Positions 1-59,239 of a stretch of DNA of 59,239 nucleotides are shown piece after piece. The position numbers and the translations under genes are program-made. The DNA lies in contig JAVCCC010000021.1 in assembly GCA_030765785.1 (NCBI GenBank), positions 1-59,239 on the forward strand, given 5' to 3'. Below the pieces are notes generated by a model. It ran no database searches. It was given only the letters and a program-made list of their open reading frames with translations, and had not been told where the DNA came from. Origin of the DNA: Candidatus Aceula lacicola. Lineage in GTDB: Bacteria > Omnitrophota > Gorgyraeia > Zapsychrales > Aceulaceae. The stretch's first letter is position 1. The number at the start of each line of letters is the position of its first letter.

Positions 1-56
1 AACTTTTCCCCTTCTCGTCTACATTTTCGGCAACTAGCTTCTAAATCTCTTGCCAT
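1..56 (-). CDS. rpsD: 30S ribosomal protein S4, N-terminal fragment (runs off left edge)
   Basis: Only the first 18 codons are inside the window, starting at an ATG at 54-56. They read MARDLEASCRKCRREGEK, which matches the start of bacterial S4, including the C-x2-C pair (Cys9, Cys12) of the zinc-binding form. S4 is a primary 16S rRNA binder that nucleates assembly of the 30S body and often acts as a translational repressor of the alpha operon. It starts 17 nt after the rpsK stop, as expected for the order rpsM-rpsK-rpsD. The rest of the protein, and probably rpoA and rplQ, lie beyond the edge. Confidence 0.85.
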   Translation of the reverse strand, partial: MARDLEASCRKCRREGEK

Positions 57-73
57 TATTAATAACTCCCTTT

Positions 74-472
74 TTAAACTCTACGTTTTTTACGTGGCCG
101 GCATCCATTGTGCGGCACAGGCGTAACGTCACGAATTATTGTTACTTTCAAACCTGCAGCTGAAACAGCGCGAATCGCAGACTCGCGTCCAGCCCCAGGA
201 CCTTTAACATAAACTTCAACGCTTTCAATGCCAAGCTCTTTGGCTTTTTTAGCTGCATTTGACGCAGCAATTTGAGCAGCAAATGGCGTTGATTTCTTCG
301 ATCCTTTAAATCCAACATGACCCGGACTTGATGAAACAATCACATTTCCCTGCATGTCGGTAATAGCAATAATTGTATTATTAAAAGTCGCCTTAATATG
401 AACAGCGCCACTGCTAATTCCCTTAAGTGCCTTCTTTTTTTCTTTATCTTTTTTCTTTACTGGTTTCGCCAT
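74..472 (-). CDS. rpsK: 30S ribosomal protein S11
   Basis: 132 aa, normal family length. S11 sits on the 30S platform near the E site and the mRNA exit. After a lysine-rich N-terminus come the conserved core around '[18 protein letters not shown]', the '[12 protein letters not shown]' stretch, and the C-terminal '[16 protein letters not shown]' that typifies the family. It lies between rpsM (11-nt gap) and rpsD in standard alpha-operon order and is presumably co-transcribed with them. Confidence 0.97.
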
Positions 473-483
473 CTTTTCTCCTT

Positions 484-858
484 TTATTTCTTACTAGGCA
501 TTGCCATCGTAACTTTCTTTTTCCCTTTACGAGTTCGTGCATTTGTTTTTGTTCTTTGCCCTCGCGCAGGAAGCCCTCTTTTGTGACGGAGTCCTCGATA
601 AGAACCAATATCAATCAATCGTCGGATATTTTGCGCTACGTCTCTTCGCAGATCACCTTCGATTCGATAATCTTTCTGAATGATCGCTGTAATTCTAGAA
701 ACTTCTTCTTCTGTTAAATCCTTAGCTCTTCTATTCTTGTCAATTTGAGCTTGTGTTAAAATCTTTAAACAATTTTTTGGACCAATCCCATAGAGATACG
801 GCAAAGCCGCTTCAATTCTTTTTTCTTTTGGAAGGTCAACACCTAAAATTCTTGGCAT
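484..858 (-). CDS. rpsM: 30S ribosomal protein S13
   Basis: 124 aa. S13 is in the 30S head, forms an intersubunit bridge and contacts the P-site tRNA through its basic tail. The N-terminus '[22 protein letters not shown]' region has the helix-hairpin-helix-like YGIGPKN element. The '[28 protein letters not shown]' region is the family signature, ending in a lysine-rich tail. The ATG is 3 nt from the end of rpmJ, so translation of the two is probably coupled. Confidence 0.97.
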
Positions 859-861
859 AAC

Positions 862-975
862 TTATCCTTGTCTTTGTTTATGTTTTGGATTTGTACAAAT
901 AACTCTAACAACATTCTTACGTCGAACAATTTTACATTTACCACAAATTCTTTTAACAGAAGATTTTACTTTCAT
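862..975 (-). CDS. rpmJ: 50S ribosomal protein L36 (zinc form)
   Basis: A 37-aa gene found by translating the gap between infA and rpsM. It begins [20 protein letters not shown] and continues to [13 protein letters not shown]. The ligands C-x2-C, then C-x4-H, are those of the zinc-ribbon form of L36, the small late-assembly protein of the 50S subunit. Its position between infA and rpsM is the standard one. It ends 3 nt before the rpsM start and begins 1 nt after the infA stop. Confidence 0.95.
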
Positions 976-976
976 T

Positions 977-1195
977 TTATTTTTCCCTATAGGTAATTCG
1001 TCCTCTGGTTAAGTCATACGGAGAAAGTTCCAGCTTCACTTTATCTCCTGGAATCAGACGAATAAAATGTACTCGCATTTTTCCTGAAATATGAGCCAAT
1101 ACCTTATGCCCGTTGTCCAGCTCTACCTGAAACATAGCATTCGGTAGTGCCTCTTTAATAATTCCTTCAACTTCTATCAATTCTTCTTTAGCCAT
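977..1195 (-). CDS. infA: Translation initiation factor IF-1
   Basis: 72 aa, the exact usual length. IF-1 is a single OB-fold protein that occupies the 30S A site during initiation. It shows the family start '[22 protein letters not shown]' region, the '[13 protein letters not shown]' segment, and the C-terminal '[15 protein letters not shown]'. Its first 8 nt overlap the end of map, so the two are translationally linked. The next gene downstream is rpmJ. Confidence 0.98.
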
Positions 1196-1949
1196 TTATT
1201 TTCGTCAATATTTCTGGCCCATTGGCCGTTACAGCAACAGTGTGCTCAAAATGAGCTGACGGCTTTCCATCAGATGTAACAACCGTCCATTTATCATCTA
1301 AAATCTTTGTCTTATACGTTCCCGTATTAATCATTGGCTCAATCGCAAAAACCATTCCCTCCTGTAAAACAGGACCAGATTTTGGTAGGCCAAAATTTGG
1401 AACTTCTGGCTCTTCATGCAAGGACATTCCGATGCCATGACCAACAAAATCACGCACAACGGAAAAACCAAAGGGCTCTACAAAACTTTGAATCGCAAAC
1501 CCAATATCAGAAAGATAATTTCCTTCTTTGGCCTGATCAATTCCTTTACTCAAAGATTGCTCAGTTACATCAATAAGCCTTTGCGTTGCTTCATCTAAAC
1601 TTCCAAAGCCAACCGTAAATGCGCAATCAGAAAACCAGTCATCTAAAATAAGACCGATATCAATGCTTACAATGTCACCTTCTTTAACAACCCGCACATT
1701 TGGAATTCCGTGAACAATTTCTTCGTTAATAGAAATACAAGCCGTTGCCGGAAAACCATGATACCCTTTAAACGCTGGCTTTGCTTCTCTTTGATCAATT
1801 AGCTTCTCAGCGATTCTATCTATCTCGAGGGTTGTCATCCCTACTTTCAAAGAACTTTTTAAATCTTCTTTGACACAAGCAAGAGCCTTTCCGGCTCTAC
1901 GCATTTTTTCAATTTCCTGCTTCGACTTGAGAATTATCAATTTTTCCAT
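1188..1949 (-). CDS. map: Methionine aminopeptidase, type I
   Basis: 253 aa. Removes the N-terminal methionine from nascent proteins. All five metal ligands are visible at the classical positions: Asp97, Asp108, His171, Glu204 and Glu235. His80, in 'IVHGIPN', matches the substrate-binding histidine. I keep the ATG at 1947-1949 even though it overlaps adk by 41 nt, because residues 7-16 ('[10 protein letters not shown]') align with the conserved N-terminus of the family. The next methionine, codon 16, would delete that conserved part. Cytoplasmic, between adk and infA as in many spc operons. Confidence 0.95.
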
Positions 1950-2595
1950 CTTTTTTGAATATTTTTAACAAATAATCCTTTAACGCATTAGCATCCTGAT
2001 TTCCATCTGCCTTTAAAAGAATTCCCTTCGCTTGATAATAATCAACAATCGGTGCAGTGTTCTCTAAATAAACATCTATTCTTTTGCGAATTGTCTCTTC
2101 GTTGTCATCCGTTCTTTGATACAATTCACCGCCACAAGAATCACAAACACCTTCCTCTTTGGATGGCATATTCACAACATGATAAAGAGCTCCACAGCTT
2201 CGACACACTCGACGACCTGTTAAACGCTGAATCACAATTTCGCTATCAACTTCCATGTAAACAACATAATCAATCGGCTGATTCACATTTGCCACAATCT
2301 CATCTAAATCTTGCGACTGCTGCTTTGTTCTTGGAAATCCATCTAGAAGATATCCCTTTGGTGCAAATGTCTTGTCTTTCAACCGATTCTCAATAATGCG
2401 AGTAACAACATCATCTGGCACAAGACCACCGCTTTCAACAAAACTTTTCACTTCCTGTCCAAGAGAAGTATTATTTTTCATTTCCTCTCTTAAAATGTCA
2501 CCCATTGAAACATGCTTTAGGTTTAAAACTTTTTCTAAAAGCTTTGCTTGCGTTCCTTTACCTGCACCTGGCGCCCCTAACAAAATTAATCTCAT
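1909..2595 (-). CDS. adk: Adenylate kinase, zinc-LID form
   Basis: 228 aa. Converts ATP and AMP to two ADP. The P-loop GAPGAGKGT is at residues 7-15, and 'DGFPRT' (the AMP site) follows near residue 85. The LID domain is the long form with a C-x2-C-x16-C-x2-C zinc ribbon beginning at 'CRSCG', as in Gram-positive and many deep-branching bacteria rather than the enterobacterial Cys-less form. It overlaps the secY stop by 4 nt (ATGA). The last 13 codons are shared with the start of map. Confidence 0.97.
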   Translation of the reverse strand: MRLILLGAPGAGKGTQAKLLEKVLNLKHVSMGDILREEMKNNTSLGQEVKSFVESGGLVPDDVVTRIIENRLKDKTFAPKGYLLDGFPRTKQQSQDLDEIVANVNQPIDYVVYMEVDSEIVIQRLTGRRVCRSCGALYHVVNMPSKEEGVCDSCGGELYQRTDDNEETIRKRIDVYLENTAPIVDYYQAKGILLKADGNQDANALKDYLLKIFKKDGKIDNSQVEAGN

Positions 2596-3941
2596 CGTCG
2601 TCCCCTTAAATGCCCTGTTTTCATAAACCCATCATAATGTCTCATTAAAAGCTGGGATTCTATTTGCTTAACTGTATCAAGCATAACGCCAACAATAATC
2701 AAAATACCCGTTCCGCCAAAAAACGATGCAACCAAATAAGGAACCTTAAAGGCTGCCATAATCGCATCTGGCATAACCGCAATCACACACATAAAAAAAG
2801 CACCCGCTAAAGTAATACGCGTCATAACAAAATCTAAAAAATCAGCTGTTGGCACACCTGGCCGAACACCAGGAATAAATCCGCCATGCTTTTTCATGTT
2901 CTCTGCGACATCAACTGGATTAAAAACAATCGCAGTATAAAAATAGCAGAAAAATATAATCAAAAGTCCATACAAGAAATAATATGCCGCATGTCCTCGC
3001 ATAAAGAAACTTGCAACTGTTTGTAATCCTTGATGCGGAATAAAGCTCGCTAATGTCGCCGGAAAGAGCAAGATCGATTGTGCAAAAATAATCGCGATAA
3101 TACCAGCCGTATCAACCTTTAACGGAATATAGGTGCTTTGCCCACCATAAACTTTTCGTCCAACAATACGCCGTGCGTATTGCACCGGAATTCGGCGCTG
3201 CCCCTGCGTAATTAAAGTGATTGAAAAAATAACACCAACTAAAAATGCTATCATCAAAAGCAAAGTTAACGGCTGAATCTGTCGCATCGATGCTGTTTTA
3301 GGTGACAATAAAACAAACAATGTTCGAATCGCATCTGGTGCACGAGACAAAATACCTGCTGCGATAATAAGAGAAATGCCTTGTCCGATCCCCTTTTCCT
3401 GAATTTGCTCTCCAAGCCACATCAAAAGAACCGTGCCTGATGCAAGCGTTAAGACAGTTGTAAATCGAAATGCCCAACCCGGATCATTAACAACTTGCAA
3501 TCCTTGAAACGCCTGGGGGCTTTCTAGCCATAATGCAATAAAATAAGATTGCACAATTGCTAAACCCAAAGTTCCATATCGCGTATATTGATTAATTTTC
3601 TGATATCCAGCCTGACCTTCTTTAGATAATTTTTCTAAAGCTGGAATAACTGCCGTCAAAAGCTGCATAATAATGGAACTCGAAATATAAGGCATAATCC
3701 CTAAAGAAAATACCGTCATCTTCTGCAGAGCTCCACCAGAAAACATATTCATCATGCCAAAGATCGTTCCACCGCCTGAAGACTCATTAATTCGACGAAA
3801 AAATTCTGCCAATATAGAACCATTGACACCGGGTGTTGGAATATGGCACCCGACGCGATAAGCAAGAATAATCACTAACGTAAAAAGAATCTTTTTTCTT
3901 AAATCAGGTATTTTAAAACAGTTCGAAAATGCTTTTAGCAT
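2592..3941 (-). CDS. secY: Preprotein translocase subunit SecY
   Basis: 449 aa. Pore subunit of the SecYEG inner-membrane translocon. The hydrophobic pattern is consistent with the ten transmembrane helices of the family. An N-terminal 'KIPDLRKKILFTLVIILAYRVG' type segment is followed by the plug region 'NMFSGGALQKMTVFSLGIMPYISSSI' and the 'GQGRRIPVQYARR' type cytoplasmic loop, here 'TQGQRRIPVQYARR'. It sits between rplO and adk in spc-operon order. Its partner secE is also in this window, at 27280-27465. Confidence 0.97.
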   Translation of the reverse strand: MLKAFSNCFKIPDLRKKILFTLVIILAYRVGCHIPTPGVNGSILAEFFRRINESSGGGTIFGMMNMFSGGALQKMTVFSLGIMPYISSSIIMQLLTAVIPALEKLSKEGQAGYQKINQYTRYGTLGLAIVQSYFIALWLESPQAFQGLQVVNDPGWAFRFTTVLTLASGTVLLMWLGEQIQEKGIGQGISLIIAAGILSRAPDAIRTLFVLLSPKTASMRQIQPLTLLLMIAFLVGVIFSITLITQGQRRIPVQYARRIVGRKVYGGQSTYIPLKVDTAGIIAIIFAQSILLFPATLASFIPHQGLQTVASFFMRGHAAYYFLYGLLIIFFCYFYTAIVFNPVDVAENMKKHGGFIPGVRPGVPTADFLDFVMTRITLAGAFFMCVIAVMPDAIMAAFKVPYLVASFFGGTGILIIVGVMLDTVKQIESQLLMRHYDGFMKTGHLRGRR

Positions 3942-3955
3942 AAAAATCTCTATAT

Positions 3956-4402
3956 TTATTTCTTAATTGGTTCAATTTTTCCGCCTGCTTTCACTATTTT
4001 TTCTTCAGCAGACTTCGAAAGTGCATGAACTTGAACTGTTAAAGGTTTTGAAATCTCACCAAGACCTAAAATCTTTACCCGCTTAGCGCTATTCTTAATC
4101 AAACCTTTTTCTTTTAAAAACTCTGGATTAACCAAAGTCCCCTCTTTAATCTTAGAAAGCATAGAAAGCTTAACAAGCTGATAAACAGTGCGTCGCCTTA
4201 CTCTAAATCCAACCTTTGGCAATCGACGAATCAAAGGCATTTGTCCACCTTCAAGTCCGTGAATAATGGCACGTCCAGATCGAGACTTTTGACCATTTTC
4301 TCCTCGACCAGAAGTTTTTCCTCTGCCGGATCCCTGACCACGACCTACAATTCTTTTCTTTTTTCGCGCCCCTTTAGGCTTTCCTATTTCATGCAGAAAC
4401 AC
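3956..4402 (-). CDS. rplO: 50S ribosomal protein L15
   Basis: 148 aa from the GTG at 4400-4402. L15 binds 23S rRNA early in 50S assembly. The glycine- and arginine-rich region '[27 protein letters not shown]' and '[15 protein letters not shown]' are diagnostic. I chose the GTG over a TTG five codons upstream (4415-4417). The family begins M-x-L-H-E, which the GTG reproduces as (M)FLHEIG, and a GGAG lies 9 nt before it. The start overlaps rpsE by 14 nt. rpmD (L30) would normally precede this gene and is absent. Confidence 0.94.
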
Positions 4403-5120
4403 TTTGCACTTCTCCAATTTCTTTAAACGGTTTCAATCGAATTAAACCATCGATTGTTGCCTTGACAATATTAATCGGATTATTTGACCGATGACATTTT
4501 GTCAAAATATTTCTAATTCCAGATGCATCACAAATCGCACGCACCGGACCTGCCGCAATAACACCCGTACCTTCACTTGCTGGCTTCAGCAAAACAGTTG
4601 CGCCTCCACATCGTCCAATAATTTCATGAGAAATTGTTCCTTTACGTACAGAAATATCAACCATGTTTTTCTTAGCAACGCGCATCGCCTTCTGGATAGC
4701 TGTTGCAACTTCAGGAGCTTTTCCTAAATAATAACCAACTTTTCCTTTTCCATCTCCCACAACAACAAGCGCACTAAAAGACATTTTCTTTCCACCTTTT
4801 GTAACTTTTGTAACACGATTAATGGCAATGACTTTCTCAATAAATCCAGAATCATCTTGTTGTTTTTTTGCAGATGACTTGGAAGACCATTTCTTCTTCT
4901 TTTTATCAAAAGAATTCTTTGGATCATCTTTTTTCTCTTCACCTTTAGCCTGAATTTCTTGGGAAACCTTTTCCTCAGAATCAGTCGCAATCACAACCTC
5001 TTCAGCTCCAGCTGACGTTTCGCTTTTTGTTTCCTGCGTTTCCGCCGCAACAGTCTCTTGAACTTTTTCCTCTAAATTTTCTTGTTCAGCATTCTTCTCT
5101 ATATTTTTATCTTCAGTCAT
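4389..5120 (-). CDS. rpsE: 30S ribosomal protein S5 with a long acidic N-terminal extension
   Basis: 243 aa, about 75 residues longer than a typical bacterial S5. The normal S5 fold begins near residue 90 ('[33 protein letters not shown]') with the double-stranded-RNA-binding-like domain, followed by the conserved C-terminal half ('[25 protein letters not shown]'). Residues 1-85 are low-complexity: rich in Glu, Ala and Gln at first, then Lys-rich ('KKKKKW') and presumably disordered. The start TAATG overlaps the rplR stop by 1 nt. S5 helps proofreading and mRNA unwinding at the 30S entry channel. The tail would project from the solvent side (inference). Confidence 0.95.
4412..4415 (-). promoter_or_regulatory. 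Ribosome binding site that decides the rplO start
   Basis: GGAG on the minus strand, 9 nt upstream of the GTG at 4400-4402 and inside the last codons of rpsE. The alternative TTG start overlaps this motif itself and has no clear Shine-Dalgarno sequence of its own, so the GTG is preferred. Confidence 0.5.
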
Positions 5121-5482
5121 TAGAACTCCAGTCCACCTTTTCTTGCCGCTTCAGCAAAAACTTTTACACGTCCGTGATAAAGATAGCCTCCGCGATCAAA
5201 ACATACCTTTTTAATTCCTTTTTCCTGAGCTTTTGCAGCAAAAGCTTCTCCTAGATTAGCTGCCCCTTCAATATTTCCACAAGACTTTAACTTGTTCTTG
5301 ATGTCTTTATGCGCTGTTGACATTCCAATCAATGTTTTGCTTGCACTATCATCAATTAAAGACACAGACATATTCTTTAGACTTCGATGAATACACATCC
5401 TTGGCATTTGAGGGGTTCCTTTAACTTTCTTACAAATTCTTTTATGCCGAAAAACTCTTCTTTGTTCTTTTGTATTAATCAT
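5120..5482 (-). CDS. rplR: 50S ribosomal protein L18
   Basis: 120 aa. 5S rRNA-binding protein of the central protuberance. Shows a basic N-terminus ([22 protein letters not shown]), the '[16 protein letters not shown]' strand and the family C-terminus '[28 protein letters not shown]'. Lies between rplF and rpsE. Its stop overlaps the rpsE start by one base. Confidence 0.96.
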
Positions 5483-5487
5483 TATAA

Positions 5488-6027
5488 TTACTTTGTAACA
5501 GATTTTCCTTGTTTACGTTTAACAATTTCTCCTGAATACCGAATACCTTTTCCCTTGTAAGGTTCTGGTGGTTTAATCTTTCTAATCGTCGCAACAGTGT
5601 TTCCTAAAATAACATTATCAATGGAATCAAATTCAAGTTCCGTAGGGGTTACTGCCTTAACCGCAATGTTTTCAGGAACAACAAATTCAACCGGATGACT
5701 AAATCCAAGATTCAATGTAATTTTCTGACCTTGAACCTGTGCACGAAAACCAATTCCCTGAATCTCAAGCTTTTTCTTATGTCCATCGGAAACACCAGTC
5801 ATCATATTGACAAGTCGCGCTCGTATGGTCCCGTGATTTGATCGATCTTGCTTGATATCAGATTTTCGTGTAACAAAAACTTTTTCGTCTTTATTTTCAA
5901 CGAAAATCCCGAAGGGTATAGCTAAAGAAAGTTTTCCTTTTGACCCTTCAACAAGAACGCTATCACCATTAACGGCAACCTTTACACCCCTTGGAATAAC
6001 AATTATTTTTTTTCCTATTCTTGACAT
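5488..6027 (-). CDS. rplF: 50S ribosomal protein L6
   Basis: 179 aa, normal length with two L6 domains. The start MSRIGKKIIVIPRGVKV and the C-terminal signature 'IRKIKPPEPYKGKGIRYSGE' are typical. L6 lies near the GTPase-associated region and is needed for late 50S assembly. Neighbours rpsH (7-nt gap) and rplR (5-nt gap) are in standard spc order. Confidence 0.97.
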   Translation of the reverse strand: MSRIGKKIIVIPRGVKVAVNGDSVLVEGSKGKLSLAIPFGIFVENKDEKVFVTRKSDIKQDRSNHGTIRARLVNMMTGVSDGHKKKLEIQGIGFRAQVQGQKITLNLGFSHPVEFVVPENIAVKAVTPTELEFDSIDNVILGNTVATIRKIKPPEPYKGKGIRYSGEIVKRKQGKSVTK

Positions 6028-6034
6028 ATTTCTC

Positions 6035-6433
6035 CTACCAAATGTAACATAAAACTTCGCCGCCTACCTTAAGTTCACGAGCCTGACGATCACCTACAAT
6101 ACCTTTTGATGTTGAAATCACAGCTGATCCCAAGCCATTTAAAACTTTTGGAATCCTGTCATGCGTCGTATAAACTCTTAAGCTTGGTTTTGAAATTCGC
6201 TTTAATCCAATAATGGATGATTTCTTATTTTTCTCGTATCTCAAATAAATCTTAATCGTTCCCTGCGTACTGTCTTTGAGCAAACGAAAATCTTCAATAT
6301 ATCCGTCTTCCTTAAAAATCTCCAAAATCTTTTCAGAAATTTTTGATGCCGGAACATCGACCGCTTCCTTTTTCACTTGTACCGCATTGCGGATACTGGT
6401 TAACATATTACTAATAGGATCTGATAATGACAT
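6035..6433 (-). CDS. rpsH: 30S ribosomal protein S8
   Basis: 132 aa. S8 binds helix 21 of 16S rRNA and in some bacteria represses its own operon. The start MSLSDPISNMLTSIRNA and the C-terminal 'STSKGIVGDRQARELKVGGEVLCYIW' are diagnostic. It follows rpsN by 20 nt and precedes rplF by 7 nt. Confidence 0.97.
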   Translation of the reverse strand: MSLSDPISNMLTSIRNAVQVKKEAVDVPASKISEKILEIFKEDGYIEDFRLLKDSTQGTIKIYLRYEKNKKSSIIGLKRISKPSLRVYTTHDRIPKVLNGLGSAVISTSKGIVGDRQARELKVGGEVLCYIW

Positions 6434-6453
6434 ATATTCTTTTTCCTCTCTGA

Positions 6454-6639
6454 TTACCAGCTTGCTTTCTTTACGCCTGGGATCTCACCTTTCCAAGCGA
6501 GCTCTCGAAAACAAATTCGGCAAATACCAAAGCGTCGTAAAAATCCTTTTGGCCGACCACATAACACACATCGATTATGCTGACGCGTTGAAAACTTTGC
6601 TGGTCGTGCTTCTCGTATTCTTAATGCCTTTTTTGCCAT
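6454..6639 (-). CDS. rpsN: 30S ribosomal protein S14, zinc form
   Basis: 61 aa, the short zinc-binding type of S14, with C-x2-C-x12-C-x2-C formed by 'CVLCG' and 'CRICF'. The C-terminal '[15 protein letters not shown]' is the family end. S14 is a late-binding protein of the 30S head next to S3 and S10. Located between rplE and rpsH, as expected for the spc operon. Confidence 0.97.
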
Positions 6640-6653
6640 ATTAAATTTTCCTC

Positions 6654-7199
6654 TTAATTCTTTCTAAAAGGCATTCCCAGAAGACTTAAAATCTCAAATG
6701 TTTGCTCCTGAGGGCCGTGATTAAAAACGAATGTAATATCCATTCCTTGTGTTCTTTGAACTTGATCCAATTCGACTTCTGGAAAGATCGACTGATCAGA
6801 AATGCCAATCGTATAATTCCCTTCTTTATCAAATGATTTCCTTGAAACTCCATTAAAATCACGAATTCGCGGAAGCGCAATATTCACAAAACGATCAAGA
6901 AATTCATACATTTTAAATTTTCGCAATGTAACTTTACATCCAACCGGCAAACCTTCTCGTAATTTAAAATTAGAAATTGCCTTCTTAGAACGTCTAATAA
7001 TCGGTTTTTGACCTGTAATGATTCCCATGTCTTTAACAGCCGATTCAAGCACCTTAATATCCGCAACGGCTTCGCCAACTCCCATATTAACAACAATTTT
7101 CTCTAACGAAGAAACAGCCATTTTATTTTTAATATCAAATTTCTCCTGAATCTTCGGAACTATTTCTTGTTGATATCTATCTAAAAGTCTTGGTTTCAT
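6654..7199 (-). CDS. rplE: 50S ribosomal protein L5
   Basis: 181 aa from the ATG at 7197-7199 ([17 protein letters not shown]). The reading frame stays open another 34 codons upstream, but that part lies inside rplX and does not resemble L5, so I reject the longer start. L5 binds 5S rRNA and contacts the P-site tRNA elbow. Visible signatures are 'VNMGVGEAV', '[21 protein letters not shown]' type text and '[28 protein letters not shown]'. It starts 1 nt after the rplX stop. Confidence 0.96.
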
Positions 7200-7200
7200 T

Positions 7201-7512
7201 TTAGTTTGCCGCTCCACACTTTTTGCATTCACGAATCTTTGTCCCATCCTTAAGAACAGAAATCTTTGTTCGTATTCGTTTGCTGCACTGTTTGCACACA
7301 AGCATCAGATTGCTCAAATTAAGCGACGTCTCAATCTCGACAATGCCACCTTTTTGATCTTCTTGAGTTTTTCGTCGTGCTTTCTTTATAATATTGATAT
7401 TCTCAACAACTGCTTTCTGAGCTTCTGGAAAAACACGCAACACCTTCCCTTTTTTTCCTTTATCCTTTCCAGCAACAACTTCAACAGTATCATTCTTTTT
7501 AATTTTTATCAT
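7201..7512 (-). CDS. rplX: 50S ribosomal protein L24 with zinc-finger-like cysteines
   Basis: 103 aa from the ATG at 7510-7512. A TTG three codons upstream is possible, but it overlaps the rplN stop, and an AGAGG at good spacing favours the ATG. The N-terminal KOW motif ('DTVEVVAGKDKGKKGKVLRVFPE') initiates 50S assembly by binding the 5' end of 23S rRNA. The C-terminal half carries two C-x2-C pairs (CKQC and CKKC), consistent with the metal-binding subtype. Confidence 0.95.
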   Translation of the reverse strand: MIKIKKNDTVEVVAGKDKGKKGKVLRVFPEAQKAVVENINIIKKARRKTQEDQKGGIVEIETSLNLSNLMLVCKQCSKRIRTKISVLKDGTKIRECKKCGAAN

Positions 7513-7513
7513 C

Positions 7514-7882
7514 TTAAACAACCTCTGGGGCTAATGAAACGATTTTCATATAATCCATACTTCTTAATTCTCTAGCAACTGGGCCAAAAACACGTGTTCC
7601 TCTTGGATTGCCATTATCATCAACAATGACAACGGCATTGCTATCAAATTTAACATATGTTCCGTCAGATCGGCGTACAGGAAACTTTTGCCGAACAATA
7701 ACTGCCTTGACAACTTCGCCTTTTTTAACACCGGCACGAGGAGCCGATTCCTTAATATTAACACGTACCAATTCACCAACTTGAGCAGAACGTCGACCGC
7801 GAGCATTCAAAACACCAATAAAAGATGCTTTTCGCGCACCTGAATTATCTGCTACATCTAAAATTGTTTTCATATAAATCAT
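7514..7882 (-). CDS. rplN: 50S ribosomal protein L14
   Basis: 122 aa, exact family length. L14 forms the interface bridge with 16S helix 14 and is the docking site of the silencing factor RsfS. '[12 protein letters not shown]', '[17 protein letters not shown]' and '[13 protein letters not shown]' plus '[11 protein letters not shown]' are all family signatures. The ATG overlaps the rpsQ stop in TAATG. Confidence 0.97.
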
Positions 7883-8145
7883 TATTCAACTTCTTTCTTT
7901 AAGATTTTCCTAAGAGCCCAGCGCTTATCTTTTGAAAGAGGTCGTGTTTCCATGATCTCAACAATATTTCCTTCTTGTGTTTCATTCTTTTCATCATGAA
8001 CTTTATATTTCTGCGCTCGCTTAACAAGCTTATGGTACTTCGCATGTTTAGAATGTCCCGCAACCTGAACAACACACGTCTTATCCATCTTGTTGCTAAC
8101 AACCGTCCCGGTCATCACTTTTCTTCTATTCATTCTTTCTGTCAT
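7882..8145 (-). CDS. rpsQ: 30S ribosomal protein S17
   Basis: 87 aa. OB-fold primary 16S rRNA binder. The core '[16 protein letters not shown]' and '[31 protein letters not shown]' are conserved. The start overlaps the rpmC stop by one base (TAATG), and the stop overlaps the rplN start in the same way, so the three genes are translationally coupled. Confidence 0.97.
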
Positions 8146-8333
8146 TACGCTTTTCTTTCCTTTAAAACAGTTTTAATTCTTGCCACATCCTTTTTTAACT
8201 GGCTAAATCTTGCAGGCTTCTCAACTTTTCCAAATTTTCTTTGATAATTCAAACCAAATAATTCCTTTTTCATTGCTTTTTCTTTTTGAAGTAACTCTTC
8301 AACATCCAATACTCTTAAATCTTTTGTCTTCAT
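8145..8333 (-). CDS. rpmC: 50S ribosomal protein L29
   Basis: 62 aa. Small helical hairpin protein beside the polypeptide exit tunnel, part of the docking platform for trigger factor and SRP. The two helices 'VEELLQKEKAMKKELFGLNYQ' and 'LKKDVARIKTVLKERKA' match the family. Lies between rplP and rpsQ in standard order. Confidence 0.95.
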   Translation of the reverse strand: MKTKDLRVLDVEELLQKEKAMKKELFGLNYQRKFGKVEKPARFSQLKKDVARIKTVLKERKA

Positions 8334-8347
8334 AACATTTACCTTTA

Positions 8348-8767
8348 TTAAACCTGTGCTGAACGTGAGACAAATTTTGTTCGAACTGGCATTTTAAACG
8401 CAACTAAACGAAAAATAGCTTTTGCAAAATCTTCGGGAACACCACCAATTTCAAAAAGAATTTTTCCTCGCTTAACAGGACAAACCCAATGACTAAGATC
8501 ACCCTTTCCTTTTCCTTGGCGTGTTTCTGCTGGCTTTTTAGTAACTGGCTTAGAAGGAAAAACATTAACCCAGAATTTTCCAACACCCTTCATCTTTCGA
8601 GCAACAGTAATACGTGCCGTCTCCATGTGATTAGCACGAATCAACCCGTTCTCCAATGTTTTGAGCCCATATTCGCCAAAAGTCAAACGACTTCCTTTTG
8701 TCGCAATACCGCGATTCTTTCCCTTTTGGGCTTTTCTGTACTTAACTTTTCTTGGCATTAAAAGCAT
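8348..8767 (-). CDS. rplP: 50S ribosomal protein L16
   Basis: 139 aa from the ATG at 8765-8767. The first residues MLLMPRKVKYRK match the usual MLxPKRxKYRK. A second ATG three codons on is possible, but the AAAGGA Shine-Dalgarno sequence is better placed for the first. L16 organises A-site tRNA binding on the 50S. 'HMETARITVARKMKGVGKFWVNVFPSKPVTKKPAETRQGKGKG' contains the family signature. It follows rpsC and precedes rpmC. Confidence 0.96.
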   Translation of the reverse strand: MLLMPRKVKYRKAQKGKNRGIATKGSRLTFGEYGLKTLENGLIRANHMETARITVARKMKGVGKFWVNVFPSKPVTKKPAETRQGKGKGDLSHWVCPVKRGKILFEIGGVPEDFAKAIFRLVAFKMPVRTKFVSRSAQV

Positions 8768-8786
8768 GTTACTATTTTTCCTTTAA

Positions 8787-9464
8787 TTACTTCTTTTCTG
8801 TTTTTGACTCTTGCACTTCTTCTTCAACTTTTTTATCTAAAATGGCATCACCATGATAAATCCAAGTCTTTACACCAATTGTTCCATATGTTGTCTGTGC
8901 TTCTGCAAATCCATAATCAATATCCGCGCGGAAAGTCTGTAAGGGAAGCTTCCCGTCTTTATATGTCTCGCGCCTTGCCATTTCAGCACCATTCAAACGT
9001 CCTGCGCATCCAATTTTAATTCCCTGAGCGCCTGATTGCATCGCTTGATCAATCGCTCTTTTCATTGCGCGTCTAAAAGCAATACGTTTTTCAAGCTGAA
9101 GCGCAACGCTTTGCGCAACTAAGTTTGCATCAATCGCTGGATTCTTAACCTCTTTGATATCAATTGCAAGTTCTTTTGTTGTTAGCCCACTTAAATCATC
9201 TTTCAAACGATCGATATCAGCGCCTCGTCTGCCAATGATAACGCCTGGACGTGCAGAATAAATACGAATTCTTAGCTGACCTCTTAAGCGCTCAATCTCA
9301 ACCTGGGAGACAGCTGCATGCGCAAACTTCTTTTGAATATGCTTTCGAATTCGATAATCTTCAGCAACGTTTATTGCGAATTCTTTTTTACCGGCAAACC
9401 ATCGACTTTTCCAATCTTTGATATAACCAATTCGTAAAATAATAGGGCTAACTTTTTGTCCCAC
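8787..9464 (-). CDS. rpsC: 30S ribosomal protein S3
   Basis: 225 aa. S3 lines the mRNA entry channel and contributes to helicase activity with S4 and S5. It starts MGQKVSPIILRIGYIKDW. The type II KH domain is marked by 'PGVIIGRRGADI', and the C-terminal domain includes 'GCAGRLNGAEMARRETYKDGKLPLQT' and 'DYGFAEAQTTYGTIGVKTWIYHGD'. The tail is acidic and lysine-rich. Located between rplV (11-nt gap) and rplP. Confidence 0.98.
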   Translation of the reverse strand: MGQKVSPIILRIGYIKDWKSRWFAGKKEFAINVAEDYRIRKHIQKKFAHAAVSQVEIERLRGQLRIRIYSARPGVIIGRRGADIDRLKDDLSGLTTKELAIDIKEVKNPAIDANLVAQSVALQLEKRIAFRRAMKRAIDQAMQSGAQGIKIGCAGRLNGAEMARRETYKDGKLPLQTFRADIDYGFAEAQTTYGTIGVKTWIYHGDAILDKKVEEEVQESKTEKK

Positions 9465-9475
9465 AGAATACCTCT

Positions 9476-9811
9476 CTACTTTGTCTTAAGATCTAATTCA
9501 ACGGTTAAATGGGTTGTTTTTTTCAATATTCCAACTGCCCGTCCAAATGCTGCAGAACGATATCTGCGCCACGACGGACCTAAATCTGCTGTAATCTTTG
9601 AAACAAAAAGCTGATCTTCATTCAAACCTTTTTGCTTAGCATTGCTTATAGCAGAATTTAAAACTTTCTTGATTCTCTCAGACGATCCTTTTGGTAATTG
9701 ATCTAAAATTACCACAGATGCCTTTACGCCTTTGCCTCGAATCAGATCAATGACCTGTCGAACCTTAGTCGGAGAAACTCGAATAAATCTTCCTTTTGCT
9801 TTTACAATCAT
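9476..9811 (-). CDS. rplV: 50S ribosomal protein L22
   Basis: 111 aa. L22 spans the 50S and forms part of the exit-tunnel constriction with its long beta hairpin. 'RVSPTKVRQVIDLIRGKGV' is the diagnostic N-terminal stretch, and the hairpin region reads 'ADLGPSWRRYRSAAFGRAVGILKKTTHLTVEL'. It lies between rpsS and rpsC in S10-operon order. Confidence 0.97.
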   Translation of the reverse strand: MIVKAKGRFIRVSPTKVRQVIDLIRGKGVKASVVILDQLPKGSSERIKKVLNSAISNAKQKGLNEDQLFVSKITADLGPSWRRYRSAAFGRAVGILKKTTHLTVELDLKTK

Positions 9812-9824
9812 AACAAATTACCTT

Positions 9825-10112
9825 TTATGTCTTTGTTGCAGCTTTCTTAGCCTTGACTCCGCCATGTTTCCTAAATGTTCGAGTTGGAGCAAAAGAACCA
9901 AATTTGTATCCAACCATATTTTCTGTAATAAAAACTGGAACGTGCTTTCTTCCGTCGTGAACTGCAACAGTATACCCGACAAAATCAGGCGTTACAGTTG
10001 ATTCTCTCGACCATGTTTTAATTGGAAGCTTTTGTACCGACTTTTGCATTTTCTCTAACTTCTTAAGCAAATGATCAGCAACATATGGTCCTTTTTTAAT
10101 TGAACGTGGCAT
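9825..10112 (-). CDS. rpsS: 30S ribosomal protein S19
   Basis: 95 aa. S19 is in the 30S head and forms bridges with the large subunit. It begins [20 protein letters not shown] and includes '[49 protein letters not shown]' type text, the S19 signature. It starts 3 nt after the rplB stop. Confidence 0.97.
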
Positions 10113-10115
10113 ATC

Positions 10116-10961
10116 TTATCGTTTTCCTTTTTTTCTTTTTCTAACAATAAATTTATCAGAATATTTTCTCTTTGCCCGTGTCTTATATCCTTTTGTAGGC
10201 TTACCCCAAGGAGTCACCGGATGCGGATTTCCCTGTGGCGCTTTTCCTTCACCGCCACCATGAGGGTGATCAACAGGATTCATCGCAACACCTCGGACAT
10301 TTCCTTTACGGCCAAGCCATCGAGAACGTCCTGCTTTTCCAATAGACATCGATTCATGCTCAACATTTCCGATTTGTCCAATCGTTGCGCGACATTTAAT
10401 TTTAATTTTTCGAACTTCACTAGACGGAAGGCGAATATGCGCCTCTCGTCCTTCTTTTGCCATAACCTGAGCCGATGTTCCAGCAGAACGAACAATCTTT
10501 CCACCTTTTCCAACGACAAGTTCAATATTGTGAACCGCTGTTCCTAGAGGAATTTTTTCAATCGGCATACAATTTCCTGGTGCGATTTCAATGCTTTGTT
10601 CAAAAGTACTGTCAATCGTACTTCCAACCTTTAATTCTAATGGTGCCAAAATATAAGATCGTGTCTTATCCGAATATTCAATCAATGCAATACGTGCAGA
10701 TCGATTTGGATCATATTCAATAGCCAACACTGTTGCTGGGTCATCAATTCGATTGCGCTTAAAATCAACTAAACGATACATTCTTTTATGCCCACCAGAA
10801 CGATAACGCGCAGTAATTCGTCCACGATTATTTCGGCCACCTGATCTCTTCAAGGGAGTCAAGAGAGCTTTTTCTGGCTTTGACTTTGTAATTTCAGCAA
10901 AATCAGAAATAATAGTATGTCGTAACGCACTTGTTGTTGGACGAAATTTCTTTAATCCCAT
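10116..10961 (-). CDS. rplB: 50S ribosomal protein L2
   Basis: 281 aa. L2 is among the most conserved proteins close to the peptidyl-transferase centre. The C-terminal signature '[20 protein letters not shown]' includes the conserved histidine implicated in function, and '[26 protein letters not shown]' ends the protein. Its start overlaps the rplW stop in TAATG. Lies between rplW and rpsS. Confidence 0.98.
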
Positions 10962-11239
10962 TATGTTACCTCGATTTTGCTTCCTTCTTTAAGCGTTACA
11001 ACTGCTTTTTTCCAATCTGGCGTTCGACCTAAAGCTTGACGGACACGCTTCTTTTTTCCTGGAACGACAATTGTATTTACGTCTTGGACTTTAACTTTAT
11101 AAATACTCTCAATTGCTCTTCGAATATCAACCTTTGTTGAACGACGATCAACTTGAAAAAGGTACTTTCTTTCCAGTTCCAATACAGTTCCTTTTTCGGT
11201 TCGAATGAGTGTTTTAACGATATCGTAACTAATAGCCAT
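10961..11239 (-). CDS. rplW: 50S ribosomal protein L23
   Basis: 92 aa. L23 is at the exit tunnel rim and docks trigger factor and SRP. '[51 protein letters not shown]' contains the family pattern, followed by the basic '[20 protein letters not shown]'. A 59-nt untranslated spacer separates it from rplD upstream. I see no hairpin or promoter in that spacer. Confidence 0.96.
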
Positions 11240-11298
11240 TCTTGTAAAACTTTCTTTTATATTTTCTTTGCTTTATTTGTTTGTTAAAAAATATTTTC

Positions 11299-11922
11299 TT
11301 ATTTAATCCGCTCAAGCAACTGTTTAAAAGCAGATTTTGTAATTAAAACTTTTTTACTTTTTAAAATATCATGCGCCGTAACATCACGCGAACGTATCAT
11401 GCTAAAAAATGGAAGATTTTTTGATGCTCGAGTTAATTCTTCATCCACAGAATCAACTAATGCTAAAACTTTCCCTTCTAGCTTTAAACTTTTCAACATT
11501 TTTGCAAAATCTTTTGTCTTATCAGTTTCAGCTGCTAACTTATCAATACAAAAAATATCATCACTGCTATATTTTGCATTCAAACTTGCCCTTAAAGCAG
11601 CATCTCGCATTTTCTTAGGCAATGTATAGCTAAAATCTCTTGGATGCGGACCAAAAGTAGTTCCGCCGCCTTTCCTTAAAGGAGATCGCGTTGATCCAGC
11701 ACGTGATTGTCCTGTTCCTTTTTGGCGATATGGCTTTCTGCCGCCACCTGAAACTTCTGCGCGCTCTTTAGTTGAAGCATTTCCTTGACGAAGATTTGCT
11801 TGATACATCACAATCGCCTGATGCAAAACAGCTTTATTAATACGCCCTCCAAAAACACCTTCTGGAAGATCGATTTCTTCTAATTTCTTTCCTTTGATAT
11901 CATGTACTGTGAACGCTAACAT
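11299..11922 (-). CDS. rplD: 50S ribosomal protein L4
   Basis: 207 aa. L4 reaches the exit tunnel with an extended loop and is the autogenous regulator of the S10 operon in Escherichia coli. The loop region 'GGGRKPYRQKGTGQSRAGSTRSPLRKGGGTTFGP' is diagnostic. It starts 1 nt after the rplC stop. No S10-type leader hairpin is seen upstream of rpsJ, so L4-type attenuation is not evident here. Confidence 0.97.
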   Translation of the reverse strand: MLAFTVHDIKGKKLEEIDLPEGVFGGRINKAVLHQAIVMYQANLRQGNASTKERAEVSGGGRKPYRQKGTGQSRAGSTRSPLRKGGGTTFGPHPRDFSYTLPKKMRDAALRASLNAKYSSDDIFCIDKLAAETDKTKDFAKMLKSLKLEGKVLALVDSVDEELTRASKNLPFFSMIRSRDVTAHDILKSKKVLITKSAFKQLLERIK

Positions 11923-11923
11923 T

Positions 11924-12631
11924 TTACTTCTTACCCTTTGCTTTAGACTTGCTTTGCTTCATCGGATTTTTCTTACCAACATGCACGGCTTTCTTTTCAT
12001 CCAATGAACGAAATGCTTTTCGTTTTGATTTGTTAATAACAATATAGCTTCTTTTGTGTCCAGGCACTGCGCCTTTAATCATCAAAAGATTATTTTCAAT
12101 ATCGACATCTATAACACGCAATCCTTGCGTTGTTGTCTTTTCTGCACCCATGTGTCCTGGCATATGACGCCCTTTAAACGTTCGAGAAGGATCAGCACTT
12201 GATCCAATGGAACCAACACGTCTGTGATGCATTGATCCGTGTCCCGCTGGACCACCTGACCAATTCCATCGTTTCATGCCACCTTGAAACCCTTTTCCAA
12301 TAGAAACACCTGAAACATCAACAAAATCACCAGCCTGAAATAAATCTGCCTTGATCTCTTGTCCAATTTCACATGGATCTCCCTCTTGCGTCTCAAACTC
12401 CTTGATAACACGCAAGGCCTTAACACCACTCTTCTTGAAAAATCCAAGCTGAGCTTTATTAAGTCGAGATTCTCTTGCTTCCTCATAGCCAAGCTTAACC
12501 TTAACAGGAGATTCTTGAAGCTCAAGAACATAGCATGGTCCTGCTTCAACAACTGTAACGGGAACAACATTTCCGTCTTTGTCAAAAATCTGAGTCATGC
12601 CTAGTTTTTTTCCTAATAAACCGCGAACCAT
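11924..12631 (-). CDS. rplC: 50S ribosomal protein L3
   Basis: 235 aa, slightly longer than Escherichia coli L3 (209), mainly through a lysine- and serine-rich C-terminal tail. L3 is an early assembly protein whose central loop reaches the peptidyl-transferase centre. Signatures include 'KLGMTQIFDKDGNVVPVTV' at the start, and 'GMKRWNWSGGPAGHGSMHHRRVGSIG' and 'RHMPGHMGAEKTTTQGLRV' in the loop. Lies between rpsJ and rplD. Confidence 0.97.
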   Translation of the reverse strand: MVRGLLGKKLGMTQIFDKDGNVVPVTVVEAGPCYVLELQESPVKVKLGYEEARESRLNKAQLGFFKKSGVKALRVIKEFETQEGDPCEIGQEIKADLFQAGDFVDVSGVSIGKGFQGGMKRWNWSGGPAGHGSMHHRRVGSIGSSADPSRTFKGRHMPGHMGAEKTTTQGLRVIDVDIENNLLMIKGAVPGHKRSYIVINKSKRKAFRSLDEKKAVHVGKKNPMKQSKSKAKGKK

Positions 12632-12643
12632 TTAAAAAATCTC

Positions 12644-12946
12644 CTATTGTTTTATTTCAACGTCAACACCAGCAGGAAGATTGAGCTTTCGTAGAGCCTC
12701 AACAGTTTTTGCTGTTGGGTCAACAAGATCAATCAAACGCTTGTGTGTTGCAAGCTTAAACTGCTCTCTTGATTTCTTATCAATCACAGGAGAACGAAGA
12801 ACTGTAAAAAGTTCTTTTTTTGTTGGAAGAGGCACAGGACCGGAAATTTTAGCTCCAGTCCGCTTTGCCGTCTCAACAATTTCTTCTGTTGATTGATCAA
12901 TCAATCGATGGTCAAAAGCTTTAAGTTTTATTCTTATTTTTTGCAT
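12644..12946 (-). CDS. rpsJ: 30S ribosomal protein S10 (NusE)
   Basis: 100 aa. S10 is in the 30S head and doubles as NusE, binding NusG's KOW domain in transcription-translation coupling; nusG is in the same cluster at 26751-27275. '[40 protein letters not shown]' spans the family signature. It follows tuf by 11 nt and starts the S10 block. Confidence 0.97.
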
Positions 12947-12957
12947 GTTTGCTTTTC

Positions 12958-14151
12958 TTATTTAATAATCTCTGAAATAACACCAGCGCCAACAGTTCGT
13001 CCACCTTCACGAATAGCAAAACGTAACTCTTTTTCCATTGCGACTGGCATAATCAATTCGATTTCAAGTTCAACGTTATCACCTGGCATAGCCATTTCCA
13101 CACCTGCTGGAAGCTGTGCAGTACCTGTAACGTCTGTTGTTCTAAAATAAAACTGTGGTCGATATCCTTTAAAGAATGGAGTATGTCGTCCACCTTCTTC
13201 TTTTGTTAAAATATAAACAGATGCCTTGAACTTTGTATGAGGTAAAATTGAACCTGGCTTGGCTAAAACCATTCCACGCTCGATAGACTCTTTATCCACA
13301 CCTCGAAGAAGAAGCCCAACGTTGTCGCCAGCTTGTCCTTGATCAAGTTCTTTTCTAAACATTTCAACACCTGTAACAATTGTCTTTCCAACTTCTGGTC
13401 GAAGACCAACGATGTCAACTTCTTCACCAACTTTAACAACGCCTCTTTCAATTCGGCCAGTTGCAACAGTACCACGACCTGAGATTGAAAAAACGTCTTC
13501 AACAGCCATAGAAAAAGGCTTATCTAATTCTCTCTCTGGAGTTGGAATATATTCATCAACAGCTGCCATAAGATCCATGATTGGCTTTGTCTTCTCTTCA
13601 TCATCTTGATTATTTAGCGCATCTAAAGCACTTCCCATAATAATTGGAGTGTTGTCTCCATCATATTTGTATTTTGAAAGAAGCTCTCGAAGCTCTAGCT
13701 CAACAAGCTCAAGAAGTTCTTTATCCTCAACTTGATCACATTTATTTAAGAAAATAACAAGCTTTGGAACGTTTACCTGGCGAGCTAAAAGAATATGTTC
13801 TCTTGTTTGAGGCATAGCACCATCAGCCGCAGATACAACAAGAATAGCGCCATCCATCTGAGCAGCGCCAGTAATCATGTTCTTAATGTAATCAGCATGA
13901 CCTGGACAGTCAATGTGAGCATAATGACGTTTTTCTGTCTCATACTCAAGATGAGCGATATTAATCGTAACGCCTCTTTCTTTTTCTTCTGGAGCGTTAT
14001 CAATCGAATCGTAACTACGAAGCGTAGCCAAACCTTTTTTTGCTAAAATAGTTGTGATCGCCGCACTTAAAGTTGTTTTTCCATGATCAACATGACCAAT
14101 AGTTCCAACATTCAGATGAGGCTTATTTCTTACGAATTTTTCTTTTGCCAT
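12958..14151 (-). CDS. tuf: Elongation factor Tu
   Basis: 397 aa. Delivers aminoacyl-tRNA to the ribosomal A site as a GTP complex. G1 GHVDHGKT is at residues 19-26, the DCPGH G3 motif near 80, and NKCD G4 near 135. Domains 2 and 3 follow ('[17 protein letters not shown]', '[19 protein letters not shown]'). Placed between fusA and rpsJ as in the classic str operon. A strong AAGGGAGG Shine-Dalgarno sequence lies in the 43-nt gap after fusA. No second tuf copy is in the window. Confidence 0.98.
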
Positions 14152-14194
14152 AATCTTTTTCCTCCCTTTAAAATCTAAACTCTTTTTAACGACT

Positions 14195-16279
14195 TTATTT
14201 TCCTGTATTTCTTCCCTGTATTTTTTCGGCTACAAAAGCAGGAACCTCTGCATAATACGCTGGTTCCATCGAGAAAGTAGCACGTCCTTGAGATAGTGAT
14301 CGGATCGCACTGGCATAATTAAACATTTCCGCCAGAGGAACCTCGCAACGAGCTGTTTTTAAAACACCTCTGTTACCCATCTCGGTAATTTTTGCTCGTC
14401 TTGTATTTAGGTCGCCAACAACTGTTCCCATGAATTCTTCTGGAACAACAACTTCAATATCCATAATCGGCTCTAAGAAAACAGGCTTTCCCTTTCGAAG
14501 AGCTTCGCACAGTGCATGTTTTGCAGCCAACTTAAAAGCTAACTCGCTTGAATCAACATCATGATAAGATCCATCAACAAGTGTGACTTCAATACCATCT
14601 ACAGGATAACCACCTAAAACACCATTAAGCGCTGCATTACGAATTCCTTGCTCAACAGGTTTAATATATTCTCGAGGAATCGCTCCGCCTTTAATCTTAT
14701 CAACAAAAGTAATTCCTTTTCCTCTTTCTTCATGAGGCTCAACATTAATAATAACATGTCCGTATTGACCTCGACCACCAGACTGAGTGATATGCTTTCC
14801 GGTGATGCCCATTGCTTTTTGAGTAATTGTTTCTTTGTAAGCAACTTGCGGACGTCCCACTTTTGTCTCAAGACCAAATTCTCTTTTCATGCGATCAACA
14901 ATAATTTCTAGATGAAGCTCTCCCATTCCAGAAATAATTGTCTCACCTGTTTCTTTATCATATTGTGCTTTAAAAGATGGATCTTCGTCTAAGAATTTCT
15001 TTAACGTCATACCCATCTTATCTTGGTCTGCTTTTGTTAGAGGCTCAACAGCCATCGAAACAACTGGCTCAGGAATATTCATACTTTCTAAAACAATTTG
15101 ATTGTCCTGATTGCAAAGCGTATCACCTGATTTCGTTTCTTTTAATCCAACTAAAGCAACAATCTCACCAGCACCTGCTTGGGGCACTATTTCTTGCTTG
15201 TTTGAGTGCATAACAACAATCTTTGAAATCTTCTCTTTAACGCCTTGCGTTGAATTATAAACCGGTGTTCCTGAAATAATTTTTCCAGAATAAATACGCG
15301 TAAAAAACAACTTTCCAACATATGGATCCATAGCAATCTTAAATGCCAAAGCAGCCAAAGGCTCCGAATCTTTTGGCTGACGGACAATCTCTTTTTCAGT
15401 CTTTGGTTCAATTCCTTTGACAGATGGAACATCTAAAGGAGATGGAAGATAAGCACAAACAGCATCCAAAACCATCTGGACGCCTTTGTTTCTAAGTGCG
15501 GTTCCACATAAAACGGGAATAAACGTATTGGCGATAACTGTTCTTCGAATTGCAGCAACAAGATCTTCTGTTGTAATTTCTTGCTCCTCTAAAAACTTCT
15601 CCATCAACTGATCATCAACCTCAGAAACTTTTTCAATTAACACATGTTTATACTCTACTACTTTCGCTTTTAACTCTTCAGGAACATCCTGCTCAATTCT
15701 TTTTGATCCTTCTTTGTCTTCATAGGTAATAAGCTTCTCTCTGATGACATCAACAATGCCCGTAAAATCATCTTCGGCACCAACAGGAAACTGAATTGCT
15801 GCTGCATGCGCACCTAATCGATCATGAGCCTGAACTAAAACATTTTCAAAACTTGCGCCAAGACGATCCATTTTGTTAATAAATAAAATGCGAGGAACTG
15901 AATAACGATCAGCTTGACGCCAAACAGTTTCTGTTTGCGGCTGAACTCCACTTGTTGCGCAAAGCACAACAACAGCTCCATCCAAAACTTTCAAAGAACG
16001 CTCTACTTCAACAGTAAAATCAACGTGTCCTGGAGTATCAATAATATTAATTTTACAATCTTGCCAAAAACATGTTGTATTCGCTGAGGTGATTGTAATA
16101 CCTCTTTCTTGCTCCTGTGCCATCCAATCCATAACAGCCGTTCCTTCGTCAACTGTTCCCATGCGATGAATAACACCAGCATAAAAAAGAATACGTTCTG
16201 TCGTCGTCGTCTTACCTGCATCAATATGCGCGATAATTCCAATATTTCTAACTTGATCTAATGTATGTTTATCTGCCAT
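14195..16279 (-). CDS. fusA: Elongation factor G
   Basis: 694 aa, usual length for the translocating EF-G. GTPase motifs are AHIDAGKT at residues 17-24, 'GITITSA' switch I, 'DTPGHVDF' and 'NKMDR'. Later domains include '[18 protein letters not shown]' (domain II), '[20 protein letters not shown]' (domain III) and the domain IV tip '[11 protein letters not shown]'. Lies between rpsG (6-nt gap) and tuf in the str block. I see no sign of a second, recycling-type EF-G here. Confidence 0.98.
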
Positions 16280-16285
16280 GCTGTT

Positions 16286-16756
16286 TTACCATCTCAAATG
16301 AGCAAAAGCCTGGTTGGCTTCAGCCATCTTGTGTGTTTCATCTCGTTTTTTAACAGCTGGCCCCTCGCCCTTAAAGGCGGCATAAAGCTCGTCGGCTAAT
16401 TTAACTTGAATCGGTTTTCCTTTTTTTGCCAATGCAAAATTTCGAATCCATCGAAGCGCAATAGAGTTGCCTTTAAGAGGCGTGACTTCCATTGGAATCT
16501 GATATGTTGATCCGCCAACTCTTCTTGCCTTGACTTGAAGTTTTGGACGAACATTATCAATCGCTTTAGAAAAAACTTTAACCACATCCTCTTCGGATGT
16601 TTTTTTCTTTAACAAATCAAAGGCACCATATACAATACGCTCTGCCAATGTCTTTTTTCCTTCAAGCATAATCATAGAAATAAAAGTTGAAACCAACTGA
16701 CTTTTATATTTTGGGTCTGGCTGTACCTGTCTTTTTTCTGCTCTACGTCTTCTCAT
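16286..16756 (-). CDS. rpsG: 30S ribosomal protein S7
   Basis: 156 aa. S7 nucleates assembly of the 30S head and contacts the E-site tRNA. It begins [17 protein letters not shown] and contains 'VGGSTYQIPMEVTPLKGNSIALRWI' near the signature region. The ATG overlaps the rpsL stop in TAATG. The codon for the 'MAEANQAFAHLRW' C-terminus ends 6 nt before fusA. Confidence 0.97.
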   Translation of the reverse strand: MRRRRAEKRQVQPDPKYKSQLVSTFISMIMLEGKKTLAERIVYGAFDLLKKKTSEEDVVKVFSKAIDNVRPKLQVKARRVGGSTYQIPMEVTPLKGNSIALRWIRNFALAKKGKPIQVKLADELYAAFKGEGPAVKKRDETHKMAEANQAFAHLRW

Positions 16757-17127
16757 TACTTTTCTCTTTTAGCTCCATATTTTGATCGTGACTTTTTACG
16801 ACCCTTAACACCTACTGTATCCAGTGTTCCTCGCACAATATGATATCGAACACCTGGCAAATCTTTAACGCGTCCACCTCGAACCAAAACGATAGAATGC
16901 TCTTGCAGATTATGACCTTCACCCGGAATGTAGGAAGTCACTTCCATTTTGTTTGAAAGTCGAACCCTAGCAATTTTCCGCAAAGCCGAATTTGGCTTTT
17001 TAGGAGTCATTGTCTTAACTTGCAAACAAACGCCTCGACGTTGCGGGCAATTCATCAAAGCAGGGGATTTACCCTTCTTGCTCTTCTGTATTCTTCTTTT
17101 CCTGATTAACTGTGTTATTGTCGGCAT
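16756..17127 (-). CDS. rpsL: 30S ribosomal protein S12
   Basis: 123 aa. S12 lines the decoding centre. The start [19 protein letters not shown] aligns well with the family, so the ATG at 17125-17127 is right even though it lies 59 nt inside rpoC. The streptomycin-site regions '[11 protein letters not shown]' and '[15 protein letters not shown]' carry the usual, sensitive-type lysines. The C-terminus '[15 protein letters not shown]' is typical. First gene of the str block, downstream of rpoC and coupled to rpsG. Confidence 0.97.
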
Positions 17128-20100
17128 ATTTAACCATCTCTATATTATGATAAGTTTTAAAGCCCGTCCCTGCAGGAATCAAATGTCCCACAATAACGTT
17201 CTCTTTTAGGCCTCGTAAATAGTCCACTTTACCAGAAGTCGCTGCGTCTGTCAAGACTCTTGTCGTCTCCTGGAAACTCGCGGCAGAGATAAAACTCTCC
17301 GTCGACAAAGAGACCTTTGTGATACCTAAAAGAAGCGGTGTTGCTGAAGCAGGCTTACCCTTTTTCTTCAGAACAATTTCATTGGCCTTTTTAAATGCAA
17401 CACGATCAACTTGTTGTCCAACAAGAAATTCTGTGTCACCCGATTCTTCAATTTTAACCTTCTTTAACATCTGTCCGATAATTAACTCAATGTGCTTATC
17501 GCTAATGTTAACCCCTTGCAAGCGATAAACTTCCTGAACTTCATTTAGAAGATATTCTTGCAAAACCTTATCTCCAGAAACTCTCAAAATATCATGCGGA
17601 ACAACTGGTCCTTCAGTCAACTGTTGCCCAGCAAAGACACGGTCACCCTTATAAACATTAGGATGTTTTCCATGAGGAATAACGTACTCTTTGCTCATAC
17701 CTGTTTGACTTCGAACAATAATCTTTCGTGATCCCTTACGGTCTTCGCCAAACTCAATAAATCCATCAATTTCACTGATAACAGCTGGATCCTTTGGTCG
17801 CCTTGCTTCAAAAAGCTCAGCAACACGAGGAAGGCCTCCTGTGATATCGCGTGTTTTTCCAGATGCTCGAGGAATTTTTGCTAAAAGCTCACCAGCACCA
17901 ACATCCTTTTTATCTCGAACAAGAATATGAGCACCAACTGGGATAGAATAAATCCCAAGCACTTCTTTCTTTTGATCTGTAACAATAATTTGAGGATGAA
18001 ATTCTTGCTTATGCTCGACGACAACTCGCTCAGTCACACCTGTAATTGGGTTTTGCTCTTCTTGAATTGTTACATTTTCTTTAATATCTTCAAAATTAAC
18101 AACACCCTTAACTTCTGTAATAATCGGAATTGTATACGGATCCCAATTAACAAAAATAACACCTTTTTTAATTTCAACACCATCAGCAATTTTAATTGTC
18201 GATCCCTGCAAAAGAGGATATCGCTCAAATTCACGACCAAACTCATCGTTAACGCTAATGGAACCATTTCTATTTAAAACGACAAATTCCTGACCTTTTT
18301 GAACAACGCGGAGCTTATGATAATGAACAGCACCACTATTTTTTGAACGAATAAATGACTGTTCAACAGAGCGGCTCGCCGTACCACCAATATGGAACGT
18401 TCTCATTGTTAGCTGTGTTCCAGGCTCACCAATACTTTGCGCTGCGATAGGACCGACAGCTTCTCCGATCTCAACTAATCTTTGCGTCGCTAGATTGCGT
18501 CCATAACAACGAATACAAACACCTCTCTCTGACTCGCATGTTAAAACACTTCGAATACGTACTTTTTCAATACCAAGCTGCTCGATAATCTCTGCTTTTT
18601 CTTCTGTAATTTGCTGACCTGCTTCCACAACAAGCTGATCCGTTACAATATCAACAATATTGTCCAACGCAACACGTCCAACAATGCGTTCTCTTAAACT
18701 AACAACAACTTCATCACCTTCAATAATCGCAGAAACAGTAATACCGTTAACCGTCCCACAATCGTCTTCAGTAACAACAATTTCTTGAGCAACGTCAACC
18801 AGTCGTCGTGTTAAATAACCAGCATCAGCCGTCTTAAGAGCCGTATCAGCCAAACCTTTTCGAGCACCATGAGTTGAAATAAAGTATTCCAAAACCGTTA
18901 AACCTTCACGGAAACTAGCAATAATTGGATTCTCAATAATTTCACCTGATGGTTTTGCCATCAAACCACGCATACCAGAAAGCTGACGAATCTGAAGCCG
19001 TGATCCACGAGCACCAGAATCAGCCATAATGAAAACAGGATTAAATGGATCCATTCCTTTAAAAACTAAATCTGAAATTGATTCAGTTGTATGTGTCCAA
19101 ATATCAATAATTTTATTGTATCGCTCACGTGCAGTAATAATACCCTTGCGATACTGATCTTCAACCTTTGCAACTTCTTGCTTTGAATTCTTTACCAATG
19201 TCTTTTTCTCTTCAGGAATAGTCATATCTGAAATACTAATAGAAATACCAGCATCTGTTGCAGAACGAAAACCTAATGCTTTTAAATCATCTAAAAGAAC
19301 AACCGTAACGTTTTGAGCAAATCGCTTATAGCAATCAGAAATAACAGCTCCTACCTTCTTTTTCGCCATTGTGTCGTTCACAAATCCAAAACTCTTTGGT
19401 AATAAATTATTAAAAACAATACGTCCTATCGTTGTCTCAATTGTTTGATTCTTGCTAGAATCATCCTTTTCACCTTCACCTAATGCTTGCTGTTGCGTAA
19501 TAACCAGCGACGGTCTTTCTTCACCCCAAACTTTTTCATTCTTCAATCTCAGTTTAATACGAGAATGCAGACCAACAAGTCCATCATGATATGCGATAAT
19601 GGCTTCTTCTCTTGATGCAAAAAGTCTTCCCTTGCCAGGACCATCGACCTTATCCTTTGTTAAATAATAAAGTCCCAAAATGATATCTTGTGTTGGAGAA
19701 AGTAGAGGCCTTCCGTCTGCCGGTGAAAAAACATTATTGATTGATAAAAGCTCTAATCGACATTCCATTTGTGCTTCTAATGAAAGAGGGACATGAACAG
19801 CCATCTGATCCCCGTCAAAGTCTGCGTTGAAAGCTGCACAAACTAAAGGATGCAACTGAATTGCTTTTCCTTCAACTAAAACTGGCTGAAAAGCCTGAAT
19901 ACTCAAACGATGAAGCGTTGGAGCACGATTAAGCATAATAGGATGATCTTGAATAACCTCGTCTAAAATATCCCAAACTTCATTCTTAGCGCGCTCAACC
20001 ATTCTCTTCGCACCTTTAATTGTATGAACAAAACCTCTTTCGCGAAGTTTACGAATGATAAAGGGTTCAAACAATTCTAATGCCATTTTCTTCGGCAAAC

Positions 20101-21172
20101 CACACTGATGCAATTTAAGTTCTGGACCAACAACAATAACAGATCGTCCAGAATAATCAACGCGCTTACCTAAAAGATTCATACGGAATCGTCCTTGTTT
20201 TCCCTTAAGCATATCAGACAATGACTTTAACGGACGATTATTTGATCCTAAAACTGGACGTCCATGACGACCATTATCCAAAAGAGCATCAACAGCTTCT
20301 TGAAGCATGCGCTTTTCATTTCGAATAATAATTTCAGGAGCATTTAAATTAATCAATTTTTTTAATCGATTGTTTCTATTGATAACACGTCGATATAAAT
20401 CATTTAAGTCAGAAGTCGCAAATCGTCCACCTTCTAGAGGAACGAGCGGACGCAAATCTGGCGGAATAACTGGCAACGTTTTTAAGACCATCCAAGCAAC
20501 ATCATTTCCAGATTTCTTAAAGTCCTCTGCTGTCTTAAGCGTTTTTGCTAATTTCTTTGCATTTGTTCCGGCTGGATTTGCTTTATCTAAATCTTTGCGA
20601 AGCTGTTTACATAAAACATCTAAATCAACTTGCTGAAGAAGATCAAGAATAGCTTCCGCACCAATTCGTGCTTTAAATGAATCACCATATTTTGCTAAAC
20701 ATTCTTGATATTTTTCTTCTGATAAAAATTGCTTAAATTTTAATTGTGTATCCCCTGGATCAACAACAACGTATTCTTCGTAATAAATAATTTTTTCTAG
20801 ATCTTTAAGTGTGATTTGGAGCAAAGCGGATAAGCGGCTAGGAACAGCTTTGTAAAACCAAATATGAGTCACAGGACAAGCAAGCTCAATATGCCCCATA
20901 CGTTCTCGTCGGACGGATGAACGTGTAACAATAACACCACAACGATCGCAAACAATCCCCTTAAACTTAATTCCCTTATATTTTCCACAATTACACTCCC
21001 AATCACGAACAGGTCCAAAAATTCTTTCGCAAAAAAGACCATCTTTTTCAGGCTTAAGCGTTCGATAGTTTAGCGTTTCAGCTTTTTTAACTTCGCCATT
21101 AGTCCACGACATAATAACGTCTGGAGAAGCCAACTTGATACTAATGCTATCGTAAGTTTTTTCTTGGTTCAT
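17069..21172 (-). CDS. rpoC: DNA-directed RNA polymerase subunit beta'
   Basis: 1367 aa. Contains the RNA polymerase catalytic site: NADFDGDQ at 449-456, with Asp451, Asp453 and Asp455 chelating magnesium. The N-terminal zinc ribbon uses Cys60, Cys62, Cys75 and Cys78. The second zinc site is visible at '[15 protein letters not shown]'. The bridge-helix and trigger-loop region includes '[15 protein letters not shown]'. It starts 6 nt after rpoB. The last 19 codons, an acidic tail after the conserved '[10 protein letters not shown]', overlap rpsL out of frame, so the tail sequence is constrained by S12. Confidence 0.98.
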
Positions 21173-21178
21173 AGTGAT

Positions 21179-24100
21179 CTATTTTCCTTTTTTTCGCTCT
21201 TGGGACTCTGCTTGTGAATTTTCCATACGGATATCCAAGCATAAGCCTTGCAATTCTTTAATGAGAACATTGAATGATTCTGGAGTTCCTGGAGTTAATT
21301 TCTGTTCACCTTTAACAATCGCTTCATAAATGCGACTACGTCCAGCGACGTCGTCACTTTTGACTGTAAGCATTTCTTGCAAAGTGTATGCTGCCCCGTA
21401 TGCTTCAAGGGCCCAAACTTCCATTTCTCCAAAACGCTGTCCACCAAAATGAGCTTTTCCACCTAACGGCTGTTGCGTAACAAGTGAATACGGCCCAATG
21501 GATCGCGCATGAATTTTTTCGTCAACAAGATGAATAAGCTTAAGCATATAGATGTAGCCAATTGTGACTTTCTGATCAAATGGAAGTCCTGTGTATCCAT
21601 CGTAAACAGATGTCTTTCCATCTACTGGCAACTCTGCTTCTTTTAAAAGACCGCGAATCTCCTCTTCAGTCGCACCATTAAAAACAGGTGTTTCACATTC
21701 GAGACCAAGAACGTGTGCAGCCCAACCTAAATGTGTTTCCAAGAGCTGTCCAACATTCATTCGAGAAGGAACTCCTAATGGATTCAAAATAATTTCAATC
21801 GGCGTACCATCTTCTAAAAAAGGCATGTCCTCTTCTGGTAAAATGCGAGCAACGACACCTTTGTTTCCATGTCGCCCAGCCATCTTGTCACCTTCAGAAA
21901 CTTTACGCTTTGTTGCAATGTAAACAACAACTTTCTTTAAAACGCCAGCTGGAAGCTCATCGCCACGCTTAACTTTTTCTATCTCATGCTCTTGCTCTTC
22001 CATTAATTCTTCTGCTCGATCTTCAAAAAATCTTAAAGCATCAGCTGCGTCTTCATCTTTTTTAATTTCACGAAGACCCATTTTTGCTAATTTTGCACTA
22101 TTAATTCCAAAAATCTTACATAACTTCTTTTCTTTTTCCTCTTCTAAAAATTGAAGTTCTTGTTTGTAATAATGCTTCACCTTATCAGTTGCAATAATTT
22201 CTTTCTTCTTATCTTCTTTTGACTTTCGCCCACGTTCCGTGCGTTGAAAAACTTCAACGTTAACAACAACACCTTCTTCTCCTGGAGGAAGAGTCAATGA
22301 TGAATCTTTAATATCAGCGGCTTTTTCACCAAAAATAGCACGCAGCAATCTCTCTTCTGGAGAAAGCTCTTTTTCGCTTTTTGGTGTAACTTTTCCGACG
22401 AGAATATAACCAGCTTTAACTTCTGCGCCGATACGAACAATACCGTCTTCTGTTAAATCTTTAAGCGCTTCTTCGCCAACATTTGGAATGTCACGCGTAA
22501 TTTCTTCATTTCCAAGACGCGTTTCACGAGATTCAACTTCAAACTTCTCTATATGAATTGAGGTATACTTGTCCTCTTTAACTAATTTCTGACTCAAAAT
22601 AATCGCGTCTTCAAAGTTATACCCTCTCCATGACATAAACGCGACTAAAATATTGCGTCCTAAAGCAAGCTTACCATTCTTTGTTGCCATGCCATCTGCG
22701 ATGACTTGGCCTTCTTGAACATAATCCCCTAATTTAACAAGAGGTTTTTGATGAGTACATGTGTTAGAATTTGATCGAACATAGTTCTTCAAATTATATG
22801 TTGTTTTTCCAACCGTGATCTCTGTCGCATCAACATTAACGACTTTTCCTGATTCCTTAGCAATAACAACAGTTCCAGAATCCCTAGCAACCGTTGATTC
22901 CATTCCCGTGCCAACATAAGGAACTTCTGTAGCCATCAAAGGAACAGCCTGACGTTGCATGTTTGATCCCATCAAAGCTCTGTTTGCATCATCATGTTCC
23001 AAGAATGGAATAAGCGATGTCGCTGCAGAAACCAGCTGCTTAGGCGAGACATCCATATACTCTACCTTGCTTGGATGAGCATACGGAAAATCTGCACGAT
23101 AACGGCAAGAAATATCTTTTTCTAAAAAATTACCAGCTTTATCAATTAGAGTATTTGCCTGTGCAATATATTTTGTCTGATCAATATCAGCTGTTAAATA
23201 CTCAATTTTGTTCGTTACACGCCCATCAATAACTTTACGATATGGTGTTTCGATAAAACCTAAGTCATTAACACGTGCGCATGTTGCTAAAGAAGCGATA
23301 AGTCCAATATTTGGACCTTCAGGTGTTTCAATCGGACAAACGCGGCCATAATGTGTATGATGAACGTCTCGAACTTCAAAACCAGCTCGTTCTCGAGATA
23401 ACCCGCCAGGACCTAAAGCACTGACACGTCTTTTATGCGTTGTCTCTGCTAAAGGATTGCCCTGATCTAAAAACTGAGATAACTGGCTACGACCAAAGAA
23501 ATCTTGAACTTGACTTGAAAATAATCGAGAATTGATTAAATGATGCGCTGTTAAATTCTCAAATGTATTCATAACAACAAGACGCTCTTTAATCGATCTT
23601 TCAATTCTAGCAAGCCCAATGCGAACTTGATTCTGAACAAGTTCTCCGACGGTCTTAATGCGTCGATTACCAAGATGATCAATATCATCTGTCTCACCTT
23701 GACCATCTCTTAATTTAAATAAATATTTAATAACTTCAGCAACCGTTGCTAAATCAAGAATGCGATTATCTAAATCAACATTCATATTAAGTTTTCGGTT
23801 AATAATATAACGGCCAACTTTACTTAACTCATATCGTTTTGGCTCAAAAAATAATCTAAAAAATAAGCTATCAGCAACTTCAATCGTGGCTGGCTCTGTC
23901 GGTCTCATCTTGCGATAAAAATCAAGAAGCGCTTCTTCTTTTGTTGTTGTATGATCCTTCTCTAACGTGTTAGCTAACTTACTTAAATCATCTCCGAAAA
24001 GTTTTTTCATCTCTTCTTCTGTTGAAAGCCCCATAATACGTAGAATTTGAGTCGCAGGGAAACTCCTTCTACGATCAATGTAAGCCAAAAGAACATCGTT

Positions 24101-24628
24101 TAAATCATACTTAATCTCAAACCAAGCACCACGCGAAGGAATAATGCGTCCTTGATAAATGCTTTTTCCAGTCGGATGCATTTCTTGCTCAAAAGAAACC
24201 CCTGGTGGTCGCTGAATTTGCGAAACAGCAACTCGCTCATCTCCATTGATAATAAAAGTGCCTGTTTCTGTGATAAGAGGAAAATCGCCAAAATAAACTT
24301 CTTGCTCTTTGACCTCTACAGGCGTAATGAGCCTTAGCTTTACTTTTAAAGGTGCAGAATATGTCATTCCACGCCTTTGGCATTCACGAGAAGAATATTT
24401 TTCTTTTCCAAGATGATAACTGACGTACTCCAAGCGAACTTGGCCATCATAACTCTCAAATGGAAATGCTTCCTGAAAAGCTTCTTCAAGACCACAGCTA
24501 TCTCTTTCTTCAGGATTCACATACCTTTGCAAAAAACTTGCATAAGACACAACCTGGATATCAAGCAAATTTGGAAGTTGAAAATTATCTTTATATTTGC
24601 TGAAATCTTTTATTTTTCTTTTTTTCAT
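21179..24628 (-). CDS. rpoB: DNA-directed RNA polymerase subunit beta
   Basis: 1149 aa, a compact beta subunit lacking the lineage insertions that make Escherichia coli RpoB 1342 aa. The rifampicin pocket is at about residues 378-405, with Asp388, His398 and Ser403 matching the wild-type Asp516, His526 and Ser531. Position 518 (Asn in Escherichia coli) is Gly390. Later motifs '[20 protein letters not shown]' and '[24 protein letters not shown]' carry the conserved basic residues near the active site. Lies between rplL (32-nt gap) and rpoC (6-nt gap). Confidence 0.98.
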
Positions 24629-24660
24629 ATTTTCTTTTCTTGGTTGAAGTTCTGAACTTT

Positions 24661-25119
24661 TTAATTAATTTCAACAACAGCGCCGGCATCAGCTAATTTT
24701 TTCTTTAGCTCTTCTGCTTCTTCTTTTGTAACGCCTTCTTTAATAGGTTTTGGAGCAGCTTCAACTAAATCTTTTGCTTCCTTTAAACCTAAATTTGTTG
24801 CAGCTCTAACTTCCTTGATGACAGAGATTTTATTAGCACCCATTTCTTTCAAGATAACATCAAAAGCTGTTTTCTCTTCTTCTGGTGCTGCTGCAGCGCC
24901 TGCAGCGCCGCCCATCATTGGAACACCCATCATTGGTGCTGCGGCTGTAATGCCAAACTTGTCTTCAAGAGCTTTAACCAAATCAGAAAGCTCAAGAGCT
25001 GTTAAACCTTCAACTGTCTTGATAACTTCTTCTAGCTTTGATGAAAGCGCCTTACTTTCCTTCTTTTCTTCTACTGCTGGTTGTTGCTCAACCTTTTCTT
25101 CTGCTGTATTTTCTGACAT
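24661..25119 (-). CDS. rplL: 50S ribosomal protein L7/L12 with acidic N-terminal extension
   Basis: 152 aa, about 25-30 residues longer than usual (about 120-128). The dimerisation domain starts near residue 27 ('[28 protein letters not shown]'). The hinge is Ala-, Gly- and Met-rich ('[21 protein letters not shown]'), and the C-terminal factor-recruiting domain is '[23 protein letters not shown]' onward. The first 26 residues are Glu- and Gln-rich with a few lysines. L7/L12 forms the stalk that recruits EF-Tu and EF-G. It begins 1 nt after the rplJ stop. Confidence 0.96.
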
Positions 25120-25120
25120 T

Positions 25121-25651
25121 TTACTTTCCTCCTATTTTCTCGCTTAATTGCTTTAATATTGATAATAAATCTCTGGTTTTTCCTGTTAAAGCTCCCGCCA
25201 ATCTTGTGAGCGGAGCTTGTATTGTTTGAGCTAACATCGTCAACAATACATCTCGACTTGGAAGATCTGATAGTCGCTGAATTTCTGATTCAGCAACAGC
25301 CTTACCTTCTAAAACGCCACCTTGAACATTAAGTCCTTCAAAATCTTTAGCAAATTTAACTAAAACTTTTGCTACCTCAACAGAATCTTTATCGCTCCAA
25401 ACAAAGGCAATCTGATTTTCAATCTTTTCACCTAATTCAGAAATATCTAAATCTTTCAATGCTCTTTGAGCAATGCGATTTTTTGATACATAAATTTCCG
25501 CGCCTGTTTGGCTCAATGCTTTTCTAAAATCACTCATTTCGGGTGAAGAAACTTTGGAATAACTAATCAAAAAAGTGTTCTGACGCTCTTTAACACCTTT
25601 GGAAATTCGATTGATAATGCCTTCTCTGATTAAAAGTCCAACTTTTTTCAT
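25121..25651 (-). CDS. rplJ: 50S ribosomal protein L10
   Basis: 176 aa. L10 anchors the L7/L12 dimers to 23S rRNA, usually representing their translational control. The N-terminal domain ('[39 protein letters not shown]') and a C-terminal helix ('[14 protein letters not shown]') that binds L7/L12 are visible. Its start overlaps the rplA stop by 4 nt (ATGA). There is therefore no separate L10 leader of the kind seen in Escherichia coli. Confidence 0.95.
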
Positions 25652-26328
25652 AATGATACCTTTATCCCTGGACCCATTGTTGTCGCCAACGAAACACTTT
25701 TGATTAAATCTCCCTTGATAGCCTGAGGCGTTACATGATTAATCGCATCCAGCAAATATTTAACATTCTCAAGAATCTTGTCCGCAGAAAACGAACATTT
25801 GCCAACGCCAATATGAACACCTGCTTGCTTATCAGATTTAAATTCAACCTTACCTGCTCTAACCTCATTAACGGCTTTCTCTATATCTGTAGTGACTGTG
25901 CCCGACTTTGGACTTGGCATTAAACCACGAGGCCCTAGAACTTTTCCAAGCTTGCTTAAATCTCTCATAATATCTGGCGTTGCAATAACACAATCAAATC
26001 CCAAGAATCCTTTTGACACTTTTTCAATCAAATCTTCTGCTCCAACATAATCGACGCCAAGTTCCTTGGCTTTTAGAGCTTGATCTCCTTTGCAAAAAAC
26101 AGCAATTTTTACTTTTTTCCCTGTTCCATGAGGCAAAACAGCTGTGCCGCGAACAATTTGCTCAGAACTTTTTGGATCAACATTTAACCGGAGATGCAAC
26201 TCTAATGTTTCGTCAAATTTAACTCTTGGAACACCTAAAAGAACTTCAATGCCTTCCTTGAGAGGATAAATCTTTCCAGCCTCAACCTTTTCAACCGATT
26301 TTGCCATACGTTTGCTTAATTTAACCAT
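25648..26328 (-). CDS. rplA: 50S ribosomal protein L1
   Basis: 226 aa. L1 forms the mobile L1 stalk that guides deacylated tRNA out of the E site, and often represses the rplKA message. The signature is '[18 protein letters not shown]', followed by '[25 protein letters not shown]'. It overlaps rplK by 8 nt at its start and rplJ by 4 nt at its end, so the three genes are translationally coupled. Confidence 0.97.
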
Positions 26329-26749
26329 CAGAAACCTCGATTCCCATGCTTCGAGCTGTTCCCTTAATAATTTTGACAGCTTTATCCATGCTAGCCGTAT
26401 TTAAATCTTCCATTTTTGTTTTGGCAATTTCTTGGACTTGCTTCATGTCAATTGTGCCAATTTTTTCTTTTCCAGCTAAGCCAGAAGCTTTTGCCAAATT
26501 TGCTGCTTTTTTAATAAGAACTGAACTAGGTGGGGTTTTAAGAATAAAATCAAACGACTTATCTTTGTAGACTTTAATGATCGCCGGCAAGATAAGGCCT
26601 TCTCTGCCTTTTGTTTTTTCATTAAACTGCTTGCAAAACATCATAATATTAACGCCATGCTGACCTAACGCAGGACCAACAGGTGGGGCAGGATTTGCCT
26701 GACCCGCAGGAACATAAAGTTTTATTTGAGCGACTACTTCTTTTGCCAT
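26321..26749 (-). CDS. rplK: 50S ribosomal protein L11
   Basis: 142 aa. L11 binds the GTPase-associated rRNA. The proline-rich N-terminus '[31 protein letters not shown]' is the thiostrepton-binding domain, and '[13 protein letters not shown]' ends the RNA-binding C-terminal domain. It starts 1 nt after the nusG stop. The usual order nusG-rplK-rplA-rplJ-rplL is kept. Confidence 0.98.
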
Positions 26750-26750
26750 G

Positions 26751-27275
26751 TTACACCTTCTCGACTTGCCAGTATTCTAGTTCAACGAGCGTTGATCGAC
26801 CAAAAATCGACACACTCACTTTTAATTTTCCGCGATCCGGATGGATCTCCATAACAACGCCGTTAAAACTTGCAAACGGTCCTTCAATAATCTGCATAGG
26901 TTCACCAATCTCAAAAATAGTCTTTGGACTTGGTTTTGCCTCTGTTTCTTCCGTTTTCTTTAAAATATTCTCAACTTCTTGTTCTGAAAGCGCTGCTGGC
27001 TTTCTGCCTGGTCCGATAAATCCAGCAATCCCTGGAGTCGTCTTAACTAAATACCAACTTTCATTGTTCATCTCCATGTTGATTATGATGTAACCTGGAA
27101 AAAACTTTCTAGTTGATATGCACTTCTTTCCGCGACGCACCTCAGAAACTTGTTCCGTTGGAACAACAACTTCCTTGATATACTGCTTTAAGCTGGTCGT
27201 TGCTATTCTTTTATCTAGACCGGCCTTTGCGCGTTCTTCACAACCTGTTTGTGTATGGACAACGTACCACTTCAT
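26751..27275 (-). CDS. nusG: Transcription antitermination/elongation factor NusG
   Basis: 174 aa, the standard two-domain form. The NGN domain (residues 1-115) begins '[17 protein letters not shown]' and carries '[15 protein letters not shown]'. A linker rich in Glu, Lys and Pro follows. The KOW domain begins '[24 protein letters not shown]'. NusG clamps RNA polymerase and couples it to ribosomes through S10 or engages Rho. It begins 4 nt after the secE stop. Confidence 0.97.
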
Positions 27276-27279
27276 AATA

Positions 27280-27465
27280 TTATTTAATTATCAATCCTAA
27301 TAGCCTGGAAAGAATAAAATCGGAAGTGCCAATAAATAATCCTAAGAAAAATGTGCTGACAAGGACAATCCATGTCGCTTCAATCAACTCAGCACGTGTT
27401 GGCCAATTGACTTTCTTAAGTTCAACAACTACTTCCGAAAAAAATTTTTGAATCTTTCCAACCAT
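27280..27465 (-). CDS. secE: Preprotein translocase subunit SecE
   Basis: 61 aa from the ATG at 27463-27465. The reading frame is open for 25 more codons, but those lie across tRNA-Trp and cannot be coding. A single transmembrane helix ('ATWIVLVSTFFLGLFIGTSDFI' region) follows the amphipathic 'EVVVELKKVNWPTRAELI', which holds the conserved KKVxWPTR motif. SecE clamps SecY, whose gene is at 2592-3941. Single-helix form, unlike the three-helix enterobacterial version. Confidence 0.95.
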   Translation of the reverse strand: MVGKIQKFFSEVVVELKKVNWPTRAELIEATWIVLVSTFFLGLFIGTSDFILSRLLGLIIK

Positions 27466-27481
27466 TTTATTGTTTTTTCCG

Positions 27482-27555
27482 CAGGCCTGGTAGGACTCGA
27501 ACCTACAACACTCGGTTTTGGAGACCGATGCTCTAGCCATTGGAGCTACAGGCCT
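27482..27555 (-). tRNA. tRNA-Trp (CCA anticodon)
   Basis: 74 nt including the discriminator G. It folds into a full cloverleaf: 7-bp acceptor (AGGCCTG/CAGGCCT), D stem GCTC/GAGC, anticodon stem TCGGT/ACCGA with loop CTCCAAA, and T stem GTAGG/CCTAC with loop TTCGAGT. The 3' CCA is not encoded. It lies between rpmG and secE and must be processed out of the ribosomal-protein transcript. Confidence 0.97.
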
Positions 27556-27558
27556 AAG

Positions 27559-27711
27559 TTATTTTTTCTTTTCCCGATGTAATGTATGTCGACGACAAAA
27601 ACGACAGAACTTCTTAAGTTCAATACGTTCTGGTTTTTTCTTTTTATCTTTTGTACTTGTATAATTAAGCTGTTTACATTCAGTACACTGAAATTGAATA
27701 TTTTCACGCAT
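27559..27711 (-). CDS. rpmG: 50S ribosomal protein L33 (zinc form)
   Basis: A 50-aa gene found by translating the space between the two tRNAs. It begins [20 protein letters not shown] and ends [15 protein letters not shown]. The two pairs (CTEC and CRFC) form the zinc ribbon of the metal-binding L33 type. The order tRNA-Thr, rpmG, tRNA-Trp, secE, nusG resembles that seen in several bacterial phyla. The TAA stop is 3 nt upstream of tRNA-Trp. Confidence 0.96.
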
Positions 27712-27737
27712 TTTAAGAATCTCGTTATTCTTCTTTA

Positions 27738-27810
<73 letters not shown>

Positions 27811-27826
27811 AAATATATGAACCCAA

Positions 27827-27855
27827 AGTATACTGTCTTATCTAAAATTTGTCAA
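27827..27855 (-). promoter_or_regulatory. Sigma-70-type promoter of the tRNA-Thr/rpmG/secE/nusG/ribosomal supercluster
   Basis: Minus-strand -35 TTGACA at 27850-27855 (perfect) and -10 TATACT at 27827-27832 (5 of 6), separated by exactly 17 nt. Transcription should start near 27820, just ahead of tRNA-Thr. It is the last strong promoter I can see before the chain of abutting genes that runs to position 1. The tyrS stop is about 60 nt upstream, with no convincing terminator between, so some tyrS read-through may add to it. Confidence 0.85.
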
Positions 27856-27914
27856 GTTTTTTATTAACTATTTCTAATACTAAAGATATTAAAAATAATA
27901 GGGTTAGCTCAATT

Positions 27915-29099
27915 TTATGATGTCTTAATTAATCTTAAAAAACGACGTTTTCCGATCTTTAAAACCCCTGACTCTTTAGGCAAAATATCTTTATCAAGCT
28001 TTTTTCCATTAAAACTAACTGCCCCTTGTTTTAAAAGGCGTCGCACTTCATTTGATGAAATTGGACACGGTGAAACGCTGACCGTTGATGCCGTAGTTGA
28101 AATTGCAGTCAATGCAGAAATTTCAGAAGTATCATATTCCGGTATGTCATCTGGCACTTCTCCACCAGAAAACTGCTTTTCAAAGCTTTCACGCTCTATT
28201 TTAGCCACTTTTTCTGAATAAAACTGACTAACAATCTCCTCGGCAAGGGTCAATTTTGCCTCTTTAGGATGCATTTCTTTAGCTTTAGAGATATCTATAT
28301 CTGTCAAAAGCTCGTAATATCTAAGCATCATTTCATCGCTAATAGACATTATTTTACCAAAAATCTCCTTTGGTGGCTCATCAATGCCAATATAGTTACC
28401 TAAAGACTTGCTCATCTTCTGAACGCCATCTGTGCCCTCTAGAAGGGGCATCATAACGACAGCCTGCGGCTCTTGACCAAAGGTTTCCTGTAGCTGTCGC
28501 GCCATCAAAAGATTAAATTTCTGATCAGAACCACCAAGCTCAACATCTGCCTTCAAATAAACTGAATCATACCCTTGCATCAAAGGATAGATAAACTCTA
28601 AAATACTGATTTCTTTGTTCTCATCTATGCGTTTCTTAAAATCTGCACGAGCCAACATCTGCGCAACAGTACATCGAGCAGACAAATCCAAAACATCCTG
28701 ACTTGAAAGCCTTTTAAGCCATTTGCTATTAAAAATAACATTCGTTTTCTTTTTATCGAGAATCTTAAAGACCTGCCGTTCATATGTTTTAGCATTTTTA
28801 CGAATCTGTCCTGGCGTCATGCGCACGCGCAGTTGATCGCGCCCTGTTGGATCACCAATTTGAGCAGTAAAATCTCCAATTAAAAAGAAAACTTTATGAC
28901 CTAAATCCTGAAATTGTCTTATTTTTCTAAGTAAAACAACATGGCCGAGATGTAAATCTGGAGCGGTTGGATCAAACCCAGCTTTAATGTGAAGTGGTTT
29001 TTTATTTTTTTGAGACCTTAAAAGCTTTTCCTTTAAGATTTCAATATTGATAATTTCTGTGGTACCAGAAGAAATTTTCTTGATGATGTCTTCTTGCAT
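27915..29099 (-). CDS. tyrS: Tyrosine--tRNA ligase
   Basis: 394 aa. Class I synthetase charging tRNA-Tyr. The HIGH motif appears as HLGH at 50-53, after 'AGFDPTAPDLHL'. The KMSKS motif is exact at residues 228-232, and 'QGYDS' near 175-179 belongs to the tyrosine pocket. The C-terminal S4-like RNA-binding domain is at 'ISSNEVRRLLKQGAVSFNGKKLD'. The 'DPT' plus long-form layout fits the TyrS type found in many Gram-negative and deep lineages. Lies downstream of rpsA, beyond a terminator-like hairpin. Confidence 0.95.
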   Translation of the reverse strand: MQEDIIKKISSGTTEIINIEILKEKLLRSQKNKKPLHIKAGFDPTAPDLHLGHVVLLRKIRQFQDLGHKVFFLIGDFTAQIGDPTGRDQLRVRMTPGQIRKNAKTYERQVFKILDKKKTNVIFNSKWLKRLSSQDVLDLSARCTVAQMLARADFKKRIDENKEISILEFIYPLMQGYDSVYLKADVELGGSDQKFNLLMARQLQETFGQEPQAVVMMPLLEGTDGVQKMSKSLGNYIGIDEPPKEIFGKIMSISDEMMLRYYELLTDIDISKAKEMHPKEAKLTLAEEIVSQFYSEKVAKIERESFEKQFSGGEVPDDIPEYDTSEISALTAISTTASTVSVSPCPISSNEVRRLLKQGAVSFNGKKLDKDILPKESGVLKIGKRRFLRLIKTS

Positions 29100-29124
29100 G
29101 ATATTTGCCTTGGATTAAACAAGT

Positions 29125-29161
29125 GAAAATGTGTGACTGCACTTCTCAGCGCAGTCACACA
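29125..29161 (-). terminator. Intrinsic-terminator-like hairpin after rpsA
   Basis: A perfect 10-bp inverted repeat (GTGTGACTGC and GCAGTCACAC, 29131-29140 and 29151-29160) with a 10-nt loop, extendable to 11 bp by a T-A pair at 29130/29161. On the minus strand it is followed by ATTTTC at 29130-29125, a short U-tract. It lies between the rpsA stop and the tyrS start. With so few Us, partial termination or mRNA 3'-end protection is as likely as full termination. Confidence 0.65.
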
Positions 29162-29174
29162 CATAATAACTTAT

Positions 29175-30755
29175 TTACTCTTGCTCAACTTCTCGTGCTT
29201 GATCGTCGGAAACTTTTGAACTTAAACCAATTTTCATCTGATCAACATCGACTTTGATAACCTTTACCTGAATCTTATCTCCAGCTTTTAAGGCATCAGA
29301 AGCTGTTTTATCAATTTCAGAAGCATAAATAAGTCCTTCGAGCTCCTCCTCAAGCTTGACAAAAACACCAAACTCAGAATTCATCACGACCTCTGCCTCT
29401 AAAACTTTTCCAACTGGATATTGTTCTGCAATCTCAGACCACGGATTATCTTTAAGCTGCTTGTATCCCAATGTGATCTTTCTTTGGTCCGGATCAACAG
29501 CTAACACAACAATCTCGACCGATTGACCTTTTTTGAAGATTTCCTGAGGATGATTGACTTTGCGAGTCCAAGACATATCAGAAACATGAATCATTCCTTC
29601 AATACTTCCGTCGAGCTCAACAAATGCCCCATAATCTGTAAATCCGCGAATCTTTCCTTCGACTTTTGAATCAATAGGAAACTTTTCTTCAGCTTCAAGC
29701 CATGGATTCTTTTCCAATTGCTTAAGACTTAAAGAAATTCTTTTAGTATCGCGGTCAATATTAATAATTTGAACTTCGATCATATCGCCAATCGCAAACA
29801 TTTCCTGAGGATTGACCATCTTCTTCTGCCAAGAAATTTCAGAAGAATGCAAAAGCCCTTCAATGCCCTTGTCAATTTCGACAAAAACACCGTAAGGCAT
29901 AAGATTAACAACTTTACCTTGAATTTTTGACGCAACAGGATATTTATTTTCAATACCTTCCCATGGATTAGCAGTGATTTGTTTTAATCCTAATGACACT
30001 TTTGAATTCTCTTTATCAAAATCAAGAATCAAAACTTCTATCTCATCACCTACTGCAACCAACTCTGATGGATGATTAATGCGAGACCAACTCATATCTG
30101 TAATATGCAAAAGTCCATCAATTCCGCCAAGGTCAATAAATGCACCGAAATCTGTAATGCCCTTAACGCTACCAACACGCTTTTGTCCTTTTTCAATCTT
30201 GTCCCAAAGTTTCGCCCTAATTTCGTCGCGCTCTTTTTGGACAACTTCTCGTCGAGAAAGAATAATGTTGCGTCTCTGCTTATTCATCTTGGTCACAACA
30301 AACTTATATTTGTTTCCAATGATATCTTTTGGCGCAACACCCTTAAATGCGGACAACGATCTTGGTAAAAACGCATCCGCTCCTTGCATATCAACGATGT
30401 ATCCACCATTGACTGGCTTAACGACACGACCCTCTACAGAAGATCCCTCATCAACCTCATCAACAATTTTCTGCCATCCTTTAAGCTTTTGAGCTTTTGA
30501 ATACGAAAGAATAAGTCTTCCTGCGTCGTCCTCAGTCGATTCGATTAAAACGTCAACCTGGTTTCCTTCCTTAAGCTCCTCAATATCCCGAAATTCGCCT
30601 AGAGGAATAAATCCCTCGGATTTAAATCCGATATCGACGATAACATCCTTTTCGGTAATTCCTACGATTTCGCCTTTAACGATTTCGCCTTCGTTAATTT
30701 CTCGCAGAGTATTTTCGTACAACTCTGCCATAATAGATTGTTTTTCTGCTGACAT
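29175..30755 (-). CDS. rpsA: 30S ribosomal protein S1
   Basis: 526 aa with six S1 (OB-fold) repeats, starting near residues 23, 105, 190, 275, 362 and 450. The central ones are very similar ('GSVKGITDFGAFIDLGGIDGLLHITDMSW', 'GKIRGFTDYGAFVELDGSIEGMIHVSDMSW'). S1 captures and unfolds mRNA on the 30S. The first repeats are the ribosome-docking ones and are more divergent, as usual. The ATG is preceded by AGAGG at good spacing. Transcribed from its own promoter at 30847-30875 with a leader of about 85 nt. Confidence 0.95.
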   Translation of the reverse strand: MSAEKQSIMAELYENTLREINEGEIVKGEIVGITEKDVIVDIGFKSEGFIPLGEFRDIEELKEGNQVDVLIESTEDDAGRLILSYSKAQKLKGWQKIVDEVDEGSSVEGRVVKPVNGGYIVDMQGADAFLPRSLSAFKGVAPKDIIGNKYKFVVTKMNKQRRNIILSRREVVQKERDEIRAKLWDKIEKGQKRVGSVKGITDFGAFIDLGGIDGLLHITDMSWSRINHPSELVAVGDEIEVLILDFDKENSKVSLGLKQITANPWEGIENKYPVASKIQGKVVNLMPYGVFVEIDKGIEGLLHSSEISWQKKMVNPQEMFAIGDMIEVQIINIDRDTKRISLSLKQLEKNPWLEAEEKFPIDSKVEGKIRGFTDYGAFVELDGSIEGMIHVSDMSWTRKVNHPQEIFKKGQSVEIVVLAVDPDQRKITLGYKQLKDNPWSEIAEQYPVGKVLEAEVVMNSEFGVFVKLEEELEGLIYASEIDKTASDALKAGDKIQVKVIKVDVDQMKIGLSSKVSDDQAREVEQE

Positions 30756-30846
30756 AAACTAAACACCTCTTTCTTAAGAATTCTTTTGCGTGAAATACGA
30801 AAAATCAATCAGCAAAGGATTAACCGTTTTCTGCAAAAGTTCCAAG

Positions 30847-30875
30847 ATTATCGGTGAAAAGGCCCCTTTTGTCAA
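30847..30875 (-). promoter_or_regulatory. Sigma-70-type promoter of rpsA
   Basis: -35 TTGACA (30870-30875, perfect) and -10 GATAAT (30847-30852, 5 of 6), with a 17-nt spacer on the minus strand. The spacer contains an inverted repeat, AAAAGG-GG-CCTTTT, that could be an operator. The predicted start near 30840 leaves an 85-nt leader before the rpsA ATG. Confidence 0.8.
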
Positions 30876-30904
30876 CTAAAATTTTTATGATTAAACAATA
30901 TTAA

Positions 30905-30939
30905 GAAAAAAGAAAAAAATAGTGGAGAAAAAATCTACT
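30905..30939 (-). terminator. Weak terminator-like structure at the end of plsC
   Basis: AGTAGA and TCCACT can pair with one A-C mismatch around a T-rich loop. They overlap the plsC stop and are followed on the minus strand by an ATTTTTTTC and CTTTTTT tract. The stem is short, so this may only be a T-rich spacer, but it marks the end of the long pilM-to-plsC string just before the rpsA promoter. Confidence 0.3.
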
Positions 30940-31534
30940 TGCTTACCTTTAAAGATAGCTCTTTAATGGCTTCCATAACTGCATATGCTGTTTCTCGATA
31001 TGACTCGCCTTGCTTAATATGAATAGGTGAGCCAAAATAAACCGTTACTCTCGCAGGCTTGATTAGCTTTGATTTAGGCGCCATGGCCTTATTTGATCCA
31101 CAAATATAAGCTGGCACAATCGGGACACCTGCCTTCGCAGCAATCATTCCAACACCTGGCTTGGCGTTTTCTGGATCAATCACACCTATTTGCCGCCCTC
31201 CTTGAGGGAACATGACAAGCCCTTGCTTTGTATTAAGTCGACGGATAGATTCTCTAATTGAACTAGGATCTGCGATTCCTCTTCGAGCAGGAAAAGCTCC
31301 GACCAACGGAAGGATGGTAGAAAAAAACTTACTTTTAAACAAAGATGCCTTGGCAAAATAGCTTAATCTACGCCCAGAGGCAATGCCCAAAATCATTGGA
31401 TCCAGATTACTTAAATGGTTACTTGCCAAGACGTAACCAGACTCCTTAGGTATATGCTCAGCTCCAAAAGCCCGAAGAAACAAAAAGCTTTTAAAAAAAA
31501 TCCAAAATAACACATGCCCTATCCAATAAACCAT
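30935..31534 (-). CDS. plsC: 1-acyl-sn-glycerol-3-phosphate acyltransferase family protein
   Basis: 199 aa. Likely transfers the second fatty acid to lysophosphatidic acid in phospholipid synthesis. The catalytic HX4D motif is at 40-45 (HLSNLD). The acceptor-binding motif usually FPEG(T/S)R reads FPQGGR at 109-114, with Glu replaced by Gln. One N-terminal hydrophobic helix suggests membrane association. It starts 1 nt after the phosphomutase stop. The family also covers other lysophospholipid acyltransferases, so exact substrate is inferred. Confidence 0.85.
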   Translation of the reverse strand: MVYWIGHVLFWIFFKSFLFLRAFGAEHIPKESGYVLASNHLSNLDPMILGIASGRRLSYFAKASLFKSKFFSTILPLVGAFPARRGIADPSSIRESIRRLNTKQGLVMFPQGGRQIGVIDPENAKPGVGMIAAKAGVPIVPAYICGSNKAMAPKSKLIKPARVTVYFGSPIHIKQGESYRETAYAVMEAIKELSLKVSK

Positions 31535-31535
31535 T

Positions 31536-32963
31536 TTATAATTTCTTTAATACCGTTTTTCCGTATTCAATCAGCATTTTTGCCTTAGCCATAGATTTAG
31601 CTTCGACATAGGATCGAACCAACGGCTCTGTACCAGATGGACGAAACATAATCCAGCTCTCATCTTCACAAACAAGCTTAACGCCGTCGAATGTCTTGAT
31701 ATCAACGACCTTTTTCCCAAGAATCTTTTTCATTAATTTTACTTTTTTCAAATCAAATTTCTTCTTATCGGTTTTAAGTCCTGCTTTTTGATAATAATAT
31801 CGCCCGAACTCTTTTTCCATTTCTTGGATAAGCTTTTTGATACTTTTTTTGCTATACACCATCATTTCAAGCAAAAGAAGGCCTGCAAGAGTACCATCTC
31901 TTTCTGGAATATAATTCTGAACACCAACCCCTCCAGCTTCTTCACCGCCGGCTAAAATATCCTCAGAAATCATTAAATCAGAAATATATTTAAATCCAAC
32001 TGGCGTTTCATAAAGTTTTAAACCTAAACCTTTTGCGATATTGTCAAGCATCGTTGTTCCGCAAATTGTTTTAACGATGCCGCCTGATCGACCTTTATTT
32101 CGCGCAAGATGCAAAATAATCAATCCCAATATTTTCTGAGGGTTAATATATTCTCCGTCAGCTGTAACAGCAGCAATGCGATCAGCATCTCCATCTAAAA
32201 TGAGACCAAGATCAAATTTTTCTTTTTTAACGCGATCCTTGATCTCACTAACATATTCTTCAACAGGCTCTGGCTTCCCCCCTTCAAAGGAAGGATTAAT
32301 GTCTGCGCGCATGACTTGAGCTCGAATATTAGTCTCTCTTAAAACACGTAAAATCAAAGAACCTCCGCTACCATGCATCGCATCAGTCAAAACTTTATAA
32401 CGCGATTTCTTGATGGCTTTCAAATCAATATAATTTCTTAAAAAATCAACATACTCTTCCTTAAAATCATAAATGACTAAATCTTTTTTCTTTTTTGCCA
32501 TCTCAAAGTCAACCTTTTTAACTTCTGTCTTGCATAAGTATTCTTCAACAAGATCTGTTATTTCTCTTGAAGCAGCACCGCCTTGTGCTGTTTTAATCTT
32601 AATACCGTTAAATGCGGCTGGGTTGTGGCTTGCTGTAACCATAAGGCCAGCAACACAATTTCTTCGCGTTACACCAAAACTTAATGTCGGCGTTGGAATC
32701 GCTGTATCAGAAAGATAAACCTCTATATTATTTTTTGCCAAAATGCATGCCAGCGTCTTTGCATATTGATCCGACAAAAATCTTGTATCGTATCCTACGG
32801 CGACTCCTTTGCGAACGCCTGGCTTTTTTCTTAGGTCATGATTGATCCACTCGCTAATCGCTTGTGACAAGATTTCAACATTCTTAAATGTGAATTCCTT
32901 TGAAATGACTGCCCTCCAGCCATCAGTTCCAAACTTAATTTCATTTCTTGCATTTTCGCACAT
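31536..32963 (-). CDS. Phosphohexomutase (phosphoglucomutase/phosphomannomutase family)
   Basis: 475 aa. Interconverts hexose 1- and 6-phosphates. The active-site phosphoserine loop is 'TASHNP' with Ser112, the metal-binding loop DGDADR is at 257-262, and the phosphate loop 'RPSGTEPLVR' is near the C-terminus. The sugar-specificity loop reads GGEEAGG, where glucose-type enzymes usually have GEESGG and mannose-type GEMSGH. I infer glucose phosphates, but the Ser-to-Ala change is unusual. 31 nt downstream of nadD. Confidence 0.88.
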   Translation of the reverse strand: MCENARNEIKFGTDGWRAVISKEFTFKNVEILSQAISEWINHDLRKKPGVRKGVAVGYDTRFLSDQYAKTLACILAKNNIEVYLSDTAIPTPTLSFGVTRRNCVAGLMVTASHNPAAFNGIKIKTAQGGAASREITDLVEEYLCKTEVKKVDFEMAKKKKDLVIYDFKEEYVDFLRNYIDLKAIKKSRYKVLTDAMHGSGGSLILRVLRETNIRAQVMRADINPSFEGGKPEPVEEYVSEIKDRVKKEKFDLGLILDGDADRIAAVTADGEYINPQKILGLIILHLARNKGRSGGIVKTICGTTMLDNIAKGLGLKLYETPVGFKYISDLMISEDILAGGEEAGGVGVQNYIPERDGTLAGLLLLEMMVYSKKSIKKLIQEMEKEFGRYYYQKAGLKTDKKKFDLKKVKLMKKILGKKVVDIKTFDGVKLVCEDESWIMFRPSGTEPLVRSYVEAKSMAKAKMLIEYGKTVLKKL

Positions 32964-32994
32964 GAGACAACTCCCTTACCTTGTTATTTAATAA

Positions 32995-33576
32995 TCAATT
33001 AGTAGCTCCATAAAGCTTATTCTGAAAAACATAATCCAAGACTTTATCCGGCACAAAATACTTTATTGTTTTATTCTGAAACATACGCATGCGAACATAC
33101 GACGACGAGATATCAATCCCAGGCATAATAACGCTATGATGTTTTGCGTCTGAACTCTTTTTAATATATCCCGGTCTGTTAACAACAATAAAATCTGCAA
33201 TTTCCAAAATTTTATCAATATACTTCCATTTCGGAAGTTGAGATAACGTATCTTCTCCGATAATAAAAAATAATTCCGTATCTGGAGGATACGTTTCCTT
33301 AAAGTAAAGCATCGTATTAATTGTATACGACCTTCCTCTTTTTTTAATTTCAAAATCAGAAATCTCAAAAAAAGGATTATCTTCAATCGCCAAACGTACC
33401 ATTTCAAAACGATGTTTAGCGCCGGCGACAACTTTTCTATTTTTATGCGGAGGAATATAGGTTGGAACAAAAACAACCTTATTCAAATGCATACGTTCTA
33501 AAGCCATTTGAGCAATTGCTAAATGGCCAATATGAATCGGATTAAAGGTTCCGCCTAATACTCCTACTCTTTGCAC
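32995..33576 (-). CDS. nadD: Nicotinate-nucleotide adenylyltransferase
   Basis: 193 aa. Adenylates nicotinate mononucleotide in NAD synthesis. The nucleotidyltransferase motif is 'GGTFNPIHIGHL' near the start, and the second conserved block ISSSYVR is near residue 165, in place of the usual ISST-x-R-R. The start codon is GTG at 33574-33576, chosen because AAGGA sits 6 nt upstream and the N-terminus MQRVGVLGGTFNP aligns directly. The common partner rsfS is absent next to it. Confidence 0.93.
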   Translation of the reverse strand: MQRVGVLGGTFNPIHIGHLAIAQMALERMHLNKVVFVPTYIPPHKNRKVVAGAKHRFEMVRLAIEDNPFFEISDFEIKKRGRSYTINTMLYFKETYPPDTELFFIIGEDTLSQLPKWKYIDKILEIADFIVVNRPGYIKKSSDAKHHSVIMPGIDISSSYVRMRMFQNKTIKYFVPDKVLDYVFQNKLYGATN

Positions 33577-33597
33577 GTTCTTTCCTTAATCAAAAAT

Positions 33598-34854
33598 CTA
33601 TTTACGAATCTGCCCTTTGCCCAATATCGTATATTTATACGTTGTCAGCTCAGGCAATGCCATAGGCCCTCGAGCGTGAAGTTTACCTGTACTAATACCA
33701 ACTTCTGCTCCAAACCCAAATTCATATCCATCTGTAAAACGTGTCGATGCATTAACATAAACACAAGATGAATCAACAGCCCGCAAGAATTCATCTGCTT
33801 CTTTTTTATTTTTTGTAACAATAGTATCCGAATGTTTTGATCCGTAAATATTAATATGTTCAATGGCTTCAAAAAGATTGCCAACAACCTTTACTGAAAG
33901 AATTAAATCAAGATACTCTTCAGGCCAATCTTTTTTAGTTGCCTTCTTAATACCTGAAACAATTTCTCGAGTGCGTACACATCCACGAATCTCAACGCCA
34001 GCCTTATCAAAATTACTGATCATAGTCGGCAAAAAAATCTTAGCAATATTTTGATGCACCAACATTGTTTCCATAGCGTTGCAAACACCTGGACGCTGAA
34101 CCTTAGCATTAAAACAAATATTGCGTGCCATTCTTAAATTTGCAGAATTGCTAACATACGTATGGCAAACACCCTTGTAATGCTTGATAACAGGAATACA
34201 AGAATTTTGTGTCACAAATTTAATCAAACTTTCTCCGCCTCTTGGCACAATAACATCAACATACTCATCTAATTTTAAAAGAAAATTAACAGACGCTCTA
34301 TCTGTTGATGATATTAGCTGAACAGCATTAAGCGGAACTTTTGTCTTTTTAAGTGATTTCTTAATAACATCAAAGATTGCCTTATTAGAATGCACGGCTT
34401 CCTTGCCACCTTTGAGAATAACCGCATTGCCTGATTTTAAACAAAGACCAATGCAATCACTCGTCACATTTGGACGCGATTCATAAATGATACCAACAAC
34501 GCCAATCGGCGTTCTGACCTTACTAATCTTGAGACCATTCGGGCGCCTGAAAGTTGCAATCATCTCATTAACCGGATCTTTAAGTTTTGCCGTATCTAAA
34601 AGACAATCCGCCATCGCCTTAATGCGTTTTTCATTTAACGTTAAACGATCAACCAGTGCTTTTGGATAATTTTTCTTAATAACAACATCAAGATCTCTTT
34701 GATTCTCTTTAACTAAGAATTTCTGATTCTTCAAAATAGCCTTGGCCATTAAGCGTAACGCTTTATTTTTTTCATTAGTCGAGACAAGTGCCATCTTTCG
34801 CGACGCAGCTTGTGTTAATCTCGCCATGGATATAATCTTTTTTTCTAAACTCAT
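33598..34854 (-). CDS. proA: Gamma-glutamyl phosphate reductase
   Basis: 418 aa, close to the 417 of Escherichia coli. Reduces glutamyl 5-phosphate to the semialdehyde in proline synthesis. The catalytic cysteine lies in 'AKVQRPGVCNAMETML', and 'IPVIKHYKGVCHTYV' and 'GSKHSDTIVT' are family segments. I chose the ATG at 34852-34854, preceded by AGGAA, instead of a GTG eight codons upstream inside proB. Next to proB, its substrate source. Confidence 0.94.
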   Translation of the reverse strand: MSLEKKIISMARLTQAASRKMALVSTNEKNKALRLMAKAILKNQKFLVKENQRDLDVVIKKNYPKALVDRLTLNEKRIKAMADCLLDTAKLKDPVNEMIATFRRPNGLKISKVRTPIGVVGIIYESRPNVTSDCIGLCLKSGNAVILKGGKEAVHSNKAIFDVIKKSLKKTKVPLNAVQLISSTDRASVNFLLKLDEYVDVIVPRGGESLIKFVTQNSCIPVIKHYKGVCHTYVSNSANLRMARNICFNAKVQRPGVCNAMETMLVHQNIAKIFLPTMISNFDKAGVEIRGCVRTREIVSGIKKATKKDWPEEYLDLILSVKVVGNLFEAIEHINIYGSKHSDTIVTKNKKEADEFLRAVDSSCVYVNASTRFTDGYEFGFGAEVGISTGKLHARGPMALPELTTYKYTILGKGQIRK

Positions 34855-34865
34855 AACTTTCCTAG

Positions 34866-35954
34866 TTACCTTTGACACAAAACCATGTCATTGCGATGAA
34901 TAACTTCAGTTTTACGTTTCTTATCATCTATTTTATGAAGATCGCCAACAGAATAATTAATAATTCCGCGTGCAATCTCAGAATCTTTTTGATCAACAAT
35001 AACAACAACGTCTTCTTTTTTAAAATGTCCTTCCCAGCTAACGATGCCCGGAAGAAGAAGGCTTCTGCCTCCTTTTAAAAGAGCTTCTTTAGCACCTTGA
35101 TCAATCACCACTTTTCCTTTTGGTTTGGCTCCAAATGAAATCCAATGACGTTTCGCTAAAAGCTTTTCTTCCTTTTCAAAAAAGAATGTTCCGATACGCT
35201 TTCCAGCAATAACATCTTTTACAACATTTCGCGTATCTCCATTAGCAATCACACACGGAATCTTAGCATGCGTCGCAATCTTCACAGCTTCAATCTTTGT
35301 GATCATCCCCCCTTTAGAAACATTCTTCTTAGTCGTACCAAGAGCCAAGCTTTCAATTTCTTTTGTCACTTCTTTAATTTCACGAAAAATCTTTTTTTCT
35401 TTATCTTTCGAATCATATAAACCATCAACATCCGACAAAATTAAAAGCAAATCAGCCTCAATCGCACTTGCAACAAGAGCCGAAAGTTTGTCATTATCTC
35501 CAAATTTAATTTCATCTGTCGATATTGTGTCATTTTCATTAATAATCGGAACAAGTCCATAGCCTAAAATCTTATTGATCGTACTTCGCGCGTTATTGTA
35601 ACGTTTTCGATCATCAAAATCTTCCCAAGTCAACAACACTTGAGCGCAACGCAATTTACTTTTCTTAAGCAAATCTGTATATGTACGCATCAAAACATTT
35701 TGACCAATAGCAGCCAAAGCCTGCAGAGATGCAACATCCGTCGGCCTCACATGTTCACGAATTTCTCCTAAGCCCAACACAATTGACCCTGAACTAACCA
35801 AAACAACATCGATGCCCTTCTTTCGGAGCAAAGCAATTTCCTTAACAATAGATCGCAAGCCAGAAGATTGCGGCTTCATGTAGAAATTAGCAATGATGCC
35901 AGATCCAATCTTAATGACGACTCTTTTTATTTTTCTTCCGAATTTTCGTGACAT
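34866..35954 (-). CDS. proB: Glutamate 5-kinase with PUA domain
   Basis: 362 aa. First step of proline synthesis: phosphorylates glutamate. The amino-acid-kinase domain starts 'VVIKIGSGIIANF' and includes 'VLVSSGSI', 'LIINENDTI' (here 'PIINENDTISTDEIKFGDNDKLSALVA') and 'GTGGMITKIEA'-like 'SKGGMITKIEAVKIAT'. A C-terminal PUA domain starts near residue 275. The ATG overlaps obgE by 28 nt. No better internal start exists and the N-terminus aligns, so I keep it. Confidence 0.94.
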   Translation of the reverse strand: MSRKFGRKIKRVVIKIGSGIIANFYMKPQSSGLRSIVKEIALLRKKGIDVVLVSSGSIVLGLGEIREHVRPTDVASLQALAAIGQNVLMRTYTDLLKKSKLRCAQVLLTWEDFDDRKRYNNARSTINKILGYGLVPIINENDTISTDEIKFGDNDKLSALVASAIEADLLLILSDVDGLYDSKDKEKKIFREIKEVTKEIESLALGTTKKNVSKGGMITKIEAVKIATHAKIPCVIANGDTRNVVKDVIAGKRIGTFFFEKEEKLLAKRHWISFGAKPKGKVVIDQGAKEALLKGGRSLLLPGIVSWEGHFKKEDVVVIVDQKDSEIARGIINYSVGDLHKIDDKKRKTEVIHRNDMVLCQR

Positions 35955-36910
35955 AATATTTTTCTTATTTCGTTAACTAAATTATTTAATCCTTGTTTCT
36001 CGACCGCAGAAACTGAAAAAATCTTATCTTTAAACTCTTTTTTAAACCTTTTTAAATTTACTCTACTCTTTGATAAATCCATCTTGTTAGCAACAACAAT
36101 TCTTTTCTTAAAAAATAACTTATGGCTATACTCTCTAAGCTCGTGATTAATTTTTCGATAATCTTCTATCGGATCTCTGCCCTCAACTCCCGCCATATCC
36201 AATACATGAACCAAAATCTTCGTTCGCTCTGCATGCTTTAAGAACTTGTCTCCCAACCCCCTGCCATCATGAGCACCTTCAATAAGACCAGGAAGATCCG
36301 CTATCACAAATTCAAAATCATCTTGAGAAACAAATCCTAAAATTGGCTTTTTTGTTGTAAAAGGATAGTTGGCAACCTCAGATCGAACCTTCGATATTGC
36401 AGAAATCAAAGTTGATTTCCCAACATTCGGAAATCCGATAAGACCAACATCTGCCATAATTTTAAGCTCAAGAAGAATTGTCTTCTCTTGGCCATCTTGC
36501 GGGGGCTTAAATGTTTTTTTATGATCATTTCCAACACCTCCACGCCCACCACGCGCTACAACAATACTTTGACCATCAAAAACTAAATCTTTAACAAGTA
36601 AATTCGTATCAGCATCTCGTATGATTGTGCCAACAGGAACTTTTAAAATACAATCAAGGCCAGTCTTGCCGTATTTCCCTTTACTACTAGCATGACCACC
36701 TTTTTTTGCTTTATGATGTTGTCTAAATTTGTAATCTAAAAGTGTCTGAATAGACCGACTTGCTTCAAAGATGACATCGCCACCCTTGCCCCCATCTCCC
36801 CCATCAGGTCTCGGATGTCGCATTCGCTTATCAGAATAAAAACTTTCACATCCATTACCGCCCTTGCCAGCACTCACAAAAATTCTTGCTTCATCAACAA
36901 AAACTGCCAT
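35927..36910 (-). CDS. obgE: GTPase Obg
   Basis: 327 aa. GTPase acting in 50S ribosome assembly. The glycine-rich OBG domain (residues 1-155, with 'GKGGNGCESF' and 'PDGGDGGKGGDV') precedes the G domain: G1 GFPNVGKST at 159-167, G3 in 'DLPGLIEGAHDGRGLG', and G4 NKMDLS. It has no C-terminal OCT domain, so it is the short form. It sits downstream of rplU but without rpmA in between, which is unusual. Confidence 0.95.
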   Translation of the reverse strand: MAVFVDEARIFVSAGKGGNGCESFYSDKRMRHPRPDGGDGGKGGDVIFEASRSIQTLLDYKFRQHHKAKKGGHASSKGKYGKTGLDCILKVPVGTIIRDADTNLLVKDLVFDGQSIVVARGGRGGVGNDHKKTFKPPQDGQEKTILLELKIMADVGLIGFPNVGKSTLISAISKVRSEVANYPFTTKKPILGFVSQDDFEFVIADLPGLIEGAHDGRGLGDKFLKHAERTKILVHVLDMAGVEGRDPIEDYRKINHELREYSHKLFFKKRIVVANKMDLSKSRVNLKRFKKEFKDKIFSVSAVEKQGLNNLVNEIRKILCHENSEEK

Positions 36911-36943
36911 ATATATCCTCTTACCTTAAAAAAACCCTTTAAT

Positions 36944-37261
36944 CTATTCTTTCGTTTCGATAGAAACAATGCTGAGGCTTGTTAAGTTTTGTCGATGCCC
37001 TTTTTTAAGTGCATTATCTTTTCTGCGCCAATATTTAAAAGCAATAACTTTTTCGCCTTTTTTATGCTCGACAACCTTGGCTGTAACCTTTACATCTTTT
37101 AAATGCGGCTGACCAACTTTAACAGTTGTTCCTTTTGAGTAAAGTAATACCGGGCTTAGCGAGAACGCTTTGCCTTCTTTTTGATCAACGGTTTGAACAT
37201 CAATCAAATCACCTTCTGATACTTTAAATTGCTGTGAACCAACTTCTACGATTGCGTACAT
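36944..37261 (-). CDS. rplU: 50S ribosomal protein L21
   Basis: 105 aa from the ATG at 37259-37261. The frame stays open 10 codons upstream, but a textbook AAGGAGG sits 5 nt before the chosen ATG, and MYAIVEVGSQQFKV is the normal L21 start. The C-terminal 'KYWRRKDNALKKGHRQNLTSL' is the signature. L21 is an early 50S assembly protein. Its usual neighbour rpmA is absent here, while obgE follows. Confidence 0.95.
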   Translation of the reverse strand: MYAIVEVGSQQFKVSEGDLIDVQTVDQKEGKAFSLSPVLLYSKGTTVKVGQPHLKDVKVTAKVVEHKKGEKVIAFKYWRRKDNALKKGHRQNLTSLSIVSIETKE

Positions 37262-37266
37262 CTTTT

Positions 37267-37273
37267 CCTCCTT
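37267..37273 (-). promoter_or_regulatory. Ribosome binding site that decides the rplU start
   Basis: AAGGAGG, a near-complete match to the anti-Shine-Dalgarno, 5 nt upstream of the ATG at 37259-37261. It excludes the longer open frame beginning at 37291. Confidence 0.85.
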
Positions 37274-37293
37274 AAAAACAATTTTAAACAAAT

Positions 37294-38592
37294 TTATTCA
37301 ATTTTAACTCTTCCATGCCCATGACAATATGGACATGCTTCAAATGACATAGATTCAATAGTCTTTCCTGCTCTTGCACGAGTCATTTCCAAAAGACCTA
37401 GTGATGATATCTTGGTGATTTCTGTCTTTGAATGATCTTTAGCCAATGCTTTTTGAAGAGCTTGCAAAACCTGCCTACGATGAGCTTCTCTTCCCATGTC
37501 GATAAAATCGATGACAATAATACCACCTAAATCTCTTAAACGCAACTGTCTTGCGATTTCCGATGCGGCTTCCGCGTTAACCATAAAAGCGGCTTCTTCT
37601 GGTGATGCATTAACCTTAAAACGTCCACTATTAACATCCACGACGATAAGCCCTTCCGTTGGTTCAATAACAATATGTGCCCCAGACTTCAAGTAGACTT
37701 TTCGATCATAAATTTTATTAAGCTGCTTAGCTACATTCTTATTCTCAAATAAAGGCGTCTCACCCTTATAATAATGAATTTTATCAACCATCTCTCTTCC
37801 AATTAACATTTGCACAAATTTCTTTATACGCCCATATTCTTCCTGCGAATCTACAATGAGCTTATCAATATCTTCTCTCAAAAAATCACGAACAATACGC
37901 CAAACAAGATCATATTCTTTATAAATAAGAGAGGGTGCTTTGCGTTCATCAGAAAGCTTTCTAATGCGCATCCAAATCTTGTATAGGAACTTGGCATCCC
38001 GAATAATCTCACGCTTCCCTTTTTGAGAAGCAACTGTTCGAACAATAAAACCGCTTTCTTCAGCAAAATTTAACCCTTTTAGAATTTCTTTTAGACGCTG
38101 TCGGTCATCTGAAGTTTCAATTTTCTTTGAAATTCCAAGATGTTTATCATATGGCATAAAAACAACAAAGCGACCAGGAAGGCTAACATGTGTAGTCAAT
38201 CGCGCCCCTTTATTACCAAAAGGCTCCTTAACAACCTGCACAAGAACTTCATTGCCTTTTTTCAAAGAGAAATCCTTCGTCCTTTTGCGCTTCGTTTTCT
38301 TCTTCTTACCGTTCAACATGCGATCAATCAATTTTCTCGGACCCGTAAATTCCTCTTCAACCAAAGGATTAATAGCATCGGTTAAATAAAGAAATCCATT
38401 CTTTTCTTGGCCAATATTAACAAAAGCAGCATTAATCGATGGCAATATTGACTCAACAACACCTTTATAAATATTTCCAAGAAGGAAATTTTGACGATCC
38501 ATCTGAATATAAAAATCATCCAAAACTCCATCTTCAATAATAGCGACACGCTTCTCGCTCGCCTTGATATTTACTAAAATTTCTTTAGACAT
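37294..38592 (-). CDS. rng: Ribonuclease G/E family endoribonuclease
   Basis: 432 aa, RNase G-like length (no RNase E C-terminal scaffold). Single-strand endonuclease in 16S rRNA 5' maturation and mRNA decay. An N-terminal S1 domain is embedded at about residues 35-125, interrupted by a basic insert 'RMLNGKKKKTKRKRTK'. Catalytic aspartates are in 'VVDVNSGRF' and 'IIVIDFIDMG'. The zinc-link 'CPYCHGHG' at the C-terminus supports dimer or tetramer formation. It lies between pilQ and rplU with gaps of 6 and 32 nt, in a ribosome-maturation group. Confidence 0.93.
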   Translation of the reverse strand: MSKEILVNIKASEKRVAIIEDGVLDDFYIQMDRQNFLLGNIYKGVVESILPSINAAFVNIGQEKNGFLYLTDAINPLVEEEFTGPRKLIDRMLNGKKKKTKRKRTKDFSLKKGNEVLVQVVKEPFGNKGARLTTHVSLPGRFVVFMPYDKHLGISKKIETSDDRQRLKEILKGLNFAEESGFIVRTVASQKGKREIIRDAKFLYKIWMRIRKLSDERKAPSLIYKEYDLVWRIVRDFLREDIDKLIVDSQEEYGRIKKFVQMLIGREMVDKIHYYKGETPLFENKNVAKQLNKIYDRKVYLKSGAHIVIEPTEGLIVVDVNSGRFKVNASPEEAAFMVNAEAASEIARQLRLRDLGGIIVIDFIDMGREAHRRQVLQALQKALAKDHSKTEITKISSLGLLEMTRARAGKTIESMSFEACPYCHGHGRVKIE

Positions 38593-38598
38593 TTTTTA

Positions 38599-39981
38599 TT
38601 ATTTACCTTCGAATTTCTGAAGCCGTTTCTTTAACTCCTCACTATCATCAGGCATCTTATCCGTTATAATGTGAGGTGTGATAAAGATAAGCAACTCTGT
38701 TTTTGATAGTGTCTTTTCTTTCTTTTGGAATAAAAGTCCAACTAGAGGGATATCCCCTAAAAAAGGAACCTTTTTCTTGACATCGGTCCACTGATTCTTG
38801 ATGAGACCTGCAATAACTAACGTCTGCCCATCTGCAATCATGACCCGCGTAGAGGCTGATTCAGTACTTAATTGTGGTACACTTGTATTTTCGACTTGAA
38901 CAAAATCTAAAATCGCCGTAACTTTAGGCTCTATGTCTAAAGTCACAAATCCTGCATTGTTGACATGCGGCGTGACTTCAAAGATAACTCCAATGTCTTT
39001 ATATTCCCATCCGGAAACCTGAAGCTTAGCCTGTTCCTCATTATACGTATATTCAGGCAACGGATATTGACTACCAACAACGATGTTGGCTGTCTGATTA
39101 TCCAGCGTCACAATGCGAGGATTCGAAAGAATATGTGTATTTGATCGTGAATCTAAAATTTCTAAAACAGCCTGCACCTGCGTAAAATCTAACGTTCCAA
39201 ATGAAAACAAATCTTCATCTGGAGCTGGAAACGGCTGATCCTTAACATATTTATTTTCGGAAGTCGTTGTAAAGGGCCATGTTACTGGCCTATTTGCGCC
39301 TGATCCTGAAAGTTGAAGCGTCCAGTCAATTCCTAAATTCTCTGAATCTGCAAGCGTTGTCTCGATAATCTTTGCCTCAATCAAAACCTGAGGTGTCGTT
39401 GCATCAAGGCGCCCAATAACATCAGCCATCAAAGATAAACTACTCACAGCATCTGTCACAATAATAATATTTGTTCTCTGATCAAAATTAATCGATCCTC
39501 GATCAGTTATCATTTTTTCTATAGATACAACAACATCAGAAGCATTTGCATAATTCAAAACAAACGTCTTTGTCATAATTGCTTCCTGATCAGCTAGAAC
39601 AAGCGCATCTTCTCTTAATTTTTTAAGATTTTCAATTGTTGTAACAATAATAATATTTCCTGTTTGTTCATATCCATAATTGTACGTTCTTAAAATAACA
39701 TCTAGAGCATTTTTCCATGGAACATTCGTCAGTTGAATTGTCACAAGCCCGGTTACTTCCGGCCCAGCAACTATATTAACTCCACTTCGATAAGAAAGAA
39801 TTTGCAAAACATTACGAATATCCGCATCACGAAAATCCAACGTAACACAACCATCGCACACCTCACCAAAAACATCTAACGTTGTCTCTTCTGATATAGG
39901 CTGAGATTGTTGATCTTGCGTATACCCTACGCTAACGAGAAGTCCAAATATAACAACGAAAATAAATAATTTTCGAATCAC
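38599..39981 (-). CDS. pilQ: Type IV pilus secretin PilQ (short form)
   Basis: 460 aa. Outer-membrane channel for the pilus. A signal peptide lies at residues 1-21 ('MIRKLFIFVVIFGLLVSVGY'). The STN-like domain follows at about 40-120 ('VTLDFRDADIRNVLQILSYRSGVNIV'), then an N1 domain, then the secretin domain beginning near 245, with the conserved 'ALEI'-type 'AVLEILDSRSNTHILSNPRIVTLDNQTANIVVG' and 'KKVPFLGDIPLVGLLFQ' near the end. It lacks the AMIN repeats of proteobacterial PilQ. Last of a pilMNOPQ string. Confidence 0.9.
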   Translation of the reverse strand: MIRKLFIFVVIFGLLVSVGYTQDQQSQPISEETTLDVFGEVCDGCVTLDFRDADIRNVLQILSYRSGVNIVAGPEVTGLVTIQLTNVPWKNALDVILRTYNYGYEQTGNIIIVTTIENLKKLREDALVLADQEAIMTKTFVLNYANASDVVVSIEKMITDRGSINFDQRTNIIIVTDAVSSLSLMADVIGRLDATTPQVLIEAKIIETTLADSENLGIDWTLQLSGSGANRPVTWPFTTTSENKYVKDQPFPAPDEDLFSFGTLDFTQVQAVLEILDSRSNTHILSNPRIVTLDNQTANIVVGSQYPLPEYTYNEEQAKLQVSGWEYKDIGVIFEVTPHVNNAGFVTLDIEPKVTAILDFVQVENTSVPQLSTESASTRVMIADGQTLVIAGLIKNQWTDVKKKVPFLGDIPLVGLLFQKKEKTLSKTELLIFITPHIITDKMPDDSEELKKRLQKFEGK

Positions 39982-39982
39982 C

Positions 39983-40339
39983 TTATCTCCCCTTTCTTAA
40001 TTCCAAAACAAATTCTTTACTATCTTTTGTTAAAAAAACCCTGCTTTCTTCTACCTTAAAAAGCGTATATCCGGCAATTTGACTTCCAATCTTAAAAACT
40101 TTTCCATTAATAATTGCTAAGCTTTTTCCCTTAGGATCATAGATAACCCCTTCAAGACTTAAATCTCCATGCCGAAGATTTTTATCATAAGTAATGACAG
40201 CACCACTTGGGCTTACCAATGACCAAAAAGGATCTCTTTTACCATGTGAGTCATATACAAAAGATGTTTTCTCCTCAGCCAATGCTGCACTAGATGACAA
40301 AAAAATAAAAAATACTAAAACTAAATATCGCATAATCAT
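39983..40339 (-). CDS. pilP: Type IV pilus assembly lipoprotein-like protein PilP
   Basis: 118 aa. Hydrophobic N-terminal signal ('LVLVFFIFLSSSAAL') followed by a small periplasmic beta domain. It contains 'GKRDPFWSLV', which resembles the conserved RDPF segment of PilP, and 'LSLEGVIYDPKGKSLAIINGKVFKIGSQIAGYTLFKVEESRVFLT', the beta-barrel that docks PilQ. No lipobox cysteine is visible, unlike proteobacterial PilP. Assigned mainly by position between pilO and pilQ. A second ATG two codons on may be the true start. Confidence 0.75.
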   Translation of the reverse strand: MIMRYLVLVFFIFLSSSAALAEEKTSFVYDSHGKRDPFWSLVSPSGAVITYDKNLRHGDLSLEGVIYDPKGKSLAIINGKVFKIGSQIAGYTLFKVEESRVFLTKDSKEFVLELRKGR

Positions 40340-40345
40340 CTCTTT

Positions 40346-40942
40346 TTAATTCTTCTCCATGACAAAAATTGTAATAGCAATTTTAACAATATGCCTTCTC
40401 GGATGCCCGCTATTTTGTGTAATATCAAAATCTTCGATACTCATAAAAACTTCATCTGTTTCAATGCGATTAAACAGCTCCCCAATCGCATGGTAGCCGC
40501 CTTGTCCTCTAACATAAATAGGAAGTGAGAAATATTTTCCTCCATCATTCTCTAAAACAAGTTCTTGAGAATCTTTCAACGGCATAATCTGATCAATTTG
40601 AACATCTGAACTAATCGCAAGACGAGAAATCTTTTCAAGCAACATTGGAATTTCTTCTCTAGACAAAACGCTCATTTCAACTTTAGAGAGATTCCCTCGT
40701 AAACGCGACACTTCTTTTTGATAATGCGGCATATTCTTAAGATTATACTTCGTCTCTTTTAACTCTTTTGATAATTCGACACTCTTTGGAATGAGAGATT
40801 TAAGCGCATTAATCTGAAAACCCATAATAAAAACATAATCAAAAAGTAAAACAAAGAGAATAAATCCCGCAAGAAAATAATATTTCATTTTTCCTGTTAT
40901 TTCTGGAATTTCAAAAGGTATTTTATCTATTAAATTTTTCAT
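40346..40942 (-). CDS. pilO: Type IV pilus inner-membrane protein PilO
   Basis: 198 aa from the ATG at 40940-40942. A TTG directly upstream is less likely because GAGG is too close to it. One transmembrane helix ('KMKYYFLAGFILFVLLFDYVFI' region), then a coiled coil ('SKELKETKYNLKNMPHYQKEVSRLRGNLSKVEM'), then a periplasmic domain with 'QGGYHAIGELFNRIE', a PilO signature. PilO pairs with PilN to form the alignment complex. The start overlaps pilN by 20 nt. Confidence 0.85.
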   Translation of the reverse strand: MKNLIDKIPFEIPEITGKMKYYFLAGFILFVLLFDYVFIMGFQINALKSLIPKSVELSKELKETKYNLKNMPHYQKEVSRLRGNLSKVEMSVLSREEIPMLLEKISRLAISSDVQIDQIMPLKDSQELVLENDGGKYFSLPIYVRGQGGYHAIGELFNRIETDEVFMSIEDFDITQNSGHPRRHIVKIAITIFVMEKN

Positions 40943-41525
40943 CAAGCCTCAACGTAATAACAAAATCGGCAATTTGAGTTGAATGAATATTGCGTCTCTG
41001 AATAGACCCAACTTCAATGTCCTGCAAACCAACCATAAATTCTTTTTGCTTTTTTAAATTTGAGCTAAAGTTTCCTACGCTCGTCATCTCATCGTTTTTC
41101 TTAGACACAGCACTACCTTTAATAAGAAACACGTTTTTACTAAGCGAGATTTTATCAAGCCAAAGCCCTTGCGGAACCATGTCACCAATAACATTTATTT
41201 TTTCTGCCCAAGAAATTCTTTTTTCAATTGTAATTCTTTCTACAATATCGATTTTCTTTCGCAAAATCTGAAGATTTTCTAAAACTTTATCAACATGACC
41301 TTTTTCAGGTGCAATCGAAACCCAACGAGCTTTCTGTCGCCCATAACTTGCAAGCTTAAGAAAAATAGTCATTTGCAACAAAACATGAACACCAACTAAA
41401 AGAATCAAAACCCCTGCAATAGAGCCAACTAAAATTTCCAAAGGAATACTCTTCAGAATCTTTTTAAAGATTTGACCTTTTTTCTTTTTTTGCAACTCTT
41501 CTGGGACTAAATTAATTCTAATCAT
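40923..41525 (-). CDS. pilN: Type IV pilus inner-membrane protein PilN
   Basis: 200 aa. The cytoplasmic N-terminus 'MIRINLVPEELQKKKK' is the INLLP-type peptide that binds PilM. One transmembrane helix follows at about residues 30-52, then a coiled-coil and ferredoxin-like periplasmic domain ('WAEKINVIGDMVPQGLWLDKISL'). The ATG overlaps the pilM stop by 8 nt, as expected for coupled pilM-pilN translation. Confidence 0.87.
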   Translation of the reverse strand: MIRINLVPEELQKKKKGQIFKKILKSIPLEILVGSIAGVLILLVGVHVLLQMTIFLKLASYGRQKARWVSIAPEKGHVDKVLENLQILRKKIDIVERITIEKRISWAEKINVIGDMVPQGLWLDKISLSKNVFLIKGSAVSKKNDEMTSVGNFSSNLKKQKEFMVGLQDIEVGSIQRRNIHSTQIADFVITLRLDEKFNR

Positions 41526-42608
41526 CGCTACAAAGAGAAAGTCCTAATGCAATAGGTAATTGATGAATGTTTTCGCTAAAACTTTCACGAGAAACCTTAT
41601 CCGAAAAATCCAACACATCAACAGGATTCCATCGCTCAACAGGAATGCCTAATTCTTTCATTAAAAAATCCTCAATTTTTGGCAGACGAGAAGAATCTCC
41701 AGTTAGATAAAGCCTTATCGCTTCTACGCTATTCTCTGATGTAAAATAATCAAAAGAGAGCCTAATCTCCGAAACTAAACTAGACAATGTCGCCTGACAT
41801 GCCGAAAGAATTTCATCTGTTTTATCTCCAGGGGCTTGCTTCATCGCTTCAGCCTGATTAACATCTAAGCCAAACACGTTCATAATTTTCTGCGTAAAAT
41901 CTTTGCCTCCCACAGATATATCTCTAGTAAACTTTGGCGTATTTTCATCCAAAATAACAAGACCGCTTTTAACCTCTCCAATGTCTAAAACCGCAACTGT
42001 ACTTACTGATGGATGCTGGCTATCTTGTCCATCTTTTTTACTATTTTGAAGCTTAATAAAAACGTTTGAAAGAGCAACAGCATTTAGGCCAATATTATTA
42101 GGCTGAAGCCCTAAAGAAGAAACAAAATCTATACGCTTCTTAACAATCTCTTTTTAGCAACAGCGACCAACATTAAAACCTTATTATCCTTGTTTTTGTT
42201 ATCCTCAACAATATGACAATCCATGAAAATCTGGTCTTTTGAAAAAGGAAAATACTTGTCTGATTCAAGATAAAGCGATTGACGCAACTGCTTTAAGGGT
42301 ATGCGGGGCATTTTGATAAATCGGATTAATACTCCCTGACCGGATAAGCCTGTGAAAACATTCTTCGAAGAAAATCCAAATCCTGTTAAAATCTTTCGGA
42401 TAGCGCCTGTCATGTCTCCGCTATCAATAGGCTCAACTGCCCAATTGGCAACTTTGAAAACTCCCGTGTTTGACGAGACCATTTCAACCGCCCTACAAAA
42501 TTTTGTGCCAACATCTAAGCCAACACATGACTCTACAGGTTGTTGCGGGACATACCTTCGGATAAATGAAAAGTATTTTTCTAGAAATTTTTGTAAATGA
42601 ATAAGCAT
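41518..42608 (-). pseudogene. pilM: Type IV pilus ATPase-like PilM, interrupted by a one-base deletion
   Basis: Two overlapping frames encode one PilM. The N-terminal part (to about residue 153) has 'CVGLDVGTKFCRAVEM', the actin-like phosphate 1 loop, and ends 'VAVAKK' before shifting into a stop at 42129. The C-terminal frame reads on from 'RIDFVSSLGLQPNNIGLNAVALS' through 'AVLDIGEVKSG' (phosphate 2) and 'YLTGDSSRLPKIEDFLMKELGIPVER' (adenosine loop). Adding one A to the A5 tract (T5 on the plus strand, 42151-42155) fuses the halves into about 363 aa, normal PilM length. PilM recruits PilN at the inner membrane. Sequencing or assembly error, true mutation and phase variation are all open. Confidence 0.85.
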
Positions 42609-42684
42609 GTATGTCGATATAAAGTCTGTATATAAAGATTACTTTGTAATATATATATTATACAGTAGATATTTTCTTTTCTCT

Positions 42685-42712
42685 ATAATAAACTTCTTTT
42701 TCTACATGTAAA
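42685..42712 (-). promoter_or_regulatory. Candidate promoter of the pilM operon
   Basis: -35 TTTACA (42707-42712, 5 of 6) and -10 TATTAT (42685-42690, 5 of 6), with a 16-nt spacer, in the 155-nt gap between the minor pilin and pilM. Several other AT-rich -10-like boxes are close by (for example TATAAT near 42655), so the exact start is uncertain. Confidence 0.45.
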
Positions 42713-42763
42713 GAATTTTATCACTTTTTTCAAATATAAAAATATCAACTAATTCTAGAAAAC

Positions 42764-43153
42764 TTAAGGCACAAGAACTCCCCCAGTATCAATTCTGAAA
42801 ATAACCGTTCCCGTTTGACCTAAAACAAAGGGGCTCGCTCTTAACGAATAGCCACTTGCAGAAAAAGTACAAGAATATTCATAACCTGATATTGTTGCGC
42901 TACAATACGAACTGTTGATATACGGAGGCGTTACATCTGTAAGGGATGCAATATCTTGAGGATAAATTCCGACAGTTAAGGCATACAATTCAGAAGCCGT
43001 AGACATAGCCTTTAAGCTACTTCTCGCTAAAGCTTCATTCGAAACCATTTTTGCCCTTAAGATCCCTGGAATTGCAATCGAAGCCAAAAGAGCAATAATA
43101 GCGACTGAAATCATGATTTCGACCAAAGTAAACCCGAGCTGATTCTTTTTCAT
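42764..43153 (-). CDS. Type IV pilin-like protein (second pilin)
   Basis: 129 aa. Class III signal and N-methylation site: Gly7 followed by 'FTLVEIMISVAIIALLASIAIP', with Glu at mature position 5. Prepilin peptidase would cut after Gly7. The helical spine continues 'ILRAKMVSNEALARSSLKAMS'. The globular half has a C-x10-C loop ('YCSATISGYEYSC'), shared with the pilin at 43289-43681, and overall similarity suggests duplication. It lies between the major pilin and pilM with its own promoter, so it is probably a minor or alternative subunit. Confidence 0.9.
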   Translation of the reverse strand: MKKNQLGFTLVEIMISVAIIALLASIAIPGILRAKMVSNEALARSSLKAMSTASELYALTVGIYPQDIASLTDVTPPYINSSYCSATISGYEYSCTFSASGYSLRASPFVLGQTGTVIFRIDTGGVLVP

Positions 43154-43187
43154 TTAATCTCCAATTAAATCGCAGGCTATTCACTTT

Positions 43188-43216
43188 ATTATACAAACCT
43201 TGCCCAATTAGCTCAA
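43188..43216 (-). promoter_or_regulatory. Promoter of the second pilin gene
   Basis: -35 TTGAGC (43211-43216, 4 of 6) and -10 TATAAT (43188-43193, perfect), with a 17-nt spacer. The start near 43181 gives a 28-nt leader. It lies just downstream of the strong terminator of the first pilin, so the two pilins are separate transcription units. Confidence 0.65.
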
Positions 43217-43230
43217 TACATAAATTGTAT

Positions 43231-43264
43231 AAAAAATGGGCGAGAGGTAAAACCTCTCGCCCAT
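43231..43264 (-). terminator. Strong intrinsic terminator after the major pilin gene
   Basis: TGGGCGAGAGGT and ACCTCTCGCCCA (43252-43263 and 43237-43248) form a 12-bp perfect stem with a 3-nt TTT loop, 13 bp if the next A-T pair is counted. On the minus strand it is followed by TTTTTT (43236-43231). This is the best terminator in the window and ends an abundant monocistronic pilin message. Confidence 0.95.
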
Positions 43265-43288
43265 CAATGCACCTTCTTAATCATCAAA

Positions 43289-43681
43289 TTATTCTGATGT
43301 TAAAACACCGCCTGTCGTCATTGTAAAAGTTGACGATCCACTTGTGCCTCTTGTGACAGGTTCTGCTTCCAACGTATATCCAGAATCAGTGTCAAAAGTA
43401 CAACCATAATCATAACCAGATACTGTTGTAGAACAGTATGCTGAGTTTAGGTAAGGTGGAGTCGCATCTGTTAATGAGTCAATGTGATCTGGATAATTTC
43501 CAGAATTAGCCGTTGCGAATGTTTCTGCAGCTGTAGAGATTGTACGAAGCGTGCTTTGTGCGAGCGCGTCATTAGCTGAAATCTTTGCCCTAAGTAAATT
43601 AGGGATAGCGATTGCAGCCAGCAAAGCGATGATCGCAACAACGATCATAATTTCAACGAGTGTAAAACCTTTTCTATTCAT
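43289..43681 (-). CDS. pilA: Type IV major pilin PilA-like
   Basis: 130 aa. Prepilin leader MNRKG with cleavage expected after Gly5, then the hydrophobic 'FTLVEIMIVVAIIALLAAIAIP' with Glu5 of the mature protein. A short globular domain contains the C-x10-C loop ('YCSTTVSGYDYGC'), and the C-terminus ends 'MTTGGVLTSE'. Strong promoter, long structured leader, AAGGAGG ribosome binding site and private terminator all mark it as the abundant subunit. Similar to the pilin at 42764-43153. Pseudopilin use in a type II secretion system cannot be excluded. Confidence 0.92.
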   Translation of the reverse strand: MNRKGFTLVEIMIVVAIIALLAAIAIPNLLRAKISANDALAQSTLRTISTAAETFATANSGNYPDHIDSLTDATPPYLNSAYCSTTVSGYDYGCTFDTDSGYTLEAEPVTRGTSGSSTFTMTTGGVLTSE

Positions 43682-43814
43682 AATTCTTACCTCCTTTCAG
43701 GATTAAGAATAAGCTATTCATGAAACAGCTCCTGAAAGAAAGAAAAAACTGAACGTATAATGACGTTTTAAAACTCTTCATTTCAGGATTATTCAACCAA
43801 CAGCTCAAATCCTT
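43682..43814 (-). promoter_or_regulatory. Structured 5' leader of the major pilin mRNA
   Basis: About 133 nt between the predicted start (near 43814) and the pilA ATG. It holds two copies of TAATCCTGAAA (43781-43791 and 43695-43705). Between them is one antisense copy, CTTTCAGGA (43730-43738 on the minus strand), which can pair with either. The second copy abuts the ribosome binding site AAGGAGG (43690-43696), sharing three bases with it. Pairing of the middle element with the second copy would partly hide that site, and pairing with the first would free it. Switch function is inference from the pairing only. Confidence 0.45.
43694..43791 (-). repeat. Duplicated leader element with an inverted copy
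   Basis: Direct repeat of 11 nt (TTTCAGGATTA on the plus strand) at 43695-43705 and 43781-43791. An inverted copy, TCCTGAAAG, lies at 43730-43738. Each direct copy is flanked by similar sequence, including GAGCTGTT and TGAATA, so about 40 nt of leader looks duplicated and diverged. Confidence 0.75.
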
Positions 43815-43820
43815 TGTATC

Positions 43821-43849
43821 ATTCTATCCTTACCCTCCTTCCTTGTCAA
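43821..43849 (-). promoter_or_regulatory. Promoter of the major pilin gene
   Basis: -35 TTGACA (43844-43849, perfect) and -10 TAGAAT (43821-43826, 5 of 6), with a 17-nt spacer on the minus strand. It is a sigma-70-type match. No sigma-54 GG-N10-GC element, the usual pilA control in Pseudomonas, is visible upstream. Confidence 0.8.
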
Positions 43850-43933
43850 ATCGTTTTCAACAAAGATTATCTTTTACCTAATACAAGTATATCACGCAAA
43901 AATAACGTCTACCAAATTAAAAAAATAAGAATA

Positions 43934-44971
43934 TTAATAATTTTTTATGCGGCGCTCAATTTGTTGTTTCTGTTTTTGAGCCCTAGAAAGGTCTTTTTTA
44001 AGCTTTTTAAGTTCGATTTGAAATTTTTTATTTTCTGCTTCAAGCTTTGCGGCTTCAGAACGCAGCCTTTCAACTTTTTCTGTATCAATATGCTGTTTAA
44101 AACTCTGGCTTCTTTCTTCTATTGCAGAAAAATCATCCTGAAGTCCCTGCTTTTGACTCTCGACTTGATCAATTTCACTTTGAAGCACATCTGATTGTTT
44201 TTGATATTGCTCTAAAACAATAGCATGCTCTTTTTTAAAAGAATCTTGCTGGGACAACAAAACAAGAGCATCCTCGTAGAGACTAAGCATTTCTGAATAA
44301 ATTTTCTCATTTTCTACGTTAAGCGTTTGGAATCGCTCACGAAAAGATAAAATCTCTTGATTAAGGTTCTCGATTTCTTCATTCCAATCCTTACGGTCTG
44401 CTTCGCTCATTTCCAAAAGTTCTACAAGCCGAATCTTTTGCCCTTCGTATTGATCAAAAGTTTCCCAATATTCTTTCTGCCCAGACTTATTTCTTTTTTC
44501 TGAAAAACGTATATTCTTCTTAAGCACAGCTATTTCCAATCCCATTCGCTCATTCTGATTCTCTTTTTTCTTGATATCCGCCTTAAGGATGCTAGCCTTT
44601 TCTTCAAAATCTATTTTTCTTTTAATAAAATCACTCAAAATTCTCTCGAGACGAAAAATCTCCTCTCGCATTTCCCCTATTGCTTGCGAAACAGCCCCAT
44701 CTTCAAAACCAAAATTTTCTATCTTCACATTCTCTTTTTCTACTTGCTCTGACAAATAATCTATCTCTTGAGCTAACTGTTTATTTTCTGACAAAACTAA
44801 ATCATTGTCATACGAAAGCTTGTCCATGCTAATTTTGAGCTCAGAAATACTTTTAGCCCAAGAGTCAAAAAAGCTTGGAATAGATGTCTGATATTGCGAA
44901 AATGTATCGCTAGCGAAAAACAAACACAGCGCGACACTCCCAATAATAAGTATAAATAATTTCGTTCTCAT
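43934..44971 (-). CDS. Exported coiled-coil protein of unknown function in the pilus cluster
   Basis: 345 aa. I do not recognise a family. An N-terminal hydrophobic segment ('KLFILIIGSVALCLFFASDTF') acts as signal peptide or anchor. Nearly everything after residue 40 is predicted coiled coil, with dense Glu, Lys, Leu and Gln heptads ('ENKQLAQEIDYLSEQVEKENVKIENFGFE' and 'AAKLEAENKKFQIELKKLKKDL'). No enzymatic motif is visible. It starts 7 nt after pilC and so is probably co-transcribed with the pilus platform genes. A periplasmic scaffold or spacer role is inference. Confidence 0.8.
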   Translation of the reverse strand: MRTKLFILIIGSVALCLFFASDTFSQYQTSIPSFFDSWAKSISELKISMDKLSYDNDLVLSENKQLAQEIDYLSEQVEKENVKIENFGFEDGAVSQAIGEMREEIFRLERILSDFIKRKIDFEEKASILKADIKKKENQNERMGLEIAVLKKNIRFSEKRNKSGQKEYWETFDQYEGQKIRLVELLEMSEADRKDWNEEIENLNQEILSFRERFQTLNVENEKIYSEMLSLYEDALVLLSQQDSFKKEHAIVLEQYQKQSDVLQSEIDQVESQKQGLQDDFSAIEERSQSFKQHIDTEKVERLRSEAAKLEAENKKFQIELKKLKKDLSRAQKQKQQIERRIKNY

Positions 44972-44977
44972 TAACTT

Positions 44978-46186
44978 TTATTTAATCATTGTTGTTATAT
45001 TAATAATTGGCAAAAACAGCGCAATAACAATAAACCCAACCACAATACCCAAAAATCCAATGATGAGTGGCTCAATCATGCTTGTTAAACCAGAAACAGC
45101 AGCATCCACCTGATCGTCATAAAATTCAGCAATCTTTGTTAGCATGGCTTCCATCTTTCCTGTTTTTTCACCAACAGAAATCATACGAATAACCATTTTT
45201 GGAAAAACATCGCTTTTTGACAAAGGTTCCGAAATGCTTTCACCATCACGAATATGATCACATGCATCGTTTGAAACAATTTCAATGACACGATTTCCAG
45301 AACTTTTTCCAACAATCTCTAATGACGTAAGAATGGGAACCCCGCTTTGTATTAATGTCGCAAGCGTTCGACTAAAACGACTAATGGCAACTTTTTGAAT
45401 AAGAGGACCAAAAATTGGAAGCTTAAGAATAATACGATCAATCTGAAGGCTTCCACTCTTTGTTTTTTTATAATTAACAAAAAAGATGAACAGTCCAACA
45501 AGAATAAAAATGGCAAACAAAAAGCTAGACCTCAAATTTTCACTCAAAGTGATTAGCACCTGTGTCATGGCAGGCAATTCATGCCCTAAAGAATCATAAA
45601 TTTCTTTAAATGTTGGAACAACTTTAATCAACAAAACCAAGGTAATAACCATTGCCATACAAATAACAACAATTGGATAAACCATTGCTGCTTTTACTTT
45701 GCGTTTTAATTTAAGTGTTTTTTCCATGTATCCAGCAATACGATTTAAAAGCTCGTTTAAGGCACCTCCTGTTTCACCTGCCTTGACCATGCTGACAAAA
45801 AGCGTATCAAAAACTTTTGGATGTTTTGCAAATGCTGCTGAAAGACTATTTCCAACAGACACATCTTCTCGAATAGTTGCAATAACCTCTTTAAAATACC
45901 GCTCCGTGACCTGCTCCTCTAATGCTTCTAAGCTTTGCAAAATAGGAATGCCTGCCTCAATCATCGTCGAAAGCTGACGCGTAAAAACAACCAAGTCATC
46001 TGGCTTAACCTTATTACCTCCAAAAGAAATATTTTTAAGATCTACGTCTTTTGTTTCTTCGACCGAAATAACAATTAAATTACGCTTGCGCAACTCTTTG
46101 ATAACGGATTCTTCATCTTCGGCAACAACTTTACCACCAATCGTTGCAGCGTTTTCATCCTTTGCGACATATTTATATTTTGGCAT
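44978..46186 (-). CDS. pilC: Type IV pilus/type II secretion inner-membrane platform protein PilC/GspF
   Basis: 402 aa. Two homologous T2SSF helical domains at about residues 70-195 and 270-395, joined by transmembrane helices ('IVVICMAMVITLVLLIKVV', 'SSFLFAIFILVGLFIFF' and a C-terminal 'IIGFLGIVVGFIVIALFLPI'). Typical text includes 'VVFTRQLSTMIEAGIPILQSLEAL' and 'MVKAGETGGAL'. PilC transmits the PilB ATPase motion to pilin extraction. The N-terminus 'MPKYKYVAKDENA' is family-typical. The gap to pilB is 56 nt. Confidence 0.95.
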   Translation of the reverse strand: MPKYKYVAKDENAATIGGKVVAEDEESVIKELRKRNLIVISVEETKDVDLKNISFGGNKVKPDDLVVFTRQLSTMIEAGIPILQSLEALEEQVTERYFKEVIATIREDVSVGNSLSAAFAKHPKVFDTLFVSMVKAGETGGALNELLNRIAGYMEKTLKLKRKVKAAMVYPIVVICMAMVITLVLLIKVVPTFKEIYDSLGHELPAMTQVLITLSENLRSSFLFAIFILVGLFIFFVNYKKTKSGSLQIDRIILKLPIFGPLIQKVAISRFSRTLATLIQSGVPILTSLEIVGKSSGNRVIEIVSNDACDHIRDGESISEPLSKSDVFPKMVIRMISVGEKTGKMEAMLTKIAEFYDDQVDAAVSGLTSMIEPLIIGFLGIVVGFIVIALFLPIINITTMIK

Positions 46187-46242
46187 AAGTAAACTCCTGT
46201 TCTAAAAACTTTTATTAGCAAAACAATGCTCTACCCGCATGT

Positions 46243-47949
46243 TTATTCGGAACTTGCCACTCTAAAAACTTCTTCAATGGTTGTCACTCCAGAAACAAAC
46301 TTTTCAACCATATCATCCCAAAGCGTTGTCATCCCCTGCTTAACTGCATAATCTTTAATCTCCGACGTGGAAGACCCCTTAATCAACATCTCTCGCACAT
46401 GCTCATCTACTTCTAAAACTTCAACAATACCCGTTCGACCATAATATCCTGTTTGCCGACAAAAATCACATCCTTTGCCATGATAAAACTTTGTTCCAGG
46501 CTTAATTTTATCTTTGATATCCTTTAAAACATTATCTAGCAATTTGATTTCTTCACGGCACTTTGGGCAAATCGTTCGACATAATCGTTGTGCACAAATT
46601 GCAATCACACTAGAGGAAACTAAAAAAGATTCAACGCCCATATCAACCAATCGCGTCAAAGCACCAGCCGCATCATTCGTATGCAAAGTCGATAAAACAA
46701 GTTGGCCAGTTAAAGATGCCTTAATAGCAATATCTGCTGTTTCAGAATCGCGAATTTCTCCCAACATAACAACATCTGGACTTTGACGCAAAATCGATCT
46801 TAAACCAGAAGCAAACGTAAGGCCAATATCTGCACGTGCTTGAATTTGCGTAAGACCATCAATAAGATACTCAACGGGATCTTCAACTGTAATAATATTT
46901 TTATCAACCGTATTAAGCTGACTGATGATCGAATAAAGTGTTGTTGACTTTCCGCTTCCCGTCGGTCCAGTGACTAAAATCATTCCAAAAGGTTTAGAAA
47001 TCGCCTCTGTCAATTTCTCCAAAGGTTTCTTAGAAAAACTAAGCCCATCTAGTCCAGACGATAAATTGCTTTTATCAAGAATACGAATAACAATTTTCTC
47101 GCCAAACGTTGTGGGAAGCAACGAAACGCGAAAATCAACTTCTTTTGATGAAAGTCTCATTTTAAAACGACCATCTTGCGGAACCTGCGTCTCTGTAATA
47201 TTAATCCCTGCCATAATTTTAATGCGAACAATAACTGCATTTTGATTTACTCTCGGAATAGTTAAAACTTCTCTTAAAACGCCATCAATGCGATAACGAA
47301 CACGAGCAGAGGTCTCGCTTGGTTCGATGTGAATATCAGACGCTCTTTCCTTTAATGCTTCACGAATAATTAAATCAACCATACGAACAATCGGAGCTCG
47401 CGCGCTTTCTTCAAGATTAATTTCTTGCGCCCCACCTTCTTCTTTCTCATTAATAATTTCAAAATCTTCGATATCAATGTCTCGGCTCACTTCGGCTACG
47501 CTTTCGGCGTCCGCAACACCATAATAATTATCAAGTGCCTGCGCAATCTTAGATTCTTCGCTAATAACCACATCCACATTTTTATTTGTTAATGTTTTTA
47601 AATCATCGACTGCAAAAATATTAAACGGATCCGATAGCGCAACTGTAATTGTTTTTCCAAGTTTCGATATTGGAATGAGATGATATTGACGCGCGATGCG
47701 CGCTGGGATCATTTCTTTAAGCGATGGGTCAATTTTGTATTTAGAAAGATTAATCGTCGGGATATGAAATTCTTTAACAAGAAGACTCAGAAGATCTTGT
47801 TCAGAAACAAAACCTTTTTCAATTAAAATCCTATCAAGTCCGATGCCTTTTTCTTTCTGCAACACCACCGCATCATCAAGATCCTTCTTGCTGATCCCAT
47901 GCGAATGAGCAAGAGCATCTAAAACTTTTTCTTTAATTGTTTTTACCAT
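46243..47949 (-). CDS. pilB: Type IV pilus extension ATPase PilB/GspE (copy 1)
   Basis: 568 aa. Cytoplasmic hexameric ATPase that drives pilin polymerisation. The N-terminal MshEN-type domain covers about 1-145, then the N2 domain ('RVRYRIDGVLREV'), then the motor with Walker A GPTGSGKST at 328-336. The Asp box ('ITVEDPVEY'), Walker B 'PDVVMLGEIRD' near 391-401 and the His box 'LVLSTLHTND' follow. A tetracysteine zinc site is formed by 'CPKC' and 'CDFC'. The start overlaps the stop of copy 2 in TAATG. Confidence 0.95.
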   Translation of the reverse strand: MVKTIKEKVLDALAHSHGISKKDLDDAVVLQKEKGIGLDRILIEKGFVSEQDLLSLLVKEFHIPTINLSKYKIDPSLKEMIPARIARQYHLIPISKLGKTITVALSDPFNIFAVDDLKTLTNKNVDVVISEESKIAQALDNYYGVADAESVAEVSRDIDIEDFEIINEKEEGGAQEINLEESARAPIVRMVDLIIREALKERASDIHIEPSETSARVRYRIDGVLREVLTIPRVNQNAVIVRIKIMAGINITETQVPQDGRFKMRLSSKEVDFRVSLLPTTFGEKIVIRILDKSNLSSGLDGLSFSKKPLEKLTEAISKPFGMILVTGPTGSGKSTTLYSIISQLNTVDKNIITVEDPVEYLIDGLTQIQARADIGLTFASGLRSILRQSPDVVMLGEIRDSETADIAIKASLTGQLVLSTLHTNDAAGALTRLVDMGVESFLVSSSVIAICAQRLCRTICPKCREEIKLLDNVLKDIKDKIKPGTKFYHGKGCDFCRQTGYYGRTGIVEVLEVDEHVREMLIKGSSTSEIKDYAVKQGMTTLWDDMVEKFVSGVTTIEEVFRVASSE

Positions 47950-49670
47950 TACTCTTCCATCTCTTCATCTGAAGCTGTTACTCTCAAAACTTCTTCAATA
48001 GATGTTAACCCTGCAGCTGCCTTCTCAAGACCATCTTCTCTCATCGTCACCATCTTCTCTCGACGAGAAACTTCTTTAATCTGAAATTCACCGACTCTAT
48101 CTAAAATACACTTTTTAACTGCAGGAGTTAAAACCATAATTTCAGTAATTCCGATTCTCCCCTGATATCCTAATTCAAAACAATGTTTGCAGCCTTTCGG
48201 CTTAAAAAATGTTGGCTTTTTATTAAATTTTAATTTAGTAAGTCCAATCTTTTTGGCTAAATAATCTGGAACATCCTGAGGTTCCTTACATTTATCACAA
48301 AGCTTTCGAAGCAAGCGCTGCGCAACAACACTTAAAACAGAGGAACAGATTAAAAAAGGCTCAATACCCATATTCACCATACGCACAACCGATCCTGCCG
48401 CTGTCGTCGTATGAAGTGAGCTTAAAACCAGATGACCTGTCAATGCTGCTTTAATAGCTACATCTAAAGTTTCAAAATCACGAATTTCACCAATCATAAT
48501 AACATCCGGATCTTGGCGTAAAATCGATCGTAGCGTTGAGGCAAACGTCAAATTAACCTGCGGCTTAATGTTAACCTGATTAATTCCCTTCATTTGATAT
48601 TCCACAGGATCTTCAACTGTAATAATATTCTTTTCTGGAGAATCAATAAATTTTAAAATAGAATAAAGCGTTGTTGTTTTTCCACTTCCTGTCGGTCCGC
48701 ATGTCAAAATCATTCCATGAGGCTTCAAGGAACATTCTTTGAGTGTTTCAAGCGCCTGCTCTTTAAAACCAAGCCTTCCAATATCCAACATCGCCGCATT
48801 CTTATCTAAAACACGCAAAACAACTTTTTCGCCAAATGCAGCTGGAAGCACGCTAACGCGAAAATCCACTTCACGCTTTCGATCAGTCATAATCTTAAAA
48901 CGTCCATCCTGAGGAAGTCGATGCTCAGAAATATCAAGGTTGGACATAATTTTAATCCTTGAAATAACTGGAAAATGAAGATTTTTTGACATACGATCAA
49001 CTTCTCGAATAATTCCATCTACTCGATAGCGAATGCGCAATGCTTTTTCTAAGGGTTCAATAAAAATATCACTCGCCTTAGCAATAATTGCCTGCTTAAT
49101 AATCGCATCCGTCAACCTAATCGTTGGAGCGTCTTGAATCAAGCTCTCAACATGCTGATTTTCGGTAATCTTTGAAGAATCCTTAATAAGCTCAAGCTCC
49201 TCTGAATCAGAAATATCTTTCATAATTTGCTCAAACGCAATATTGGCATCTTCAGAATGATAAATTCCAATAGCCTTTTCAATATCTTTAAGCTGCGCTT
49301 TTACAGGATGGACTCGAAGCCCAGTTAAAGCGTTAATATTGTCCATCGAAACAATATCAGACGAGTTTGCCATAGCTAAAATTAAAACATGCCCTATACA
49401 AGCTATCGGCATAATTTGATAATTCAAGGCAATTGCTTTAGGAATAATTTCGAGTGCTTCTGGAAAGATTCTTAGATCAGACACATCGATCGGCGATGAC
49501 CCTAACCCTTCAACGAAGAAATCAACAACTTCTGATTCTGATGCTAATCCCTTTTTAATTATGTAATCAGCAAAAAACTCACCTTTTAATTCTGCTTCAT
49601 CAAAAATCGTAGAATCAATTTTTTTTCTTTCAATCAATATGCTTTTTAATTTTTTGGCTGGTGAGATCAT
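47949..49670 (-). CDS. Type IV pilus/type II secretion ATPase PilB/GspE (copy 2)
   Basis: 573 aa. Same domain order as its downstream neighbour: MshEN-like N-terminus (about 1-140), N2 ('RIRYRVDGIIREV'), Walker A GPTGSGKT at 325-332, Asp box 'ITVEDPVEYQ', Walker B 'PDVIMIGEIRD' and His box 'LVLSSLHTTT'. The zinc site is formed by 'CDKC' and 'CKHC'. Motor residues are intact, so it should be active. Tandem, unequal copies suggest different roles, such as pilus and secretion or heterohexamers. It overlaps the upstream MshEN gene by 4 nt. Confidence 0.93.
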   Translation of the reverse strand: MISPAKKLKSILIERKKIDSTIFDEAELKGEFFADYIIKKGLASESEVVDFFVEGLGSSPIDVSDLRIFPEALEIIPKAIALNYQIMPIACIGHVLILAMANSSDIVSMDNINALTGLRVHPVKAQLKDIEKAIGIYHSEDANIAFEQIMKDISDSEELELIKDSSKITENQHVESLIQDAPTIRLTDAIIKQAIIAKASDIFIEPLEKALRIRYRVDGIIREVDRMSKNLHFPVISRIKIMSNLDISEHRLPQDGRFKIMTDRKREVDFRVSVLPAAFGEKVVLRVLDKNAAMLDIGRLGFKEQALETLKECSLKPHGMILTCGPTGSGKTTTLYSILKFIDSPEKNIITVEDPVEYQMKGINQVNIKPQVNLTFASTLRSILRQDPDVIMIGEIRDFETLDVAIKAALTGHLVLSSLHTTTAAGSVVRMVNMGIEPFLICSSVLSVVAQRLLRKLCDKCKEPQDVPDYLAKKIGLTKLKFNKKPTFFKPKGCKHCFELGYQGRIGITEIMVLTPAVKKCILDRVGEFQIKEVSRREKMVTMREDGLEKAAAGLTSIEEVLRVTASDEEMEE

Positions 49671-50119
49671 CTCTTTGCTCGATAATATCGATCGATTGTA
49701 TTTCGAACATCTGTCGACGTGCTAACAAATGTTTGAACGGAACATTTTGTCAACTCTTCAATTTCTTCAATCGCCTCAGAAACCAACGGATTTGCCATCG
49801 CCAACGTCAAACTTGCTCCAATCTTATCGATCGGAACTAGACAAAATTTCTCACAAAGATCAACAGGAATGAAAGAAAGAACCTCTTCTTCAATCTCATA
49901 ATTTGACAGAGGCAAATAAGGAAAACCGTACTGCGACGTTAAAGCTTGCGCAATATCTTCTTCCGATGCGTACTTAAGCAAAATCAAAGCCTCTCCAATG
50001 AGGACTCCTTTTTCACTTTGATATTTAATGGCTTCCTCTAGCTGAACTTTATTGACAACGCCTCGTTCGACAAGAAGCTCTCCAAGAAATTTTTTGTTGA
50101 TTCGTTTATAATCTTCCAT
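49667..50119 (-). CDS. Stand-alone MshEN/GspE N-terminal domain protein
   Basis: 150 aa. Looks like the N-terminal domain of PilB without any ATPase. Two tandem repeat motifs of the MshEN type are visible at about residues 9-35 ('KFLGELLVERGVVNKVQLEEAIKYQ') and 36-60 ('LIGEALILLKYASEEDIAQALTSQYGFPYL'), the arrangement that binds cyclic di-GMP in MshE. The C-terminal half carries 'LCEKFCLVPIDKIGASLTLAMANP', also typical of the ATPase N-domains. First gene of the ATPase-pilC group, with an ATGA overlap onto copy 2. A c-di-GMP sensing role is inference. Confidence 0.85.
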   Translation of the reverse strand: MEDYKRINKKFLGELLVERGVVNKVQLEEAIKYQSEKGVLIGEALILLKYASEEDIAQALTSQYGFPYLPLSNYEIEEEVLSFIPVDLCEKFCLVPIDKIGASLTLAMANPLVSEAIEEIEELTKCSVQTFVSTSTDVRNTIDRYYRAKR

Positions 50120-50142
50120 AATATGAGTATATTTATTAATAA

Positions 50143-50158
50143 AGTATACGAATATACT
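50143..50158 (-). promoter_or_regulatory. Perfect inverted repeat in the promoter region of the pilus ATPase operon
   Basis: AGTATA-TTCG-TATACT, a 6-bp perfect inverted repeat with a UUCG-type loop, upstream of the MshEN gene. The right arm TATACT is also a plausible -10 box, and a second TATACT lies about 16 nt nearer the gene. No good -35 (TTGACA-like) is present. An operator or a factor-dependent promoter is possible. Confidence 0.35.
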
Positions 50159-50171
50159 ACCCCAAAATTAA

Positions 50172-50200
50172 AAATATTACAAATTTAAACATTAATATTT
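50172..50200 (-). terminator. Weak AU-only hairpin after rodA
   Basis: AAATATTA and TAATATTT (50193-50200 and 50172-50179) form an 8-bp stem with a 13-nt loop that includes the rodA stop codon, followed by TTAATTTT. With no G-C pairs the stem is weak, so it is at best a leaky terminator between the cell-wall and pilus groups. Confidence 0.3.
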
Positions 50201-51305
50201 AGAAAATTGTCCTTCTTCTGCCAAGGCTTAAAAGAAAACCCATCATCAAAACAAAGACTACAAAAGAGGATCGACCATAGCTAACAAAAGGTAAAGTAAG
50301 CCCTACGATAGGACAGAGCCCCAAAACCATACCAATGTTAATAACGGTTTGAAGTGTCAAAATAGTAATAATGCCAATACCTGCCAAATATCCAAATTTT
50401 TCTTTGGTTCGCTCAACTAGATCAAGCGATGTCATGATAAGAATAAAAAAGCAAACGATTAAAAAGACAGCGCCAATAAAACCCCACTCTTCTCCTATAA
50501 CAGAAAAGATAAAATCCGTGTGCCGCTCAGGCAGAAAATTAAGCTGATTTTGTGTTCCAGACAACCATCCTTTGCCAAATATCTGACCCGATCCAACAGC
50601 AATCTTTGATTGAATAATTGTATATCCTGCTCCCAAAGGATCAATATTTGGATTTAAAAAAACAAGCAATCGATCTTTTTGATATGCCTTCATAAAGCTC
50701 CAAAATATAGGAACCGAAACAAGTCCAATCCCAAAAAGACCTACCAAATATTTATACGCGATTCCGCTTGCATACAAAACAACAATAAAAATCCCAAACA
50801 ACAAGAGCGCTGTTCCTAAATCAGGTTGCTTAAAGACTAAAAGCGCTGGAAACACAACAAGAACAAGCGGAATTAGGAAATCAGAAAAGAAATCTGCTTT
50901 TAATCCATGATGATGAAAAGCAATTTTTGGTTTATTATCAGAAAAATATCGAGCTAGAACTAAAATAATTGAAAACTTCATCAGCTCAGATGGCTGAAAG
51001 TTTAAACCAAAAAAATCAATCCATCTTTTTGCACCAAGAGCATAGTGTCCAAAGATAAAAATTCCAATCAAAAAAACAATATTGACAATATAAAGAATAT
51101 ACGCGACGTCATAAAACTTTCGATAATCAATATAACTCAAACCTAAAATCGCCAAGAGCCCAACAACAGCTAAAATTAACTGATCAAAAAAAACTTTTTG
51201 AGAAACTCTCGTGTTTTGATACGAAGCGCTATACAAGGCGAGCAAGCCTACGACGACAATAACAATCATTGCAATCCAGATAATTTTATTTAAATTTCGG
51301 CTCAT
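50199..51305 (-). CDS. rodA: Peptidoglycan polymerase RodA (SEDS family)
   Basis: 368 aa. SEDS glycosyltransferase that polymerises lipid II for rod-shaped growth with PBP2. About ten transmembrane helices. Signature segments are 'ALYSASY' near 24, 'LGAKRWIDFFGLNFQPSELMKFSIIL' near 90 and the catalytic-loop region 'QKDRLLVFLNPNIDPLGAGYTIIQSKIAVGSG'. The conserved 'LPERHTDFIFSVIGEEWGF' is present. It follows mrdA by 6 nt in the mre operon. Confidence 0.95.
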   Translation of the reverse strand: MSRNLNKIIWIAMIVIVVVGLLALYSASYQNTRVSQKVFFDQLILAVVGLLAILGLSYIDYRKFYDVAYILYIVNIVFLIGIFIFGHYALGAKRWIDFFGLNFQPSELMKFSIILVLARYFSDNKPKIAFHHHGLKADFFSDFLIPLVLVVFPALLVFKQPDLGTALLLFGIFIVVLYASGIAYKYLVGLFGIGLVSVPIFWSFMKAYQKDRLLVFLNPNIDPLGAGYTIIQSKIAVGSGQIFGKGWLSGTQNQLNFLPERHTDFIFSVIGEEWGFIGAVFLIVCFFILIMTSLDLVERTKEKFGYLAGIGIITILTLQTVINIGMVLGLCPIVGLTLPFVSYGRSSFVVFVLMMGFLLSLGRRRTIF

Positions 51306-51311
51306 AATTTC

Positions 51312-53027
51312 CTATATAATTTTTTCTCTTCTCATTCTAGCTAAAAGTTTTTTTGCAATACGACACGCATAATAGCTAGAACCGCCGTGCTCTAAAAGGA
51401 CACAAAATGCTATTTTTCGATTTGTCTCTGGACAAAAACCAACAAACCAAGAATGATGACGTTTTCCTTGAGACGATTGCGCTGTTCCTGTTTTTCCAAG
51501 CACCAAAAGATTATTCATCGCCAACAGATGTGCGGTTCCGGCATAATCTCCAATCGCAGCTTTCATTCCCACTTTAACATCTTCAAAATATTCTTTAGGA
51601 ACATCAATGTCTCTAGATAAAATTAACTCTTTGTTCTCTGCCTCACCAATTGAAACCATCACGTGCGGAGCAATCTCTTTTCCATCTCGAGCAACAGTCG
51701 AAATCATATTAACAAGCTGAATTGGCGTTGCCAAAACATCTCCCTGCCCAATTGAAAAATTAAGCGTATCTCCTTTGCTCCAAGATCGCCCAGAACGTTT
51801 GAACGCCTTGTTGGGATCAGGAATCAAGCCAGGCTCCTCGTACGGAAGATCAATATTCGTCGGTATTCCCAAACCAAAAAGATACGCATACTCTTCTATA
51901 GATTCAGGGCCTAACAATAACCCAACATTATAAAAATACACATTGCAAGAATGGGCAATCGCTTCAGTAAAATTTTGAATCCCGTGAGAATGAGAACAAC
52001 GAAACGATCTTCGTCCCAAGGGATAAGAACCATTACATAAAAATGTTTTATCAGTCGAAAGTTTCTTTTGATCTAGCACCGCAAGGGCCATTAAGATTTT
52101 AAATACTGATCCCGGTGGATATTGCCCGCTAATCGCTCTATTCATCATCGGAGCTGAAGAATCTAAAAACAGCCTAGATCTTTTTCTAGATTTCAAAATG
52201 TCTGTAAAAATATTAGGATCAAACGATGGCGCGCTCACCATGCCAAGCACTTCTCCGGTATCAAGATCCAAAACAACAATCGCCCCTCTTTTATCAGAAA
52301 GCAGATTACCTGCAATCTTTTGAATTCGAGCATCAATGCCCAGAACAATATCCTGCCCCTTGACAGGCTCCCTCATGCCTAAAAGGCGTACTTGCTCACC
52401 TCGATTATTAACTTCGACTTGAAATCCTCCATCTTGCCCTCTTAAAAAATTATCATAATACTCTTCGACCCCAGAATATCCAGTCACATCTTGAATCGAA
52501 AATCCATAATCTTTAAACTTCTTTACCTTGTCTTGATTTATTCTTGAAACGTATCCTAAGACATGCGCACCGATTTCACCAAAAGGATATTCTCTTTTTG
52601 CTCCCACGTTTACAAAAAGCCCTGGAAAGCGAAATTTATTTTCTTCTAAAACAACCGCTTTTTTTTGATCAATGTCTTCCTGGATAACAACCGGGACAAA
52701 AGGAGCCGCTGATCTGTCTTTGAAAATTTTTAACAATACGTCCTGGTCGACTTCTAACGTCCTGCTTAAAAACGAAAACAACTCTTCTTTGTCCCTAATT
52801 TCTTGCGAAATAATTACCGCATCAAACGAAACGCGCGTATCTGCTAAGACAACGCCGTTTCGATCTAAAATTCGCCCACGATTCCCCTCAACCGGTACAA
52901 TGCGAATACGATTATACCGACTCAACTCATAGTATTCATTGCCTTTAATAATCTGAAGGTGAAAAAGCCCAGCGATTAAAGCAAGAAAAAAACTAACAAT
53001 AATTAATTTAATAATTTTGAATCGCAT
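51312..53027 (-). CDS. mrdA: Penicillin-binding protein 2 (class B transpeptidase)
   Basis: 571 aa. D,D-transpeptidase that cross-links peptidoglycan made by RodA. Single N-terminal transmembrane helix (about 7-26), pedestal domain starting 'RGRILDRNGVVLADT', and transpeptidase domain with SVFK at 307-310 (nucleophile Ser307), SCN at 360-362 and KTG at 512-514. All three penicillin-binding motifs are intact. The start overlaps mreD by 25 nt. Lies next to rodA, its partner. Confidence 0.95.
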   Translation of the reverse strand: MRFKIIKLIIVSFFLALIAGLFHLQIIKGNEYYELSRYNRIRIVPVEGNRGRILDRNGVVLADTRVSFDAVIISQEIRDKEELFSFLSRTLEVDQDVLLKIFKDRSAAPFVPVVIQEDIDQKKAVVLEENKFRFPGLFVNVGAKREYPFGEIGAHVLGYVSRINQDKVKKFKDYGFSIQDVTGYSGVEEYYDNFLRGQDGGFQVEVNNRGEQVRLLGMREPVKGQDIVLGIDARIQKIAGNLLSDKRGAIVVLDLDTGEVLGMVSAPSFDPNIFTDILKSRKRSRLFLDSSAPMMNRAISGQYPPGSVFKILMALAVLDQKKLSTDKTFLCNGSYPLGRRSFRCSHSHGIQNFTEAIAHSCNVYFYNVGLLLGPESIEEYAYLFGLGIPTNIDLPYEEPGLIPDPNKAFKRSGRSWSKGDTLNFSIGQGDVLATPIQLVNMISTVARDGKEIAPHVMVSIGEAENKELILSRDIDVPKEYFEDVKVGMKAAIGDYAGTAHLLAMNNLLVLGKTGTAQSSQGKRHHSWFVGFCPETNRKIAFCVLLEHGGSSYYACRIAKKLLARMRREKII

Positions 53028-53488
53028 TTTCTAAGATAGTCAACACAAAACGGCGAAACTGCAACAGTTGCCGCAACTTCAGGAAGAAAAACAAAAATAA
53101 AAACATCGCCGAAATTAATTTTTAAAAACATTGAATTAATAAAATATATCGAAATAATATTAAGCGTACTAAATATTCCGGCGAGTACAAGCTTAAAAGA
53201 AAGCGCATCAAACTCTACAAAATATTTCTTCACAGCGATCAAGACATACGAACAAGAAATAAACGATACAACATGGGCACCAAAAACTCCAGAACCAAAA
53301 CTATCAGAAAGAATACCGCATATTAAAGAAGTCGCAATTCCATAACGAATGCCAAATTTTAAATTAGAATAAACAACAAGAAGGACAAGTAAGCTCGGCT
53401 TAAACCAAGAGCCAAATATTTGGAATATCGCAACCTCAATCAAAAATAACACAAACGAAAAGATGATAATAACAAAAAGTTTTTTCAT
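53003..53488 (-). CDS. mreD: Rod shape-determining protein MreD
   Basis: 161 aa, very hydrophobic with about five transmembrane helices. Sequence identity in this family is low, so it is assigned by size, hydrophobicity, the 'NLKFGIRYGIATSLICGILSDSFGSGVFGAHVVSF' segment (a typical MreD region) and its place between mreC and mrdA. It helps position the elongasome at the inner membrane. The end overlaps mrdA by 25 nt. Confidence 0.88.
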   Translation of the reverse strand: MKKLFVIIIFSFVLFLIEVAIFQIFGSWFKPSLLVLLVVYSNLKFGIRYGIATSLICGILSDSFGSGVFGAHVVSFISCSYVLIAVKKYFVEFDALSFKLVLAGIFSTLNIISIYFINSMFLKINFGDVFIFVFLPEVAATVAVSPFCVDYLRKCDSKLLN

Positions 53489-53505
53489 AAATTTTATACC
53501 TGGAT

Positions 53506-54297
53506 TTACTTCTGCGGCATCTTGAGAACGATCACTTCTTCTATTTGTGACAACGAGACAACAGGCTCAACAAAACATTCAATCGTTGGACTACTAGGAC
53601 TGTCTTGTACAGCAATAACCTTCCCAACTAAAAGCCCCTCTGGAAAAAAAGAACTTAACTTTGACGTGATAACATTATCTCCAATATTAGTTTTCGATTT
53701 TGGCGAAAGATATTGCATTCGACAAATTCCCTGCAATGTTCCGGAAACTAAACCCTGTTCTCGATTATGTTGAATTATTGCAGCGACACTGAAGCTCGGA
53801 TCTGTCAAAAGCATAACTTTACTTATTTTAGACCCAACTTCTAGAATTTTTCCAACAACACCTAAAGAGCTCACAACTGGCATCCCCTGCTTTAATCCAT
53901 CAATAGAGCCACGATCAATAACGATAACCGCACTCCAATTTGACGGATCTCGACCAATTACGCTTGCTGCAACAGAAGAAAAAACAGATGTTGATTTAAA
54001 ATCTAAGAGATCTTTAAAACGGCTATTTTCTTTTGAAAGCTCCTCTTGTTCGATTAAGCGCCTTTTTAAAATTTCGTTTTCATCTTTTAAAACTTTGTTT
54101 TGATTAAAAGTTTTTCGATAAAACAAAACCTTCTTCATTTCTTTTAATGGGAAAGTAACGATTTTGATAGGCCAAGACGAGACGGAAACAACAGTTGTGC
54201 GTAATCCAGAAAAAGTATTTTGATTAAGAAATAAAATAAAAAACGGCAGGGCGAGAACTAAAAAATATATAATTTTTTTTCGTGAGCTTTGAAACAC
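53506..54297 (-). CDS. mreC: Rod shape-determining protein MreC
   Basis: 263 aa. One N-terminal transmembrane helix ('KIIYFLVLALPFFILFL'), a coiled coil (about 60-95, 'NQNKVLKDENEILKRRLIEQEELSKEN') and a periplasmic beta-sandwich with 'VIGRDPSNWSAVIVIDRGSIDGLKQGMPVVSSLGVVGKI', the MreC signature. It activates PBP2-RodA and links them to MreB filaments. Located between mreB (19-nt gap) and mreD. Confidence 0.94.
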   Translation of the reverse strand: MFQSSRKKIIYFLVLALPFFILFLNQNTFSGLRTTVVSVSSWPIKIVTFPLKEMKKVLFYRKTFNQNKVLKDENEILKRRLIEQEELSKENSRFKDLLDFKSTSVFSSVAASVIGRDPSNWSAVIVIDRGSIDGLKQGMPVVSSLGVVGKILEVGSKISKVMLLTDPSFSVAAIIQHNREQGLVSGTLQGICRMQYLSPKSKTNIGDNVITSKLSSFFPEGLLVGKVIAVQDSPSSPTIECFVEPVVSLSQIEEVIVLKMPQK

Positions 54298-54316
54298 ATT
54301 AATATTCTTTTAAGCG

Positions 54317-55390
54317 TTAAAAATCAATTTTAGCAGGAACAACAAGTCCTCGACGTAATCGCGCTGGCATATCAAGCGTCTGACCCGTCCCTAAGACAAC
54401 CGCTGTCAACGGATCATCAGCAATATGAACAGGAAGACCTGTTTCTTCAGCAATCAATTTATCAAGACCTCTTAACATAGAACCTCCGCCTGCCATAACA
54501 ATACCTCGATCAATAAGATCAGCCGCAAGTTCTGGAGGAGTCTGCTCTAAAGTTGTTTTGGATGCATCAACAATTGCACGTACTGGAGGCTGAAGCGCTT
54601 CACGAATTTCAACAGAGGTGATGGTAATTGTTTTTGGCAATCCTGAAATAAGATCTCGCCCTCGAACATCCATAGTCAACTCTTCATCAAGAGGATACGC
54701 AGATCCAATTCGGATCTTAATCTCTTCTGCTGTTCGTTCACCAATCATCAAATTGTATGTTTTACCTAGATAATCAATGATCGCCGTATCCATTTCATCG
54801 CCTGCAATTCGAATTGACTGTGAATTAACAATGCCACCTAAAGAAAGAACCGCAAACTCTGTTGTTCCTCCGCCAATATCAAGAATCATATTACCCGCAG
54901 GATCTTCTACCGGAAGACCAGCCCCAACAGCAGCAGCCTTTGGTTCTTCAATCAAATCAACCGAACGAGCACCAGCCCGCTCAGCAGAATCTTTAACAGC
55001 TCTCTTTTCTACTTCCGTAATACCAGAAGGAATAGCAACAACCATCGCAGGACGAACCAACACTCTTCGAGAATGGACTTTCTTGATAAAATAACGAAGC
55101 ATCGCCTCTGTTATTTCAAAATCGGAAATAACGCCATCGCGCATAGGACGCACAGCCACAATAGAGCCAGGGGTGCGACCAAGCATTCTTTTAGCTTCTT
55201 CCCCAACAGCTAAAACCTGTCCCGTTTCTTTATGAAGGGCCACAACAGATGGCTCGCAAAGAACAACCCCTTGTCCCTTAATATAAACTAAGGTCGTAGC
55301 GGTTCCAAGATCAATTCCCATATCATTAGAAAAAAGACCGAGCACATAATTTACAACTTTTTTGGTTCTCTTCAAAAATTTCTGTAACAT
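54317..55390 (-). CDS. mreB: Rod shape-determining protein MreB with N-terminal basic helix
   Basis: 357 aa. Bacterial actin that guides lateral wall synthesis. The actin fold starts near residue 22: '[21 protein letters not shown]' is the phosphate 1 loop. '[19 protein letters not shown]' is phosphate 2, and '[18 protein letters not shown]' is the adenosine loop. Residues 1-20 ('[20 protein letters not shown]') form a basic amphipathic stretch that could anchor the filament to the membrane. First gene of mreBCD-mrdA-rodA, with its own promoter. Confidence 0.97.
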
Positions 55391-55414
55391 AATATCACTC
55401 CTATAGTAACAAAC

Positions 55415-55443
55415 ATCTTATATGAAAAGAAAAGCAGTGTCAA
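55415..55443 (-). promoter_or_regulatory. Promoter of the mreBCD-mrdA-rodA operon
   Basis: -35 TTGACA (55438-55443, perfect) and -10 TAAGAT (55415-55420, 4 of 6), with a 17-nt spacer, in the 66-nt gap between aroA and mreB. The -35 lies 14 nt after the aroA stop. A TATAAG at 15-nt spacing is an alternative -10. The transcript leader would be about 20 nt. Confidence 0.65.
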
Positions 55444-55456
55444 TCCTAAAGGCTTT

Positions 55457-56746
55457 TTATATTTTCTTAATTTTTGCCCCTAATTTTCTCAAATCAGAAA
55501 CAAAATCTGGATAAGACTTATCCACGCATTCTATATCTTTAACTCTCACACCAACTTTTAACCCTAAAACACAAAATGACATTGCTAAGCGATGATCATG
55601 ATGCGGGTTAAGCAGAGCATTCTTCTTGTATTCTTTTTGAGGATAAATAATTATCTCACCTTTTTTCTCAACAATCTTAACCCCAACCTTCACTAATTCC
55701 TTCCTTAAATCACTGATCCGGTCCGACTCCTTAACTCGTGCATGTTCAATACCATAAAGGCGTGTCTTTTTTTGAGCAAAAAGAGCCAAAACACTCATGA
55801 TTGGAAGAAGATCTGGACAATCCTTCAAAGAAAAAGAACCACCCTTTAAAGAAAATGGGCCCTTAAGCTCTAAAAAGTTCTTTGTCTTTTTTATCTTAAC
55901 GCCCATTATCTTTAAAAAATCCATTATTCTACCATCAGCTTGAATTAGGCTAGGATCTAAAAACCCTTTTAATTTTACATTCGACTCGACTAAAGCGGCT
56001 GCTGCTAACGAAAAAGCAGCCAATCCATAATCCGAAGGAACGATAAAGTTCTTCAGTCCCTTAAACTTCTGATTCGCTTTAACTAAAAAACAATTTTTTG
56101 ATACCCGTCGAACAGAAATGCCAGATTTTTTAAGAACGTTGATCGTCATCTCAATGTAAGTCTGAGAAACAAACGCCTTTCCTTTAACAGAAAGTCGCAA
56201 ATCATTCTTTAAAAACGGAGCTGCAATCAAAAGCGCAGATATAAACTGAGAACTTAGCGAGCCATCAATGCCAACTGGTCCTCCCTTTAAATGACCACCC
56301 TTAATATTAATCGGAACTGTTTCTTGAACGCCTTTCCCTTTGACATCTCGACCCATTTCTCGCAATACTTTTGTTAAAAACTGATTTGGTCGAGACCGAA
56401 GCGTCCCTTCTCCAATAACTTGACTCTTGCTATTTTTTAATGCCAACAGCGGCAAAACAAATCGTAACACTGTTCCAGATTCGTTAACATTAACGATAAG
56501 AAATTTTTTCTCTTTTAAGAAATTTGCTTTAATAAAGAAATCTTTTTTTGAAAGACAAGCAACGCTAGACCCTAAATGCTTTGCGGTTCGCATCGCAGCT
56601 TTGGCATCATCACAAGAAGAAAAATTTTTAATTTTAGATACACCACCACAAGCACTAATGATGGCAGCACGAATAGAATAAGATTTTGAAGAAGGGAGAA
56701 AAATGCTCCCTTTTAACTTTTTGGTAGGCCCAACTGAAAGAATCAT
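55457..56746 (-). CDS. aroA: 3-phosphoshikimate 1-carboxyvinyltransferase (EPSP synthase)
   Basis: 429 aa. Makes EPSP from shikimate 3-phosphate and PEP in aromatic amino-acid synthesis. Substrate residues are Lys21, Ser22 and Arg26 ('SKSYSIRA'), 'SSQ' at 165-167, catalytic Asp312 ('PDLLP'), Glu340 ('KESDRI') and 'DHRLAM' later. The loop usually NAGTAMR or NSGTT-R reads NESGTVLR at 88-95, a divergent type for which glyphosate class cannot be read from sequence. The ATG overlaps the upstream coiled-coil gene stop by 1 nt. Confidence 0.93.
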   Translation of the reverse strand: MILSVGPTKKLKGSIFLPSSKSYSIRAAIISACGGVSKIKNFSSCDDAKAAMRTAKHLGSSVACLSKKDFFIKANFLKEKKFLIVNVNESGTVLRFVLPLLALKNSKSQVIGEGTLRSRPNQFLTKVLREMGRDVKGKGVQETVPINIKGGHLKGGPVGIDGSLSSQFISALLIAAPFLKNDLRLSVKGKAFVSQTYIEMTINVLKKSGISVRRVSKNCFLVKANQKFKGLKNFIVPSDYGLAAFSLAAAALVESNVKLKGFLDPSLIQADGRIMDFLKIMGVKIKKTKNFLELKGPFSLKGGSFSLKDCPDLLPIMSVLALFAQKKTRLYGIEHARVKESDRISDLRKELVKVGVKIVEKKGEIIIYPQKEYKKNALLNPHHDHRLAMSFCVLGLKVGVRVKDIECVDKSYPDFVSDLRKLGAKIKKI

Positions 56747-57564
56747 TACTTAACAACAACCTTGTCGTTAACTTTTAATTTGCTTGCTAATAAAGGAGGC
56801 AGAATATCAACAACGGACATTGTTGCCTGGACACGCGTTACCCTTGCTTCCCCCAGCAAAGATTTTCCTCGATATATTTCAACAACAGCGTCATCCTGAA
56901 GATTACTTGTTTGACCTAAATTAATAATAACAAAATTATTTTCATTATTTACTTTTAAAATTTGACCTTCAATAACTTGCGGAAGCTCGTCGATAACCTC
57001 TTTTCTTGTTGCAACAGATTCTGCCACATCACCAGGCGTAATGACAATCTTATCAAGCTCGACCTTAGTTTGCTCCGTGCCTTCTTCCAGAGACTTAATT
57101 CTTTCTTCTCTTTCTTTTAACTTTTCCGTAAGTTCTTTTCTTAAATCTTTTGATGCTGATAATTCCTGATCCAATAGAGACGTCTTCTCTCTTAAAGCAA
57201 TTGCTTCTTCCTGAAATTGATTCTTTTCTTCCGACAAGGAATCAACATCAGTCTTTAAAACCAAATTCTCTTTTTTAATTTCCTCTTTTAATGCTTTTTC
57301 CAGATCAACATCATCTAAAAGACCGTTAATCTTCTCATCTGCTTCTTTGAGTCGTTCCTCGAACAAAGTATTTTTTGCAACAGACACTTCTAGCTGCTCA
57401 GACATCTTTGCCCCTTCTTGTTCCGAAGTTTCAAGTTTTGCTTGAGTATCTTTGCGCATCTCACGTTCTTTTTGAAAGAAAAATATTGAAATGGCTGTTA
57501 AAGACAAAAGCAAAATTGAAAAAACGACAAGGAAAATTGTTGATGTTTTTCCCACTTTATTCAT
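56746..57564 (-). CDS. Membrane-anchored coiled-coil protein with C-terminal beta domain, unknown function
   Basis: 272 aa. I do not recognise a family. One transmembrane helix at about residues 9-30 ('TIFLVVFSILLLSLTAISIFFF'), then a continuous coiled coil from about 38 to 180 rich in Glu, Lys and Leu. A compact C-terminal domain follows (about 195-272: 'IEGQILKVNNENNFVIINLGQTSNLQDDAVVEIYRG' and 'ARVTRVQATMSVVDILPPL'), predicted as a small beta barrel. It is translationally linked to aroA and followed by the mre operon. Predicted topology is cytoplasmic N-terminus with the rest in the periplasm. Confidence 0.8.
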   Translation of the reverse strand: MNKVGKTSTIFLVVFSILLLSLTAISIFFFQKEREMRKDTQAKLETSEQEGAKMSEQLEVSVAKNTLFEERLKEADEKINGLLDDVDLEKALKEEIKKENLVLKTDVDSLSEEKNQFQEEAIALREKTSLLDQELSASKDLRKELTEKLKEREERIKSLEEGTEQTKVELDKIVITPGDVAESVATRKEVIDELPQVIEGQILKVNNENNFVIINLGQTSNLQDDAVVEIYRGKSLLGEARVTRVQATMSVVDILPPLLASKLKVNDKVVVK

Positions 57565-57610
57565 ATCTATTTCTCCTAAATCTTATAAATAACTTATTGA
57601 TATTAATATT

Positions 57611-57638
57611 ATTATAAAAGAAAGACTTAATAAGTAAA
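57611..57638 (-). promoter_or_regulatory. Candidate promoter of the coiled-coil/aroA unit
   Basis: -35 TTTACT (57633-57638, 4 of 6) and -10 TATAAT (57611-57616, perfect), with a 16-nt spacer, in the 99-nt gap after the pseudouridine synthase. The start near 57604 leaves a leader of about 40 nt with an AGGAG site before the ATG. Confidence 0.5.
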
Positions 57639-57663
57639 GCAGATTTGAAAAAAAACTAATTCT

Positions 57664-58557
57664 CTAAAAATCTCCTTTTAAAAACTCCTCCGGAATAGGT
57701 GAAGAAAATCCAATCCATTTTAGCTTAACAGGGTGCTTAAATGCAATCGATCGCGCATGCAATGCCAATCTTGAAAAACTATTTTTCTTACCATACTTAT
57801 CATCTCCTAAAACAGGATGTCCCAAATGTGCCATATGAACACGCAACTGATGGGTGCGCCCTGTTTTAGGTGTGAGATCAACAAGCGTCGTCGATTTAAA
57901 TCGTTTTAAAACCCTATAAATTGTCTTCGCAGATTTTGCATTTAGTCCAAGGACAGCTCTTTTTTCTCTAGACTGAGGATGCCTCCCAAGAGGAACATCA
58001 ACCATTCCTTCATCAAATTCAACTAAATTCTCAACCAAAGCAACATATTGTTTTTTCACAATACGTTTTTCGAATTGCCTTGCCAAACGAACATGTGTTT
58101 TATTGTTCTTCGCAACAACAATCAGTCCCGATGTTTCTTTATCTAAACGATGCACAATGCCTGGACGCAAAGCATCATCAGCGCTCGACAACTGCTGGTA
58201 GCGGTACAAAAGAGCATTGACAAGTGTTCCCCTATGACACCCTGGCGCAGGATGCACAACCATGCCGGTTGGCTTATTGACAACAACAATATCTTCATCT
58301 TCATAAAAAATATCAAGTGCAATATTTTCTGGTGTTGCGCGCAATGCTCCAGGAAGCTCAGATTTGACTTCTATCGTATCGCCCATTTGAATTTTATGAT
58401 GAGCTTTAACAATCTTCTGGTTAACAAGAACTAAATCTTGATCAATCAGATGCTTTGCAAAACTTCGAGATGGGCACTCAGGAAGACTTGACGCCAAAAA
58501 AATATCTAAACGCTCATTGACGCGATCTTCACCGACGATTAAGGTATGTATATCCAT
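57664..58557 (-). CDS. rluD: RluA-family 23S rRNA pseudouridine synthase (RluD-like)
   Basis: 297 aa. Isomerises uridines in 23S rRNA. The N-terminal S4 domain (about 13-75, 'ERLDIFLASSLPECPSRSFAKHLID') precedes the catalytic domain with 'PGIVHRLDKETSGLIVVAKN' and its nucleophile Asp139. 'YVALVENLVEFDEGMVDVPLGRHP', 'KTGRTHQLRVHMAHLGHPVLGDDKYG' follow. The S4-plus-catalytic layout matches RluD, but RluA family members differ in target, so the rRNA site is not certain. The start overlaps lgt by 29 nt. Confidence 0.9.
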   Translation of the reverse strand: MDIHTLIVGEDRVNERLDIFLASSLPECPSRSFAKHLIDQDLVLVNQKIVKAHHKIQMGDTIEVKSELPGALRATPENIALDIFYEDEDIVVVNKPTGMVVHPAPGCHRGTLVNALLYRYQQLSSADDALRPGIVHRLDKETSGLIVVAKNNKTHVRLARQFEKRIVKKQYVALVENLVEFDEGMVDVPLGRHPQSREKRAVLGLNAKSAKTIYRVLKRFKSTTLVDLTPKTGRTHQLRVHMAHLGHPVLGDDKYGKKNSFSRLALHARSIAFKHPVKLKWIGFSSPIPEEFLKGDF

Positions 58558-59239
58558 AAATGGCTGATAAAAAAATACAAATATTAATAATTTGAAAAAA
58601 TCCTAAATTTAAAAAAATAGGATCATAATCCGCGCGTACGAATTGGATAAGGAACCTTTGAACTGAAGATAAAACAAAATAAGAAATAAAAATTGTTCCT
58701 AAGGCAATATTCTTTTTTTGAGAATATTTAAGAATAAAGAATATCGCAAGAAGACTCGCAAACGAATATAACTGCGTTGGGTGTAAGGTCGCAGCATGAA
58801 CAGGAAAAAAAATTCCCCATGCTACTTCTTTCCCATAACAACATCCATTTAAAAAACATCCCAATCGCCCAATGGCTTGGCCTAAGGCAATATAAGGTGC
58901 AATTAAATCCACGGTTTGCAAAAAAGGCATTTTCTTTTTTTTAATAAAAACAAACCCTGCCATCGATCCTAAGATCAATCCACCCTGCCACGCCAATCCT
59001 CCCTGATAAATCATAATGATTTCTAAGGGATTCTCAAGAAAATAGGACATATTTAAAAAAACAAAAAATATCCGACTTCCTAAAATACCAAAAATGGTAA
59101 CCCAAAAAACAAAATCAAAAATAAAATCTGGATTTATTCCTTTCTTCTTTGCCTCTTTTTGCAGCAAAAAAGAACAAACAACAATCGCAAGAGCCAACAT
59201 CACTCCATACGAATAAATTGTTAAAGGCCCTATTTTGAA
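58529..59239 (-). CDS. lgt: Prolipoprotein diacylglyceryl transferase, 5' end cut by window edge
   Basis: Open to the right edge: 12 codons (FKIGPLTIYSYG) precede the first possible start inside the window, and they match the conserved Lgt N-terminus, so the true start lies outside. The visible part is about 236 aa. Transfers diacylglycerol to the lipobox cysteine of prelipoproteins in the inner membrane. It shows several transmembrane helices, 'GGLAWQGGLILG', the signature 'GQAIGRLGCFLNGCCYG' (active-site Arg and Asn region) and 'HPTQLY'. It overlaps the pseudouridine synthase by 29 nt. Confidence 0.93.
   Translation of the reverse strand, partial: FKIGPLTIYSYGVMLALAIVVCSFLLQKEAKKKGINPDFIFDFVFWVTIFGILGSRIFFVFLNMSYFLENPLEIIMIYQGGLAWQGGLILGSMAGFVFIKKKKMPFLQTVDLIAPYIALGQAIGRLGCFLNGCCYGKEVAWGIFFPVHAATLHPTQLYSFASLLAIFFILKYSQKKNIALGTIFISYFVLSSVQRFLIQFVRADYDPIFLNLGFFQIINICIFLSAIYGYTYLNRR

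Follow-up and report, generated by a model that had tools for sequence, protein, structure and literature searches.

Pilin gene, promoter and transcription start

The window, i.e., the whole stretch of 59,239 nucleotides analysed here (contig JAVCCC010000021.1 of Candidatus Aceula lacicola), comes from an Omnitrophota genome of 1.5 Mb in 56 contigs. Its minus strand carries a type IV pilin gene (43289-43681) encoding a product of 130 aa with a PF07963 match and the type IV pilin N-terminal motif; its position and its standing as the best-conserved paralogue suggest that it encodes the major pilin. A pilM-like gene (42608-41518) is split over two frames, 42608-42129 and a second frame extending to 41518, which is a frameshift or an assembly error. 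A PilB-like ATPase with an MshEN domain is encoded at 46243-47949. Since MshEN is a known c-di-GMP-binding domain (PMC5013675), c-di-GMP may influence these pili through proteins as well.

The pilin gene is preceded by a sigma-70-type promoter, TTGACA-17-TAGAAT (43821-43849, minus strand), which agrees with the consensus at 11 of 12 positions and has AAGGAGGG as part of its spacer, and homologous pilin genes of relatives have the same promoter arrangement. The promoter position makes plausible a transcription start near 43814 and thus an mRNA leader of about 133 nt (43682-43814, minus strand). The string AAGGAGG within the spacer between the -35 and -10 boxes (43840-43833 in the window) also occurs in the pilin promoters of loci L009, L083, L089, L148, L166, and L150. 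In relatives it extends up to AGAAAGGAGGTGATA, which resembles the complement of the usual 3' end of bacterial 16S rRNA; family f2 has the same string without that promoter around it. In the L038/L108 promoter, an operator-like palindrome, GGGTATCC-N8-GGATACCC, spans the -10 box.

Structural elements of the leader

The sequence-only reading of this DNA had described two copies of TAATCCTGAAA in the leader, with an antisense copy between them able to pair with the first over 8 bp or with the second over 9 bp. This description holds. Both copies are exact, the first (element A) being situated at 43781-43791 and the second (element C) at 43695-43705, with no further exact copies found elsewhere in the window. 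The antisense copy TTTCAGGA (43730-43737) forms the core of element B, CTTTCTTTCAGGA (43730-43742). The A:B and B:C pairings comprise 8 and 9 Watson-Crick base pairs, respectively. When the leader was dinucleotide-shuffled 20,000 times, no 11-nt repeat enclosing an 8-nt antisense segment arose; a looser version of the arrangement appeared in 17 of 5000 shuffles.

The second pairing had been described as partly entering the Shine-Dalgarno (SD) sequence AAGGAGG (43690-43696). It does pair there, but its extent had been underestimated: with G-U pairs counted, the helix comprises 13 bp formed by CUUUCUUUCAGGA (43742-43730) and UCCUGAAAGGAGG (43702-43690) and covers the entire AAGGAGG, so that C together with the SD, TCCTGAAAGGAGG (43690-43702), is a 13-bp complement of B. 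The picture of two alternative hairpins likewise needs to be extended. In addition to A:B, which forms the long hairpin P2, and B:C, the structure includes an outer stem P1 (5' strand UGAGCUGUU, 43799-43807; 3' strand AAUAGCUUA, 43710-43718), a conserved apical motif AACGTCATTATA (43756-43767), and a local SD hairpin UUCUUA...UAAGAA (43684-43709), all on the minus strand. The leader contains no intrinsic terminator before the start codon; the sole terminator-like site between 42600 and 44100 lies downstream of the pilin gene (43265-43235). A short upstream ORF, MNSLFLILKGGKNYE (43674-43721, minus strand), overlaps the pilin start, is not conserved, and is probably incidental.

The folding energy of the leader on the gene strand has a z-score of -3.3. 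In the minimum free energy fold (-40.3 kcal/mol), the long A:B hairpin lies inside P1, and the SD is found in the small local hairpin. The forced B:C fold has an energy of -36.1 kcal/mol. RNA lacking C, as if C were not yet transcribed, already folds into A:B and P1 (-33.3 kcal/mol), and hence the A:B fold would be the first to form. Over the leaders studied, the SD-free fold is favored by a median of 5 kcal/mol (2.3 kcal/mol in the window), and the bases of B used by both pairings overlap with a median of 0.71.

Conservation of the leader in Omnitrophota

Homologous pilins were gathered from three sources: 81 genomes of the order, a public genome collection, and the class. The upstream regions of the Omnitrophota pilins share a common plan: a promoter, an outer stem, a motif of about AACGKYATYATW between a 5' arm rich in purines and a 3' arm rich in pyrimidines (element B), and then the SD. 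The apical motif scored at least 18 in 24 of 208 leaders versus none in shuffles, the motif having first been spotted by eye in leaders that were later used for its scoring.

In the window's family, the three elements are kept in all four genomes (G000-G003). The same 13-bp B:C helix is possible in G002 and G001, and a shorter one in G003. The leader of G002 is 92% identical to that of the window; one compensatory pair (U-A to G-C) distinguishes their local SD hairpins, and the changes in the apical stem preserve pairing. A genome from the window's genus has the same leader DNA as the Candidatus Aceula meridiana locus (L010, L037). In genome-wide searches with a covariance model built from two leaders (R1), the pilin leader was the only strong match per genome of this family, located at 43679-43812 in the window genome. 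Thus, within the family the element serves one gene, the pilin. Beyond the family, R1 recovered only a few leaders, with E-values of 0.01-0.1; the model therefore does not capture the group in its entirety.

Some other leaders have structures of their own. A class-level group (L257, L260, L268, L271, L277-L279, L281, L283, L263) has its own conserved outer stem adjoining the SD, with 17 consensus pairs, 6 of them changed on both sides. In another group (L046, L053, L062, L065, L067, L076, L089, L090, L092), a AAGGTGAC...GTCAATCTTACCTT closing stem and a CCTT-aga-AAGG SD hairpin form two mutually exclusive pairings.

Covariation of the two alternative pairings

RNAalifold yielded no consensus pairs for 30 diverse leaders aligned with MAFFT. 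Because MAFFT aligns bases rather than helices, and because the leaders are too diverged for ordinary alignment, we instead swapped the arms between species: if a pairing is maintained, the arms of one leader should pair better with each other than with arms of other leaders. In sets of 54-88 non-redundant leaders, with 5000 swaps each, Z-scores ranged from -12 to -15 for A x B and from -5 to -6 for B x C, with no swap (0/5000) reaching the native value in either case, versus -0.1 to -0.6 for the control of B with reversed C and -1.2 to -1.9 for the control A x C. The per-leader Wilcoxon p-values for B x C are modest (0.002 to 0.016), which indicates that a subset of leaders drives the signal.

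The B x C signal persists without the window's family (Z -4.9, 0/5000). Without f1, the A x C control reaches Z -2.7; hence the effect of composition is not zero, and part of the background is compositional. For families f3-f7 only, B x C gave Z -4.2 (0/5000) with both controls null, and f7 alone gave Z -3.9 (0/5000). In named contigs the signal is weak (Z -1.6), and in f2 it is no better than the reversed-C control (Z -2.1 vs. -2.9). Outside the order, pairing of the leader with C is near the control (Z -2.0 vs. -1.3), and pairing of the 5' strand with the bases immediately preceding the SD, i.e., the outer stem, is conserved (Z -4.0). The B:C claim was accordingly dropped for the class as a whole, whose leaders give no clear signal.

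Two mutually exclusive folds, one of them occluding the SD and both conserved, as expected of a translational riboswitch, were therefore found in families f1 and f3-f7 only. The geometry of a translational switch proposed by the sequence-only reading is thus upheld in part: the elements are kept in G000-G003, A:B covaries strongly throughout the order, and B:C covaries in f3-f7, but neither in f2 nor beyond the order does B:C exceed the control. Conservation and covariation in relatives had been set beforehand as the test on which the idea of a switch could fail; the test was run, and the idea survived it.

A putative translational switch and its alternatives

Comparison of the leaders indicates that they very probably constitute a conserved structured RNA. 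We further consider it probable, on somewhat weaker grounds, that the leader is an undescribed cis-regulatory RNA acting as a translational switch that would be open by default and closed on loss of A:B; for the window's family and f3-f7, the comparative data make this reading well supported. In the nascent RNA, A would pair with B in the long hairpin P2 within P1, with the AACGKYATYATW motif near the tip. While B is held by A, the pilin SD would be free or confined to the weak local hairpin, and translation could start. If A:B were blocked or melted, B would form a helix with the SD and the adjoining bases, of 13 bp in the window, that prevents ribosome binding. The choice between the folds might be set by a protein, a small molecule, or a physical condition at the motif hairpin. 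Both folds would presumably occur in cells, with the SD-free A:B state predicted in silico to be the default, and some factor may act at the apical motif.

The leader might instead be a constitutively structured one, in which A:B and P1 are kept for the stability of an abundant mRNA or for an open start region, and B:C is a by-product that switches nothing. This would fit A:B and P1 being the strongest signals by far, the failure of B:C to rise above control level in f2 and in leaders from beyond the order, and the greater stability of the SD-free fold (by a median of 5 kcal/mol). A by-product, however, would not fit B to the SD flanks of its own species over those of others, a preference that f3-f7 do show, their controls being null, and the conservation of the apical motif exceeds the needs of a stability hairpin. 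We consider this explanation unlikely.

A direct exchange of the same two folds with temperature or ions, with no bound factor, would make the leader an RNA thermometer or ion sensor. The similar energies of the two folds around the SD agree with such behavior, but the conservation of the 12-nt apical motif would then need a separate reason, and the explanation seems quite improbable. Even less credible is leader-peptide attenuation or translational coupling, where ribosomes translating the upstream ORF (43721-43674) would open the SD hairpin and allow the pilin to start, as in erm-type attenuators. The ORF does have its own AGGAG, located within B and 7 nt upstream of the ATG, and it overlaps the start of the pilin gene; in G003, a similarly placed ATG opens a frame that closes with an ATGA spanning the pilin start. 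However, G002 has no start codon there despite its 92% identical leader, and the only nearby ORF in G001 has 4 codons and lies 17 nt from its SD; the upstream ORF was rejected as a leader peptide given its absence in G002. Equally far-fetched is a promoter element acting in DNA, with the motif (YATYAT, like a -10 box) marking a second promoter: TATTAT-like bases do occur in the apical motif, but the candidate was rejected, since A, upstream of the motif, covaries with B, downstream of it, so that an RNA structure would require both to be on a single transcript, and a strong TTGACA/TAGAAT promoter already lies upstream.

Returning to the translational switch, a broader interpretation can be put forward tentatively. 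The leader might represent a new riboswitch or protein-responsive RNA class found across Omnitrophota before the main pilin gene and sensing a signal via the AACGKYATYATW hairpin; in many species it would follow a c-di-GMP-I riboswitch, which would place pilus production under two gates, one in transcription and one in translation. That the class is a ligand-sensing one is a similarly guarded suggestion; a conserved motif is present, and ligand binding is putative. If true, a switch of this kind, conserved and acting on the translation of the main pilin, would add an RNA family whose ligand or protein partner could be tested for directly. Almost no members of Omnitrophota have been cultured, and pili are one of the features associated with how they attach to other cells; type-4a pili have been listed among symbiosis-related genes (PMC10066038). 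With c-di-GMP-I riboswitches placed in tandem with this leader in relatives, one may ask why a single gene should be gated twice.

Comparison with known RNA regulators

At gathering scores, Rfam 15 contains no family matching the leader, the only matches in the window and the relatives' loci being to tRNA and c-di-GMP-I. A c-di-GMP aptamer at the window pilin was considered and rejected: the c-di-GMP-I models (RF01051, RF03167) have no match at gathering score in the window leader and none up to an E-value of 10 in 43550-43950, and none of the three c-di-GMP-I aptamers of the window genome is situated at the 43681-43289 pilin. Upstream of homologous Omnitrophota pilins, such aptamers were found at 13 of 20 loci in a first scan and at 10 of 20 in a second set. 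In these relatives they lie upstream of the promoter and outside the leader, e.g., L176 has the aptamer (69-153), its own terminator, and then the promoter and leader.

The sequence-only reading had known of no described RNA element of this form upstream of pilin genes. None of the known ones has it, and none of this kind was found in the open-access literature, but other RNA elements in that position are known, namely c-di-GMP riboswitches: class II riboswitches control the type IV pilin operon of C. difficile (PMC11477304). Like the leader, c-di-GMP-I and c-di-GMP-II riboswitches are RNA elements situated before pilin genes, and they control pilin expression, as the leader would. The c-di-GMP-I riboswitch, however, is a separate aptamer, from which the leader differs in matching no family model and in acting beside the SD without an intrinsic terminator. 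What is new here is an element next to the SD that is different from the known c-di-GMP riboswitches.

Erm-type attenuators have repeated and antisense segments that form mutually exclusive hairpins around the SD, and they require a conserved stalling leader peptide. The leader likewise has repeated and antisense segments and exclusive hairpins around the SD, but its upstream ORF is not conserved, lacking a start in G002 and differing in G001 and G003; no conserved short leader ORF was found among these three genomes. In translational riboswitches that sequester the SD, such as preQ1-II and SAM-II, an anti-SD strand pairs with the ribosome binding site in one of two exclusive folds. The leader shares with them the two exclusive folds, one of which has an anti-SD strand on the ribosome binding site; it differs in having no match in Rfam 15 and in that its aptamer-like part is only the motif-bearing hairpin, with a putative ligand. 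Finally, in the autoregulatory leaders of ribosomal proteins, a hairpin bound by a protein governs whether ribosomes can reach the start site for an abundant protein. The pilin leader resembles them in having a hairpin, here with a hypothetical protein partner, that would likewise govern start-site accessibility for a protein made in abundance, and it differs from them in that the gene it precedes encodes a pilin.
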